Shown here one piece after another: positions 1 through 64,000 of a DNA stretch of 64,000 nt. The stretch spans positions 1-64,000 of the forward strand of contig JACAFD010000068.1 of NCBI GenBank assembly GCA_013388555.1, read 5' to 3'. The stretch's first letter is position 1. Every line of letters begins with the position of its first letter. The position numbers and the translations under genes are program-made. The notes below the pieces were generated by a model. The model ran no database searches and was not told the origin of the DNA. It saw only the letters and a program-made list of their open reading frames with translations. The stretch comes from Nitrospirota bacterium (lineage in GTDB: Bacteria > Nitrospirota > Nitrospiria > Nitrospirales > Nitrospiraceae).

Positions 1-19
1 CCCCTGCAGTATCGTCCAG

Positions 20-796
20 GTGAAGCGTATATTATACTGGAGAACGATGTGCCGCCTACGGATTCTCACAAAACTATTTTGGCTCTCTCTCTCCCTGACC
101 TCCCTATTGGGCTACGAGTCAGGCATGGCATCTTCCTTTCCCCTCCTGTCTTCTGGTTCCCCTCGCGATGGAGCGGGTCCTGGTCTTCCTATCGATGTCA
201 CGGCGCAGCCGGGCCGGTCGAAGAATCACGGATCAGCCGAACGCCCGCGCATTGTCGCCTTCGGCAACAGCCTGACGGCCGGCCTTGGTGTCGCACCGGC
301 GCAATCGTACCCCGCTCATCTCCAGCGGGCATTGGACGCAGCCGGCTATCCCTATCTAGTTGTGAATGCGGGAGTGAGCGGTGATACGACAGCCGGTGGA
401 GTCAGGAGGGTGTCCTGGGCCCTGAACAGCAAGCCGGCAATCGTCATTCTGGAACTCGGCGCCAACGATGGGCTCCGCGGCCTCAGCCTGCAGGAGACGA
501 AAGCGAATCTAGAGGCGATCATTCAACAATTCCAACAGGCTTCGGTCACCGTCGTGCTAGCGGGGATGAAACTCCCTCCGAATTATGGGCAGGACTATAC
601 GGACGGGTTCGAATCGCTCTACCAGGCCCTTGCGAAACAGTATCATCTGACACTGATTCCATTTTTTCTCGATGGTGTGGCTGCCTCATCCTCGCTCAAT
701 CAGGCAGACGGCATTCATCCGACAGGCGAGGGCTATCGCATCATTGTCGAGAAGGTGTTCCCGGTGCTTGAGCCACTACTGAAGCGAAATCGGTGA
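20..796 (+). CDS. SGNH-family arylesterase / acyl-CoA thioesterase I-like lipase
   Basis: GNSLTAGLG block I, GVSGDTT, GANDGLRG and C-terminal DGIHPT motifs; start may be 20 (GTG) or a downstream ATG. Confidence 0.88.
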   Translation: MKRILYWRTMCRLRILTKLFWLSLSLTSLLGYESGMASSFPLLSSGSPRDGAGPGLPIDVTAQPGRSKNHGSAERPRIVAFGNSLTAGLGVAPAQSYPAHLQRALDAAGYPYLVVNAGVSGDTTAGGVRRVSWALNSKPAIVILELGANDGLRGLSLQETKANLEAIIQQFQQASVTVVLAGMKLPPNYGQDYTDGFESLYQALAKQYHLTLIPFFLDGVAASSSLNQADGIHPTGEGYRIIVEKVFPVLEPLLKRNR

Positions 797-854
797 AGGC
801 GATGTATGCAGAGGCGAGCAAGGCAGGGAAGGTCCCTGCCTTGAGCCTAGTAGG

Positions 855-1157
855 CTATTTTGCTTTGCCCGTCGACTTATGCGCGGCGGCTTGCTCGGCG
901 TGCGTCAGTGATTCTTCCGCATGCTTCAGCGATTCCTTCGCATGCTCGAGCGCTTCCTTCGCGTGGGCGTTGTCGCTACCTTTTATGGCTTCTTCCAGAT
1001 GCGTGATGGCTTCCTTCTCATGCGCAATGCCTTCCTTGGCATGCTTGATCGTTTCCGTGACATGAGGGTTTTCTCCCGCGAAAACGGGACTCGTCACGCC
1101 TCCAGCGATAAGACCGCAGACAGCAACTGCCATAACGACGGCTTTCATTCTGCTCAT
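855..1157 (-). CDS. SmbP-like small metal-binding protein (signal peptide plus His/Glu/Lys heptads)
   Basis: Signal peptide ending PVFAG, then repeats HAKEGIAHEKEAITHLEEA...HAKEALEHAKESLKHAEESLTHAEQ; start trimmed from ORF 855..1208. Confidence 0.75.
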   Translation of the reverse strand: MSRMKAVVMAVAVCGLIAGGVTSPVFAGENPHVTETIKHAKEGIAHEKEAITHLEEAIKGSDNAHAKEALEHAKESLKHAEESLTHAEQAAAHKSTGKAK

Positions 1158-1271
1158 AAACCCTCCAGTGTGTGATAGTGAATTGGTAACGCGGATAGGA
1201 TCATACATCAGCGGCAGACATTTATTACATATTTTTTCATAACGAGTCTCAATTTTTCACCCCGAAGGGCC

Positions 1272-1304
1272 GGGGACTCAGAGGGAGGTCATCTCTGAGT
1301 CCCC
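1272..1304. repeat. Perfect 12-bp inverted repeat, 9-nt loop (hairpin)
   Basis: GGGGACTCAGAG-ggaggtcat-CTCTGAGTCCCC downstream of the minus-strand HTH gene. Confidence 0.7.
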
Positions 1305-1357
1305 AGTCAGGCCTGGAAGAGGAGGAGGCGTCTCCCAGACCCGGTTCCTGCTGCTTT

Positions 1358-1606
1358 TTATTTTTTCCTTTTCCGGTTCTTAGCCCGGACAGGAGCCGCT
1401 GTCTTCGCCGATTCATTCTGAACATCCCCGTGATCAATCTGAGCATCCTCGATGAGCACGTCCACCGAGGTTCGAAACACCCGCACACTGCCCTGTCCGA
1501 TCTTAGTGGCACGCAAACGGCCTTCTTCGATCCATCGGTAGATCGTCCACTTACTGACCTTCAACAAGGTGGCCGCTTCCAGAATGCGAAGTAACACCGG
1601 TTCCAC
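1358..1606 (-). CDS. Excisionase/MerR-type helix-turn-helix DNA-binding protein
   Basis: EAATLLKVSKWTIYRWIEEGRLRATKIGQGSVRVFR. Confidence 0.8.
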   Translation of the reverse strand: MEPVLLRILEAATLLKVSKWTIYRWIEEGRLRATKIGQGSVRVFRTSVDVLIEDAQIDHGDVQNESAKTAAPVRAKNRKRKK

Positions 1607-1661
1607 AGTTCACCCGCCTCCTCATCGCCTACGATTTTAAGGCGACTTCCTATGCAGCGGC

Positions 1662-1964
1662 TTACTTCATCACCTCTCCAGTGCAATGCCAGCCGTCACC
1701 CTTGACCTTATTCACTGCCGCAGCCAGTTGATCCCCTTTGACCTTCTCTCCGTCTATCGTCACCACGGCATGGCCCTTCATGCTCTTAACATCTACGGCC
1801 CGGACACCTGAGACTTTCGCCAATGCTACTTCCACATCGCCGAGATAGGCCTCGCAAAATTTTCCGCCGAGCATCACCATCACTTTTTGTTCGCCGGCAA
1901 AGACCGGCGTCGCTACCGCACACACGAAACCGATCACACAGCCCATCTTAATAATGGTATTCAT
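1662..1964 (-). CDS. Periplasmic heavy-metal-associated (HMA-like) small protein
   Basis: Signal peptide; VEVALAKVSGVRAVDVKSMKGHAVVTIDG resembles the HMA fold pattern. Confidence 0.6.
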   Translation of the reverse strand: MNTIIKMGCVIGFVCAVATPVFAGEQKVMVMLGGKFCEAYLGDVEVALAKVSGVRAVDVKSMKGHAVVTIDGEKVKGDQLAAAVNKVKGDGWHCTGEVMK

Positions 1965-2293
1965 GGTCCCTCCTCCTGTTGATGTGTTGCACGTTTTCCT
2001 TCATCGCGATCAACCAGCGCCATGCAATCCTAGCCCGCCGCGCGCGCGATGCACCGCACCGGCACAGTGGTCAATTGAAAACTCCATCAGTCGAGCCCTG
2101 TTGAATGCGCGAAGTGCCGCCTCGACATCGTTACTGATGGTATTCACGCATAATCATCATCCTCTAGCAGGGCAAAATGAGACAACGCACCTATCTCATG
2201 ACGACCCTTCAACACTAACAAGGTGTTGACAAACTACTTCAGCATAACAGGCACGCAAGGTCTGAATACTCGCAGACCCGTTCAAAAGCCATC

Positions 2294-2419
2294 GCAGGCT
2301 GTTCAGAAAGGCCGTCCAGCAAGGCCGCAGTAAGCGATGAGGCGACGCGTACTCTCTGTAGTACGTTGAGCCTCTGAGCGCGGCGAGAACGCCGCTGGCG
2401 GACTTTATCAACAGCCTGC
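2294..2419. repeat. MITE-like intergenic element with terminal inverted repeats
   Basis: GCAGGCTGTTCAGAAAGGCCGTCCAGC ... GCTGGCGGACTTTATCAACAGCCTGC; related ends recur at 40738..40982. Confidence 0.6.
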
Positions 2420-2610
2420 TAACCAACTAAAATAACCGGGGCGGAGGCACAGAGGAGGAGCACCTGCGCCCCGGATCTGTCCGACGAGAAAGGAGGTCAC
2501 CCGAACTCGGACATCGATAGAACAATAACCGTCAATTGTGTAGATACGCGATTGCGATCGAATCAGGGAGCGCGAGAGGAATCAGTACGACAGAGGCCGC
2601 CCGGGATCCC

Positions 2611-2970
2611 TTATCCGATGAGGACGAAGGGAGCCGACGGAGGCGCACGGGAGTGGAGAAGAGAAGAAGAGAGGGAAGGGACTTCCTGATGGGGAAGCTC
2701 AAACACCAGCCGGACGACCAGGCCCGTTGATATCGCCGGTGACTCCGGTATCAGCCCGGCATCCGACGTGGCCTGGCAGGCCCAGGCACAGAGCGCATTG
2801 TGGGGAGCAGATTCTTGCGTACCATGGTGCGCATGGCCATTGGAGGGATCGACGTGACCGAACGCGCAACTCGCCGCCGCTGCCGCCAGTGATGCATAAA
2901 CCAGGGCCAAGAATCCTGCGACAAGAACCGTGTTGCGTGAAACACCAGAATGCGTCATTGCTCTCTCCAC
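2611..2970 (-). CDS. Small secreted His-rich CxxxC protein (family copy 1)
   Basis: N-terminal hydrophobic segment, HAHHGTQ...HNALCAWACQAT, C-terminal RAPPSAPF; shares motifs with 14751..15056 and 15757..16062. Confidence 0.6.
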   Translation of the reverse strand: MERAMTHSGVSRNTVLVAGFLALVYASLAAAAASCAFGHVDPSNGHAHHGTQESAPHNALCAWACQATSDAGLIPESPAISTGLVVRLVFELPHQEVPSLSSSLLHSRAPPSAPFVLIG

Positions 2971-3256
2971 GATGGTACTTCTATATACCTCCGCCGATCA
3001 CCTGTCTACTGATGATTGCTCACGGATACTACACAATGTCGTGAATTGGCATATGCACCTGGGCGGTAGAACTCGCGCACGATCCTTCCCTCCATCTCAA
3101 GAGCTAATGGACAAGCCGATGTATGGAACGGGGATCGGGTATCGGAGTCGGAATGACGAATTTTCGAATGATGAGGCTCGCTACAAAGAACGAGACGACG
3201 CGGATGCCGAATCCTGTCACACAAATGTGAAGCGGATTGATGCAGGGCCGTCCGAA

Positions 3257-4732
3257 CTAGACAGCGCTGTATAGCTGACGAATCAGGAGTTTGCTTCGAA
3301 GTGGTCGAGGATGGGCTTGTCGAGGAAGCCGACTCTTCATAGTCCGTCGGTGACTGGGTAGTGACTGAGCGGTTGATCCTGTAATACTCGAAGTGCAAGC
3401 GACACGGGAACGCAAAAGAGGAAGAGAGTTGACGGCCATCGGCAGTGCGTCCGGCACAGGCGCTGCAGTTATTCCCGGGAGGAATGACTTCAATTTGAAA
3501 CCGACGCCTTTGATTGCGATCAACCGACACAGTTGTTCAGGATCGCGATTGAGCTGCTGCCGAATCGCATGGACATGCACGTCCAAAGTGTGATGGCCGA
3601 TTGCAAAGTCGGTCCCCCACACGAGCTTGATCAATTCGCTCCGGCTGAAGACTTTCGAAGGGGCCTTCATGAGAACTTCGAGAATTGCAAAGGGTTTGGC
3701 AGAAAGCTGAAAGCGCCGTCCTCCTACTTTGACCTCATGGGAATCCGCATCCAATTCGACTGCGCCAACACGCCAGATACCGCGTCGAGACTGTTCATAG
3801 CCGGCTCGCCTGAGATAGGCGGTTATTTTCGCCAGCAGAAGCCGCGGCCCCTCATACGTGAAATGCACACCGTCTATTCCCCGATCCAGACCAGCCTGAC
3901 AGTCCTCTTCGGTGTAGACGAATCCGGGAGGGACCAATGCAATCATGAGAATATGTCTGAGCGCGGTATCCGTGCGTAGCATATCCCAATCGCTTGCCCT
4001 CGGATCGACCACCACCATCGAAACCGGCGTATGGTTAGCAATCGAGAAGATCTCCGCCACAGAGGGAACGACTCGGATGGGATGGTTTGAACGATGGAGC
4101 TGTTCCTCAGTCTGCTTGGCAAACGTGGCATCGGGCGACAGAATCAGGATCAGGGCAGGATTCGTTGGCGGGGCCAGCCCCACCTGAGAAGAAGAAGATA
4201 TTGCGGCAGCGGGTCTCTTGAGAGATGGTACCTGCCGAAGGATAACTCCGAGAACGCCGATCAATGCCGGCCCAAAAAGAACAGCTGCCGAGGGCAGGGG
4301 AGAGATCGGCTTGACTGGTACCCTGCTCTGTAGCAGGACCGTTCCTGGACTCATCTGTGTCGTGCCGAAACTGGAAAGGTTCTGTGACAGATCGAGTCCT
4401 AGGCGGTTGGGGTTCTGGTCGATTGTCGAACTCGGAACTCTGGCGATCTCTGGAGCCAACCGGTAGAACGTACCGGCCAACTCATAGGCTTCGCCGAATG
4501 GGACTCCAACCAGCGAGAAGGCGTTTTCTGTCTGCGAGACCGCGGATTCAGAAACGGGGAAACCGATCCCCCAGTTACGGATATTGGTCACCGAGATGAT
4601 TCGTTCGTCCCTGTTGTCCAGCGAGAGGATCGTCGCGGCATGGGACGGATTTGTCATGCCGACTTCGGGTGCGCACAGAAGCATCAACCCGACAAGGAGT
4701 CGGACGTTCGGTATGTTCCTCAATCCCGTCAT
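3257..4732 (-). CDS. Chimeric protein: signal peptide, short extracytoplasmic region, PEP-CTERM-like anchor, degenerate receiver, OmpR-type winged-helix domain
   Basis: Single 491-aa ORF: SHAATILS cleavage-like site; PLPSAAVLFGPALIGVLGVILRQ at residues 145-167; REC-like segment ~190-312; wHTH VGGRRFQLSAKPFAILEVLMKAPSKVFSRSELIKLVWG...LDVHVHAIRQQL...GVGFKL. Confidence 0.8.
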   Translation of the reverse strand: MTGLRNIPNVRLLVGLMLLCAPEVGMTNPSHAATILSLDNRDERIISVTNIRNWGIGFPVSESAVSQTENAFSLVGVPFGEAYELAGTFYRLAPEIARVPSSTIDQNPNRLGLDLSQNLSSFGTTQMSPGTVLLQSRVPVKPISPLPSAAVLFGPALIGVLGVILRQVPSLKRPAAAISSSSQVGLAPPTNPALILILSPDATFAKQTEEQLHRSNHPIRVVPSVAEIFSIANHTPVSMVVVDPRASDWDMLRTDTALRHILMIALVPPGFVYTEEDCQAGLDRGIDGVHFTYEGPRLLLAKITAYLRRAGYEQSRRGIWRVGAVELDADSHEVKVGGRRFQLSAKPFAILEVLMKAPSKVFSRSELIKLVWGTDFAIGHHTLDVHVHAIRQQLNRDPEQLCRLIAIKGVGFKLKSFLPGITAAPVPDALPMAVNSLPLLRSRVACTSSITGSTAQSLPSHRRTMKSRLPRQAHPRPLRSKLLIRQLYSAV

Positions 4733-4812
4733 GTGTCCACTCCCCCCCTACGCAGAGAGCCCAGAAGCACAGTTCCGCATTCTTCCGGATGGTACCCCGA
4801 GATCGTGCCTTG

Positions 4813-5487
4813 TTAAGTCTCTGCGTTCATCATGCGACGGATCAATCCAGCTAAACCGATCAACCCGCTACCGAACAAAAATACCGCCCCAGGCAATGGC
4901 ACCGGCGACGCTTGGGCGCCTCCCAATTGGGCGGTGCCTTGAAGTGAGAAGGTTCCGGACGTCAGAAACGGAATCCCGGTGAACTGATGCGTCCACGAAA
5001 TATCAAAGGCATTCGTGATGTCATTGAATGACCCGGTGGCACTCCCTCCGATATTCAAGGAGGCCGTCAACGGAGTCGAGGGACTCGTCAGCAGCCCCGA
5101 CCAGCCGGTGCTGGTCACGCCGGCAAAGAGCGATTGGAGGTCCGCCGTCATGGTGGCTCCCGAAGTCTGCGCGGTCGGGGCGGGAAGATTGAGTGTCCCT
5201 CCGCTGCTGGTGAAGATCGAAAGGGTTAGGTGGGAAATCGTGATTGGGTCGAGCAGATTCGGCGCCGGCTGGTACTGTCCCATCACCAATTCTCCGTCCC
5301 GCATAAAATTCCTCGTGACCGACCCCAGCCCTCCAAAATTCAAACCGATCGATCCACCGGCGATGTCCAGTTGTGTCACAATGGCAGCCGTGGCCGGCGC
5401 CGGCATGTACCAGAGCGCCGACGCAGCCAGGAACGCCATCATGCCTCCCTTGATTGTTCTGCAAGGTTCGGTCTTCATGGTGTTCAT
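4813..5487 (-). CDS. PEP-CTERM sorting domain protein
   Basis: Signal peptide; C-terminus VPLPGAVFLFGSGLIGLAGLIRRMM. Confidence 0.88.
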   Translation of the reverse strand: MNTMKTEPCRTIKGGMMAFLAASALWYMPAPATAAIVTQLDIAGGSIGLNFGGLGSVTRNFMRDGELVMGQYQPAPNLLDPITISHLTLSIFTSSGGTLNLPAPTAQTSGATMTADLQSLFAGVTSTGWSGLLTSPSTPLTASLNIGGSATGSFNDITNAFDISWTHQFTGIPFLTSGTFSLQGTAQLGGAQASPVPLPGAVFLFGSGLIGLAGLIRRMMNAET

Positions 5488-5586
5488 TCTCTCCTAGTTC
5501 CTTCCTACGCGCACTCAGGCTCTCTTCAGAATTCCGGAAGAACGGGTTTCCCTTATTCCGGGATGGCGCTCCGGTATCCTGTACCG

Positions 5587-6123
5587 TTAGGCCGCTTTCT
5601 TCATCTTCCGACGGGCCAAGCCGACCAAGCCGATCAAGCCGCTCCCGAACAAATACACGGCCGCTGGGACCGGCACAGGGGCGGGAGAACCCCACATCGT
5701 GAGAGTGTAACTTCCTCCGGAACCACCCACCCCTGCCGGATGGAGATGATAGTCACCAGGGGGCATGGCTATTCCCAGATTAGCTAAGGGAAAGGAAGTA
5801 AAAGATGTAGCCGCCGCCCCCCCTGGAACCGGCGAATCGTTTACGTTTTCAAAAATCGACGCGCCAAACCACTGCGATAGACTATTGGTCGTCGACGTCA
5901 TATTGAAATGAGTGAACGCACCTAGGTCGAAGTTAATGGTGTCCTGAAAAAAACCGCCCGTTTGGTTAATAGTGATAACAGCTGGGTTCGCCACATCCCC
6001 GTATCCGGCACCAAAGGCCTGGTTCGGGTCATACGGAATGGCCTGTGCGGTCGTACAGAGGGCAAGAGCGCCGGCGGCGACTAAGCCGACGACCGCTGCC
6101 TTGAGCTTCGTTCTGGTTTTCAT
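5587..6123 (-). CDS. PEP-CTERM sorting domain protein
   Basis: Signal peptide; C-terminus VPVPAAVYLFGSGLIGLVGLARRKMKKAA. Confidence 0.9.
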   Translation of the reverse strand: MKTRTKLKAAVVGLVAAGALALCTTAQAIPYDPNQAFGAGYGDVANPAVITINQTGGFFQDTINFDLGAFTHFNMTSTTNSLSQWFGASIFENVNDSPVPGGAAATSFTSFPLANLGIAMPPGDYHLHPAGVGGSGGSYTLTMWGSPAPVPVPAAVYLFGSGLIGLVGLARRKMKKAA

Positions 6124-6379
6124 GGTGAACTCCTTTTATTTGGTTGATGACAGACTTGCTTGCTGATCTCCTAATCTGAACAACCGCCCTGGGTCCCCCC
6201 TGTTGTCCCTCCTTTCTCCCCTATTTGATCAACTCCGTAACAGCTTCTCTAAACCATTGAGGTGCCAGCCTCTCAAGCCTAAGCTATTGTCCTCTTGCTT
6301 GTACCAGAGGAGCCCGGGCCCCGCTACCGAACCCTGCACCGGTTGCTACAGATGTGATGGAAAAAATCATCCGTGACGA

Positions 6380-6417
6380 GCGAGACTCGCGGGACTGGCG
6401 GGACGCGCGAGACTGGG
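6380..6417. repeat. 9-bp-period tandem element (GCGAGACNN family)
   Basis: GCGAGACTC GCGGGACTG GCGGGACGC GCGAGACTG. Confidence 0.65.
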
Positions 6418-6449
6418 TTAGAGAAACGATGCGATAAGGTGAAGGGAGG

Positions 6450-6494
6450 AGGCTGAAGGGGAATAGGCTGAAGGGATTCAGACTGAAGGGGGAC
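6450..6494. repeat. Three 15-bp tandem units
   Basis: AGGCTGAAGGGGAAT AGGCTGAAGGGATTC AGACTGAAGGGGGAC. Confidence 0.75.
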
Positions 6495-6528
6495 ATAAGC
6501 GTTGCGTGCTGAACGAGAGCCTTCTGAG

Positions 6529-7419
6529 CTAGCCCCGATTCCGTAGACACTCCCGAAGGGGGACAAGGTTCTGGGTTTCAAACTGCTCGGGACTGACATA
6601 GCCGAGCGTTTGGTGTAACCGTTGCCGATTATAGAACACTTCAATGAACTCAAAGATCTCAGCCCGCGCCTCCTCGCGAGTCTGGTAGTTCCGCTCATGG
6701 ACAAGGTCGTTCTTCAAGGTACTGAAGAAACTATCGGCCACCGCATTGTCATAGCAATTGCCCTTCCGACTAATGCTCGCTGCAATCCCGTACGCAGCCA
6801 GCCGCTGTTGGTAGGCCACACTCGTGTAGGTCGCGCCTTGATCCGTGTGATGCAGGAGTCCCTGGTGCGGCCGACGGGACACGAGCGCCATCTGCAACGC
6901 CTCAAGGGCCAGGTGTTGATCCGGCTTCGCGCTCATCGCCCAGCCAATCACGCGACGCGAGTACAGATCGAGCAGCACCGCCAGATAGAGCCAGCCGCTC
7001 CGCGTCGCGATGGCCGTGAGGTCTCCCACCCAGATCCGGTTCACCGCAGAGGCCACGAAGACCTGGTGCAGCCGGTTGGGCGCCGGCGGGGCAAACTGAT
7101 GCTGTTCGACCACCACGCGAAACCGTCGCGTCCGTCGCGCTTCGAGGCCATGCGCGCGTCGCAGTCGCGCCACGCGATGGCGCCCACACGCAATGCCCGC
7201 TGCGAGCAAGGCGTGCCACATCTTGACGGCCCCATAGCGCGCCTTGGTCTGCCGATGAAGCCGCTGCAGGTGCTCGAGCAAGTGCGCATTGGCTCGGCTC
7301 CGTGCACTGGCCGGCCGCCGGCGCCACGCATAGTACCCGCTCCGACTCACGCTCAGCGTCTGGCACAGCCGAGTGAGCCGGTGCTCCGCCTGATGGGCGT
7401 GAACAAACCGATACCTCAT
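6529..7419 (-). CDS. IS3-family transposase OrfB (rve integrase core)
   Basis: VWVGDLTAI-type, SRKGNCYDNAVADSFFSTLKNDL, RLHQTLGYVSPEQFE. Confidence 0.93.
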   Translation of the reverse strand: MRYRFVHAHQAEHRLTRLCQTLSVSRSGYYAWRRRPASARSRANAHLLEHLQRLHRQTKARYGAVKMWHALLAAGIACGRHRVARLRRAHGLEARRTRRFRVVVEQHQFAPPAPNRLHQVFVASAVNRIWVGDLTAIATRSGWLYLAVLLDLYSRRVIGWAMSAKPDQHLALEALQMALVSRRPHQGLLHHTDQGATYTSVAYQQRLAAYGIAASISRKGNCYDNAVADSFFSTLKNDLVHERNYQTREEARAEIFEFIEVFYNRQRLHQTLGYVSPEQFETQNLVPLRECLRNRG

Positions 7420-7709
7420 GGCGACTCCTTGGCAAAGTACCTGGCGGCTTTTTTTAAAATGGCGCGCTCCTCGCGGAGGTGCGCATTCTCCCGTCGCAAT
7501 CGTGTGAGTTCATCGGTACTGTGGGCCCGACCGCCTGTACCAGGGAAGGCGGTCTCGCCATGGGTCTCGAGTTCGGTCTGCCACTTATACAGATGGTTGC
7601 GCCGCAAGCCCAACTCGCGGGCCACCGCCGCCGCGGGCCGCCCAGAGGACTTCCAGAGCCGAATCGCTTCAACCTTAAATGCTTTGGTAAACCGTTGTCG
7701 TTCCGCCAT
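7416..7709 (-). CDS. IS3-family transposase OrfA (HTH_Tnp_1)
   Basis: RFTKAFKVEAIRLW, LGLRRNHLYKWQ, LRRENAHLREERAILKKA. Confidence 0.92.
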   Translation of the reverse strand: MAERQRFTKAFKVEAIRLWKSSGRPAAAVARELGLRRNHLYKWQTELETHGETAFPGTGGRAHSTDELTRLRRENAHLREERAILKKAARYFAKESP

Positions 7710-7823
7710 GAGACACCTCCACGGGTTATTGTCCCCTTTTGAAAGTGTCCACGCAAACAGGGCTAGCTCAGGCCCCCTTCCGGCTGGGGCCTATCCCCTT
7801 TCTGATCCCGGTTAGGGCGCTGC

Positions 7824-8843
7824 TTACACGGAGGCCTTCATTTTGCGACGGGCCAGGCCGACTAAGCTGACAAGGCCGGTTCCGAACAGATAGACCGCTG
7901 CCGGCACAGGGACGGGGGAGGCATTCCCGTTCACGTCCATGCTGATGAGCATGTTCCGGGCCAGACGCGCGTCGGTATAGGCTTGGCCGTACGTCGTTCC
8001 GTTGCAGCTCGTGGAGACTCCCACGCAGCCATTCGGCACGCCGGCTTGCACTGCTGTAAAGAGCGAGGTCAGATCGCTCAAGCTATTCCCGCCGATCACC
8101 AGCGAATAGGTTCCAGCTGCCAGATTGCCTGACCAGGTGACGCTATTGTCGAGAGTATCGCCGTTGTAGCCGTCCCCGACGGAGAGGCCCGTATAGGTCA
8201 TCGTACTTACCAAACCACCCTGGTTCCCCATGGTGACGTTACCGTCGGACTGATACACACCCCAATTGAGGCCACCGAAATCAACGGCACCGCCGCCCTC
8301 GGCGATGACTTCATCCGAGGCGTCGAAGAAAGGCGACCAAGTGGCATAGGCTGGCACGCTTTGCAGATAGCCCCCATCCCCTGGGGTATTGGCAGCGGCA
8401 CCGACCATGGCGGGGCTTTGCAAAGTAGCGATCTGAGCAGGGGTCAATCCGCTGAGGTCTGCCACTCCATCGTGGGATCCCGCCGGCACCTGGCCGCTGA
8501 ACAGGGAGAATCCCGGATTCAGCAGTGACGCACCGTTGCTGTTGGCCGTTCCGGTCACCGTGATGCTGACTGAGGATGGCGCGGTGAGCGTAAAGAAGCG
8601 GAAGCGGTTGTTATGAGTGTCGGCCAGCGTATCGACGGTCGCGGTGCGATTCACGCCGTTGTTGCTCATGCCGGAAATCCAACCCGCATTGCTGCTGACG
8701 GTGGGGACAAAGTTGTTGAAAGATCCGAAGTTGGTCCCGTCGTACAGGGAACTGCCATACCCGACATGCGCAGAGGCTGCGCCGGCAGCCAGCATAAGGG
8801 CGACGGCGGAGAGGGACCCTAGTATTAGGGCTTTATTGTTCAT
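7824..8843 (-). CDS. PEP-CTERM sorting domain protein
   Basis: MNNKALILGSLSAVALMLAAGAASA signal peptide; C-terminus VPVPAAVYLFGTGLVSLVGLARRKMKASV; ORF trimmed from 9470. Confidence 0.87.
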   Translation of the reverse strand: MNNKALILGSLSAVALMLAAGAASAHVGYGSSLYDGTNFGSFNNFVPTVSSNAGWISGMSNNGVNRTATVDTLADTHNNRFRFFTLTAPSSVSITVTGTANSNGASLLNPGFSLFSGQVPAGSHDGVADLSGLTPAQIATLQSPAMVGAAANTPGDGGYLQSVPAYATWSPFFDASDEVIAEGGGAVDFGGLNWGVYQSDGNVTMGNQGGLVSTMTYTGLSVGDGYNGDTLDNSVTWSGNLAAGTYSLVIGGNSLSDLTSLFTAVQAGVPNGCVGVSTSCNGTTYGQAYTDARLARNMLISMDVNGNASPVPVPAAVYLFGTGLVSLVGLARRKMKASV

Positions 8844-9137
8844 AGACAATCTCCTTTTCCATAGTTTAACTGTCGAGGTTCCTTGTGTATGGAAGCACAG
8901 GGTATGGTCCATGCGCTTCACCTTAGTGAGGCTCTTGTTCGGACGCGCGTCTCCTTCCATATCTCCTTTCTCCTTAGAAGTATTCGCGCCTTCCTCTATA
9001 GAGCTGGTATATATACATAGCTGCAATCGTGCGCTACAGACCCCTGCACCAGTTGCAACAGATGCGACACAAATTGCTTGAGGAACACGACTCTTCCGCC
9101 GGGCGCCGCTTATCTGGACCTGATTCATGTTAGACGT

Positions 9138-10724
9138 ATGCGCATGAATAAGACTTCCGGTGGCGCCTCGCCACGACCTGCCCGGAACAGCCCTGAAATC
9201 GAGCGCACAGGGCGCATGCCGGCGCTCTATCTGACCGTCACGATGACCGGCGCGGCGGTGATGATTCTGGAATTGCTCGGCACTCGTATCATCGGTCCCT
9301 TCTATGGAGTCAGCCTGTACGTCTGGTCGTCCCTCATTGCTGTCACGCTGATCGCCTTGGCGGTAGGCTATTTCCTCGGCGGCTACCTCGCCGACCGCTA
9401 TCCGGTCGTCCGATTGGCCCATGTGATTCTGGCCTCTGCGCTCACGACAGTGGACATTCCCTTTCTGCACGGGCCGATCCTGCGCGCGACCGATTCACTC
9501 GGCCTCCGTGCTGGCGCGTTCACCAGCGCGCTGTTGCTCTTCGCGCTGCCGTTGACCGCCCTGGCCATGGTGGGGCCCTATGTGATCAAGCGCGCGACAC
9601 GCGACTTGAGCGGCGTCGGGACCATCGCCGGTTCTGTCTATGCGATCAGCACGGTCGGCAGTGTCGCCGGCACGCTGCTCCTGGGTTTCTTCCTCCTGCC
9701 GCTGTTCGGCACGCGGACCATTATCTTCTCCCTCAGCCTGCTCTTGACCGGGCTCGCGGTCGTCATAGCCTGGTATGACAGACCGGCTGGTGTACCACAC
9801 CGACCTTTCTGGTCCGTGCTGGTCTTCAGCCTCTTCATCGGCGGCGGGGCCGTGTCAGGCTTTGCAGCGACATCGACCTCCGTCAAGGGGTTCAAGGTGC
9901 AGTCGGAAGCAGAAAGCCTCTACGGGTGGGTGCGAGTCGTGGACGATGAGAGCCGTGGATATCGCCTGATGCTGTCCGACGCGTCCGTCATCAGCGCGGT
10001 GGACCTCAAACAGGGTACAAGCGTGTTGGGGTACCAACAGGTACTGGGCCTGCTACCACTGTTACGTCCGCACGCGTCAAAAGCCCTGCTCATCGGGTTG
10101 GGCGGAGGGCACGTCGCCCGCGACTTGAAATCCAAGAGCATCGTGACCGACACGATTGAAATCGATCCGGCCGTGGCGGAAGCCGCGCGACAGTTTTTCC
10201 ATTTTGGACCGACGGGGCAATTCCTCGTCGGCGATGCAAGATACGAAATCAAACGTTTGACATCCCACTACGATTTCATTATCCACGATTGTTTCACTGG
10301 CGGCTCCGAACCGACGCATCTGCTCAGCCAGGAAATGCTGAGCGAGCTGCGCGCCCTGCTGAACGACCGCGGGATACTCGCACTCAACTATGTGGGGTTT
10401 ACGACAGGTGAAGGGTCTGACGCTGTGAGAGCCATCCATCACACCCTCAGGAGTCTGTTCCCTCAAGTACGTGTTTTCACAACCAGTAAGGACGAGTTCA
10501 CTGATTTTGTGTTTCTGGCTTCCGAGGAAACGGTTCAGCTGGATCCCGCCCGCCAGGACCACCGTATTCGCTGGCTCCTCGATCATGAGCCTAGAATAGT
10601 CAGCGACGACAGCTTCATCATCACCGACGATTACAATCCACTGGAGAGCCTGCAAGTCCGCAAGGCGGAAACCTACCGGAAGCATTTTCTCGAACGCATT
10701 GCCTTCGAACTGTTGCTGCGCTAG
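9138..10724 (+). CDS. Fused MFS-like membrane / spermidine synthase-like protein
   Basis: N-terminal multi-TM; C-terminal LLIGLGGGHVARDL...IEIDPAVAEAARQFF...DFIIHDCFTGGSEPTHLLS; ORF extends to 9078. Confidence 0.8.
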   Translation: MRMNKTSGGASPRPARNSPEIERTGRMPALYLTVTMTGAAVMILELLGTRIIGPFYGVSLYVWSSLIAVTLIALAVGYFLGGYLADRYPVVRLAHVILASALTTVDIPFLHGPILRATDSLGLRAGAFTSALLLFALPLTALAMVGPYVIKRATRDLSGVGTIAGSVYAISTVGSVAGTLLLGFFLLPLFGTRTIIFSLSLLLTGLAVVIAWYDRPAGVPHRPFWSVLVFSLFIGGGAVSGFAATSTSVKGFKVQSEAESLYGWVRVVDDESRGYRLMLSDASVISAVDLKQGTSVLGYQQVLGLLPLLRPHASKALLIGLGGGHVARDLKSKSIVTDTIEIDPAVAEAARQFFHFGPTGQFLVGDARYEIKRLTSHYDFIIHDCFTGGSEPTHLLSQEMLSELRALLNDRGILALNYVGFTTGEGSDAVRAIHHTLRSLFPQVRVFTTSKDEFTDFVFLASEETVQLDPARQDHRIRWLLDHEPRIVSDDSFIITDDYNPLESLQVRKAETYRKHFLERIAFELLLR

Positions 10725-11148
10725 TCAAGTGGGTGATGGACACGAAGACCGGGAAAACGATGGTAGTCGCGATCGGCGGTCGCCCACTCACTGCCGCTTT
10801 CAATGGCCAATGCAGCGAGAAAGGCTTCCGGACAAGGTTGCCTTTGATATCGGCGAATGTGCACAGGCGACCAAAGATGTCTCAGTGACGGGGACCGGGA
10901 TTGATGACGGTGCACGTCGGTTGGTCTCGCAGCTCTCTGGCGAACGCCAAGGCCTTACTCATGCTGCTTGGTGGATTGAACACGTTTGGATGGGTGACGA
11001 CTCGGAGAAAGCCGCTCAGTACCAGATCGGACAGGCCGTAGGGATCGTCGGAGTTGAGTAGGTTTTCAAGCCACCTCCGATACAGATGATGATGCGGTGA
11101 ATCCTAACGGTGCGCGTAGATGAGCACATTCACGTCAGGAAGGACCAT
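10721..11148 (-). pseudogene. VapC-type PIN-domain toxin remnant (two in-frame stops and a frameshift)
   Basis: Manual translation: MVLPDVNVLIYAHR*DSPHHHLYRRWLENLLNSDDPYGLSDLVLSGFLRVVTHPNVFNPPSSMSKALAFARELRDQPTCTVINPGPRH*DIFGRLCTFADIKGNLV / frameshift / PEAFLAALAIESGSEWATADRDYHRFPGLRVHHPLD. Confidence 0.85.
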
Positions 11149-11329
11149 GGGGCCGTTCCATGAAGGCGAGAGGAGCGGCGGAGTCATCCAGGTCGACACC
11201 GGGACGGACCCCATTTCCTGAGAACGGGATGAGCTTCACCGGCTTGCGCGGCTGCTGGCGATCCGGCGCGACAGAGCCTGCCGAAGCGCGTCTTCTATGA
11301 CCGCTGCAACCCCATGAGGGGGCGATCAC
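11135..11329 (-). pseudogene. VapB-like antitoxin remnant
   Basis: RKPVKLIPFSGNGVRPGVDLDDSAAPLAFME just upstream of the vapC remnant; N-terminus disrupted (VIEDALRQAL in another frame). Confidence 0.6.
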
Positions 11330-11594
11330 GTCGGACGGCAGATTCCTCCGATCTCTTTGCCCGTCCCTCCCTCGAGCGACTGTTCGGCGATCCCCCGGCC
11401 AGGCTTGTGCAGAAACACCGGGAGCAACAGGATCGGAAGGAGATGCTTATACAGCTCCTACTCGAAGCAGAAAGCGCAGAGGCGAAGCCGTCTCGAGTGC
11501 CGCTACCTGCAGGGGTTCAGGCTGAAGCTATTTATGATCTCGCAACTAAACCTTCAGTCTATTAGCCTTTAGTCTATCTGCCTAATACGATGTC

Positions 11595-13136
11595 TTACCA
11601 CGTCGGTGTCGCCTGGTTGTCGCTGGCCGCCAAGCCGAAATAGTAGACCGTGACCTGCTTCGGATTCTTCCCTACAGGAATGATTGAGGTAATCGTATTC
11701 GTTGCCCCATCGATCAGCGAGACCGTACCGTTGACTCCAGGCGTCGCGTTCGTGACGACGATACCCTTTGCCGAGCCGGCGCCGTGCGGACCGGTGATCC
11801 AGAGATCCATGGCGTGCATCTCCGCCGGCGGCAAGGCCAATTCGAAGACAAGAGAAATGAACGACGGATCGAAAATGAGCAGCAAGTCCTTCCTGAGATT
11901 CGCGGCTTGTTCAAAGGTCAAGCCGGTGACATCGTTCGATTGCGTCATATAGATCCGGACCCCATCCGGCGTGAATTGGAAACGCGCCGGCCTGATGTCG
12001 CTCAACCGAGGGAAGGGGAGTTCCGTGGCAGAGAGAGCCCCGACGGCGGTCAGATCAATGGACCCGAACGTTCCGAAGACGTGGCCTGGATCAGACCTGT
12101 CCTCACCGACCAAGAATAGGGCCTGCCCACTCGGGGTGATGCCGACTGAATGAAATACGGTCTGACTCGGCAGGGGAGGCGCGATATCCACTGTTCTCGT
12201 TATTGCTAATGACATTGGATTGATCTCCACGACCGTGCGGTAACCTGACAGATAACTGTAGATCTTCCCTGTCGCCTGCGACCAGAACATGCCGGTCGGC
12301 GCCGAGTGATTCGGCGTCGTGACACTCCCACCACAGGCCGGGTACCCCAGCGCGGTTTCGTTCGAACTGTTACAAAGATCAATCCTGACAGGAAGTGGAC
12401 TATATCGGACATTCCCAAACGAGGAGTCGGCCAATACCACTTCGACGACCCCGGTCGTCTTGCTCGAGACAAACCCGATCTCCTGGGAGACCGCAGGTGG
12501 CCTGGAAAACGCGATAAAGTGTTCCCCAATACCTGAGAGACAACTCGTTGTCACTACATGTGGTTTCTCTCCGCCCGCAGTCAGGTGCGAATTGTGAAGC
12601 ACCGAAAACGATCCACCGTTGCAGGGTCTCAGCGTATCAATTCCAGTCACCGGATCTCCGTCGTTCATAGTCCAGAGCACTTCCTTGTCGACCGGATCCC
12701 GATAGATGCGAGTCGGACGCTGGCCGAGTCTGACCGGGCCGTTCACGTCGAGAAAATCTTCCAAGATCGGCGCCAACGCGCCGACCGGATCGATGGCTGC
12801 CACCTTATTAGATTCGGTGTTCGTCGCGAAAATCCACTCACCCAGTGAGAACGTCACCCCGCCGATCGCGTCGGCTTGTACTGGGCCAAGCGACAGGGTG
12901 CTGATGACGGGAGAGTGTTTCCCATCGAGCCTGACCGTGGTCATGGTCGTGTCATCTTGATTCACGACCAGCGCCATGGGGGTTGAGAGCGGCGAATTCG
13001 TCTCCGGGCCACTGTCGCCGCCGCTGCTGCACGCTGCTAGCAGCAAGAGAGCAGAGCACAGTACATGGCGACCGATCGAGCGAGCGCCCCAGAGTCGTTT
13101 ATGGACTGACATGGCGGAGTATCTTGTGTTGCTCAT
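11595..13136 (-). CDS. Lipoprotein with YVTN/YncE-like beta-propeller repeats
   Basis: Lipobox LLLAACSSGG; ...TNTITSIIPVGKNPKQVTV propeller signature. Confidence 0.65.
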   Translation of the reverse strand: MSNTRYSAMSVHKRLWGARSIGRHVLCSALLLLAACSSGGDSGPETNSPLSTPMALVVNQDDTTMTTVRLDGKHSPVISTLSLGPVQADAIGGVTFSLGEWIFATNTESNKVAAIDPVGALAPILEDFLDVNGPVRLGQRPTRIYRDPVDKEVLWTMNDGDPVTGIDTLRPCNGGSFSVLHNSHLTAGGEKPHVVTTSCLSGIGEHFIAFSRPPAVSQEIGFVSSKTTGVVEVVLADSSFGNVRYSPLPVRIDLCNSSNETALGYPACGGSVTTPNHSAPTGMFWSQATGKIYSYLSGYRTVVEINPMSLAITRTVDIAPPLPSQTVFHSVGITPSGQALFLVGEDRSDPGHVFGTFGSIDLTAVGALSATELPFPRLSDIRPARFQFTPDGVRIYMTQSNDVTGLTFEQAANLRKDLLLIFDPSFISLVFELALPPAEMHAMDLWITGPHGAGSAKGIVVTNATPGVNGTVSLIDGATNTITSIIPVGKNPKQVTVYYFGLAASDNQATPTW

Positions 13137-13149
13137 TGGACCCTCCGTC

Positions 13150-14217
13150 TTAAAACAGCGGCGGCGTCGCGAAGGACTTCGTCATCCCGAATACGTAGCC
13201 AACCGTTTGCTGCAAGTTTCCGTTGAAGTCGCGATAAATTGGCAGCTGCGCAATGGCATAGAGCTGACCATAATCGAACACATCGACGACGACGCCGGTC
13301 GAGAAGGCCAGGTAAGTACTGTTCGTTGTGGGAACCGGGCGGTCGAGAATGTTCCCATCGAGAAGGACCGCACGGTTTATCGGAGCAGGCTCAAGTTGAT
13401 ACAGGGCCGCTTGGATGTTGTCCTGGGTCTTTTGCCGAAAGTTGAATTGTTCGGTGAAGACCAACCAGGGTACGGTGACCAGATTCAGGCCAGCGTTCAA
13501 GGTATATTCTTGCCCGAATTGGTAGCCGTCGGAATTACGCAGTTGGTATCGCCAACTCCCGGATAAGAATTGATTGAGCCGATGCGGCAGCACCTCGTAG
13601 GTCTGATAGAAGCTCGGCTGGAAGCCGAAGGAACCTCGGCCGACCTGGAGCGTGGATTCTGCCAGCTGTCCTGGCGCTGCCTCATACCCGTAGTCTCCGG
13701 TGGGGAAATAGACTCCCATTTCAAACACGAGCATGCTCCGTAGCGTCGGCAGCATGTTGTATTTCAGTTTCACCAGCACATCGCCGATGCCCTTATCATT
13801 CGTATTCGTGAGTGCGCCTGCGCCGATCTGCCCCATCGCGTTGATCTGCTTATAGGGAACCGACAGCGCGAGTCCGATCCGCTCAGTCACGCCGTAGTTG
13901 AGATCCAGCGTTGCGATCCTGACCAACGTGGACAGCTGGTTGACTTGAGAATTGGCAAGAATCAATTGCTTTGTCTGCTGATTGGCATAAGGGATCGTGC
14001 TCGCACCCTCCGGCGGTATTTCATTGTTCGTATAAGTATAAGTCAGGTTCATCGTGAGTACCCCTGCCGGGGCGACTTGTTTCTCCGAACCGACTATGAC
14101 AAAACAGCTCGATGAGCCACAAGAGGCTTCTGCAAGAGGGTTCCATCCCCCCACGCTCAGTGCCGTTATGAGCACACCAGCCAAAAGAAGTGACCGAAAA
14201 AAGCCCTTCAAGATCAC
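13150..14217 (-). CDS. Putative outer-membrane beta-barrel/transporter-like protein
   Basis: Signal peptide; alternating amphipathic strands; LDLNYGVTERIGLALSVPY. Confidence 0.6.
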   Translation of the reverse strand: MILKGFFRSLLLAGVLITALSVGGWNPLAEASCGSSSCFVIVGSEKQVAPAGVLTMNLTYTYTNNEIPPEGASTIPYANQQTKQLILANSQVNQLSTLVRIATLDLNYGVTERIGLALSVPYKQINAMGQIGAGALTNTNDKGIGDVLVKLKYNMLPTLRSMLVFEMGVYFPTGDYGYEAAPGQLAESTLQVGRGSFGFQPSFYQTYEVLPHRLNQFLSGSWRYQLRNSDGYQFGQEYTLNAGLNLVTVPWLVFTEQFNFRQKTQDNIQAALYQLEPAPINRAVLLDGNILDRPVPTTNSTYLAFSTGVVVDVFDYGQLYAIAQLPIYRDFNGNLQQTVGYVFGMTKSFATPPLF

Positions 14218-14528
14218 AAAGCCACTTGCTGCTTCGGCCTGACTCCGCCACGACCGGAGCCTTGACGGCCCAGCTGCACGGGCGGTTCCCTGAGGGCCTT
14301 GTCTCCCTGAGGCGCTACCGATGCGACTGGTACCCCGACCAAATGGTGATCGATCAAGGCGGACACCGTTTCACTGAAGATTCTGAGACTCCCTACACCG
14401 AGGCGAGTCCCGCCAAGCCGGCCATCTTCTACCCATCGGTACACGGTCCATCGGCTGATGTTCAAGATTTTGGCTGCTTCGTCGACACGAAGAAGCCGCT
14501 TTTGATACAATGTGACAAATTTATCCAT
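14214..14528 (-). CDS. Excisionase-type HTH protein, paralogue of 1358..1606
   Basis: LLRVDEAAKILNISRWTVYRWVEDGRLGGTRLGVGSLRIF; ORF extends to 14705. Confidence 0.75.
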   Translation of the reverse strand: MDKFVTLYQKRLLRVDEAAKILNISRWTVYRWVEDGRLGGTRLGVGSLRIFSETVSALIDHHLVGVPVASVAPQGDKALREPPVQLGRQGSGRGGVRPKQQVAL

Positions 14529-14750
14529 GATGTATTTCTCCCGCACCCGTTCGAGTGCCGCATGAAAATAGTTGAGAATGGCTGCCTGTACCTTTGTCCC
14601 GCCGCCATTAGCTGACCCTAAGGTCCAAGCTGAACGGTGTATCGACAGATTCCCTGAATTCTTTGGGTAGGCACTGCCACGACGCCGTCGAGCTGCGCGC
14701 CACAATAAAGTTACACGTGCTCCACGCAGAGGCTAAGCGCTTACTCAATT

Positions 14751-15056
14751 TCAGAAGGAAGAAGGGGGCGGACCGCGAGAGAGGGAGAAAACGGGTACGA
14801 CATCGTCAGCTTGGTCGATCGGTTCACTGTCGAGGATTGCGAGAAAGGGAATGACTGGAGCGAAGACGGAACCGGTTAAATCAAACCCCTGTCCTGCTCC
14901 GCAGAGCCACGTACAGAGTGCAGAGGAATGAGTCGCCGCCTTGTGGTGGGTATGCTGCGTTTCATGCGTGACCATCGCCGGCGACGCGAGTGCAGGCACC
15001 AGGAGCAGGCAGGCCACTAGGGGAAGAACAAGGATCTGTCGGTTGAGTCGAATCAC
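14751..15056 (-). CDS. Small secreted His-rich CxxxC protein (family copy 2)
   Basis: HETQHTHHKAATHSSALCTWLCGAG...RGPPPSSF. Confidence 0.65.
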   Translation of the reverse strand: MIRLNRQILVLPLVACLLLVPALASPAMVTHETQHTHHKAATHSSALCTWLCGAGQGFDLTGSVFAPVIPFLAILDSEPIDQADDVVPVFSLSRGPPPSSF

Positions 15057-15062
15057 GCTCTC

Positions 15063-15638
15063 CTACCGGGCCGCTGACTTTACCGGCTCCTGTTTCAGTA
15101 TCCGTGCAACGGTTTCTTCGATTTTCTGTTCGGTCAGCAATCCGCCCTTGATATATTCTTGGACGCGGCCTTCCTGGTCGATGAACACGCTGACGGGCAA
15201 TCCAACCACGCCGAACTGGTTGGCCACTTTGTTGTCGTGATCCATCAGGACTGGGAATGTGTGGCCGTACTGCTTGATGTGCTCGCGAACCCGGGCATCG
15301 TCTTCTAATTCGTTGACGGCGAGGACCACGAAGCCCTTGTCGCGCAGCTTGTCATACATGGTTTGCATGGCCGGCATCTCGGTCGTGCAGGGCTTGCACC
15401 AGGTGGCCCAGAAGTTCAGGAGCACGATCTTCCCGCGATATTGGCTGAGGCTCTGTTCCTTACCTGCCAGATCAGTCAGGCGAAAATCCTCTGCCTGCAT
15501 ACCGACCGTCGGGACCCGCGAACCCATGCTCCAGCCGTCGAAGGCCGGCAGCGCCGTCAGTGCCGCGAGCAGTACAAGACCCACAAGCACAGCGTTGGGT
15601 TTTCTTGATCGCATGGCAGCCTCCTTCGCTTCAAACAT
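15063..15638 (-). CDS. TlpA-family thiol-disulfide oxidoreductase
   Basis: KIVLLNFWATWCKPCTTEMPAMQTMYDKL...FPVLMDHDNKVANQFGVVGLPVSVFIDQEG. Confidence 0.92.
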   Translation of the reverse strand: MFEAKEAAMRSRKPNAVLVGLVLLAALTALPAFDGWSMGSRVPTVGMQAEDFRLTDLAGKEQSLSQYRGKIVLLNFWATWCKPCTTEMPAMQTMYDKLRDKGFVVLAVNELEDDARVREHIKQYGHTFPVLMDHDNKVANQFGVVGLPVSVFIDQEGRVQEYIKGGLLTEQKIEETVARILKQEPVKSAAR

Positions 15639-15672
15639 TTCGATTACGAATTCTCTCTAGAAGCGTCGTTCC

Positions 15673-15723
15673 CGTCCGTCTCATCCTGCAATCCACTGAG
15701 TAGGTTGTAGGATGAGACGGACG
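15673..15723. repeat. 19-bp inverted repeat (one mismatch), 13-nt loop
   Basis: CGTCCGTCTCATCCTGCAA ... TTGTAGGATGAGACGGACG between two minus-strand genes. Confidence 0.8.
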
Positions 15724-15756
15724 CGGCTCTGCGTATGAGCCGATGAGCAACGGAAA

Positions 15757-16062
15757 CTACAGAGAGAAAGACGGAGGGGCGCGGCTGGGAGAGGTGTGGC
15801 ACGTTCCGATCAAAGGCTTGGCAACATGGGGGAGCGTGACGAGCGCGATGGGACTGAGTTCGGCCTGAAAGGTAACCACCGCCGTATCGAGAACCGTCCC
15901 GGCGGCACACATCCAGGAGCAGAGAAGGGTGCCATGCGTGGCAGCCTGATGCTGGGCATGGTGCCCGGCATGCTCGACCGACTGCGCCTGAGCCAATCCA
16001 CCGATGGCAAGGACACAGAGCATCAGGAAGACCGACAGGAACTTGATGACGCGGTGGTTCAT
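15757..16062 (-). CDS. Small secreted His-rich CxxxC protein (family copy 3)
   Basis: HAGHHAQHQAATHGTLLCSWMCAAG...SRAPPSFSL. Confidence 0.65.
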   Translation of the reverse strand: MNHRVIKFLSVFLMLCVLAIGGLAQAQSVEHAGHHAQHQAATHGTLLCSWMCAAGTVLDTAVVTFQAELSPIALVTLPHVAKPLIGTCHTSPSRAPPSFSL

Positions 16063-16289
16063 CGGAAGACGGCCCAGTGTAACGTGGCCGGAGTTTACTG
16101 AATGCCTACGAGGCTGTCAAGCTGGCAACTTAAGACCGGGAACCCCCAAAAGGCTGAAGGTTTAGGCCATGTAAAAATGAACGATGGAGAGTCTGAGCCG
16201 CTGCCTTGTTATAGGATTAAGAGAGAGGATGTTGTATACTGCCAGAATTACTTTCGGAGGCAGCGCCGTCCGTCCTGAACGATAACATC

Positions 16290-19013
<2,724 letters not shown>

Positions 19014-19192
19014 AGAGGCTCGGCTGACGAAGGGCGTGGACCTTCGGCGTCGCCATGATGCGACGGGTCTCCACGGCTACTGACCCGTAGCACACCTCAT
19101 CACGCACGACGCTGAGACTGCGCTGCGCGCCGCAATGCCGTCGTGCGTATGCACCAGCAGCTACATATCATATGGCCGACGCCATGTCGGAC

Positions 19193-19225
19193 GCCTCAGT
19201 CCACATCCCTTCCAGCCGAGCCGAA
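19193..19225 (+). repeat. Direct repeat copy 1 flanking a TA module
   Basis: GCCTCAGTCCACATCCCTTCCAGCCGAGCCGA; about 33 bp, near identical to 19920..19952. Confidence 0.8.
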
Positions 19226-19353
19226 GAGAGAAAATAAAAATAGGAGGATTGCGGCTGTTCAGTGAGTGAGCGCCATTGCTTGACCCCACCGAAGGCCTCA
19301 CAGATAATGGCGGAGCGACCTTAGGATGCTAGCCGAACGAAGGAGGACGAGTG

Positions 19354-19554
19354 ATGTCGACTGCCGTCAAAATGGAAGTCAGTCCGGAAACGATTATCCG
19401 GGCCGTCAAGAGCATGAAGAAGTCCGCCCGACAAGTGTTCTTGGAGGATCTCATCGCAGCTACTTCCCCCGAGTACCTTCAAAGCATTCGCGAAGCTCGA
19501 CGAGACTTTAAGGTAGGCAAAGTGAAATTGCACAGGCAGGTCTTTGGCCAGTGA
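19354..19554 (+). CDS. Putative antitoxin of RelBE/ParDE-like pair
   Basis: Small acidic/basic ORF overlapping the downstream RelE-like ORF by 4 nt. Confidence 0.65.
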   Translation: MSTAVKMEVSPETIIRAVKSMKKSARQVFLEDLIAATSPEYLQSIREARRDFKVGKVKLHRQVFGQ

Positions 19555-19805
19555 AGTACCGGCTGGTATACACCCACCGTGCAATCAGAGATATCGATGC
19601 GCTCGACACGAGCATTAAGCAACGCATCGGCAAGACCCTCCTTCGCTACGAGTCCGACCCTCTCCAGCATGCCGAATCCCTCAGACAGTCTGAGTTGGGT
19701 TCATACCGATTTCGGATCGGTGACTACCGTGTCGTGTTTGACCTTGAGGGGGATGAGATCGTGATTCTGCGTGTTGGCCACAGAAGAGAAATCTACAGAC
19801 GATAG
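19551..19805 (+). CDS. RelE/ParE-family toxin
   Basis: YRLVYTHRAIRDIDAL...LRQSELGSYRFRIGDYRVVFDLEGDEIVILRVGHRREIYR. Confidence 0.92.
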   Translation: MKYRLVYTHRAIRDIDALDTSIKQRIGKTLLRYESDPLQHAESLRQSELGSYRFRIGDYRVVFDLEGDEIVILRVGHRREIYRR

Positions 19806-19919
19806 GGGTTTAACAACGTTCGCCAACACCAGGACGTTGGTGTCGATGCAACCCTCACCGGCCAGTCCGAGCAGCTGCGACTTCCGCGGTCCCCGCTTAT
19901 CCGGCAAAGTACGTAAGGA

Positions 19920-19952
19920 GCCTCAGTCCACATCCCTTCCAGACGAGCCGAG
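19920..19952 (+). repeat. Direct repeat copy 2 flanking a TA module
   Basis: GCCTCAGTCCACATCCCTTCCAGACGAGCCGA. Confidence 0.8.
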
Positions 19953-20217
19953 ATGAGCGATAGAACTTGAAGCGATAAATCGCGCTCCTTTGAAGCTCGT
20001 GCTTCAGCTTCACGGGCGATCGAGTCGGGGTGCTGAACAGGAATTAAAGCAGCCTCATGGATTCAGCCGATTGAACATTTCCTCCTTATTTCACCTTGAC
20101 TTATGGATCAATCTGAGGCTACCATAGAGTATTTTTCGGCCAATCACGATGGGTGGATTTTACCCGTTGTGTTGCATTGGTGTTCCCGCTTAAGCCGGTT
20201 AGCGGAGGAAGGGAGTA

Positions 20218-21402
20218 GTGTCTGTGACGACTGGACACCCTCAACTCGTCGCTGCCATTGCGTCTGAGATTACTTCTTCAGGTCCAATCCCCTTTGCCCG
20301 GTTCATGGAACTGGCGCTCTATCACCCTCGGTTCGGCTATTACATGCGCCAACCGGACGCTGCGGATCAGGAACGTATCGGCTGGTCCGGCGATTTCTAC
20401 ACCAGCTCCGATGTCCATCCGATACTCGGGGAGGCCCTGGCCAAACAAGCGATTCAAATCGATGCCATGATGGGCTCTCCTGAGCCCTTTACCGTCGTGG
20501 AGATGGGGTCCGGAAAAGGCTTACTCGCCCAGCACTTCTTGTCAGCCTGTCAGCGTGAGTCGAATGTGTTCTGTCAGCGTCTTCGTTACGTCCTGATTGA
20601 ACGGAGTCCCGCTATGCGGGAACTGCAGCGCAGAAATCTGGATCCCTGGCTTAGCAGGCCTGGCCTCGTCACTTGGGTTGAAGGTCTCGATGGACTGGCT
20701 CCGGACAGCGTGTCCGGTTTGTTCCTCAGCAATGAACTGGTGGATGCTTTCCCAGTGCATCGTATTCAAGTCACGGCTGGTCGGACCGAAGAGCTATATG
20801 TGGATTACCGAGAGGGGCGGTTTGTGGAATGTCTCAGGCCCCTATCCACGACCCGGCTCGATCAGTATCTACAGAAACTCGGCAGCACATGGCCGGAGGG
20901 CTATCGAACCGAGGTGAATCTCCAAGCGATGGATTGGATGGAACAGGTAGCGCAACGTATCGATCGTGGATTCGTGGTGACCATTGATTATGGCCATACG
21001 GCACAGGATCTCTATGGGCCTGAGCGGAGAAACGGCACGTTCCTCTGCTATTTTCAACAATTGACGAACGAAGATCCCTTCATGCGGGTCGGAGAGCAGG
21101 ATATGACGGCCCACGTAGATTTTTCGTGCCTGGCCGCCGCCGGTGAGGAGCAGGGACTCCATGTCACGGGATTCACCAACCAAATGAGTTTTCTCATGGG
21201 GCTCGGCGTGGAAGACATGATCGGAGAATTGGAGCCGGAGAGCCAGGAGCTTCGGGCCGCGATTCATCTCCTGAAGCCTGATGGTATGGGCAGCACGTTT
21301 AAGGTGCTCATTCAACATAAGGGAATAAGGTATCCGGAGCTGGACGGGTTGAAATTCAAACCTTTCTTTGGCTCGGCACTCGCCGTGGGTGCGACTGGAT
21401 AA
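20218..21402 (+). CDS. SAM-dependent methyltransferase, NDUFAF7/MidA family (COG1565-like)
   Basis: GPIPFARFMELALYHPRFGYYM, GDFYTSSDVHPILGEALAKQ, VVEMGSGKGLLAQHFL, NELVDAFPVHR, TIDYGHTAQDLY. Confidence 0.88.
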   Translation: MSVTTGHPQLVAAIASEITSSGPIPFARFMELALYHPRFGYYMRQPDAADQERIGWSGDFYTSSDVHPILGEALAKQAIQIDAMMGSPEPFTVVEMGSGKGLLAQHFLSACQRESNVFCQRLRYVLIERSPAMRELQRRNLDPWLSRPGLVTWVEGLDGLAPDSVSGLFLSNELVDAFPVHRIQVTAGRTEELYVDYREGRFVECLRPLSTTRLDQYLQKLGSTWPEGYRTEVNLQAMDWMEQVAQRIDRGFVVTIDYGHTAQDLYGPERRNGTFLCYFQQLTNEDPFMRVGEQDMTAHVDFSCLAAAGEEQGLHVTGFTNQMSFLMGLGVEDMIGELEPESQELRAAIHLLKPDGMGSTFKVLIQHKGIRYPELDGLKFKPFFGSALAVGATG

Positions 21403-21442
21403 TGCACCATCTATCATTAACCATCAACCATAGGGTTTACTG

Positions 21443-21814
21443 ATGGGTAACGCAGCTATTCCAGAAAACTACATACCGATTCTCTTGTTTTTCGGCATCG
21501 CGCTCGCCTCTGTTGGTGGCGTTCTGCTGGTTGGCTCGTTCATCCGGCCGAGTCGTCCCTATCGAGCCAAGCAGGCTCCCTATGAGAGCGGAAGTCCGCT
21601 GTTTTCCGACGCACGCATCCAGTTTCCCATGCGCTATTACATCATCGCGATGCTGTTCGTCGTGTTCGATGTCGAGGTTATTTTCATGATCCCCTGGGCC
21701 GTCAGGTTTCAATCGCTTGGCCTGCTGGGACTCATCGAAATGCTTGTCTTTCTCGGAATTCTATTGGTCGGATTCTGGTACGCCTGGAAGAAGGGGGCGC
21801 TTGAATGGGACTAA
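21443..21814 (+). CDS. nuoA: NADH-quinone oxidoreductase subunit A
   Basis: PYESGSPLFSDARIQFPMRYYIIAMLFVVFDVEVIFMIPWAV. Confidence 0.97.
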   Translation: MGNAAIPENYIPILLFFGIALASVGGVLLVGSFIRPSRPYRAKQAPYESGSPLFSDARIQFPMRYYIIAMLFVVFDVEVIFMIPWAVRFQSLGLLGLIEMLVFLGILLVGFWYAWKKGALEWD

Positions 21815-21820
21815 AAGATC

Positions 21821-21849
21821 GTAAGGCGTTAGGCGTGAAACGTAAGGGG
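21821..21849. repeat. 7-bp-period element (GTGAAAC/GTAAGGC family), single arm
   Basis: GTAAGGC GTTAGGC GTGAAAC GTAAGGG between nuoA and nuoB. Confidence 0.65.
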
Positions 21850-21860
21850 TCTCCCCCATT

Positions 21861-22340
21861 ATGAGCTTTCCGGAGCGACAGTTTGAAGCGAATATTCTGA
21901 CGACCAATCTGGACGCGGTCGTGAATTGGTCACGCAAGTCGGCTTTGTGGCCGATGACGTTCGGCCTCGCCTGTTGCGCCATTGAAATGATCGCGACGGT
22001 GTCGTCGCGGTACGACCTGGACCGGTTCGGCGCCGGCGTCTTTCGAGCTTCACCGCGGCAGGCCGACCTCATGATCATCGCCGGCACGGTGGCGCGCAAG
22101 ATGGCGCCGGTGATCCGCCGTATTTACGACCAGATGCCGGAACCACGGTATGTCATTTCTATGGGTTCCTGCGCCACCTCAGGCAACCACTACAACAGTT
22201 ACGCGGTGGTCCAGGGCGTGGACCAGATTATTCCAGTCGATGTCTATGTGCCGGGCTGTCCACCCCGCCCTGAAGCGTTGCTTGACGGAATACTGAAGTT
22301 GCAGGAAAAGATTCAACGGGAGAAGGTGTTCGTGAAATAG
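21861..22340 (+). CDS. nuoB: NADH-quinone oxidoreductase subunit B
   Basis: [17 protein letters not shown]...[43 protein letters not shown]. Confidence 0.98.
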
Positions 22341-22343
22341 CTC

Positions 22344-22420
22344 GCGAGACGGGCGAGACAAGCGGGAAATGCGAGACTGGCAAGGCGTGCTTTTCTCGCA
22401 AGTCCCGCGCTTCTCGCGTG
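22344..22420. repeat. 9-bp-period inverted element (GCGAGACNN / TCTCGCNNG)
   Basis: GCGAGACGG GCGAGACAA GCGGGAAAT GCGAGACTG ... TCTCGCAAG TCCCGCGCT TCTCGCGTG. Confidence 0.75.
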
Positions 22421-22428
22421 TAAGAACT

Positions 22429-24180
22429 ATGAAAGCGCTACTCGACAACCTGAAGGCGAAATTCCCGGACGCGATCCTCGCGACCCGCGTCGACGCCGCA
22501 CGGGCCGAGACTTCTATTTCCGTGGCCGCTGCGCGCCTGTTGGATATTGCGCGCTACTTGCACGATGCGCCGGAAGCAGCCTTCGATCATCTGACCGATA
22601 TCTGCTCGGTCGACTATCCCGAGGACCAGCTGCGGTTCGAAGTCGTCTATCACTTGCACTCGCTTCCGCTGCAACAGCGGCTTCGCCTCAAGGCGCGCAT
22701 CGCGGAGGACGATCCGACGGTCGCGTCCGTCACGGGAATCTGGAAGGGCGCCAACTTCCTGGAGCGCGAAGTGTACGACATGATGGGCATTCGCTTTTCC
22801 GGCCATCCCGATCTGCGGCGGATTTTGCTGCCGGAGGATTATGCCGAGGGCTACCCCTTGAGAAAAGACTTTCCGGCGGAAGGGCGAGGCTGGCGGAGCC
22901 AGTTCGACTTCATCCCGAGATTCGACGAGACTCCGCTGGATGTCGTCGAGAGCGAGATCTCCGAGGAGAAGAAGGACACATTTCGAGCTGAACTTGGCAC
23001 ACCAGGCCCTGGACGGAAAGAGGAATTGTTGCTGAACATGGGGCCACAGCATCCGAGCACCCACGGTGTGTTGCGGGTCGTGCTGATGTTGGATGGAGAA
23101 CGGGTCGTGAAAGCCACGCCAGACCTTGGCTATCTGCATCGAGGTGTTGAAAAACTATCCGAGGGATTGACCTACATGCAGATCATCCCGCACACGGACC
23201 GGCTCGACTATGTCTGTGCTATGTCCAATAACTACGCATACGTGCGCGCGGTAGAAAAACTCCTGGCGATCACGGTGCCGATCCGGGCCGAATACATCCG
23301 GACCATCGTGGCCGAGATGCAACGCATTGTCGGGCACCTCTTCTGGCTCGGCACGCAGGCGCTCGATATCGGGGCCATGACCGTGTTCTTCTGGACCTTC
23401 AGAGAACGCGAAGTCCTGCTCGACATGTTCGAAAAACTCTGCGGAGCCCGTCTGACCTTGAACTACTATCGCATCGGCGGCGTCGATAGCGATTTCACAC
23501 CTGAGTTGGTCCAACGAATGAAGGCGTTCCTCGAAATCTTTCCCGAAAAAGTCAAGGAATACGACTCGCTCATTGCCTCCAATCGCATCTGGCTCGGCCG
23601 CACGAAAAATGTGGCCCTGCTCTCGGCCGAGGACGCGATCAACTTCGGCTGCACAGGGCCGGTCTTGCGCGGGTCGGGTGTCGCCTATGATGTCCGCAAG
23701 GCGGAACCCTACGGCGTGTACGACAAAGTCGATTGGGAGGTGCCGATCGGCAAGAACGGTGATACCTACGACCGGTACTGGATCCGCATGGAAGAAATGC
23801 GGCAGAGCGCCAGGATCATTGCGCAATGTCTTGATCAGCTGCCGGAAGGGCCGATCATAGCCGATTCGCCGCAGCATATCCCGCCGCCCAAGGAGCTGGT
23901 CATGCGGGACATGGAGAGCTTGATCCATCATTTCATCATTTATACCCATGGTATCAAGCCGCCGAAGGCAGAGACTTACTGTGCGACTGAGGCTCCCAAA
24001 GGAGAGTTGGGATTTTTCATCGTGAGCGACGGCAGTCCCCGTCCCTATCGACTGAAGATTCGCTCCCCTTCATTCGTGCATATGGGCGCCTTCGATCACA
24101 TGGCGCGGGGCTACCTGATTTCCGACATCATCACGATCTTCGGAACCTACGACGTGGTCATGGGAGAATGTGATCGATGA
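22429..24180 (+). CDS. nuoCD: NADH-quinone oxidoreductase fused subunit C/D
   Basis: NuoC part REVYDMMGIRFSGHPDLRRILLPEDY; NuoD part MGPQHPSTHGVLRVV...GYLHRGVEKL...DVVMGECDR; start trimmed from 22369. Confidence 0.97.
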   Translation: MKALLDNLKAKFPDAILATRVDAARAETSISVAAARLLDIARYLHDAPEAAFDHLTDICSVDYPEDQLRFEVVYHLHSLPLQQRLRLKARIAEDDPTVASVTGIWKGANFLEREVYDMMGIRFSGHPDLRRILLPEDYAEGYPLRKDFPAEGRGWRSQFDFIPRFDETPLDVVESEISEEKKDTFRAELGTPGPGRKEELLLNMGPQHPSTHGVLRVVLMLDGERVVKATPDLGYLHRGVEKLSEGLTYMQIIPHTDRLDYVCAMSNNYAYVRAVEKLLAITVPIRAEYIRTIVAEMQRIVGHLFWLGTQALDIGAMTVFFWTFREREVLLDMFEKLCGARLTLNYYRIGGVDSDFTPELVQRMKAFLEIFPEKVKEYDSLIASNRIWLGRTKNVALLSAEDAINFGCTGPVLRGSGVAYDVRKAEPYGVYDKVDWEVPIGKNGDTYDRYWIRMEEMRQSARIIAQCLDQLPEGPIIADSPQHIPPPKELVMRDMESLIHHFIIYTHGIKPPKAETYCATEAPKGELGFFIVSDGSPRPYRLKIRSPSFVHMGAFDHMARGYLISDIITIFGTYDVVMGECDR

Positions 24181-24190
24181 GCAGGAATGT

Positions 24191-24277
24191 CATCGGTCAA
24201 AGGTCATTGGTCATTCGATTTGAGTTAAGGATGACTCTTGCACCTTCATCATTGACAAATGACCAATGACGGGTGAC
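24191..24277. repeat. Heptad inverted element GTCANTR/NTGACNN (E1)
   Basis: GTCATCG-like heptads GTCAAAG GTCATTG GTCATTC ... ATTGACAAATGACCAATGACGGGTGACC. Confidence 0.75.
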
Positions 24278-24295
24278 CAAAAAGTAACAACTGCT

Positions 24296-24838
24296 ATGAA
24301 ACTGTCCGAAAAATATAGAGACGAGATAGCCGATATCTTGGGTCGCTATCCGGTGCGGCGTTCGGCGTTGATTCCGTTGCTGTACCTGGCGCAGCGGGAG
24401 GAGGGCTTTGTGTCGGAGGCGGCGATGAAGGAGATCGCGGGGCTCTTGCGGCTGACCCCGCCCCAAGTCTATGAGACGGCCACGTTCTATACGATGATCA
24501 ATCTCAAGCGCGTGGGAAAGTTTCATCTCCAAGTCTGCAAGTCCCTGATGTGCGCGCTGGCCGGGTCCGACACGGTGATCGGATGGGTCAAGACGAAACT
24601 TGGAATCGGACCGGGAGAGACGACGTCCGACGGACTCTTTACCCTCAGCGCGGTCGAATGCCTCGCGGCTTGTGGCACTGCGCCGATGATGCAGGTGAAT
24701 GAGGATTATTACGAACGGCTCACAGAAGACACATTCGACCGAATCCTGGTCGATCTCAAGAGAGACGGGACCTGTTCGCTCAAGAGCGGCCCGTTTATGT
24801 GGCCTGAACCGGCGAACGCCGTGAGGCGTGAAACGTAA
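24296..24838 (+). CDS. nuoE: NADH-quinone oxidoreductase subunit E
   Basis: SALIPLLYLAQREEGFVSEAAMKEIA...CKSLMCALAGSD...VECLAACGTAPMMQVNEDYY. Confidence 0.96.
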   Translation: MKLSEKYRDEIADILGRYPVRRSALIPLLYLAQREEGFVSEAAMKEIAGLLRLTPPQVYETATFYTMINLKRVGKFHLQVCKSLMCALAGSDTVIGWVKTKLGIGPGETTSDGLFTLSAVECLAACGTAPMMQVNEDYYERLTEDTFDRILVDLKRDGTCSLKSGPFMWPEPANAVRRET

Positions 24839-24898
24839 GGCGTGAAGGTTAGAAAGGCCTCAAGGTTTCGCCTAACCCCTCACGCCTGACGCCTAACG
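24826..24898. repeat. 7-bp-period inverted element (GTGAAAC/CGCCTAA family)
   Basis: GTGAGGC GTGAAAC GTAAGGC GTGAAGG ... CGCCTAA CCCCTCA CGCCTGA CGCCTAA; overlaps nuoE stop. Confidence 0.75.
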
Positions 24899-24906
24899 AG
24901 AAAAAG

Positions 24907-26214
24907 ATGCCCAAGCACGAATTTATATTATTCAAGAATATGATGCAGCCAGGCTATGCCGGCTCGCTCCAAGAATACGAGCGGGCCGGCGGCTACCAGG
25001 CCCTCCACAAGTTCATAGGGAAAGTGCCGCCGGCCGAAGTCACCATGGCGGTGATGAAGTCCGGGCTCCGGGGGCGCGGCGGCGCAGGGTTCCCGACCGG
25101 TGTGAAATGGGGCTTCCTGCCCAAGGACTATCAGGGCCCGCGCTATCTCTGTTGCAATGCGGACGAGAGCGAACCGGGCACGTTCAAGGATCGCCAGCTC
25201 ATGGAGCGAGATCCTCACCAGTTATTGGAAGGCATTGTGCTTACCTGCTACGCGATCGGGGCAGAATCAGCCTATATCTATATACGGGGTGAGCTGATTC
25301 TCGCGGCGAAGATTTTGGAGCAGGCGATCGAGGACGCACGGGCTGCAGGTTATATTGGAGCAAACATCCTGGGCACAGGGATTACCGCCAATGTGTGGGT
25401 GCACCGGGGCGCCGGAGCCTATATTTGCGGAGAAGAAACGGCATTGCTGGAGTCGCTGGAGGGCAAACGCGGCTTGCCGCGCTTCAAGCCCCCCTTCCCT
25501 GCGACACACGGTCTCTACAACAAACCGACTGTGGTGAACAACGTCGAGACCCTGGCGAACATTCCTCATATTCTCGGCCGAGGCCCCGAATGGTTTGCAT
25601 CGATCGGTTCCCCGCCGAAGAGCACCGGCACCAGAGTCTTCTGCGTCAGCGGTCATGTCAAGCGGCCCGGGAACTACGAGATGCCCATGGGGATCTCGTT
25701 CCGTGAACTGATCTATGAGGTCGCCGGAGGCATGCGGTCGGACAAACCGCTCAAGGCCTTCATTCCGGGAGGGGCGTCCGCGCCGTTCCTCACGCCGGAC
25801 CATCTCGACGTCAAACTCGATTTTGAGTCCGTTGCCGCCGCCGGCTCCATGCTCGGATCCGGGGGGGTGACCGTGATGGAAGAGGGCACTCCCATGGTAT
25901 GGGCCGCGCTCCGCCTGATGGAGTTTTTCTATCACGAGTCTTGCGGGAAGTGCAGTCCCTGTCGTGAGGGAAGTTCCTGGCTGGTCCAGACCATGCGCCG
26001 AATCGTCGCAAAGCGGGGACAGATGGAAGACCTTGAAACCTTGGTCGATCTATGCAAGAACATCGAAGGGCGAACGGTCTGCGCGTTCGGAGATGCGGCG
26101 GTTGCGCCGATCATGAGTACGCTCAAGTATTGGCGTTCTGAGTACGTCACCCTGATTCAGGAAGCGGAGGCGGCGAATCTTATCAAGCTAGAACCGGCGG
26201 GAGCTAAACGCTAA
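24907..26214 (+). CDS. nuoF: NADH-quinone oxidoreductase subunit F
   Basis: SGLRGRGGAGFPTGVKWGF, NADESEPGTFKDRQLME, GAGAYICGEETALLESLEGKRG, SCGKCSPCREG. Confidence 0.99.
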   Translation: MPKHEFILFKNMMQPGYAGSLQEYERAGGYQALHKFIGKVPPAEVTMAVMKSGLRGRGGAGFPTGVKWGFLPKDYQGPRYLCCNADESEPGTFKDRQLMERDPHQLLEGIVLTCYAIGAESAYIYIRGELILAAKILEQAIEDARAAGYIGANILGTGITANVWVHRGAGAYICGEETALLESLEGKRGLPRFKPPFPATHGLYNKPTVVNNVETLANIPHILGRGPEWFASIGSPPKSTGTRVFCVSGHVKRPGNYEMPMGISFRELIYEVAGGMRSDKPLKAFIPGGASAPFLTPDHLDVKLDFESVAAAGSMLGSGGVTVMEEGTPMVWAALRLMEFFYHESCGKCSPCREGSSWLVQTMRRIVAKRGQMEDLETLVDLCKNIEGRTVCAFGDAAVAPIMSTLKYWRSEYVTLIQEAEAANLIKLEPAGAKR

Positions 26215-26220
26215 ATGATT

Positions 26221-26333
26221 AGTCAATGGTCAGTGGTCATCAGTCAATCGTGAGAGGGCACACGAATCTGGATCTTCCTGCACCATTGACTATTGACCAG
26301 TGACTTTTCGAAATGACGAGTGACGAATGACCA
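26221..26333. repeat. Heptad inverted element GTCANTR/NTGACNN (E2)
   Basis: GTCAATG GTCAGTG GTCATCA GTCAATC ... CATTGACTATTGACCAGTGAC. Confidence 0.8.
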
Positions 26334-28993
26334 CCTCATCAATTGACATGGTTCGCCTGACGATCGACGGCATTTCCATCTCGGTGCCCAAAGGCACGCT
26401 GGTGATCGAAGCCGCTCGCCAGGCCGGCGTGATGATTCCGCATTTCTGCTACCATCCGAAACTCAAGCCGGATGCGAACTGTCGCATGTGTCTGGTCGAA
26501 ATCGAAAGAGTGCGAAAACTCCAGACCTCGTGCAGTACCGTGGCAACCGAAGGCATGGCGGTTCGGACGGCCACGACGGTCGTGAACGACGCCCACAAGT
26601 CGGTACTCGAATTCATTCTGGCAAATCATCCGCTGGATTGCCCGGTCTGTGACCAAGGCGGTCGGTGCGACCTCCAGGACTTTTCCCATCAATACACCGC
26701 CACCAGCCGATTTACCGAGACTAAGCGTATTTTCCAGAAGGAATATTTCAGCCCCCTGATCGAAACGCAGATGAACCGTTGCGTGCAATGTTTGCGTTGC
26801 GTCCGCTACTGCGACGAGGTCATGGACGTGAAGGCCCTTGCTCCGATCGGACGAGGCACGATGACCGAGATCAAGTCCTTCGGCAATCATCCCCTGGACT
26901 GTGAATTCTGCGGCGGCTGCGTGCAGATCTGTCCGGTCGGCGCCATCACCAGCCGGCTCTCGATGTATGAATACCGTCCCTGGATGCTCAAACGCGCCGA
27001 CACGATCTGCATGTTTTGCGGCGACGGTTGCCAGATCACGGTCCAAACCAAGGACCAGCAGTTGATCGAGGTCAACAGCGCCCACGGCGGAGGCCGGAAC
27101 AACGGCGACCTCTGCGCGCGAGGCTACTTTGGATTTCATGCGACAAGCCATCCCGACCGAGTGACTCATCCGTTGATCAGACGGAACGGTGTGCTGGTCG
27201 AAGCCACGTGGGAAGAGGCCCTGGAGTTTGTGGCCGAACACACCAACCGGCTTAAGCTGGCGCATGGCCCGCAGGCCTTCGGTGGACTGATTTCCGGCCG
27301 CTGTACCAACGAAGAACTCTATCTGTTTCAGAAGTTCATGCGCCTGACGATCGGAACCAATAACCTGGATAGCAGCGCCAGGTACGGCCATATCAACGGG
27401 ATACAGGCGATGCGACGAGTGCAAGGCACGCATCGCTGGACCCTGTCGTTTGAAGACATTGTGCAGGCGGACGTGCTCCTCCTGGTCGGCACGAACATCA
27501 CCGAAGCCAATCCGATTACGGGACTTAAAGTGAAAGAAGCCGTCAAGAAACACGAGGCGACATTATTGACGATCGAGGCGCTCCAGCCTGCGGTTGGCAC
27601 GATCAGCAACATTGCCAATTTGTCTCAGCAACATTTCTGCGTCGCGCCGGCCCAGTTCGCCGCAGCCGTTCTGGGCCTGCTGAAGGCTGTTGTTGAAGGA
27701 GATCATGTCGATAGCACCATTCGGGAACGGGCGCCGGACTACGTCTCGGCCATCCGTCAGGCGGTCCAGCAGATCGCGTGGGAAGATCTGGCCCTGAGCA
27801 CAGGAATATCACGGGAATCGTTCGTTCAGATGGCCGTTTCTTTGGTTGGAGGCCGCCGTGTCGTCGTGCTGGCCGGCCAGATCCTGTTGCGCAACCTAGG
27901 CGGCTACGGCATGTGTCTCAATCTCCTTGACCTGCTCCTCCTCTCCGGAAAGTTGACCGCAACGGGCTGCGGCTTCGCCCCATTGGCGGAAGAGAATAAC
28001 GATCAAGGGGCACTTGAAATGGGAGCGGTTGCAGAATTGCTGCCGGGCGCGCGTGACCTCACTGATCAAGACGCGCGGGCTCAGATGACCCGTGCTTGGA
28101 AAGAGGAGCTCCCCCTGGTACCGGGAGGCACGCTGGTCGAGATGATCGATCGGGCAAGCGCCGGGACCATCAAGAGTCTCTTCGTCGTCGGAGAGAATCC
28201 TGTCGGGAGCCTCCCTCCCCAGCTCAGAGTCAAAGAGGCGCTGGGTCAACTCGACCTTCTTGTTTGCCAGGAACTATTTCTCACAGAAACTGCCGCGCTC
28301 GCCCATGTGGTGCTCCCCGCAGCTTCCGCCATGGAAAAAGCCGGGACCTTCACCAATACCGAGGGCCATGTCCAGGCCGTTCGCCCCGCGATCGACCCGG
28401 TGGGTGACAGCCGCCCGGACTGGGAAATCCTGTCGGCGTTTTCAGTCTTTATCGGCGCCCCGTTGGAATATGGAGAGGCAAAAGAAATTCTCAAAGAGAT
28501 CCGGTCAGTGATTCCCGGCTATGGATCGCTCGGCCCATCGCCGACTACTCCCACAGGGGATCCGGCGGCAATCAACCGATACGTCACCGAGGGATATCGC
28601 CGCGACGTGGCGGTTCGGTATACTCTGCCTGCGCGAACCCTGCGTCAGGAGGGAACGGTCCAGCTTGGACTGGTCCAAAGCCTGTTTCATTCAGGAAAAC
28701 TGTCGACCCATTCGAAGGGACTGCTGCAGATCGAACCGAGCGGGTTCTTGCGGATGAATCCCCTGGATGCCGCCCGATTCGCTCTCGTCGCGGGGGATCG
28801 AGTCCGCCTCTCGAACAACCGTGGCTCATTCACGACCACGGTGAAAGTGTTCGATCGGGTGCCCGAGGGGTTGGCCTGGTTTCCGGATCACTTCGCGCAG
28901 GAGGCCCTACAGCTCTTCGACTGTGTTATCGATCCGGACACGAAAGTCCCATCCTTTCGGACGGCGACTGTGTCCGTGATGAAAGCCACGTGA
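26327..28993 (+). CDS. nuoG: NADH-quinone oxidoreductase subunit G
   Basis: 2Fe-2S HFCYHPKLKPDANCRMC; HPLDCPVCDQGGRCDLQD; CVQCLRCVRYC; CEFCGGCVQICPVGA; molybdopterin-like domain; alternate start 26348. Confidence 0.97.
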   Translation: MTTSSIDMVRLTIDGISISVPKGTLVIEAARQAGVMIPHFCYHPKLKPDANCRMCLVEIERVRKLQTSCSTVATEGMAVRTATTVVNDAHKSVLEFILANHPLDCPVCDQGGRCDLQDFSHQYTATSRFTETKRIFQKEYFSPLIETQMNRCVQCLRCVRYCDEVMDVKALAPIGRGTMTEIKSFGNHPLDCEFCGGCVQICPVGAITSRLSMYEYRPWMLKRADTICMFCGDGCQITVQTKDQQLIEVNSAHGGGRNNGDLCARGYFGFHATSHPDRVTHPLIRRNGVLVEATWEEALEFVAEHTNRLKLAHGPQAFGGLISGRCTNEELYLFQKFMRLTIGTNNLDSSARYGHINGIQAMRRVQGTHRWTLSFEDIVQADVLLLVGTNITEANPITGLKVKEAVKKHEATLLTIEALQPAVGTISNIANLSQQHFCVAPAQFAAAVLGLLKAVVEGDHVDSTIRERAPDYVSAIRQAVQQIAWEDLALSTGISRESFVQMAVSLVGGRRVVVLAGQILLRNLGGYGMCLNLLDLLLLSGKLTATGCGFAPLAEENNDQGALEMGAVAELLPGARDLTDQDARAQMTRAWKEELPLVPGGTLVEMIDRASAGTIKSLFVVGENPVGSLPPQLRVKEALGQLDLLVCQELFLTETAALAHVVLPAASAMEKAGTFTNTEGHVQAVRPAIDPVGDSRPDWEILSAFSVFIGAPLEYGEAKEILKEIRSVIPGYGSLGPSPTTPTGDPAAINRYVTEGYRRDVAVRYTLPARTLRQEGTVQLGLVQSLFHSGKLSTHSKGLLQIEPSGFLRMNPLDAARFALVAGDRVRLSNNRGSFTTTVKVFDRVPEGLAWFPDHFAQEALQLFDCVIDPDTKVPSFRTATVSVMKAT

Positions 28994-29042
28994 ACGGACT
29001 ACACCCAATTGTATTATTCACTTATCATCCGGGAGTGCTGCA

Positions 29043-30134
29043 GTGACTGAACTAAGCTTGCGACTTGCAGTTTCGTTCGTCCAGATACTGGCGGAGGTGA
29101 GCCTCGTGATGTTGACCGTCGCGATCATGACTCTGGCCGAGCGGAAGGTGCTTGGCTGGATGCAGGATCGTATGGGCCCGATGGAAGTCGGTCCTTACGG
29201 AATCCTCCAACCGCTTGCCGACGGCGTCAAATTGTTTTTCAAGGAGGACATTGTACCGGCCGGCGCAAACAAGGCCATGTTCGCCCTCGCGCCGATGCTG
29301 ACCATGGTTGTCTCCCTGATCGGATTCGCCGTCATCCCTTTTGGCCCGGACATCACGCTGAACATTCATGGACTCACGATCAAACCGTTTGTCATCGCTG
29401 ACATCAACATCGGGATCTTGTACATCCTGGCGATTGCCTCAATCGGCGCTTACGGAATTATCCTGGGAGGCTGGTCCTCCAACAGTAAGTATTCATTGCT
29501 GGGAGGCTTGCGTTCCGCAGCCCAGGTTATCAGCTACGAGTTGAACGTCGGGCTGGCCATCGTCGGCGTCCTGCTGTTGTCCGGGTCTTTAAGCCTCGTC
29601 GAGATTACGGAAGCACAATCAGGCGGCTTCTGGCATTGGTTCATCTGGGGAGCGCGCCCTGATGGATTCTTTCCGATCCATACACAGATCTTTGCCTTTG
29701 TCGTGTTCCTCATTTCTGGCGTGGCTGAAACCAATCGTATTACGTTCGATCTGCCGGAGGCCGAAAGCGAACTGGTGGCGGGATTCTTCACCGAGTATAG
29801 CGGTATGAAGTTCGCCTTCTTCGTCAGCGCGGAATACGCGAGCATGGTTCTCGTATCCTGCGTTGCTGCGTCGCTGTTCTTGGGTGGCTGGAATGCTCCC
29901 TATCCCGGCACGATCTTTGAGTATATCGGCCTAGAACAGCTGGCTTGGATAGAGCACATCGTCTGGTTTGCGGGGAAAGTCTATTTTTTCCTCTTTGTCT
30001 TTATCTGGTTACGTGCCACCTTGCCTCGGCTGCGCTATGATCAATTGATGCGGTTCGGCTGGAAAGTTCTATTGCCGATTGCCTTGGCTAACATCATCAT
30101 TACGGCCATCACCGTGTATCTCTTTCCGCGGTGA
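29043..30134 (+). CDS. nuoH: NADH-quinone oxidoreductase subunit H
   Basis: LAERKVLGWMQDRMGPMEVGPYGILQPLADGVKLFFKED; ETNRITFDLPEAESELVAGFFTEYSGMKF. Confidence 0.99.
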   Translation: MTELSLRLAVSFVQILAEVSLVMLTVAIMTLAERKVLGWMQDRMGPMEVGPYGILQPLADGVKLFFKEDIVPAGANKAMFALAPMLTMVVSLIGFAVIPFGPDITLNIHGLTIKPFVIADINIGILYILAIASIGAYGIILGGWSSNSKYSLLGGLRSAAQVISYELNVGLAIVGVLLLSGSLSLVEITEAQSGGFWHWFIWGARPDGFFPIHTQIFAFVVFLISGVAETNRITFDLPEAESELVAGFFTEYSGMKFAFFVSAEYASMVLVSCVAASLFLGGWNAPYPGTIFEYIGLEQLAWIEHIVWFAGKVYFFLFVFIWLRATLPRLRYDQLMRFGWKVLLPIALANIIITAITVYLFPR

Positions 30135-30149
30135 AGCAAGGTTTATGTA

Positions 30150-30187
30150 ACAGGGCAACCAAACAAACAAGACAGACCAGACAAACA
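30150..30187. repeat. 9-bp-period low-complexity element (ACCAGACAA type)
   Basis: CAACCAAAC AAACAAGAC AGACCAGAC AAAC. Confidence 0.5.
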
Positions 30188-30726
30188 TGACTTTCAAGGC
30201 GTGGATCAAGACCATTACGTTTTACGAGCTCGCCGTCGGGATGAAAGCGACGATGTCGCATCTCCTGCATTACAAGCCGATCACCATGCAATACCCGCAT
30301 GAAAAACGGATATTGCCCGATAACTACCGTGGGATGCTTTCCTTGTTGCGATACGACGACGGAACAGAAAAATGTGTCGGCTGCGATCTGTGCGAAGCCG
30401 CCTGCCCATCGCGTGTCATCCGTGTGGTCAGCGCGGAAGTACCCGGCGAACCGACGAAACGCTACGCAAAGGAATATTACATGGATATGACACGCTGCCT
30501 GTTTTGCGGGCTGTGTGTCGATGCCTGTCCGGTCGACGCTCTCGGCATGACGCGCGAATACGAGTGGTCGGTGTACGACAAGCGGCAATTGCACCTCAAC
30601 AAGGAACAATTGCTCGCCATCGGCGACCGGTCGTTTCCGGTTCGCGAGAAGCAGTTGGAACTCCAGCACCCGAACGTGGCGTTTTTCAACGTCGCGTTCA
30701 AGCACCTGCCGCAAAAACCTGACTGA
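30187..30726 (+). CDS. nuoI: NADH-quinone oxidoreductase subunit I
   Basis: CVGCDLCEAACP and CLFCGLCVDACP 4Fe-4S motifs. Confidence 0.98.
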   Translation: MTFKAWIKTITFYELAVGMKATMSHLLHYKPITMQYPHEKRILPDNYRGMLSLLRYDDGTEKCVGCDLCEAACPSRVIRVVSAEVPGEPTKRYAKEYYMDMTRCLFCGLCVDACPVDALGMTREYEWSVYDKRQLHLNKEQLLAIGDRSFPVREKQLELQHPNVAFFNVAFKHLPQKPD

Positions 30727-30745
30727 ATCGCCCGCGCCTGACTAC

Positions 30746-30810
30746 TGCGCGAACTGGCGAGACGGGTGAGAAATGCGCGACAGGCAGAATCGGGGCTTGT
30801 CGCGCGTGCC
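30746..30810. repeat. 9-bp-period inverted element (GCGAGACNN family)
   Basis: TGCGCGAAC TGGCGAGAC GGGTGAGAA ATGCGCGAC ... TTGTCGCGCGTGCC. Confidence 0.65.
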
Positions 30811-30839
30811 AGAGCTAGCGACAGAGAAGGACATGGGTG

Positions 30840-31355
30840 ATGGAACAAGTATTCTTTTTCTATTTTGCTGTTGTGATTGCGGCCACATCGGTGCTCGTCG
30901 TCGCGTTGCGCAATCCTATTTATAGCACGCTGGCGTTGTTGATCATGTTTTTCCACGTGGCGGGGCTCTATGTCACGCTTCACGCGGAATTCCTCGCTGC
31001 CGTTCAAATCATCGTCTACGCCGGCGCCATCTTGGTCCTCTACCTCTTCGTCGTCATGTTGCTGAACCTGAAACAGGATGTCCGCTACCATCGGCAATGG
31101 CCCATGGCCGCGGCGGTGGGCGTAATCCTGGTTATCGAGGCTGTCGTGCTCACGGCGATGAAGGGCTGGACGACCCCTGCCGTGGCAGCGGGCACAGAAA
31201 CCGCAATCGCTGGTGCAGGCAATACCGAGGCCATCGGAGACGTACTCTATACCACCTATTTGTTTCCTTTCGAGGTGGCGTCCGTGATCCTGCTGGTAGC
31301 GATGATCGGAGCGATCATTCTTGCTAAGAAAGACATCGGAGAACGTGAAGCGTGA
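30840..31355 (+). CDS. nuoJ: NADH-quinone oxidoreductase subunit J
   Basis: NPIYSTLALLIMFFHVAGLYVTLHAEFLAAVQIIVYAGAILVLYLFVVMLLNL. Confidence 0.97.
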   Translation: MEQVFFFYFAVVIAATSVLVVALRNPIYSTLALLIMFFHVAGLYVTLHAEFLAAVQIIVYAGAILVLYLFVVMLLNLKQDVRYHRQWPMAAAVGVILVIEAVVLTAMKGWTTPAVAAGTETAIAGAGNTEAIGDVLYTTYLFPFEVASVILLVAMIGAIILAKKDIGEREA

Positions 31356-31437
31356 ATCGGTATTCGTTCAACGCGTCAAATCGGCTTCTGTTTATTGATT
31401 GTCATCGTTTCACGTTTCGCGTTTCACGTTTCACGAG
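31344..31437. repeat. 7-bp-period inverted element (GTGAAGC / GTTTCAC)
   Basis: GTGAAGC GTGAATC ... GTTTCAC GTTTCGC GTTTCAC GTTTCAC; left arm overlaps nuoJ stop. Confidence 0.8.
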
Positions 31438-31443
31438 GCACCG

Positions 31444-31746
31444 ATGATCCCTCTGTCGTACTACTTGATCCTGAGCGGCATCATGTTCCTGACGGGAGTC
31501 ATCGGGGTGCTCCTTCGCCGGAATATCATCATCATCTTGCTGTCGGTCGAATTGATGTTGAATGCGACAAACATTAATTTTGTCGCCTTTTCGCAATACT
31601 TCCACAATGTGGCAGGACAGGTCTTCGTCTTCTTTACCCTCACCGTCGCTGCGGCAGAGGTCGCGGTCGGATTGGCCATCATCATTGCCTTGTATCGGGC
31701 CAAATCCACCATCAACATCGACGAATTTCAACTGCTGAAATGGTAG
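31444..31746 (+). CDS. nuoK: NADH-quinone oxidoreductase subunit K
   Basis: [45 protein letters not shown]. Confidence 0.97.
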
Positions 31747-31756
31747 AGGAGAGGAT

Positions 31757-31847
31757 GTCAACGGTCATTGGTCAACAGTCTTTGGTGAGGGAATATGGCT
31801 CTAGTCCGCTTTTTCTCCGTGACCCAATGACCAGTGACTATTGACCG
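31757..31847. repeat. Heptad inverted element (E3)
   Basis: GTCAACG GTCATTG GTCAACA GTCTTTG ... CAATGACCAGTGACTATTGACC. Confidence 0.8.
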
Positions 31848-31850
31848 CCT

Positions 31851-33749
31851 ATGACGTACGCACTGATTCCACTGCTTCCCTTCGCCGCTTTCCTGATTCT
31901 CGGGATTTTCGGACATTGGATCAAGGACAAGGCCCACCTCGTTGCCGTTCCAGCCGTTGTCGTATCGTGGTTGCTCGCGCTCATGGTCTTCTTCGATGTA
32001 GCCGGCGGCCACCAGACGAGCTTCCCTCTCTACACCTGGCTGACCTCGGGTCTCCTCGATATTCACATCGGTTTCTCCATCGACCGGCTCACCGCTGTTA
32101 TGCTGCTTCTCGTCACGACCGTGAGTTCACTCGTCCATATCTATACCATCGGATACATGCATGGAGATTCCGGCTACGCGCGATTTTTCAGCTATATCGC
32201 TCTCTTCACCTTCTCGATGCTGATGTTAGTAATGGCGGACAACCTGCTTCAACTCTTCATTTTCTGGGAAGCAGTCGGGCTCTGTTCCTATTTGCTCATT
32301 GGCCACTGGTACGATCGTCCCGCTGCTTGCTCCGCTGCGACGAAGGCCTTCATCGTCAACCGCGTCGGCGACTTCGGCTTTATGCTCGGGCTGCTGCTGG
32401 TCTGGTACAGCTTTGGATCGCTCGACTATTCAGAAATGTTTGTCCTTGCGCATGAGTCTGCAGGCGAAGTCATCAATGTCCTCGGTCCGTTTGGAGGAAC
32501 CTGGGACATCTCCGTGCTCACACTCATCTGTGTCTTATTGTTTACCGGCGCAGTCGGCAAATCGGCTCAGGTGCCGCTCCACGTCTGGCTGCCGGATGCG
32601 ATGGAAGGCCCCACCCCCATCTCGGCGCTCATTCATGCTGCGACGATGGTCACCGCCGGGGTGTTCATGGTCGCGCGATTGGCCCCCCTCTACAATCTCT
32701 CTTCTACCGCCATGACGCTTGTGGCGATCACGGGCGGAGTCACCATGGTCGTCGGGGCGACCATCGCCTTGACCCAGACCGATATCAAGCGCGTTGTCGC
32801 CTATTCGACCGTCAGCCAGCTCGGCTACATGATCATGGCCTGCGGTCTCGGTGCCTATGCCGCCGGCATGTACCATCTCCTGACACACGGCGCCTTCAAG
32901 GCCCTGCTGTTTCTCGGTTGCGGGTCCGTCATCATCGCTCTGCATCACGAACAGGATATGCGGCGCATGGGCGGGCTGAAACACAAATTGCCGATTACCT
33001 ATTGGACGTTCGTGGTGGGCTCGCTCGCCCTGGCAGGATTCCCCCTGACATCAGGATTCTTCAGCAAGGACCATCTGCTCGTTTCGGCCTGGTCGGCGGG
33101 ACCCCTCGGTCAGGTCCTGACCGCGCTCGGCCTCGTGACGGCGCTGATGACGGCGTTCTACAGTTTCCGCCTGGTCTTCGTGACATTCTGGGGTCCCTCG
33201 CATGTCGATCCTCATCATGCCGATCACGTCCACGAACCATCGAACACGATGACCCTGCCGCTGATTGTCTTGGCTATATTCAGCATCCTTACAGGTTATC
33301 TTGGCATTCCGGAGTTTCTTGACCCCATGTTCGAAACGGGCGCCGGCGAGGCTGCTCACGGTGGGGAAGCCTCCACCGGTATCATGGCGTTGGCCACCGG
33401 GATGGGATTGCTCGGAATCGCCGGCGCCTATTATGTCTATGTACTCAAGCCGGCCCTGCCGGATCGACTGGCTCGACAATGGCAATCGTTGTATCGGGCT
33501 TCTCTGAACAAATGGTATGTCGACGAGGTCTATGACCGGACGATCGTCCGCCCCACCTTTGCCGGCGCAACTGGACTGTGGAAGCGCGTAGATGTGAACG
33601 TGATCGACGGCGCAGTGAACGGCGTGGCTCGCGCGATTGCCTGGGGAGGGTGGCTCTTGAGGCTCACGCAAAGCGGACAAGCACAACATTATGCGCTCGG
33701 GATGGCGCTTGGGGCCATGGTTCTTTTTACGCTGTACTTTTTCCTGTAA
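31851..33749 (+). CDS. nuoL: NADH-quinone oxidoreductase subunit L
   Basis: IDRLTAVMLLLVTTVSSLVHIYTIGYM; FTGAVGKSAQVPLHVWLPDAMEGPTPISALIHAATMV. Confidence 0.98.
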   Translation: MTYALIPLLPFAAFLILGIFGHWIKDKAHLVAVPAVVVSWLLALMVFFDVAGGHQTSFPLYTWLTSGLLDIHIGFSIDRLTAVMLLLVTTVSSLVHIYTIGYMHGDSGYARFFSYIALFTFSMLMLVMADNLLQLFIFWEAVGLCSYLLIGHWYDRPAACSAATKAFIVNRVGDFGFMLGLLLVWYSFGSLDYSEMFVLAHESAGEVINVLGPFGGTWDISVLTLICVLLFTGAVGKSAQVPLHVWLPDAMEGPTPISALIHAATMVTAGVFMVARLAPLYNLSSTAMTLVAITGGVTMVVGATIALTQTDIKRVVAYSTVSQLGYMIMACGLGAYAAGMYHLLTHGAFKALLFLGCGSVIIALHHEQDMRRMGGLKHKLPITYWTFVVGSLALAGFPLTSGFFSKDHLLVSAWSAGPLGQVLTALGLVTALMTAFYSFRLVFVTFWGPSHVDPHHADHVHEPSNTMTLPLIVLAIFSILTGYLGIPEFLDPMFETGAGEAAHGGEASTGIMALATGMGLLGIAGAYYVYVLKPALPDRLARQWQSLYRASLNKWYVDEVYDRTIVRPTFAGATGLWKRVDVNVIDGAVNGVARAIAWGGWLLRLTQSGQAQHYALGMALGAMVLFTLYFFL

Positions 33750-33754
33750 GGAGC

Positions 33755-33845
33755 GTCAGTCGTCAATCGTCATTCGTCAATGGGAGCAACGAACAGCTGT
33801 TCTCTTGCCGATGACAATTGACTCGTGACCGGTGATCAATGACTA
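33755..33845. repeat. Heptad inverted element (E4)
   Basis: GTCAGTC GTCAATC GTCATTC GTCAATG ... GATGACAATTGACTCGTGACCGGTGATCAATGAC. Confidence 0.8.
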
Positions 33846-35398
33846 GTTCCTTTCCCTGGCTTTCGCTTCTCCTCGCCCTCCCCCTTGTGGGAGCCGTCGC
33901 GATGTCTTTCGTGACGGAATCGACCGCTCGATGGATTGCGCTGGTCGCCACTCTAGCCGATCTCTGCGTCGCCCTCCCGCTCTGGTGGCTCTTCGATCCA
34001 CAGACCAGTCAGATGCAGTTCACCGAACATGTCGCCTGGATTACATCTCCTCCCATTTACTACAGTCTGGGGCTCGATGGAATCAGTCTCCCCTTGGTGC
34101 TGATGACCGTCGGGATCATGCCCCTCTGTGTCTTGGCGTCATGGAATGCGGTTACCACCAGAGTCCAAGGCTTCATGGCGATGGTGCTTGTCATGGAAAC
34201 GACCATGGTGGGGGTATTTGTCGCGCTGGACTTCGTCCTGTTCTATGTCTTTTGGGAAGCCATGTTGATTCCAATGTACCTTCTCATCGGCGTCTGGGGT
34301 GGTGCCAACCGACTCTATGCGGCCATCAAGTTCTTTCTGTACACCCTCGCAGGAAGTATGCTCCTGCTCGTGGCCATCCTCGTCCTGTACTATTATGGCG
34401 GGCACACGTTCGACATCCTCGCCTTAAGCCAAGGCACCTACCCTGCTTCATTGCAAACGTGGATTTTTCTGGCGTTCTTCGCCGCCTTTGCGGTGAAGGT
34501 CCCCATGTTTCCATTTCACACCTGGCTTCCGGATGCCCACGTCGAAGCTCCAACAGCCGGCAGCGTCATCCTCGCCAGCATTCTGCTGAAAATGGGCGCG
34601 TATGGATTCCTGCGATTCAGTTTGCCGATGCTGCCGGATGCCAGTCGTATGTTTACACCCGTCATGGTTGTCCTCTCCATCATCGCGATCATCTACGGCG
34701 CGTATATGGCGCTGGCCCAGGTCGATCTCAAAAAACTGATCGCCTATTCAAGTGTGAGTCACATGGGGTTTGTGACCCTGGGTCTGTTTGTCTTGAACCA
34801 ACAGGGTATCGAAGGCGCTGTTCTCCAAATGGTCAACCATGGGATTACGACAGGCGGGCTGTTCCTCTGCGTCGGCATTATCTATGAGCGCACCCACAGC
34901 CGGTTGATTGCCGACAATGTCGGATTGGCGTCACCGATGCCGCAGTATGCAACCCTGCTGGTGATATTCGCCCTGTCTTCGCTCGGTCTTCCCGGCACCA
35001 ATAGTTTTGTCGGAGAATTCCTCGTGCTCGTCGGCACCTTCTCCTGGAGCAAGATCGCAACAGCCGTGGCGTCGTTGGGCATCATTCTCGCCGCCACATA
35101 TCTCCTGTGGATGGTCCAGCGGGTGGTGTTCGGGGTTCCGACCCCGCACCACCTTCCGAAGCTCAGAGACCTCAACCCACGGGAGCTCGCCACCCTCGTG
35201 CCGTTAGTCCTGTTGATATTTTGGATTGGGCTCTATCCGAATCCTCTCATGAGCCGGATGCACCAGAGCGTGACCAACACCATTGCCTCCATGTCACGTG
35301 AGAAGGTAGCACCGACTGCCCACCCCTCTGCAGGTGTGATAACGCCCTTGCTGGTGGACAGCGAAGAGCCGCTGGAGATCCAAGGCGGATCGCGATGA
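33839..35398 (+). CDS. nuoM: NADH-quinone oxidoreductase subunit M
   Basis: FYVFWEAMLIPMYLLIGVWGGANRLYAAIKFFLYT; VKVPMFPFHTWLPDAHVEAPTAGSVILA. Confidence 0.98.
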   Translation: MTSSFPWLSLLLALPLVGAVAMSFVTESTARWIALVATLADLCVALPLWWLFDPQTSQMQFTEHVAWITSPPIYYSLGLDGISLPLVLMTVGIMPLCVLASWNAVTTRVQGFMAMVLVMETTMVGVFVALDFVLFYVFWEAMLIPMYLLIGVWGGANRLYAAIKFFLYTLAGSMLLLVAILVLYYYGGHTFDILALSQGTYPASLQTWIFLAFFAAFAVKVPMFPFHTWLPDAHVEAPTAGSVILASILLKMGAYGFLRFSLPMLPDASRMFTPVMVVLSIIAIIYGAYMALAQVDLKKLIAYSSVSHMGFVTLGLFVLNQQGIEGAVLQMVNHGITTGGLFLCVGIIYERTHSRLIADNVGLASPMPQYATLLVIFALSSLGLPGTNSFVGEFLVLVGTFSWSKIATAVASLGIILAATYLLWMVQRVVFGVPTPHHLPKLRDLNPRELATLVPLVLLIFWIGLYPNPLMSRMHQSVTNTIASMSREKVAPTAHPSAGVITPLLVDSEEPLEIQGGSR

Positions 35399-36882
35399 GT
35401 CTCTACGGCACTGACCTCTTGGCCTTGCTTCCCGAACTCATCATCGTCTCCACGGCCTGTCTCGTCATCGCGCTGGACCCCATCACTCCCGCTTCCAGAC
35501 GCGATCTCCTGGCTTGGCTGAGTGTCGGCGCCCTTGCCCTTTGTCTTGGGCTGACAGGCTTGCAGATCAGCGGGGAGAATGTTCGGGTGTCCGCCTTTAG
35601 TGATCTGGTGGCGATCGATGCCTATGCCAGGTTCTGGAAGGTTCTCCTCTACGGTGTGACCGGCATAACGATCGTACTGTCCCTGCCCTATCTGAAAGCC
35701 GAGCGCATCCACCTCGGCGAATACTATGGGTTCATCCTCCTCGCCCTCTCCGGCATGCTGGTCATGGTCTCCGCAGTCGACTTGCTCACGATTTACCTTG
35801 GCACCGAGCTCATGTCCATCTCGCTCTACGTCATGGCAGGTCTCAACCGGTCGAAGCCCCGCTCGCTGGAGGCCTCGGCCAAATATTTCGTCCTGGGCGC
35901 CTTTTCTTCGGGAATTCTGTTGTACGGCATCTCGTTGCTCTACGGTCTGGCCGGCAGCACCAAGCTGGCATTGATCGCGGGCGCCATCGGGACTCGCGGG
36001 ACGGATGATCCCCTTGTGCTGATCGCGACGATTCTGATTGCGGTCGGCTTCGGGTTCAAGCTCGCTGCGGTGCCGTTCCATATGTGGACGCCCGATGTCT
36101 ATGAGGGCGCCCCGACCTCGGTCACTGCGTTCATGGCGGTGGCGGCAAAGGCCGCCAGTTTTGCCGCGTTTATCCGTGTTTTCGTCGAAGGGCTCGGCGG
36201 ACTCAAGGCGGATTGGTCGATCATGTTTCTGCTGATCTCCATCGTTACTCTGCTGTTGGGCAATGTCGTCGCCATCGTGCAAACCAATATCAAGCGAATG
36301 CTGGCCTATTCCAGCATTGTGCACGCAGGTTATGCGTTGATCGGCTTTGTCGCTGCAGGCCGTGGGGACAGTCTGTCCGGTGGAGCGCCGGGTCTTGCAA
36401 GCGTCATGATGTATCTCGCTATCTATTCGTTCATGACGCTCGGCGCCTTCGCCGTCATCGGCATGCTCAGGAAAGGCGGGGTCGAGGGAGAAGAAATCGA
36501 GGATTTCACAGGCCTTGCAAAGCGTCAACCGGTCGCAGCGTTCTTCATGCTGATCTTCATGGCTTCGCTTGCCGGCATTCCGCCGACCGCGGGCTTTATC
36601 GCCAAATTCTATGTGTTCATGGCGGCAGTCGATGCAGGAATGGCCTGGCTCGCCGCACTCGCCCTGATTTTTGCCGCCGTATCGGCGTACTACTACATGC
36701 GAGTGGTAATGGTGATGTACATGCGCGATCCCAACCCTTCCTCAATCGCGCCGCCACGCCTCGCAACCTCTCCGGCCCTGTCATTCGTGTTGGCCTGCGC
36801 TGTTGCCGGCGTGATCCTATTCGGCCTCTTTCCCAACCCTCTCGTCAGCTTCGCGCTCCAGTCCGTCCTGACTCTCAAGTGA
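35395..36882 (+). CDS. nuoN: NADH-quinone oxidoreductase subunit N
   Basis: LYVMAGLNRSKPRSLEASAKYFVLGAFSSGILLYG; KLAAVPFHMWTPDVYEGAPTSVTAFMAV. Confidence 0.98.
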   Translation: MSLYGTDLLALLPELIIVSTACLVIALDPITPASRRDLLAWLSVGALALCLGLTGLQISGENVRVSAFSDLVAIDAYARFWKVLLYGVTGITIVLSLPYLKAERIHLGEYYGFILLALSGMLVMVSAVDLLTIYLGTELMSISLYVMAGLNRSKPRSLEASAKYFVLGAFSSGILLYGISLLYGLAGSTKLALIAGAIGTRGTDDPLVLIATILIAVGFGFKLAAVPFHMWTPDVYEGAPTSVTAFMAVAAKAASFAAFIRVFVEGLGGLKADWSIMFLLISIVTLLLGNVVAIVQTNIKRMLAYSSIVHAGYALIGFVAAGRGDSLSGGAPGLASVMMYLAIYSFMTLGAFAVIGMLRKGGVEGEEIEDFTGLAKRQPVAAFFMLIFMASLAGIPPTAGFIAKFYVFMAAVDAGMAWLAALALIFAAVSAYYYMRVVMVMYMRDPNPSSIAPPRLATSPALSFVLACAVAGVILFGLFPNPLVSFALQSVLTLK

Positions 36883-36968
36883 TCCTCTCGTCCAGGAAGA
36901 TTCTGAACAGGTGCAGGAGGAGGCGACTCGTGCTACGTTGGTAGCACACCCGTCGCCCATCGTGCCCT

Positions 36969-37853
36969 ATGCAGCCCTTTCGTTTTTTGCGAGACCTCGT
37001 ACGATCGTTTCTGCGCCATGGGTGCGCCAGCCTGGCTGCATCGCTTGCCTTTTTCTCGTTGCTTTCCCTCTTCCCGCTTGCCTTTCTTTTGCTCTATGGC
37101 CTGAGTTTCGTGGTGAGTCAGGAAGTCATCGGAACGCAGGTACTCCCTAATTTTTTGGAGGGTTTCCTCCCGTCAATGGGAGAACTTATCGGGAAGGAAC
37201 TGCACCGGGTGAGCGGGCTGGACACCGTCAGATGGGCTGTGTTTCTGACGTTCGTCTGGTTCGGCACGCTGGTATTCTATGAACTCGACTATGCGTTGAA
37301 TGTCGTATTCGAGAGCGCTTGGCGCCGACATCCACTCATATCGACCGGCATCGCCGTTGCCTCACTCGCCGTGACAGAATTCGCGATGCTGCTCTCCTAC
37401 GGCGCGACCCACATCGTGAATATCCTGACGGGGTATGTTCCGACTCTCTGGGGCCTCGATCTCCTGGCCCTTGCAGCGCACGACCTGTTTCTCACCTATA
37501 CCCTCCCGTTTTCGCTGGCCTTTCTCGCGGTCACGGGGCTCTATCGATTCGTCCCACGGCGCCGGCCGCATTGGCGTGAGGCGATGATCGGGGCTCTTAC
37601 GTTCAGTCTTCTCTGGGTCGCAGCCAAACTCTTATTCGTGACCTATAGCACCTACGCGAGCGTGTACGCGCACCTCTACGGATCCCTCTTGGAAGTCATT
37701 CTGTTGCTCTTATGGGTCTACTACTCCGCGGCCCTCTTGCTGCTAGGCGCCGAAGTTGCTCACCATCTCCAACAACAGGAACAGGTGTTGTCCGCGACGG
37801 CCACGAGAGCCGGTCTGTCAAACCCGCCGCCATCGGATGGCCCGCCGGTATAG
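36969..37853 (+). CDS. YihY/BrkB-family inner-membrane protein
   Basis: FLRHGCASLAASLAFFSLLSLFPLAFLLL; GSLLEVILLLLWVYYSAALLLLGAEVAHHL. Confidence 0.85.
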   Translation: MQPFRFLRDLVRSFLRHGCASLAASLAFFSLLSLFPLAFLLLYGLSFVVSQEVIGTQVLPNFLEGFLPSMGELIGKELHRVSGLDTVRWAVFLTFVWFGTLVFYELDYALNVVFESAWRRHPLISTGIAVASLAVTEFAMLLSYGATHIVNILTGYVPTLWGLDLLALAAHDLFLTYTLPFSLAFLAVTGLYRFVPRRRPHWREAMIGALTFSLLWVAAKLLFVTYSTYASVYAHLYGSLLEVILLLLWVYYSAALLLLGAEVAHHLQQQEQVLSATATRAGLSNPPPSDGPPV

Positions 37854-37864
37854 GAAGCCCGTTA

Positions 37865-37945
37865 TTTAGTTTGTTTGGTCTATTTCGTTCATTTGGTTGA
37901 ACGGAACTAACCGGATGAACCAAATCAACCAGATAAACCACAAAC
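37865..37945. repeat. 9-bp-period inverted element (TTTGGTTNA / AACCAAATC)
   Basis: TTTAGTTTG TTTGGTCTA TTTCGTTCA TTTGGTTGA ... CCGGATGAACCAAATCAACCAGATAAACCACAAAC. Confidence 0.65.
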
Positions 37946-38034
37946 CAATTCAGACTGTCAGCTTCCGGACTTTTGCTGGCGGGGATATCCCTTCACAGCT
38001 AGAATATCTACCGGCGTAAGAAGGGGATCGTCTC

Positions 38035-39402
38035 ATGCTCGACTTGCTCGGGGAATTCGGCAAAGACATGTTCATGCTCGGCGGCACCGTGGTGGGCTTC
38101 CTGGCAGCCTTGCTGTCTGTCCTGGAAAAGCTGTTGGATTTCCGGAGCCGGATGACATCGAAGAAGGAACGAAAGTCGCCTTCCGTTCCAGAACGTCCGG
38201 CCGCTGATTCATCTCTTTCGATCGACTTCTTTTCGACGAAGCCCTTTCGTGGTATCTCCTATCTCCTCCTGTACGAAACCAGTGTCATCATCGCAGCAGG
38301 CCTGATCCTCAACTATATCGGGCTCACACTGAGTCGCCATCTCGAGAGCATTCTGTTCCTCGACATGACGGGAACAGCGTTGGTCGCCTTCCTCCTGGGG
38401 CCCTGGTGGGGAGCCATCGCCGCCCTCCTCTCGAATTCCGTCGTGAACTGGTTGTTGTACCCGGAAACCGGAGCGGACGTGGTGATTTTTCCCTGGTCGC
38501 TGGTGAGTATGGTCGGCGCCTGTTATTGGGGTTGGATGGCCAGGCAAGCGGGGTTTCAAAAGTATCTCAGGACAGGACGCAGTTCCGCCCTGTCCCATGC
38601 CTGGTTCCTCTATATTTTCGGAGTCGGCAGCGCACTTGTCATGAGTCTTCCTGGAACCTTCGTCCAATCAGCACTGCATGAACAATCAGCCTTTGCCTTG
38701 AATCCCGACGTAGCCGAATCGATGAGCCAGCGTGTGCTGCAATGGGAACAAGCGATGCGGCTCTACCTCGAATCCCTCTTCGGAATCACCTGGGGCGAAA
38801 GTCTCAGTTGGTGGATCGTCAATTGGTTCCAGAACTGGATCCGCTACATTCCCGACAAGACCATGAGTGCCGCCATTGCCCTGGTGGTCCTCAAATATGG
38901 TTATCCCCTATTTGAGCGGGAGCTGATCCAGGGCGGACCGGAAGGGGAACGTCCAAACGATGAGCGCATCCTGCCCCTGGTATTGGGGTTACTCTATGCT
39001 CTACCCTTCGCCGCGTTACTCAGCGGCGAAACTTACGGAGGTGCGGCCTATTGGCCTCTGTGGGCTCTGCCTTGGCTGTTGATTCTGGGTGGGTATGTCT
39101 ATCTGCGGCATTGGGGGACAGGTGAGGCCGCTCTGCAGGCAGCCAGACTTCAACGAGCTGAGCGTTACGCCCGTGCACTGAAACAGATTGGGCGGGAAGC
39201 CTCCCATGAGTTCTGCAAACGGTTGACCTTCATGACGCTGATCGTCAGCCTGCTCTTTGCTCTCTGCCTCCCCATTCTCTTGACAGACTTTTACCGCGCC
39301 ACCTTCAAGTTCTTCTGCGTCGTCTACGGATTCCTGCTCGTGGTTCATCTCGTGCGTATTGCCATCGCGCAAAACATTTCCATTGCCCGATCCGACAACT
39401 AA
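38035..39402 (+). CDS. Multi-TM protein with ECF S-component-like N-terminal region, function unknown
   Basis: MTGTALVAFLLGPWWGAIAALLSNSVVNWLLYPE resembles S-component/biotin-transporter-like folds; remainder unassigned. Confidence 0.45.
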   Translation: MLDLLGEFGKDMFMLGGTVVGFLAALLSVLEKLLDFRSRMTSKKERKSPSVPERPAADSSLSIDFFSTKPFRGISYLLLYETSVIIAAGLILNYIGLTLSRHLESILFLDMTGTALVAFLLGPWWGAIAALLSNSVVNWLLYPETGADVVIFPWSLVSMVGACYWGWMARQAGFQKYLRTGRSSALSHAWFLYIFGVGSALVMSLPGTFVQSALHEQSAFALNPDVAESMSQRVLQWEQAMRLYLESLFGITWGESLSWWIVNWFQNWIRYIPDKTMSAAIALVVLKYGYPLFERELIQGGPEGERPNDERILPLVLGLLYALPFAALLSGETYGGAAYWPLWALPWLLILGGYVYLRHWGTGEAALQAARLQRAERYARALKQIGREASHEFCKRLTFMTLIVSLLFALCLPILLTDFYRATFKFFCVVYGFLLVVHLVRIAIAQNISIARSDN

Positions 39403-39405
39403 AAA

Positions 39406-39520
39406 CGTCACTCGTCAATGGTCAACGGTTAAATGGTGAGCCAGTAAATGGCTTTTCGTCTTTCCCCCCTGTCCAATGACTATTGACCAATGACCATCTT
39501 TATACGGTTGACGAATGACG
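39406..39520. repeat. Heptad inverted element (E5)
   Basis: GTCACTC GTCAATG GTCAACG ... CAATGACTATTGACCAATGACC. Confidence 0.8.
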
Positions 39521-39538
39521 CTTGGCGGCAAACATGTT

Positions 39539-40699
39539 TTAGCGGCTGGGGGAACCGTGCAGCTGCAGAACATTTGCGATGGCTGATCGGGTGATGAGCC
39601 CTACGATCTGTTCGTGCTCCATCACCACGAGGCGATCCGAACCATTCTGGATCATCCGTTCCATCGCCTGAATGGCCGACCAGTCCGGAGGGATACAGTA
39701 CGCTTGTGAGACCGGATGCATGATCTCGCTTATGCGTCGCCAGGGCCAGAGTGCTACGGGAAGTGCTTGCACGTCTCGCACTGTGACCATACCGAGAAGT
39801 TGCCCCCCTTCGCATACGGGAAATCCGCTGAATCCATGCGGGACAAAGAATTGATCGACCGCATCCTGCACCGTCGTATCCGGCCGCAGGGTCACGACGC
39901 GATGGACCATGACCTGGCGTACCGTCACCGATGTCAACGACGTCCGCTGGGCTGCCTGTCGTCTGCTTGACAGGGCTGCCGAAAAGAGGAATATACCGAT
40001 GAAGACGAGCCAGCCTCCATTCGTCGCGATGGACTGTCCTAGGGCACCGGACCAGGTTCCCACCATCAAGACCGCGCCGATCAACCCAAGAACCACACCG
40101 AACCCTATTCCGGCGAGCGATGCCTGACTTGTCGCTCGATTGAAATCCTTGTTTAAGGCCCACAGTCCAGCCCGTAAGACACGTCCGCCGTCTAACGGAA
40201 ACCCCGGGATCAGATTGAACAGTCCCAGCTGTACATTCACCATGCCGAGCAAACCCCCGAGAACGACAAGTCCCTGAAATCCTGATCGTGCAAACAAGGA
40301 ATCCACCGCCATGACTCCACCGAGACAAATAGCTCCCAAGATGAAACTCACAACCGGTCCCGCGATTGCGATCAAAAATTCGGCCCGCGGACTGGGCGGT
40401 TCCTTTCCCATATGCGCCATCCCTCCGAAAATGAACAGGGTAATCTGCTTGATAGGAATCTTGTAGCGCAGCGCCACATAGGAATGTCCCAATTCATGGA
40501 GCAGGACGGAGAGGAACAGCAACAGGGCGGCTATGCCACCCATGCCCCAATAGCGTGGAACCGAAAGACCGGGCAACATCTCCGGTAAATAGCCTGATGC
40601 CAAAGACGAAGCCACCAAGAAGAACACGACAAACCAGGAAGCATGGACGTAAATCGGGATGCCGAGTGCGCGGCCGATTTTCCAGTGAGGCAAAGCCAT
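39539..40699 (-). CDS. Site-2-protease-type M50 metalloprotease with CBS domains
   Basis: LLHELGHSYVALRY zinc motif; NLIPGFPLDGGRVLRAGLW; two C-terminal CBS-like segments. Confidence 0.92.
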   Translation of the reverse strand: MALPHWKIGRALGIPIYVHASWFVVFFLVASSLASGYLPEMLPGLSVPRYWGMGGIAALLLFLSVLLHELGHSYVALRYKIPIKQITLFIFGGMAHMGKEPPSPRAEFLIAIAGPVVSFILGAICLGGVMAVDSLFARSGFQGLVVLGGLLGMVNVQLGLFNLIPGFPLDGGRVLRAGLWALNKDFNRATSQASLAGIGFGVVLGLIGAVLMVGTWSGALGQSIATNGGWLVFIGIFLFSAALSSRRQAAQRTSLTSVTVRQVMVHRVVTLRPDTTVQDAVDQFFVPHGFSGFPVCEGGQLLGMVTVRDVQALPVALWPWRRISEIMHPVSQAYCIPPDWSAIQAMERMIQNGSDRLVVMEHEQIVGLITRSAIANVLQLHGSPSR

Positions 40700-40737
40700 G
40701 GGTTCACCGTAACAGTGCGTGAATTGGAGCGTCAATG

Positions 40738-40982
40738 GCAGGCTGTTGAAAAAGTCCGCCAGCGTTAGAGGAAGGTTAAGGTTGAGGCTAAGGTTGAGCA
40801 AACAAGAACCTGTTCGACACTTAACCTTAACCTCGACCTAAGCCTGCTTCATTCGCTGCGGCCTTGCATGGGACAAGGCGCGTTTATGAGCGAAGAAGCT
40901 GTCTTGGCAGACTCAGGGCGGGCGGGTGAAGTAGCCGCCGGGGTTGGGCGGGTGAGAAGTCTGGCCATTTTGAGCAGCATGC
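40738..40982. repeat. MITE-like element with terminal inverted repeats, internal 6-bp-period hairpin
   Basis: GCAGGCTGTTGAAAAAGTCC ... GGCCATTTTGAGCAGCATGC (15/20 complementary); internal AAGGTT AAGGTT GAGGCT AAGGTT / CTTAACCTTAACCTCGACCTAAGCCT. Confidence 0.65.
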
Positions 40983-41004
40983 GGGATCAGGTATACTTGC
41001 GACC

Positions 41005-41715
41005 ATGCTGAGTTACTTCCCACACATGCTGTGCCTTATCCTCGCAGTGCTGCTTGCCCCAGTGATGCCTTCTGTTACGCAGGCCCAGGTAATCAAGTCC
41101 GGCCCGCCTTCATGTCCCGGAGTTGCCTTGACGTTCGACCTTTGCCCGGTGCGAAACGGAGCGGGCTACGATCAGGCATTGATCGACTATTTGATTGAAC
41201 AAAAGATCCCGGCCACCTTCTTTATGTCCGGGAAATGGATGACGAAACACGATCGGCAGGTACGGGCTCTGCTCGAGATTCCGTTTTTTGAAGTCGGCAC
41301 CCATGGGGATGTCCACGCCCATATGCCCCTCCATTCAGCGGACGAGCAGAAACAGGAAATGCTCGGGCCGGTTCGTCTCCTTAAATCACAATATGGTCAT
41401 GAGGCGATGTTGTTTCGCCCTCCCTATGGAGAGTTCGATGACGTCACCGTCAACGTGGCCCGTGCTCTCGGCCTCCAATTCATTCTCTGGAATGTCGTAT
41501 CCGGCGATCCCGATCCGACGATTACGGCGCTTCAAATCGAAGCCCATTTGAAGCGGGCGGTCAAGAGGGGCAGCGTGATTGTGATGCATGCCAACGGGAA
41601 GGGCAGACATACACATGAAGTTGTGCAAGACCTGCATCAGCACCTTTTGCCTCAGCGGAACCTCACTGCCATGACCGTGAGCGATCTCCTAGCCTGTCGT
41701 CAGGCAGCTCCATGA
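41005..41715 (+). CDS. Polysaccharide deacetylase (NodB-like)
   Basis: VALTFDLCPVRNGAGYDQALIDYLIEQKIPATFFMSGKWM; FRPPYGEFDD. Confidence 0.9.
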   Translation: MLSYFPHMLCLILAVLLAPVMPSVTQAQVIKSGPPSCPGVALTFDLCPVRNGAGYDQALIDYLIEQKIPATFFMSGKWMTKHDRQVRALLEIPFFEVGTHGDVHAHMPLHSADEQKQEMLGPVRLLKSQYGHEAMLFRPPYGEFDDVTVNVARALGLQFILWNVVSGDPDPTITALQIEAHLKRAVKRGSVIVMHANGKGRHTHEVVQDLHQHLLPQRNLTAMTVSDLLACRQAAP

Positions 41716-42191
41716 CCGATTCGATCGTTCGACCCATGACGGCTGAGGATCGGTCAGAGGTCATTGAGTTGCTCGCTTTTTCCGATCCTTGGAAACGGCT
41801 GGGCTATCAGGCCAACGACTGGAACAGTTATTTTGTTCCCCTTCCACCAGGACGTGACAGTTATGTTGTGGAGCAGAATGGCAGAGTCGCCGGCATCGCG
41901 GTCGTTCGCCGGAACTTCTTGCTCGGCGATTATGTGGAACTTCTTGGCGTGGCTGACCGGGCAAGAGGCAAGGGGCTGGGGGGGCTGTTGCTCGCTCACG
42001 TCGAAGCATCGGTCTTCTCCCGGGCAAAGAACCTGTTTGCCTGCGTATCGGATTTCAACGATCAGGCCCGGCACTTTTACAAGAAACAGGGCTACCGGGA
42101 GATCGGTCCCATGCCGAACTTTCTGATCCCGGGCAGCGCTGAAATCCTGCTGCGAAAGACGGCGGGACCGGCAAGGGAGAAGAGTCAATAG
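41712..42191 (+). CDS. GNAT-family N-acetyltransferase
   Basis: YVELLGVADRARGKGLGGLLLAHVEASVFSRAKNLFACVSDFNDQARHFYKKQGY. Confidence 0.9.
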   Translation: MTDSIVRPMTAEDRSEVIELLAFSDPWKRLGYQANDWNSYFVPLPPGRDSYVVEQNGRVAGIAVVRRNFLLGDYVELLGVADRARGKGLGGLLLAHVEASVFSRAKNLFACVSDFNDQARHFYKKQGYREIGPMPNFLIPGSAEILLRKTAGPAREKSQ

Positions 42192-42274
42192 TCATTGGTC
42201 ACTCGTCAATGGTACCGACACACCTGTTAACCATTTGCTTGTTGCCAATGACACACGACTATTGACCAATGACG
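42184..42274. repeat. Heptad inverted element (E6)
   Basis: GTCAATA GTCATTG GTCACTC GTCAATG ... CAATGACACACGACTATTGACCAATGAC. Confidence 0.85.
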
Positions 42275-42281
42275 GAGTCCT

Positions 42282-42680
42282 ATGAAAGTTAAGAAATTCC
42301 TCCACACCCGCATGAGGGTCAGCGACATGGAACAGACGATTTCCTTCTACACCAGTATCCTTGGATTGGAGGTGCTGGAACGGAAGGTCTCGCCGCGTGG
42401 CTCGCAGCTGGCTTTTTTGAAAGTGCCCAACAGCGAGGAGCTGATTGAACTGACCAGTTTCCCTCCGAGCGGACCGGTCAACGTACAAGAAGACCTCGTC
42501 CATCTCGCATTTCAAGTGGACAGCCTCGATGACACCATCGCCTCGCTCAACGCGCAGGGAGTCAAAGTCACAGACGGACCCACACAATCCTCCTCCGGCA
42601 GCCGGTTTATTTTCATCGATGCTCCGGACGGGTATGAAATCGAACTCATCGAACGACCGTCTGGCGTGAAGATCGTCTAG
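42282..42680 (+). CDS. VOC/glyoxalase-family protein
   Basis: FLHTRMRVSDMEQTISFYTSILGLEVLERK; FIDAPDGYEIELIE. Confidence 0.9.
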   Translation: MKVKKFLHTRMRVSDMEQTISFYTSILGLEVLERKVSPRGSQLAFLKVPNSEELIELTSFPPSGPVNVQEDLVHLAFQVDSLDDTIASLNAQGVKVTDGPTQSSSGSRFIFIDAPDGYEIELIERPSGVKIV

Positions 42681-42684
42681 CCAA

Positions 42685-42781
42685 AGTCATCCGTCAACGG
42701 TCATTGGTCAATGGTGAGCCAGGAAAAGCTCTCCGTGGCTTCCATTTTCTTGAATGACTATTGACCACTGACCAGTGACCA
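42685..42781. repeat. Heptad inverted element (E7)
   Basis: GTCATCC GTCAACG GTCATTG GTCAATG ... GAATGACTATTGACCACTGACCAGTGACC. Confidence 0.85.
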
Positions 42782-42839
42782 CGTAATGTTCTGACCGCTT
42801 CACGCTTCACGAACGACGGAATACGATAGGAGACCGATA

Positions 42840-43709
42840 ATGAAGAACGGGTTTTTTCGTGGGCATGGGCTGGGCAATGACTATGTGGTGATGGACCCCA
42901 AAGAGCTGTCCTTCCCGCTCACTGCATCAAGGGTCACATCCATCTGTAATCGAAACTGGGGCCTTGGAAGTGATGGAATTCTTGCGCTGGTCCCGTCAAA
43001 GAAAGCGGACTTTGGCCTGCGCATTTTCAACCCTGACGGGAGTGAGGCGGAAAAGTCCGGCAACGGCCTGCGCATCTTTGCCCGCTATCTCCACGCCACC
43101 GGCAAAACGAAACAAAAACATTTCACCGTCGAGACAAAAGGCGGGCTGGTCACGATTGCCCTGCATCTGGACCGGCATGGAGATGCGAGTGCCGTCACGG
43201 TCGAAATGGGCCAGGCTACGTTTCAGCCGGCTGCACTGCCCTGCACCCTCACGGTCAAGGAACTGATCGAGCAGCCCATCAATGCCGCAGGCCAATCCAT
43301 GGCCTTCACCGGCGTCAGTGTCGGTAATCCCCACTGCGTTGTTTTCAAACCGTCCGGACAGTCCTGGTTGAGAGAAGATCTCTTGAAACTAGGACCGGCA
43401 TTGGAGAATCACCCTATCTTTCCGAAGCGAACGAATGTCCAACTCGCCGTCCCGACCGGTCCCCACGAGCTCTTTATCCTGATCTGGGAACGAGGGGCCG
43501 GAGAAACCCAGGCCTCCGGCTCATCCTCCTGCGCTGCCGCAAGTGCGGCTGTCCGGCTCGGACTGGTGAAAAGCCCTGTTAGGGTTACAATGCCAGGGGG
43601 GCAACTCAACATCGAGGTTGCCCAGGACTTCAGCCTCACGATGAAGGGTCCGGTTGCGGAAGTCGCCAGGGGAACCCTTAGTCCGTCGTTTGTGCGAAGC
43701 TTGCGCTGA
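42840..43709 (+). CDS. dapF: Diaminopimelate epimerase
   Basis: HGLGNDYVVMDP, NPDGSEAEKSGNGLRIFARYL, SVGNPHCVVF, WERGAGETQASGSSSCAAA. Confidence 0.97.
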   Translation: MKNGFFRGHGLGNDYVVMDPKELSFPLTASRVTSICNRNWGLGSDGILALVPSKKADFGLRIFNPDGSEAEKSGNGLRIFARYLHATGKTKQKHFTVETKGGLVTIALHLDRHGDASAVTVEMGQATFQPAALPCTLTVKELIEQPINAAGQSMAFTGVSVGNPHCVVFKPSGQSWLREDLLKLGPALENHPIFPKRTNVQLAVPTGPHELFILIWERGAGETQASGSSSCAAASAAVRLGLVKSPVRVTMPGGQLNIEVAQDFSLTMKGPVAEVARGTLSPSFVRSLR

Positions 43710-43710
43710 A

Positions 43711-43803
43711 CAGTCATTGGTCATCAGTCACCGGTGAAGAAATGTCAACGGTCATGGGTCAATAGTTAATGGTGAAGAGACGTAAATGGTCATAGATCAA
43801 TGG
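43711..43803. repeat. Heptad element (E8)
   Basis: GTCATTG GTCATCA GTCACCG GTGAAGA; GTCAACG GTCATGG GTCAATA GTTAATG GTGAAGA. Confidence 0.75.
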
Positions 43804-44207
43804 TAGGAGATAGAAAAAGAACAGGTACTGTCAGAACGTTTCAGGACTTGGAGGTATGGCAAGTCGGTAGAGATGTCCACGTGCGACTGTACATCGTCGC
43901 AACCCGACTTCCAGATCGCGAGAGATATAATCTTTCGGCTCAGATCAGAAGGGCGTCCGTTTCGTTGACTGCAAACATCGCAGAGGGATATGGACGGTTC
44001 CACTTCAAGGAGAATATTCAGTTTTGTCGTATCCCCAGAGGCTCAGCTTATGAGTTGATCGACCATCTGATCTCATGCCAGGATGAACGTTATCTAGCAA
44101 AGGAAGAAGTCGAAGCCCTACACCGTGAACTGTTGACGTTTGTGCGTCTCCTCAACGGATACATTCGCAGCATCGGCGCCTCTAAGCGAACAGACGATAG
44201 TCAATAG
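43800..44207 (+). CDS. Four-helix-bundle protein (S23/23S rRNA intervening-sequence-type)
   Basis: FQDLEVWQVGRDV...IRRASVSLTANIAEGYGR...RGSAYELIDHLISCQD. Confidence 0.85.
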   Translation: MVGDRKRTGTVRTFQDLEVWQVGRDVHVRLYIVATRLPDRERYNLSAQIRRASVSLTANIAEGYGRFHFKENIQFCRIPRGSAYELIDHLISCQDERYLAKEEVEALHRELLTFVRLLNGYIRSIGASKRTDDSQ

Positions 44208-44338
44208 TCACTGGCCATCAGTCATTGGTAAGATAGCTGCCAAGACATCTTGGTCGGACGAAAGGCTATTGACCTCCGTGCTTGACCAATGACTACTGAC
44301 CATTGACTCTTGACTGCTGACCGTTGACCAATGACCAA
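44198..44338. repeat. Heptad inverted element (E9), eight heptads in right arm
   Basis: GTCAATA GTCACTG GCCATCA GTCATTG ... TTGACCA ATGACTA CTGACCA TTGACTC TTGACTG CTGACCG TTGACCA ATGACCA. Confidence 0.9.
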
Positions 44339-46151
44339 TACTCTTCAATCTAAACTCGACCACTTACCAGACCAGCCGGGAGTCTATCTATTCAGGGACG
44401 AGCGAAGTGAGTTACTCTACATCGGGAAGGCCGCAGTCTTGTCCAACCGCGTGCGGTCCTACTTTCAAAAAGGGGGCGACCATTCTCCAAAACATAGAGC
44501 CCTGGTCAGCCACATCGTAGACCTGGAAACGATCGTCACCCGCTCAGAGCTCGAAGCGCTCATCCTTGAGAGCAATCTGATCAAACAGCACAGGCCCCGG
44601 TTCAATGTGGTCTTGCGGGACGATAAACAATATCCCTACCTTCGCCTGCCGATCAAAGAGGATTTCCCGCGTCTCTCCATCGTCCGCCGTGTGCAGCAAG
44701 ATGGCGCACTCTATTATGGCCCCTACACGCCGGCAGGCGCGTTGCGTGAGACATTGAAAGTCATCAAGAAAGCCTTCCCCCTGGCCACCTGCACGATCGA
44801 GATTGATGGCGAGGCGGAGCGAGCCTGTATCGAATTCGAGATCAAACGGTGTATGGCGCCTTGCACCGGCAATCAATCAAAGGAGGACTATCACCGGATC
44901 GTCAAACAGGTGCGTCAGTTTCTCGAAGGACGCGACCATGAATTACTGGACGATTTGCGTATGCAAATGGAACTGGCGGCGGGACGTGAAGAGTTCGAAG
45001 AGGCGGCCCGCTTGCGCGATCGGCTTTTCAACATCGAACGCACACTTGAGAAACAACGTATCACCCAAACAACGACGACCGACCAGGACGTCATCGGCCT
45101 GGCGCGGCGAGGCTCGGCGGTCGACCTCCAGATCCTGTTCGTGCGCGGCGGCCTCTTGATCGGACGCAAGGACTTCTTTTGGCCCAATTCAGCCGACGCC
45201 GGCGATGAGGAACTCATTCGATCCGCCATTGAACAGTTCTACAACAAAGACGGTCAACCGCCCAAAGAGCTGCTCATCCCCACCAACCTGGATGACGTCA
45301 CGGTCATCGAAGAGTGGCTCTCAGGCAAGCGCGGGAACGAAGTTCGCGTCGTGGCGCCCGAGCGGGGTGTGAAACACCAATTGCTCCTTCTGGCGGAAGA
45401 GAATGCCGGGGCTGCGGTTGCCGATCACCTGCGCGACGAGGAAATCGGACGACAAGCAGTTGAAGAACTGAAGCGCCTTGTACGATTGGCCATCGCGCCT
45501 CGGCGCATCGAAGGGTTCGATATTTCAAACACCATGGGCAACCAATCCGTCGCGTCCATGGTCGTATGGGAAGACGGCCAGATGAAGAAAGCCGACTACC
45601 GTCGATTCAAAATCCAAACCGTGACCGGCGCCAACGATTTCGCCAGCATGCAGGAAGTCGTCATGCGTCGCTATGGGGAGAGCGAGCATCTCCCGAGTCC
45701 CGACCTCATCCTCATCGACGGAGGATTAGGCCAGCTCGCCGCAGCCATGGAAGGGATGAAACAGGTCGGTCATCAGGATCTGGCGATTATCGGACTGGCC
45801 AAGGCGCGCGGCGAGAAGGATGAGCGGATCTTCCTGCCAGGTCGTAAAAACCCCGTCGTGCTTCGTGCGAACTCTCCGGCCACCCATCTCGTGCAACGTA
45901 TTCGTGATGAGGCCCATCGATTTGCGATAACATTCCACCGAAAACTGCGCGGCAAAGCCCTGATGGCTTCGCCACTGGATCAGGTGATTGGTATCGGCGA
46001 AATCAAGCGGGCCAGGCTGTTGAAACGATATGGCAACCTGGCGAACATCGCTGCGGCTACGGACGATGAATTGACGGCAGCCGGCCTCGATCTCAAGACC
46101 GTCGAGGAGCTGCGGAAAACGCTGGCGAAATCTACTCCGTCCGGCAGCTGA
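44331..46151 (+). CDS. uvrC: Excinuclease ABC subunit C
   Basis: LPDQPGVYLFRDERSELLYIGKAAVLSNRVRSYF; FDISNTMGNQSVASMVVWEDG; LILIDGGLGQLAAAM. Confidence 0.98.
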   Translation: MTNTLQSKLDHLPDQPGVYLFRDERSELLYIGKAAVLSNRVRSYFQKGGDHSPKHRALVSHIVDLETIVTRSELEALILESNLIKQHRPRFNVVLRDDKQYPYLRLPIKEDFPRLSIVRRVQQDGALYYGPYTPAGALRETLKVIKKAFPLATCTIEIDGEAERACIEFEIKRCMAPCTGNQSKEDYHRIVKQVRQFLEGRDHELLDDLRMQMELAAGREEFEEAARLRDRLFNIERTLEKQRITQTTTTDQDVIGLARRGSAVDLQILFVRGGLLIGRKDFFWPNSADAGDEELIRSAIEQFYNKDGQPPKELLIPTNLDDVTVIEEWLSGKRGNEVRVVAPERGVKHQLLLLAEENAGAAVADHLRDEEIGRQAVEELKRLVRLAIAPRRIEGFDISNTMGNQSVASMVVWEDGQMKKADYRRFKIQTVTGANDFASMQEVVMRRYGESEHLPSPDLILIDGGLGQLAAAMEGMKQVGHQDLAIIGLAKARGEKDERIFLPGRKNPVVLRANSPATHLVQRIRDEAHRFAITFHRKLRGKALMASPLDQVIGIGEIKRARLLKRYGNLANIAAATDDELTAAGLDLKTVEELRKTLAKSTPSGS

Positions 46152-46172
46152 ATGGCCATCCCTTCTCTCGTT

Positions 46173-47522
46173 TCAAAACATGAGATTGACGCTGACGGTC
46201 CCCAGATGGACATAGGCATGGTATGTCCCGTCAACGGAGGGGTCTCGATTGCCGGTAATCGTCCGTGACTCATAGAACCATTCCTGAAACGCTGCATCGA
46301 ACCCGATTGCCTTCGGCCACAGCGCGGAGGCCCCTCCGCAAGGCACCAGGCCGAGAAACTTAGCCGGGCCTTTGCATACAAAGCCCGTCCCGATGGACAG
46401 CGTGTTGGCGGATAAAGAAATCGTCGCCGGGTTGAACGTGGTATCGGGAACGGGATTCTCGGTCCTGGTGTACCCCGATCGGACTGCCACATCCCAATGG
46501 GGTAACCACGAGGGGTTGAGCCATTTGTATTCGGTGCCGATGGCCACGACCGGCACCGTATCCCATTGTTGTGGTTGCGGGATGACCCCCCCTGAGGAGA
46601 GGTGGATATCGAGGTTCCGGTTCGACTTCCACCCGACATATTCCACGTCGAGTTCCACCTTCCATTCACGCTCACTCGTACGAACCGGCCAGATTGCAAT
46701 GGCTCCGGTATAGATCTGAGGAAGCACGAGGCTGGTGGAGGCATCGGCCACCTTCGCCCCGTTGACCAACAACGATCCATTCAACGGCACCACGGCCTGG
46801 GTACGATAGACCAGCCCGATGGAGGCGATCGGTTTGCCATCGCTGTTTCTCAGAGGTGTATAGAGCAGGCTGAAGGTTGCGCCGGCTCCTGTTCCGTTGC
46901 CGTTGGCCTCAATAGAGGCACCAGCTAGGGCGCCAGTGCCGACTTGCTTCTGCTCGGCATGCCCCTGCCCCATAAAACTTGCGAAAGTGTAGATGTCTGC
47001 GCTCACTCCGATGGCCAACTGATCGTTAATCTTATAGGCCACGGTCGGCTTAATAGCGATGAGCGGAAGCGCCGCAGAGGTGACGGCTGTATTGAAAGGG
47101 CCGTCTAACGGATAGCGGGTGTTCAAACCGTACGGCGAGTTGAGACCAAGACCGATCGTCACATTGGACAGACGGTCCAATCCGAGAGATCCAAGATTCG
47201 CACTCACGTAGGAGTAGCTCGGTGGGGGATTGGCAACACTTCCTCCAAAGTCTCCCCGACTGTCTATTCCGGTCGGGCTTGTAAACTCGACAGACCCCCC
47301 GACCAGGGTTGTTCCGGTGACGACTTGGATTCCACTCACTTGGCTCAGCCCGGCTGGATTATAGTGAATGGCTGAAGCATCATCGGCCTGTGCGACAAAG
47401 GCATTCCCCTGCCCGGCTGCGGTGGCGCTTTGTGGTTGGAACCGAAGGGCCTGTGCATGTCCAAGCTGCGGGCACAGGATAAAAAACAGCACCAGAGACA
47501 AGAGCCATTGGTGGCCTCTCAT
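46173..47522 (-). CDS. OmpP1/FadL/TodX-family outer-membrane transporter
   Basis: FQPQSATAAGQGNAFVAQADDASAIHYNPAGLSQVSGIQVVTGTTLV. Confidence 0.92.
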   Translation of the reverse strand: MRGHQWLLSLVLFFILCPQLGHAQALRFQPQSATAAGQGNAFVAQADDASAIHYNPAGLSQVSGIQVVTGTTLVGGSVEFTSPTGIDSRGDFGGSVANPPPSYSYVSANLGSLGLDRLSNVTIGLGLNSPYGLNTRYPLDGPFNTAVTSAALPLIAIKPTVAYKINDQLAIGVSADIYTFASFMGQGHAEQKQVGTGALAGASIEANGNGTGAGATFSLLYTPLRNSDGKPIASIGLVYRTQAVVPLNGSLLVNGAKVADASTSLVLPQIYTGAIAIWPVRTSEREWKVELDVEYVGWKSNRNLDIHLSSGGVIPQPQQWDTVPVVAIGTEYKWLNPSWLPHWDVAVRSGYTRTENPVPDTTFNPATISLSANTLSIGTGFVCKGPAKFLGLVPCGGASALWPKAIGFDAAFQEWFYESRTITGNRDPSVDGTYHAYVHLGTVSVNLMF

Positions 47523-47719
47523 GCCATATTCCTACACGTTGTCATCTTTTATCTGACAGTCCAATGATTATGCGTTCCCGACGGCAACGGAACTTCCTCA
47601 TGTTCCGGCGTATATAGCTGAATTGACCGGGAACTCGCTAGGGCTAAAATGCCTTATCGCCAAACCGGCTTGTTTTATGGTAGCCTTTCGTGACTTACGT
47701 ACTATAAGGAAGGCGATCT

Positions 47720-48520
47720 ATGGCACACCTCCAGAACAAACGGCCCTTTCCCAAAGCTCTCTTTACCCAGCTAACCAAACCAGAGTGTGAACATTTTATT
47801 GAAGTACTGCACTTTGCGGCGCAGTCCGAAAGCGTCGAAGATGTCAAAGATGTGCTCACACGGTTCCAAACTCTGTTTCCTTTTACCCGGGTGATCGGTG
47901 GGCTCGCAAAACTCAGCCGCTCGGGCGCATTTGAGGGCTTTACCAATGTCCTCAATGTCAGCTATCCAGAAGAGTGGATTCGCCTTTACTGGCAGAAGGG
48001 GTATTTTGAGGTCGATCCGGTTCTCCAGACAGCCTTACAGAAACCAGGGACTCAGCATTGGGAATCCACCTACAAGGCGGCAAACTCGGACAAACAGCGA
48101 GAATTTATGGCGGCGGCGAAGGAGTTTGGCCTAGGGGATGGCATCACAACGGGATCAACGGATACGGCATGTGGAGTCGGAACCTTCTGCTCATTTGCCT
48201 CTGCTGAACGCGTGGATGCAAAACGGTACATGCCGCTGGTCGAGTACTTTGGATACCACGTTCATCTTGCCCTCTTGCGCACTGCCCCAAAGAGTTCGCA
48301 AGCGGTTGCTCCCTGTGTGAGAGAACTCACGCTACGTGAAATGACAATCCTCAACTGGGTAAGGCAGGGTAAGACGAATTGGGAGATCGCCAAGATCATG
48401 AGCGTGACTGAACGGACCATTCGCTTCCACGTGGAAAGCATCTTTTCAAAGTTGGATGTCACCTCGCGATCCCATGCGGTCGCGACCGCCATCGAACATG
48501 GCCTGCCTAATGTGGTGTAA
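47720..48520 (+). CDS. LuxR-family regulator with autoinducer-binding domain
   Basis: YPEEWIRLYWQKGYFEVDPVLQTAL (autoinducer-binding); LTLREMTILNWVRQGKTNWEIAKIMSVTERTIRFHVESIFSKLDVTSRSHAVA (GerE HTH). Confidence 0.93.
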   Translation: MAHLQNKRPFPKALFTQLTKPECEHFIEVLHFAAQSESVEDVKDVLTRFQTLFPFTRVIGGLAKLSRSGAFEGFTNVLNVSYPEEWIRLYWQKGYFEVDPVLQTALQKPGTQHWESTYKAANSDKQREFMAAAKEFGLGDGITTGSTDTACGVGTFCSFASAERVDAKRYMPLVEYFGYHVHLALLRTAPKSSQAVAPCVRELTLREMTILNWVRQGKTNWEIAKIMSVTERTIRFHVESIFSKLDVTSRSHAVATAIEHGLPNVV

Positions 48521-48556
48521 CCGCATGTGGCCTGATTGATCTCAGTCGGCACTCCA

Positions 48557-49270
48557 TTACGCCTCTGCACCCACTAATCCTAACCTCTGGCAGTTCGAAT
48601 ACGTAGAGGTCCGGCCAACAATCATCTCCCCCTGTAACGTCTCAATAGAGGAGATCCAGTTCAGCAGCCGTGGTTTTTTGGTCGCATTTTCTTCGTCAAA
48701 TCGAACCATGTCGTATAGCGCTGCAACGGAGCTGGCTCCAGCGGGAGGAAGCACCACCGGCTGTCCTATCATTTCACAAGGGAATCCTAGTGCTCGAAGT
48801 GTTCGAAAGAACCGGTGCTCGACCTCAAGATAGTAATACCGAATGTCGTTTGCCACCGCCCATTGATAGACGCCTTTCAACAGCACCAGCATCATCTTCG
48901 ATGAGAGCCCTCTGTCGCGGATTTCAGGATCAATCGCAAGCCTGGTGATCTCGGCAGTATCGGAAGTTTTTCTGAGTTGATAGCCAGCTGGCAGTAAGGC
49001 GCCAAACTCTTTTTCGAGCATGAATTGTCCGGAGGAAGGAAGGAGTCGAGCTGCCCCAACCACCGCTCCGTCATCTCTGATCAGCCCAACGGTTGTCCCC
49101 CACAAATCGTACAGATCGATTTCCTGTCCATCATCTGTTTCGGGAACCCATTTCAGCGACTCAGCAAACACTTTATGCCGGAGTCGATAGGATTGAGTGA
49201 GCTGCTCCCCGTGCAGGGTCTTCACGATAAAACCGTTTTCACTGAATTCAACCTCGTTTACTGCGCGCAT
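48557..49270 (-). CDS. LuxI-family acyl-homoserine-lactone synthase
   Basis: YRLRHKVFAESLKWVPETDDGQEIDLYD, GAARLLPSS, EITRLAIDPEIRDRG; start trimmed from 49459. Confidence 0.9.
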   Translation of the reverse strand: MRAVNEVEFSENGFIVKTLHGEQLTQSYRLRHKVFAESLKWVPETDDGQEIDLYDLWGTTVGLIRDDGAVVGAARLLPSSGQFMLEKEFGALLPAGYQLRKTSDTAEITRLAIDPEIRDRGLSSKMMLVLLKGVYQWAVANDIRYYYLEVEHRFFRTLRALGFPCEMIGQPVVLPPAGASSVAALYDMVRFDEENATKKPRLLNWISSIETLQGEMIVGRTSTYSNCQRLGLVGAEA

Positions 49271-49339
49271 CCGCTGTCTCCTTTCGTAAAACACATAAGA
49301 GCCCGCTGACTTTCTCAGCCATTGTTTTTCATGTTCTAC

Positions 49340-49379
49340 GTATTTCGTCACCTGGCGGTTGCGCCAGGTGACGAAATAC
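49340..49379. promoter_or_regulatory. Perfect 18-bp inverted repeat with lux-box-like 20-bp core (49350..49369)
   Basis: GTATTTCGTCACCTGGCG-gttg-CGCCAGGTGACGAAATAC; core ACCTG-N10-CAGGT, about 80 bp upstream of the luxI start. Confidence 0.6.
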
Positions 49380-49457
49380 AAGGCGATTGCGTACAAATAG
49401 CGTCCAGTCGAACTAAGGAGTCTCTGCGAGTAGAAGCTCCGATGATGTGCTCGAAGC

Positions 49458-50303
49458 ATGAAATTGGAAAGGATCTTCCACCTAATGAAAAGTCGGCCGA
49501 ACTTCCAAATTCTCGATGGGTTTCGGCATTCTTCAGGGAAACCGGCACAGCAACGTGCAGCTCTCGCTCATGGAATTCCCTGGGACACAACGGAGTCTCT
49601 TCCTTACCTGCTACGTGAACAGGTCGGAGGCAGTCTCGCCTCAGCGCTTAAGGCATCCGAGCAACGTCTAACCGCCCTGTTGCACGATCGGAGCCGTATC
49701 GGGAGGGAGCTGCACGATTCTGTACTGCAAGCGCTCTATGCGATCGAGCTGAGTCTTGCGCAATCCCCTGAACTACACAGGGATGTGCCATCCGCTCTGC
49801 CACGTTCCAATGGTCAGGCGACCGACCAGCTCAATAAGCTCATCCGAGACATCCGGCGCATGATCCGGAGTGTGGAATCCGACAACATCGATCCGTTTCG
49901 GCTGGTCTCCGAGTTACAAGCCCTTGCCCAAAGCTGTGAACAGGTGGGTGGATTCCGGATTCGTGTGGTGGTCGCCCCTGCAGCAGCAGAGATCCTGACC
50001 GGCGAAGAAGCGCGTGAACTCGTTGCGATTGCCAGAGAGGCCTTGAGTAATTGTGTCCGTCACGCCCACGCTACACAGATTGTGATTGCCCTTCGGCACA
50101 TCGGCTCACGAGTACGACTGCGCATTTGTGACAACGGATCAGGCTTCGAGATCGCCGGGGGACAGGCGAAAGGCCTTGGGATCGCGCAGATGGAAGCACG
50201 GGCTCGAAAGATCGGTGGTCGCCTGAACATCAAATCCACTCTGAACCGAGGCACATGCGTCACCGCTGATGTCTATCTTGAACCGGTACTCGCGCCAACA
50301 TGA
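49458..50303 (+). CDS. Soluble NarL-type (HisKA_3) sensor histidine kinase
   Basis: SRIGRELHDSVLQALYAIELSL; EARELVAIAREALSNCVRHAHA; GSGFEIAGGQAKGLGIAQMEARARKIGG. Confidence 0.88.
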   Translation: MKLERIFHLMKSRPNFQILDGFRHSSGKPAQQRAALAHGIPWDTTESLPYLLREQVGGSLASALKASEQRLTALLHDRSRIGRELHDSVLQALYAIELSLAQSPELHRDVPSALPRSNGQATDQLNKLIRDIRRMIRSVESDNIDPFRLVSELQALAQSCEQVGGFRIRVVVAPAAAEILTGEEARELVAIAREALSNCVRHAHATQIVIALRHIGSRVRLRICDNGSGFEIAGGQAKGLGIAQMEARARKIGGRLNIKSTLNRGTCVTADVYLEPVLAPT

Positions 50304-51529
50304 GGCACCCACGCGCCCATCTTGCCACGGGCTCATTCCCGGACGTACCCGGACGAGGGTCACGCAGGAGCAACAAGACCGAGACAATCGGTCCCTGGAA
50401 GTTGACGGTGCATCCTGGGGAACCGATTGAGGACTGCTATCGAACACTGCTGGAGGCCTCCAGCAGCGCGATTCTGCTTCTCTCGCCCGACTCAATCATT
50501 CTAGGATGGAACCGCTCGGCTGAAACAGTATCCGGTTGGGCGGCTGGTAAGGTACTGGGTCGCAACTTTGTGGAACTGTTTCTCCCGAAGGAGGCGCACG
50601 CGTCTTTCCAGATAACACTCGCACAAGTTACTGCGGGGAAGGAGGTGAGGGGCCTTGAGATCCCTCTCCAGGCACGTACTGGATTACAGACGATGCTTTG
50701 TTGGAATCTCTCGCGGGTGCTGGGAACTCATGGAGACCTGATCGGCCTCATGGCCATTGGGACTGCCCTCGTCCCTGATACTCAGATAGAGAAAGAACTC
50801 CGGCTTGCTCATGCCAGAATCCTGAGCGAGGCTCGCCGCGCAGAGAAGGTAGCAGGCGAGGAACGACGCAGAATTGCACGGGAATTACACGACGAGTTTG
50901 GACAAGTCTTGACCAGTCTGAAGTTCGACCTGGCCTGGCTCAGTAAAAAGCTCTCGCTATTGCCTGCTCCAATCGGCAGCAGGGATCTATTGAACAAGGT
51001 CCAGGCCATGTCAGGATCGGTCGACGCACTCTCGGAGTCCCTCCGCGCAACAGTAGCAGCTCTGCGCCCTGCGATGCTGGATGATCTTGGACTGGTCCCA
51101 GCGTTGGAATCCCTCGCAACGACATTCCAGCTTCGCACGGGCGCGCGATGCCTACTAGAGATGGCCCCGGAGTTGTCGTCGATGGAGCTGCCCTCCGAAA
51201 CGTCTGCCGCGTTATTTCGAATCGCACAGGAATTATTGACCAATGTGATGCGTCACGCTGCCGCTTCGCTGGTACGAATACGACTGCACCAGGCTGACGG
51301 CAGGGTGACATTAGAAGTGACTGACAACGGGAAAGGCATGACCTGCAAGCGGATGAACAAGCCCAATTCCTTCGGGCTTCGAGGAATGCAGGAACGAGTC
51401 TCCCTCCTGGGCGGCCACTTTTATATCGGAAGCACGCTCGGGGTCGGAACCACCGCCCGTGCCTCTGTGCCGGCCCGCCGGCCAGAGCCTTTGGGCGGCG
51501 GGCCGGTTGTGGAGAGCTCCATCCCATGA
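50300..51529 (+). CDS. PAS-domain sensor histidine kinase (HisKA_3)
   Basis: PAS: SSSAILLLSPDSIILGWNRSAETVSGWAAGKVLGRNFVELF; RRIARELHDEFGQVLTSLKFDLAWL. Confidence 0.93.
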   Translation: MRHPRAHLATGSFPDVPGRGSRRSNKTETIGPWKLTVHPGEPIEDCYRTLLEASSSAILLLSPDSIILGWNRSAETVSGWAAGKVLGRNFVELFLPKEAHASFQITLAQVTAGKEVRGLEIPLQARTGLQTMLCWNLSRVLGTHGDLIGLMAIGTALVPDTQIEKELRLAHARILSEARRAEKVAGEERRRIARELHDEFGQVLTSLKFDLAWLSKKLSLLPAPIGSRDLLNKVQAMSGSVDALSESLRATVAALRPAMLDDLGLVPALESLATTFQLRTGARCLLEMAPELSSMELPSETSAALFRIAQELLTNVMRHAAASLVRIRLHQADGRVTLEVTDNGKGMTCKRMNKPNSFGLRGMQERVSLLGGHFYIGSTLGVGTTARASVPARRPEPLGGGPVVESSIP

Positions 51530-52173
51530 TAGCGACTGATTCAATAAAGATACTTATTATCGACGATCACGAGGTCGTGCGCCGTGGTGTGAAACAGATC
51601 CTTGAAGAAAACTTCCTGTATGTCGAGGTTGGGGAAGCCAATACCGGTGCGAAGGGGATTGCCGCAGTGCGGAAGGAATCCTGGGATCTGGTCATCGTGG
51701 ATATCAGCCTTCCTGATCAGAGCGGGTTAGAACTCCTGGGTGTGCTACGCAGCACTGCGCCCCAACTCCCTCTGATGATCTTGAGCCTGCACTCTGAGGA
51801 GCAATATGCCGTTCGTGCGTTTCGTGCCGGGGCTATGGCCTATCTCACCAAAAACACCGCGCCAGAAGAACTGGCCAGAGCAGTCAAGCAGGTGTTGAGT
51901 GGCAAGAAGTATGTCCCCGCTTCCATCGGAGCGCGCTTGGCCGGTAATCTGAGTATGAGTCCATCCGGTCCTGAACTTCATACATTGTCCAAGCGAGAAC
52001 TCGAAGTTCTTGCATTGTTAGCCCAGGGCCAGTCCATTAAACACATCGCGCAGTCCCTGACTCTCAGCATCAAGACCGTGAGTACCTATCGAGCCCGTCT
52101 CCTGGACAAGCTGCAACTCACGACCACCGCCGAATTGATCCGCTACGCCCTCGACCACCACCTGGTCGATTAG
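51526..52173 (+). CDS. NarL/FixJ-family response regulator
   Basis: ILIIDDHEVVRRGVKQIL, VIVDISLPDQSGLELL, LSKRELEVLALLAQGQSIKHIAQSLTLSIKTVSTYRARLLDKL. Confidence 0.96.
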   Translation: MIATDSIKILIIDDHEVVRRGVKQILEENFLYVEVGEANTGAKGIAAVRKESWDLVIVDISLPDQSGLELLGVLRSTAPQLPLMILSLHSEEQYAVRAFRAGAMAYLTKNTAPEELARAVKQVLSGKKYVPASIGARLAGNLSMSPSGPELHTLSKRELEVLALLAQGQSIKHIAQSLTLSIKTVSTYRARLLDKLQLTTTAELIRYALDHHLVD

Positions 52174-52211
52174 CAGGATGCGGGAAAGTCCGCCAGCGCC
52201 GGTCTCGACAT

Positions 52212-52264
52212 CCGTGAAGCGTCGTTCGTTTCAGGATTCGGACGTTTCACGCTTCACGAACGAC
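52212..52264. repeat. 7-bp-period inverted element (GTGAAGC / GTTTCAC)
   Basis: GTGAAGC GTCGTTC GTTTCAG ... GTTTCAC GCTTCAC GAACGAC. Confidence 0.65.
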
Positions 52265-52315
52265 AGGGTCGTTCGAATTGACAGCTTGCTTCCTCGCCAA
52301 CTAGGATAGCGGGCT

Positions 52316-52879
52316 GTGAGTCAATCCAATCCTTTAGAAACCGCTGCATTGAAGCATCCCCACGCTCCCGGCAGCCGCGTCGAGCACGTATTTGAAACAA
52401 TCGTGTTCGCCAGCCGATGGATCCAGGCACCGCTCTATGGCGGCCTCATCGTGGCTGAGCTGCTCTACGCATACAAGTTTCTCGTTGAACTATGGGAGAT
52501 GATCCGCCATATCGATCAGCAACAAGAGACCGTCTTCATGTTGGGTGTTCTGGGCTTGATAGACGTCACAATGGTGGCGAACCTGCTCACGATGGTGATC
52601 ATCGGAGGCTACGCCACATTCGTGAGCAAGCTAGATCTGGAGGGTCATGCAGATCGACCAGACTGGTTAACCCACATCGACCCCGGCACTATCAAGATCA
52701 AACTCGCAGCGTCGTTGATCGGTATCTCCAGCATTCATCTTCTCAAATCGTTCGTCGACATCGCGAATGAAAACCCCGAGCACATCAAGTGGAAGATCTT
52801 TATCCATCTGACCTTTCTCGGCTCCGCTATCCTCCTCGCATGGACCGATAAGATTATGCAGAAAGACAAAAAGCACTGA
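52316..52879 (+). CDS. YqhA/TIGR00645-family membrane protein
   Basis: VFASRWIQAPLYGGLIVAELLYAYKFLVELW; LLTMVIIGGYATFVSKL; GTG start. Confidence 0.9.
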   Translation: MSQSNPLETAALKHPHAPGSRVEHVFETIVFASRWIQAPLYGGLIVAELLYAYKFLVELWEMIRHIDQQQETVFMLGVLGLIDVTMVANLLTMVIIGGYATFVSKLDLEGHADRPDWLTHIDPGTIKIKLAASLIGISSIHLLKSFVDIANENPEHIKWKIFIHLTFLGSAILLAWTDKIMQKDKKH

Positions 52880-53028
52880 GGCGAAAAAGGCGTTGACAGG
52901 TGAGAAAAGCCACAGGGCCGGATACCTCGCACCGATTCACGCGCTGATCAAACGCTTGCGGGAATCGCGACAGCCCCAAGCGGACTCACGCCGAACGCCA
53001 AGTAATCGTAGGTGTGACCGTCTCCTGC

Positions 53029-55494
53029 CTATTGCCAAGCCTGTGTGAGCGCGCCTCTGCCGTCCTGCCAGTGCGGGGTCCAGGCGAGGGCAACGAGTTT
53101 CACAGCGATGTTGGCTTTGGCAGGTTTGATGGCAATCGATTCGAGCTGTTCGCTCAATGGATCAGTCGCAGCGGCCAGTGTATCGCTTTCAGATTTGAAC
53201 TGAGATTCGAGGTCTGCCAGCTGCTGCTGAAGCGCCGCGACGTTCTCTTCGGCTTGGCCGACATCCTTCGACTCTTTCATGACTCGCCCCGCGCTGCGAA
53301 CCGCGGTGGTGGCTCGACCGATATTGGCTGCGCTGATTGTTTTGCGGCCTAAGAATGCACCGAGGATCGACGCCCCGACTGAAATCGCTGCCTGAACCTG
53401 GCTGGAGCGGGCCTCATTCTGCTGCCGTGCCTTCATCTGCTCGGCGCGCCTAATGCGATCTTGAAGCGTCGTGATCTTTGTCGCGTATTTTTGTCGGAGC
53501 AACTCCGCTCCCTTGTCTCGCTGCTCACGGCCAGATTGTTGGAGTCTCACGCGGAAGTCCCGTTCCGACTCTCCCGGCTTGGAGACCTCTTTCGTGCTCG
53601 GGCTCTTGAACACATCTACTTTCTGCGTGCGGAAGAGCCAGCCGCCGAAATCCTTGTTCCAATCGGTATAACTCTTCGACTTCCCGGCACCGGCGTGGAG
53701 CGGAAGGAACCGGGCATCGCCCTCAGGCGCCTGTTCCAGATCCGCCACGGCGAGATCCGCTACGGCTGCATGATCCCAATCGACCGCCACCGCGCCGTCG
53801 GTAAAGGGCACAAGCACCGTGATGTCTTGCGTCGTATCGATACCACTCTTCGCATCGGAGAAGCGGACCTGAGAGGATCCCAACAGCATCGGCCTATACA
53901 TGAGTTCACTGCCCTCTGGCTTGGAACCGCGCAGCGGCACAAAGTGCTGCGGCACATCTGGAGGCAACATCGGGCGGGATGTCGGCGGAGCAGATGGTGT
54001 GATTCCTGTCGTTTCACGTTTCACGCCTAACGTGTCACGTCTTCTCGGGTCCATGAGCACCTTGATCTGCGTTCTCGTAAGGGGGCCGCGCAGGTAGGAC
54101 AGGCACCAGCGGGTTTCGAACACGACCGGCCCGTCTTCGTGCACATTGTTCATCAGAAACACTCTGGCGCCAAGCCCTGCCAGAGTCTGTTCCATTCGTC
54201 CCTTATCGAACGTCTTCCCGGCGCTGGAGGAGGCCCCTTCCAATCCTTCAAGCACCCGCGCCTTGTCGCGCTCGGTCTGCAGCCGGCCGATGAACCAGGT
54301 GCCGGTGTTTGCGAGTCCCTTGTAATCGAGATCGACCGGATTCTGTGTGGCCAGCACGACACCGAGTCCAAAGGCTCGGGCCTGTTTGAGCAGTGTCATG
54401 AGCGGCAATTTGGATGGCGGATTGGCCACCGGAGGGAAGTAACCGAAGATCTCATCCATATAGAGGAGGGCCCGCAGGCTTGTTGTCCCTGATTGTGCCC
54501 TCATCCAACCAACCATCTGGCTCAACAGCAGGGTCACGAAAAACATGCGTTCGGCGTCGTTTAGATGTGCGATGGAAAAGATTGCCAGGCGGGGTTTGCC
54601 GACCGATGTATAGAGCAACTGCTGGATGTCCAGCGCCTCGCCTTCCAGCCAGGCTTGGAATCCTGGTGCTGCGAGCAGATTGTTCAATTTCATCGCCAGC
54701 GCAAATCGGTCTTTCGACGGAAAGAACGAATCGACATCCATGACGCCGATCTTAGAAACCGGCGGTGATTGGATGGCTTGAATGAGCGTGGCGAGGTCGA
54801 GATCTTCCTCTTTCATCCACGTGTGATTGAGAATCGTCGAAAGCAGGATATGCTCGCGGCTTTGGATCGGATCGGCTTCGATCCCAAGCAGACCGAGCAG
54901 GCTGGTCACAGTCGTGCTAATGCGTTCGCGGAGAAGCTCTCCGTCCTCGCGTACATCAGTAGACGGCGCGGCAAATGATTTTAAAATGGAGACGGGTAAA
55001 CCGGCGTTGCTGCCCGGCGTATAAATGGCGACCTCGGCTGCGTCACGCAACCGCTGAATCCGCGCGCCGTCCTGCTGCCAGCTTCCTAATCCCTTCGCCC
55101 ACAGTTCAGCCTGTGCCTTGGCATAGTCGGCTGGCGACAGTCCATTCTTTCGCGCATCATCTTCATTGATCCAGGGATAAAAATCCTCGCCCTTCAGACT
55201 TGGAAAAGTCAGCATCAAATTGCCGAGGTCACCCTTGGGGTCGATAATGATGGCAGGAATGTTATCGATCGCCGCTTCTTCAAGAAGCGAGAGGCACAGA
55301 CCGGTCTTGCCGCTTCCGGTCATGCCGACGCAGACCGCATGGGTCACTAAATCTTTCGAATCGTACAGCAGCCAGCCCGGCTTCGGCTGCTTGGCCGCCA
55401 GGTCATAGGGTCGTCCCAGATAAAAGACGCCGAGCTTTTCAAAGTCCTGCGTGACCGGCTGCGCTTGTGCTGCTGGCTTCTTCACCTTAGCCAT
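53029..55494 (-). CDS. HerA-like/DUF853-type ATPase
   Basis: VCVGMTGSGKTGLCLSLLEEAAIDNIPAIIIDPKGDLGNLML; YMDEIFGYFPPVANPPSKLPLMTLLKQARAFGLGVVLATQNPVDLDYKGLAN. Confidence 0.9.
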   Translation of the reverse strand: MAKVKKPAAQAQPVTQDFEKLGVFYLGRPYDLAAKQPKPGWLLYDSKDLVTHAVCVGMTGSGKTGLCLSLLEEAAIDNIPAIIIDPKGDLGNLMLTFPSLKGEDFYPWINEDDARKNGLSPADYAKAQAELWAKGLGSWQQDGARIQRLRDAAEVAIYTPGSNAGLPVSILKSFAAPSTDVREDGELLRERISTTVTSLLGLLGIEADPIQSREHILLSTILNHTWMKEEDLDLATLIQAIQSPPVSKIGVMDVDSFFPSKDRFALAMKLNNLLAAPGFQAWLEGEALDIQQLLYTSVGKPRLAIFSIAHLNDAERMFFVTLLLSQMVGWMRAQSGTTSLRALLYMDEIFGYFPPVANPPSKLPLMTLLKQARAFGLGVVLATQNPVDLDYKGLANTGTWFIGRLQTERDKARVLEGLEGASSSAGKTFDKGRMEQTLAGLGARVFLMNNVHEDGPVVFETRWCLSYLRGPLTRTQIKVLMDPRRRDTLGVKRETTGITPSAPPTSRPMLPPDVPQHFVPLRGSKPEGSELMYRPMLLGSSQVRFSDAKSGIDTTQDITVLVPFTDGAVAVDWDHAAVADLAVADLEQAPEGDARFLPLHAGAGKSKSYTDWNKDFGGWLFRTQKVDVFKSPSTKEVSKPGESERDFRVRLQQSGREQRDKGAELLRQKYATKITTLQDRIRRAEQMKARQQNEARSSQVQAAISVGASILGAFLGRKTISAANIGRATTAVRSAGRVMKESKDVGQAEENVAALQQQLADLESQFKSESDTLAAATDPLSEQLESIAIKPAKANIAVKLVALAWTPHWQDGRGALTQAWQ
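54011..54040. repeat. 7-bp-period words inside the HerA-like CDS
   Basis: GTTTCAC GTTTCAC GCCTAAC GTGTCAC; encodes DTLGVKRETT on the minus strand. Confidence 0.75.
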
Positions 55495-55513
55495 GGCTGT
55501 GCTCCCTGGGATA

Positions 55514-55604
55514 GTTGGTCAATAGTCACTGGTCATTGGACGATGAGTGGAGCTTGTCTTTCTCTCATCCATCGACCATTGACCGATGACTTTGTGGTCA
55601 TTTC
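55514..55604. repeat. Heptad inverted element (E10)
   Basis: GTCAATA GTCACTG GTCATTG ... CGACCATTGACCGATGAC. Confidence 0.8.
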
Positions 55605-55793
55605 ACCACTCTTTGAAGATTACGAAGACCGCCCCGACCATCATGGCAAGACCCGCAATATAATTCCATTTTAGTTCTTCCTTCAGGTAGACCACCGAAA
55701 AGACGCACAACACGACAAGGGTAATCACTTCCCGGATGGTTTTCAATTGCGCAGCGCTGAACTGGTAGTGTCCGATGCGATTCGCCGGCTTCG
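55603..55793 (-). pseudogene. 5'-truncated DMT/DUF486-type membrane protein
   Basis: Manual translation: PANRIGHYQFSAAQLKTIREVITLVVLCVFSVVYLKEELKWNYIAGLAMMVGAVFVIFKEW*, C-terminal part only. Confidence 0.75.
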
Positions 55794-55839
55794 ATGAGCC
55801 GATCGAGCAGTCCGCGATTCGCCTGTCGCCGTGCCCGGT

Positions 55840-57579
55840 TCAGTGCCCGGATGCGGTCGTGGCGCCGATGCCGGTCTCCGACCTCACTTGTTGGGCCAGA
55901 AAGCCGCCACGGTCCTTTGCCGCCTGGCTGCTTCGGTCAAGGATCGAGAACAACCAGATGCCTACGACACCGATCGTCATCGAGAACAGCGCCGGCGAGG
56001 TATACGGGAACAACGCGCTGCCTTTCGGATAGCCCAAGGTGGCTTCCCACACCGACGGCGACACGATCGTGAGCAGCACCGACGAAATCAATCCGAGAAA
56101 ACCGCCGATGACAGCGCCGCGGGTCGTGCAGTCTTTCCACAACACTGACATGAACAACACCGGGAAGTTGGCCGATGCCGCGATCGCGAATGCCAGGGAC
56201 ACCATGAACGCAATATTCTCTTTCTCGAACACGATACCCAGCAACACAGCCAGGATTCCCAGCGCCACCGTGGTCATCCGCGAAATCCGCAACTCGGAAG
56301 GGCTGTCGGCCTTGCCGCCTTTGATAGCCGTCGCGTACAGGTCGTGCGACACTGCTGACGCACCCGACAGCGTAAGACCTGCAACGACCGCCAGGATGGT
56401 AGCGAATGCCACGGCCGAGATGAAGCCGAGAAACACATTGCCACCCATCGCGTTGGCCAGGTGCACCGCCGCCATGTTGCTGCCGCCCTTGAGCGCGCCG
56501 TTGGCATCGAGGAACTCCGGGTTGGTCAGCACGAAGGTGATTGCGCCGAAACCGATGATGAAGGTCAGCAGGTAGAAATAGCCGATCCATCCGGTCGCCC
56601 ACATCACCGACTTGCGTGCTTCCTTGGCGCTCGGTACCGTGAAAAAGCGCATCAGGATGTGCGGCAGGCCGGCCGTGCCGAACATCAGCGCCATGCCGAA
56701 CGAGATCGCCGAGATCGGGTCCTTGACGAAGTTGCCAGGCCCCATGATCGACTGACCGGCAGCCGCCGCTTCCGCCGATGTCTTGCCCGCGGCTATGGCC
56801 AGGCCGGATTTGATCTCGACCGCTTGGGCAAACATCGCCTCCAGGCTGAAGCCGAAATTCAGCAGCACCATGAAAGCCATGAAGGTTGCACCGCCCAGCA
56901 GCATGCAGGCCTTGATGATCTGCACCCAGGTGGTTGCTGTCATGCCGCCGAACAACACGTAGACCATCATCAGCGCGCCGACGATGACAACCGCCATCCA
57001 GTATTCGAGACCGAACAGGAGCTTGATCAACTGGCCGGCGCCAACCATCTGTGCGATCAGGTAGAACGCCACCACCACCAGCGTGCCCGAGGCCGCGAAG
57101 ATGCGGATCGGCGCCTGCTTGAAGCGGAAGGCGGCGACATCGGCGAAGGTGAACTTGCCGAGGTTGCGCAGGCGCTCGGCCATCAGGAACGTGAGTACCG
57201 GCCAGCCGACCAAAAAGCCGATCGAGTAGATGAGGCCGTCGTAGCCACTGGCCATCACCGCTGCCGAAATACCCAGGAACGATGCCGCAGACATGAAGTC
57301 ACCGGCAATCGCCAGACCGTTCTGGAAGCCCGTAATGCCCCCACCTGCTGTATAAAACACAGCCGCCGACTTGGTTCGAGCCGCTGCCCATTTCGTGATA
57401 AACAGCGTGAGCAATACAAACACACCGAACATGCAGATCGCCGTCCAATTGATCGCCTGCTTCTGTGCCTGGCCCACATCCGGGCCGGCGGCATACACCG
57501 GTGCAGCAACAATAAACAGCGCAGCCACGGTCAGTCCGGAACGCACTGCGTCGGGATACGTGCGATGCAAGCTGATCAT
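55840..57579 (-). CDS. actP: Sodium:solute symporter, cation/acetate symporter ActP-like
   Basis: [58 protein letters not shown]; start overlaps DUF485 stop (ATGA). Confidence 0.92.
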
Positions 57580-57884
57580 TTCAGCAACTCTTTGGCAATG
57601 GCGTCGGACAACGCATCGAACTCGCGGTTCGCGCGATTCACGTAGTAAGCGGTGATCACGATCGTGAACACAATGACGCCAAAGCCGATCGGAATGCCCA
57701 TGGTCATCACGCCGGCGCCAAGTTTCTGTGACAGAAAGCTCTTGTTGAACGCCACCAGCAGAATGAAGCCGTAGTAGGCGATCATCATCACCAGGGTCAG
57801 CCACCAGCCGAAGCGGGTTCGCTTGGTTTTTAAAGCTTTATAGTTCGGATTGTTCGCAATTCGCGTGACTAACTCAGCATCCAC
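57576..57884 (-). CDS. DUF485-family small membrane protein
   Basis: [30 protein letters not shown]...[28 protein letters not shown]. Confidence 0.92.
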
Positions 57885-58529
57885 AGCGCTTCTCCGAAGT
57901 CATTCCTGTAATGCCGATCCGACCCTGCAAAGATGTTTGCGTCGCCAGCTGCGTCACACCCATGCCGGGAGCGACCTGCATACGGACTCCCGGCGAACGC
58001 TATTGCGTGATCAGCGGCGAGGCACCCACGACGGCATTGTCACGTTAACGTAGCTGTCTTGCAATAATCCGATGATTTCTATGCACCGCTACCCCCGCCA
58101 TCGGTTTCCCATCGTCGTGATCAGTCACAACTTTCCCTTCTTCTCTCAACGGGGAGGAACGGAATATACGTCTTTTCGGGTGGCGCTGATCCGGGGAGCC
58201 AGACCGCTTGGGATTTCGTCATTTTTAAAGGGTGGCCCGATGAGTCTCCGACTGCGCGCGGCGTTCTCACCCGCCCACCCACTGGCACGCCGAGACGTGC
58301 CATGAGCCCGGGCGAGGGCCTTCCCAGGGCGCGCGTTGCGCGAGCAAAGGGACTAACGGGCTACCCCTTCTTTTCCTACACCGGGCGGGGTGCGAGGACG
58401 AGCGGTGAGCAACGACAGGAACCACACCGCTGCATTCCTGATGGGGAGCAGGCACCTTTCAGCGGAATCCAATTGCGAACAGGGACAGGCACCCTCCTCA
58501 GCCATGAGGCAACGGAGGGAGCCAGTCCC

Positions 58530-61037
58530 CTACACCCCGGCCTCTTTTAGCACTTGTCCCGTATACGATCGCTTCGACTTCGCAATCTCTTTCGGCGGCC
58601 CTTCCGTGACGATCTCTCCACCCCGATCGCCACCCTCAGGGCCGAGATCAATGATCCAATCGGCGTTCTTGATCACGTCGAGATTATGTTCAATTACCAC
58701 TACGGTGTTGCCGGCTTCAACGAGCCGATCCAGCACATCCAACAGCCGTTGCACATCGGCGAAATGAAGCCCGGTCGTCGGTTCATCCAAGATGTACATC
58801 GTGCGTCCGGTCGAACGTTTCGACAGTTCGCGCGAGAGTTTGACCCGCTGCGCCTCGCCCCCTGACAGTGTGGTCGCGGACTGGCCGAGCTTCACATAGT
58901 GCAGTCCGACGTCGTGCAGGGTGTCAAGTTTCCGCTTGATGAAGGGGATATGTTCAAAAAACTCCACGGCATCGTCGACCGTCATATTCAACACGTCGGC
59001 GATGCTCTTGCCCTTATGGTGAATCTCCATCGTCTCGCGGTTGTACCGCTGGCCCTTGCAGACCTCGCAGGTCACGTAGACATCGGGCAGAAAATGCATC
59101 TCGATCTTGATCAACCCGTCCCCCTGGCAGGCCTCACAGCGGCCGCCCTTCACATTGAAACTATAGCGGCCGGGCTTGTACCCCCGCACGCGGGACTCGG
59201 GTAGATTCGAATAGAGATCCCGGATGAAACCGAACAGGCCGGTATAGGTTGCCGGATTCGAGCGCGGAGTCCGGCCGATCGGGGACTGATCAATGTCAAT
59301 CACTTTGTCCAGCGCGTCGGCGCCCAACAGCTGCTTGCAGCCGTCGATCTTGGGTTTTTTGTGATAGAGCAACTGCGAGAGAGAATGGAACAGTACTTCA
59401 AGCACCAGCGTGCTCTTTCCTGACCCGGACACGCCAGTGACACAGGTGAGCAGACCGAGGGGAATCTTGGCGGTCATTCCCTTGAGATTGTGTTTTGTGG
59501 CCCCCACGATGGACAACAGCCCCTTGGCTTTGCGCTGACGGCGGGGCAAGCTCACCATCTGCGTGCCACGGAGATACTGGCCTGTCAGCGAATCAAGATT
59601 ACCCATGACGTCAGTCGGCGTGCCCTGGGCGATGACCTGGCCACCCTGCGTACCGGCCCCCGGTCCCATATCCAGCAGATGGTCCGCCGCCATCATGGTT
59701 TCCGCATCATGCTCGACCACCACCACCGTGTTTCCCAGGTCCCGCAGGCGAAGCAGGGTCTGAAGCAACCGCCGATTATCCCGTTGATGGAGACCGATAG
59801 ACGGTTCGTCGAGAATGTAGAGCACGCCGACCAGGCCGGAACCGATTTGCGTGGCAAGCCTGATGCGCTGGCCCTCTCCACCGGACAATGTAGCGGCTGC
59901 CCGATCCAAGGTCAGATAATCCAGGCCGACATTGACCAGGAACCCGAGCCGTTCGCGAATTTCTTTCAAAATCCGGTGGCCAATGAGCCGTTCGCGCTCG
60001 GTGAATGTTAGCGAATTGAAGAAGTCGGCAGCCGCTCGCACGGAGATATGTGTGACCTCCGCGATCGACTGCGTCGCAACCTTGACGGACAGGCTCTCAG
60101 GCCGCAGTCGGGCGCCATTGCAGACTCCACAGGTCTCTAGCAAGGTGAAATCTTCATCATCTGGACAGCCGGGCGTCATGGCGTAGCCGATGCCGTCGCA
60201 GGCCGGGCAGGCCCCATGGGGGCTGTTGAACGAAAACACGCGTGGCGTGATTTCAGGATAACTGACGCCGCAGCGGATGCAGGCGAGCTTCTCACTATAA
60301 AGCGACAGGCTCCCGTTGTCCGTCAACACGCCGACCAACCCACCGGCGAGTTTCAACGAGGTCTCCACCGAATCGGCCAACCGTTGCATCAGCGCATCAC
60401 CGGCCTTCATCACCAACCGATCAACGACGATCTCGATTGTGTGTTTCTTCTGTTTGTCGAGCGTGATGTCCTCGCCCAGATCGACGATCTTGCCGTCGAC
60501 GCGAGCACGGACATAACCAGCCCGGCGCATGTCGAGGAGTTCTTTTCGATACTCTCCCTTCCTGCTGCGGACGATCGGGGCCAATAGTTGGAATTTGCTC
60601 CCCTCCGGCAACAGGCCAATGGCGTCGACCATCTGCTGCACGGTCTGTGCGGTGATTTCTTCGCCGCACTGAAAGCAGGAGGGGCGTCCGACCCGGGCGA
60701 AGAGGAGACGGAGATAGTCGTAAATCTCCGTGACGGTTCCGACCGTAGACCGGGGGTTGTGGCTGGTGCTCTTCTGTTCGATGGAAATGGCCGGCGAGAG
60801 CCCTTCGATCGAATCGACGTCTGGCTTGCCCATCTGTTCGAGGAACTGGCGGGCGTATGCGGACAACGATTCGACATACCGCCGTTGCCCCTCGGCATAG
60901 ATCGTGTCGAAGGCCAGCGATGACTTGCCCGACCCGCTCAGCCCCGTGATCACGACGAGCTGGTCGCGCGGGATCGTGACGTCGATGTTCTTGAGGTTGT
61001 GCTCTCGGGCCCCTTTAATGACGATTGAGTTGTGCAT
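58530..61037 (-). CDS. uvrA: Excinuclease ABC subunit A (short form)
   Basis: [76 protein letters not shown]; second ABC half [15 protein letters not shown]. Confidence 0.97.
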
Positions 61038-61108
61038 CAGGGGCGGGATTATAGCATGAGGCCTTCACTGTCTTGACAAACCCGGAAGGCGGGTGCTACC
61101 ACGCTCTG

Positions 61109-61891
61109 ATGGTGCATGTGGATACACCCCCCGTTCAGAAGGGTACCGACACTCCGGCGGCTCCGCTTGCCGTTTCGACTTGGTCCGGCAGAGCCCGCGA
61201 GGATGCCGTCCAGCGGATGTTTACGTCGATCGCTAGCGTCTACGACCTCAACAACACGCTCCTGAGTTTTGGATTACACTATCGGTGGAAGAAAATTACA
61301 GCCTCCTATGTGCCTGTTACAACAGAAGGTCGGGCACTCGACGTCGGCTCCGGCACAGCCGATCTTGCGCTCTTGATCGAACCGCGTATGGGAGCAAAGG
61401 GTCGCGTCATCGCCTCGGACCTGAACCACGCCATGCTCGTCGAGGGGCTCAAGAAAGTGACCGGGCGGGGCCTGGGGCAGAGGATTACCTGCCTTGAGGC
61501 CAATGCCGAGCATTTAGGGTTTCCCGATAGGACTTTCCATGCCGTGACCACGGGGTTTTGTATGAGGAACGTCGGCGATCTTAGGCAAGCGCTCTCTGAC
61601 ATTCACCGTATTCTGCAACCGGATGGACGTTTTGTGTGCCTGGAGTTTTCCCGACCGATCTTCGGGTGGCTGCGGGCGCTGTACGACTGGTACTCGTTCC
61701 GGCTTCTTCCCTGGATCGGCACGAAAGTGGCGCATGACACGACCGGCGTCTATGAATATCTCCCTGCCTCCATTCGAAACTTCCCGGATCAGGAAAGATT
61801 AAAGCAGATGCTCTTAGACGCAGGTTTTCGTCAGGTTACCTATCGCAACTTGAGCGGCGGGATCGTGGCGATCCATGTGGCAACAAAATAA
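61109..61891 (+). CDS. ubiE: Demethylmenaquinone methyltransferase / UbiE family
   Basis: VQRMFTSIASVYDLNNTLLSFGLHYRWKK; ALDVGSGTADLAL; FCMRNVGDLRQALSDIHRILQPDGRFVCLEFSRP; ORF extends to 61073. Confidence 0.95.
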   Translation: MVHVDTPPVQKGTDTPAAPLAVSTWSGRAREDAVQRMFTSIASVYDLNNTLLSFGLHYRWKKITASYVPVTTEGRALDVGSGTADLALLIEPRMGAKGRVIASDLNHAMLVEGLKKVTGRGLGQRITCLEANAEHLGFPDRTFHAVTTGFCMRNVGDLRQALSDIHRILQPDGRFVCLEFSRPIFGWLRALYDWYSFRLLPWIGTKVAHDTTGVYEYLPASIRNFPDQERLKQMLLDAGFRQVTYRNLSGGIVAIHVATK

Positions 61892-61965
61892 CCGTGAGCG
61901 TTAGACGTGAAACGTAAGGCGACAGGAATGACCGATTCCACCCCTTACCCCTTACCCCTCACGAA
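61892..61965. repeat. 7-bp-period inverted element (GTGAAAC/GTAAGGC; CCCCTTA)
   Basis: GTTAGAC GTGAAAC GTAAGGC ... CCCCTTA CCCCTTA CCCCTCA CGAAG. Confidence 0.7.
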
Positions 61966-61974
61966 GTAACCATT

Positions 61975-63600
61975 ATGAACTCTGTTCTGTATGTTTTCCT
62001 CCCCTGCAAGAAGGTCTACCCCATTGGCGTGACCTATCTCGCTGATTTTATTCATCGGCGCAAGCCGGATGTGCGGCAGCGTATCCTCGATCTATCCCTC
62101 TTTCCCGACGCGCAACGGAGTCGCGCGGTCCGCGATGCTGCCACTGAGTTCAAGCCGGACCTCGTCTGTTTCTCCTGGCGCGACATTCAGATTTTTTCCC
62201 CGCATGAGGGAGACTCGTCGCTGGAACATGCGTTTAACTTCTACTTTGCGAGCAACCCACTCAAGCGGGTCGTGGCTTCGTTTGCGGGGCTGCAACAGCT
62301 TTACCGCTACTACAGTCATATCCGGGCAGCACTTTCCTATCCCTGGTTGATCGCCAAGGAGTTCCCGAAGGCCCAAATCATGATGGGAGGGGGGGCCTTT
62401 ACCGCCTTTGCCGACCAGCTCATCGAAAAACTCCCGGAGGGTACTATCGGGATTCTTGGGGAAGGTGAAGATGCCATTCTCAAGGTCATTGAAGGCCAGT
62501 CGCTGGAAAAGGAGCGTTATATCATCCGGGAGGGAAAAACCGTTCGAAAGGGCCAGCAAGGGTCGCCGGCCCTCCTTGATGCGCTCACCGTCGACTTGCC
62601 CTACCTGACTTCGATCTTCCCTCAGCATCGGGAATACCTTGGTGAGTCCATCGGGGTTCAGTCGAAGCGAGGTTGCCCCTATGACTGCGCGTTCTGTCTC
62701 TACCCCTACATCGAAGGGAAGAGGGTCCGCTATCGACCACCCTCGATGGTTGTCAAGGACATCTCTCAGCACTATCATCAGTGGGGCGCCAGGCGATTCT
62801 GGTTTACGGATGCCCAGTTCATTACCGGGAAAGAAGCCTACCCCCAATGCACAGAGATCCTTGAACGGATTCTCGCCGAGAAGCTGGAGATCGAGTGGTC
62901 CGGCTATATTAGAACCTCCCTCATCACCCCGGAATTAGCAAAACTCATGGTTCGGTCCGGCGTGGGTGATCTTGAGGTCGCTATTACCTCGGGGTCTCAA
63001 GTGGTGCTGAATGATCTCCACATGGGGTTCAAGCTTGAGAGGCTTTATGATGGCTGTCGCTATCTGGCAGAAGCAGGATTCAAGGGGAAAGTTATCCTGA
63101 ATTACTCGTTGAACAGTCCAAAAGAGACTGAGGAGTCGCTCCTCCAAAGCGTAGAGTCCTACAAGGTGGTTGCGTCGATCCTGGGTGAGGAACGCGTCTT
63201 TCCACTCATGTTCTTTTTGGGAATTCAGCCGAACACAGACCTGGAACAACGGCTGTTAGAAGAGGGGTACCTTTCGGCCGGCTATAACCCTCTGATGCTG
63301 ACTCCCACGAGTATCCGAAAGCTCCTCTATAACCCTGCTCCGCTCAATTCGTTCATCGCTAAGGCCTGCCTTCGGGCCTGGGAACGGAAGGAAGGAAGCA
63401 GAGACCCACGGAAGTGGACGGGATCCCTCTCCCAGGCCCCAACAGAATCAGCCTATGCCGATAAGAATTTGATCAAAGGGATCGAAGGGAACTCTGGACG
63501 CGATGCCCTTCTGTCCCTGGAGGAGATCCTCCGTTCCCGACCCTCCGCTCGCTCCGAAAAGACATCGGGCGAAAAGTCCGTCATCACCCCGGCATCCTAG
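61975..63600 (+). CDS. B12-binding-type radical SAM protein
   Basis: RGCPYDCAFCLYPYIEGKRVRYRPPS CxxxCxxC motif; N-terminal FKPDLVCFSWRDIQ and IMMGGGAFTAFAD cobalamin-binding-like fold. Confidence 0.88.
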   Translation: MNSVLYVFLPCKKVYPIGVTYLADFIHRRKPDVRQRILDLSLFPDAQRSRAVRDAATEFKPDLVCFSWRDIQIFSPHEGDSSLEHAFNFYFASNPLKRVVASFAGLQQLYRYYSHIRAALSYPWLIAKEFPKAQIMMGGGAFTAFADQLIEKLPEGTIGILGEGEDAILKVIEGQSLEKERYIIREGKTVRKGQQGSPALLDALTVDLPYLTSIFPQHREYLGESIGVQSKRGCPYDCAFCLYPYIEGKRVRYRPPSMVVKDISQHYHQWGARRFWFTDAQFITGKEAYPQCTEILERILAEKLEIEWSGYIRTSLITPELAKLMVRSGVGDLEVAITSGSQVVLNDLHMGFKLERLYDGCRYLAEAGFKGKVILNYSLNSPKETEESLLQSVESYKVVASILGEERVFPLMFFLGIQPNTDLEQRLLEEGYLSAGYNPLMLTPTSIRKLLYNPAPLNSFIAKACLRAWERKEGSRDPRKWTGSLSQAPTESAYADKNLIKGIEGNSGRDALLSLEEILRSRPSARSEKTSGEKSVITPAS

Positions 63601-63757
63601 CGTTGTTCCACCAGCCTCACCGACGCCTTGCATTCGAATTCAGACCGGTGCTAGCATGACCGTTCTTTGAGGCTCTCGAAAGACGTCAACCGTTTGGAAA
63701 TTTTGATAATTACTCTCGTTCGCCCTGGCCTGGATGGCATCTGGAGGAGATCTTTCG

Positions 63758-64000
63758 ATGTATAAGACGATCTATGTCCCGGTCGATAATTCGGACCATT
63801 CCAATACCGCCGTCGACGTCGGAGTCCACTTCGCCAAAGCCTTCGGCTCGAAGATCGTCGGTAGCCATGTCTATGCGGCCAAAATGCATGACAAGCGCTT
63901 CAAACAGATGGAAGCGGGCTTGCCCGAGGAGTACCACGATGAAAAAGAGCTCGACCGGCAGCGTCAAATCCACGATTCGCTGATTACCCGTGGCCTCCAG
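63758..64000 (+). CDS. Universal stress protein family, N-terminal part (runs off window)
   Basis: MYKTIYVPVDNSDHSNTAVDVGVHFAKAFGSKIVGSHVYA. Confidence 0.88.
   Translation, partial: MYKTIYVPVDNSDHSNTAVDVGVHFAKAFGSKIVGSHVYAAKMHDKRFKQMEAGLPEEYHDEKELDRQRQIHDSLITRGLQ

Follow-up and report, generated by a model that had tools for sequence, protein, structure and literature searches.

A predicted membrane-tethered winged-helix regulator with a PEP-CTERM-derived anchor, and a candidate operator at PEP-CTERM genes, in Nitrospiraceae

The window analyzed here is a 64,000-nt stretch of a Nitrospiraceae assembly (GCA_013388555.1, contig JACAFD010000068.1, positions 1 to 64,000 of the forward strand). 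At 3257-4732, on the minus strand, it carries one 491-aa ORF, 491 codons without a stop on translation, that runs from an exported-type N-terminus through a transmembrane (TM) anchor into a regulator with an OmpR-type winged helix (wHTH). The gene follows two PEP-CTERM genes, and a third lies past an IS3-type element. The features of the locus are:

3257..4732, minus: fused regulator gene, 491 aa; a single ORF whose architecture recurs at 31 loci in 28 genomes
4634..4732, minus: signal-peptide-like N-terminus (aa 1-33); hydropathy peak at aa 7-25, then SHA-A
4304..4633, minus: variable ectodomain (aa 34-143), from comparison with relatives
4235..4303, minus: PEP-CTERM-derived TM anchor SPLPSAAVLFGPALIGVLGVILR (aa 144-166), from PSSM and hydropathy; P147, F153 and G159 invariant
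4160..4234, minus: linker (aa 167-191); across 28 members, no internal start with its own ribosome-binding site is conserved
3797..4159, minus: pseudo-receiver (aa 192-312), Asp243 at nt 4004-4006; AlphaFold receiver fold, pocket residues lost
3488..3775, minus: OmpR/PhoB-type winged helix (aa 320-415); Pfam PF00486, Foldseek to PhoB and PhoP DNA complexes
3260..3487, minus: Arg-rich C-terminal tail (aa 416-491); evolves fast and is disordered in the AlphaFold model
4813..5487, minus: PEP-CTERM gene upstream of the regulator; a homologue forms the G020/G027 fusion ectodomain (80% over 204 aa)
5587..6123, minus: FxDxF-type PEP-CTERM gene heading the gene row; NCBIfam NF038126, E 3.5e-8, below cut-off
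6337..6357, minus: candidate operator TCACATCTGTAGCAACCGGTG; 0 mismatches, 213 bp upstream of 5587-6123
7824..8843, minus: PEP-CTERM gene; C-terminus VPVPAAVYLFGTGLVSLVGLARRK
9047..9067, minus: second candidate operator TCGCATCTGTTGCAACTGGTG; 2 mismatches, 203 bp upstream of the start at 8843
855-1208, 1662-1964 and 2611-2970, minus: conserved small-gene neighbours (SMBP, MerP/CopZ-like HMA, Cys/His-rich exported); recurrence in relatives

A preliminary description, made from the letters and ORFs of the window, had claimed a single minus-strand ORF of this domain order beside three PEP-CTERM genes; both points hold, all three neighbours being on the minus strand and the stop-free frame recurring in relatives. 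The IS3-type transposase pair (6529-7709, minus strand; HTH_Tnp_1 and rve) sits between two of the PEP-CTERM genes, and the candidate operator at 6337-6357 lies ~170 bp downstream of it. In relatives, the regulator again has as neighbours the genes for SMBP (a small metal-binding protein), a MerP/CopZ-like HMA protein and a short exported protein rich in Cys and His.

The N-terminus was read as signal-peptide-like from its hydrophobic segment and the SHA-A site that follows. The OmpR-type winged helix (Trans_reg_C, PF00486, aa 339-414, E 1.3e-17) is the only Pfam match in the protein, and it is present in 29/29 family members. No Pfam match was obtained for the receiver-like segment of the window protein, and the receiver model PF00072 matched only 9 of the 29 members (best E 0.004); matches to NCBIfam full-length regulator models reach back to ~aa 191. 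An AlphaFold model of the protein, built from nine related sequences, gave, mostly with high confidence, a receiver fold at aa 194-309 and a wHTH at aa 319-416. Residues 1-191, anchor included, were unmodelled (pLDDT <50 with nine sequences), as was the tail, so that the modelling proposed earlier confirmed the clear winged helix but was uninformative on the N-terminal half. In the tail, a few Arg positions are invariant in six close members. Foldseek searches with the model returned PhoB/OmpR-class regulators, including the atypical orphans GlnR, CosR, RitR and HP1043, and the C-terminal winged helix plus receiver fold place the protein in the OmpR/PhoB class.

Alignment with two canonical regulators of the same genome showed a receiver that retains Asp243, has lost the conserved Thr/Ser and Lys and has a changed acidic pair. 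The earlier reading of a receiver lacking an evident acidic pocket and the conserved Lys is in line with this, and the protein does not have the residue set (acidic pair, Asp, Thr/Ser, Lys) of a canonical phosphorylatable response regulator. A partner kinase is unlikely because the receiver is a pseudo-receiver. A soluble pseudo-receiver OmpR-type regulator is conserved at L040:8238-8945 (minus), L044:7652-8437 (minus) and L039:7461-8168 (plus), ~15 kb from an exosortase in several genomes and beside a PstS-like binding-protein gene. It is also degenerate at the Thr and Lys positions. As soluble paralogues have degenerated at the positions affected in the fused protein, receiver degeneracy predates the fusion.

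The best 19-residue hydropathy window of the anchor (nt 4235-4303) averages 2.09, and the chain combines a TM segment with a DNA-binding domain, as transmembrane transcription regulators do. The anchor lines up with those that end the neighbouring proteins (VPVPAAVYLFGSGLIGLVGLARRK), and it scored 20.2 bits on a PSSM built from 11 de-duplicated terminal anchors, a value equalled by just 2 of 260 other proteins of these loci, in agreement with the preliminary claim of a close match. When isolated, the window anchor gave no match to curated NCBIfam PEP-CTERM models, and the intact anchors of relatives matched them weakly (best E 2e-5); the PEP-CTERM resemblance of the window anchor therefore rests on the PSSM, the alignment and the relatives. 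A VPxPAA-like motif (VPIPAA, VPLPGA and VPVPAA among relatives) is retained in the internal anchor at 13/31 loci, namely a clade of ten, the pair G020/G027 and G028. At the other 18, the window's included, it has decayed to forms such as PSSALLFVPALVGLLGV; that of the window lineage is SPLPSAAVLFGPALIGVLGVILRQ, and the window carries SPLPS. The window protein thus lacks the VPxPA-type recognition motif that relatives have, and 325 residues follow its anchor, where an exosortase substrate has its motif within ~ten residues of the C-terminus.

The anchor has nevertheless been kept. P147, F153 and G159 are invariant in 29/29 aligned members, G162 is kept in 26/29 and Arg166 in 24/29. The dN/dS of the anchor was 0 to 0.32 in seven close pairs, near that of the winged helix; that of the ectodomain was ~0.2-0.6 in six of these pairs, and the seventh gave 1.5 from few changes. 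These substitution patterns indicate that the transmembrane core is under purifying selection, and that the constraint on the anchor exceeds what is needed to keep it hydrophobic.

The same order of predicted signal peptide, variable ectodomain, PEP-CTERM-derived TM anchor, pseudo-receiver and OmpR-type winged helix was found in 28 of 176 Nitrospiraceae genomes, in three genera. The remaining 148 genomes of this panel, in which many assemblies are incomplete metagenome assemblies, served as non-carriers; the relatives named here come from Nitrospira metagenome assemblies. Start codons were assigned mechanically, and the N-termini of G199, G272 and G451 are uncertain. A frameshift, an assembly join or a chance read-through from a PEP-CTERM gene into a regulator gene can practically be dismissed: the junction in G020/G027 does resemble two adjacent genes fused in frame, but the architecture recurs at 31 loci of 28 separately assembled genomes, some of them single-contig. 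The absence of homologues, named earlier as a finding that would speak against the fusion, was thus not what the search returned.

In a tree of the receiver and wHTH portion, the family separates from the soluble regulators of the exosortase/EPS locus with support of 100/99; G028 branches nearest to the split between fusion and soluble forms, although its placement is unsure. Five related proteins (G246b, G132b, G449b, G356b and G377) have no TM segment, which implies that tethering is not obligatory throughout the wider clade. At L114-L120 and L099 these five, 317-416 aa long, share the regulator half and have apparently lost the tether. They and the soluble paralogues would suit the alternative that the tether is incidental and the active form soluble, whether translated from an internal start or released through non-specific proteolysis. 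We consider this quite improbable, since no start codon equipped with a ribosome-binding site is conserved across 28 members in the stretch from anchor to receiver, and the anchor, with its invariant P, F and G, is under strong purifying selection. If no internal start is used, the regulator would either work at the membrane, in the manner of other transmembrane regulators (PMC10269533), or be set free by proteolysis.

The ectodomain evolves fast in relatives, and no family match was found for that of the window, which is ~38% identical to the G025 ectodomain; G018 and G028 have a different type. The G018 ectodomain is closest to that of G028, yet its regulator half groups with the window's. 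In G020/G027, ectodomain and anchor together make up a complete PEP-CTERM protein, ~80% identical over 204 aa to the window neighbour at 4813-5487. These comparisons indicate that ectodomains are swapped. Recombination between adjacent, similar anchors would explain the swapping, and the near-identical anchors of adjacent genes would then offer a route to new sensor ectodomains.

The preliminary description saw no exosortase in the window and proposed a genome search, which yielded two, both outside the window (XrtD at G000:C136, the second at C30). The main enzyme is the VPLPA-CTERM-specific XrtD (525 bits, cut-off 400), so that a cognate exosortase is present in the genome, and the VPxPAA-like anchors of relatives resemble its VPLPA signal. 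An exosortase was found in 27/28 carriers vs. 94/148 other genomes (p 1.6e-4, in a test that ignores ancestry). The regulator lies 10-13 kb from an exosortase in G028, G102, G153, G235 and G415; in the last (RBC100), it follows XrtA/PEP-CTERM chain-length, tyrosine-kinase and ATPase genes and one FxDxF PEP-CTERM gene. The G027 locus (L036) combines several PEP-CTERM genes with a fused regulator whose internal VPVPAA anchor is intact, yet an exosortase was not found in this assembly (94% complete).

The preliminary description had proposed that the sorting machinery could release or sense the tether. In a more explicit form of this idea, XrtD would cut the internal VPxPA motif and remove the ectodomain, the stub would be further cut or altered in the membrane, and the regulator would report sorting capacity and adjust PEP-CTERM gene expression. 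The intact anchors at 13 loci, some matching PEP-CTERM models weakly, the specificity of XrtD, the excess of exosortases among carriers and the invariant Gly/Pro-rich anchor core all fit such a switch. The motif, however, has decayed at 18 loci where the anchor is still retained, G027 combines an intact motif with no detected exosortase, and exosortases are common also without the fusion; we therefore regard the switch as unlikely. By analogy, a Notch-like factor, in which XrtD or a later intramembrane protease would process the anchor and free or alter the cytoplasmic part, seems doubtful to a similar degree; if it operates, that part would reset the whole PEP-CTERM regulon, a feedback from sorting to cargo genes. 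Because the VPxPA motif of the window protein has decayed and its isolated anchor matches no curated PEP-CTERM model, where the anchors of relatives still match weakly, release or sensing by the sorting machinery fits part of the family better than the window protein: an intact motif makes processing plausible, and for the protein of the window it is unlikely.

When the regions upstream of the FxDxF gene were aligned in eight carriers, one shared block emerged, the 21-bp element TCACATYTGTAGCAWCYGKTG. With ≤3 mismatches it has only two matches in the 3.5-Mb genome, both upstream of PEP-CTERM genes of the island. Sites with ≤2 mismatches occur in 23/28 carriers vs. 2/148 non-carriers (p 7e-22), in 15/20 vs. 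2/148 when the eight motif-defining carriers are removed (p 2e-15), and in 14/28 vs. 2/148 when only sites unlinked to the regulator are counted (p 2e-11; all by Fisher tests, which ignore shared ancestry). Among genomes with a Pfam PEP-CTERM match, sites are present in 19/24 carriers and 2/57 others. A PEP-CTERM frame lies just downstream at 11/11 exact sites examined and at 32/47 sites overall; for random positions drawn from the same PEP-rich loci the share is 15%. The PEP-CTERM genes with sites are often unlinked to the regulator. The co-occurrence marks the element as a candidate regulon signal of the fused factor and suggests that the factor binds there.

The block contains the direct repeats CATCTGT and CATCYGK, 9 bp apart, with a looser GGTAG ~22 bp on. 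Head-to-tail repeats fit the OmpR/PhoB class, but the usual spacing is 10-11 bp, and the shorter distance counts against the reading that we prefer. So do the five carriers without sites at ≤2 mismatches (G232, G171, G362, G253 and G356) and the two non-carriers with one (G460 and G462, 80% and 70% complete), in which a search for a missed fusion found none. A sigma-54 promoter was considered for the element and dropped, the -24 GG being missing; a search for an RNA leader gave no Rfam match. In G153 and G415 (L161, L172), genes for MauG-like di-haem proteins also have candidate sites upstream, and the regulon may extend beyond PEP-CTERM genes.

The element could instead belong to a different regulator, or to a sigma factor, that simply accompanies the fused gene; the targets of the fused factor would then lie elsewhere. 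The tie between element and regulator is one of sequence co-occurrence, the GGTAG block could belong to a promoter, and profiles of other regulators were compared non-exhaustively. Unlinked sites co-occur with the fusion too, however, and the nearest soluble paralogue occurs in motif-free genomes, so that we judge this ownership somewhat unlikely.

We conclude that the gene probably encodes a membrane-tethered regulator, N-out/C-in and independent of phosphorylation, which controls a PEP-CTERM regulon. The winged-helix regulator with a PEP-CTERM-derived tether of the preliminary description is thereby supported across the family, on architecture, conservation, anchor selection, ectodomain swapping, and motif with its co-occurrence, all read from the genomes. 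In this proposal, an OmpR/PhoB-type pseudo-receiver regulator, related to the one kept in the exosortase/EPS locus, would have been joined behind the anchor of a VPLPA-type PEP-CTERM protein. Signal peptide and anchor would set the orientation of a single-pass protein, ectodomain outside and DNA-binding end inside, as in PEP-CTERM precursors before processing (Haft 2006, PMC1569441), and the anchor would keep the regulator in the inner membrane. The variable ectodomain would be the sensing or interacting part, and the pseudo-receiver a dimer or coupling module independent of standard phosphorylation; the signal more plausibly reaches the regulator through the ectodomain or the anchor. The winged helix would bind TCACATYTGTAGCAWCYGKTG elements upstream of PEP-CTERM genes, its own cluster included, and thereby control surface proteins of the kind that compose the regulator itself. 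We infer in this scheme the topology, DNA binding, any release by exosortase or protease, direction of regulation and signal. The protein may act as a switch, tied to the membrane, for cargo of its own type.

Descriptions of exosortase sorting signals present them as disposable tags at the protein terminus. In at least 28 species-level genomes, spread over three genera of the Nitrospira family, a sorting tag appears to have turned into the tether that holds a transcription factor, accompanied by a shared DNA element at surface-protein genes. The PEP-CTERM/EPS system is linked to floc and biofilm formation and is little understood in Nitrospira; the present data yield a regulator, an element and a gene set open to test for such a system outside Proteobacteria.

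A full-text search of the open-access literature returned no description of PEP-CTERM-anchored regulators. With PhoB/OmpR and the atypical orphans HP1043, GlnR, RitR and CosR the protein shares the receiver and winged-helix fold; it differs in being membrane-anchored and in a receiver without the conserved Thr/Ser and Lys. Atypical receivers independent of phosphorylation are already known. In ToxR and CadC an OmpR-type winged helix is also membrane-tethered, but there the order is N-terminal wHTH, TM segment and periplasmic domain, whereas here it is reversed, with the wHTH C-terminal behind an N-out ectodomain. PEP-CTERM/VPLPA-CTERM proteins (PMC1569441; TIGR03370) have in common with it a signal-peptide-like N-terminus, a secreted-type region, a P-rich motif, a Gly-rich TM segment and basic residues, as well as PEP-CTERM neighbours and an exosortase in the genome. 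Haft 2006 (PMC1569441) places their motifs almost without exception at the very C-terminus and suggests that those with longer tails may not function; in the fused regulator the anchor is internal and followed by 325 residues. PrsK/PrsR and the sigma-54 site of proteobacterial PEP-CTERM genes likewise pair a regulator with a shared cis element (PMC1569441), although the fused regulator is of another class, goes with another motif and has no sigma-54 signature. Transmembrane transcription regulators also combine a DNA-binding domain and a TM segment in one protein (PMC10269533), and Neisseria Rsp has its membrane receptor N-terminal and its DNA-binding domain C-terminal (cited in PMC10269533). 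Compared with these, the fused regulator is set apart by a tether that is an exosortase-type sorting anchor after a predicted signal peptide, and by a pseudo-receiver between the membrane and the winged helix.
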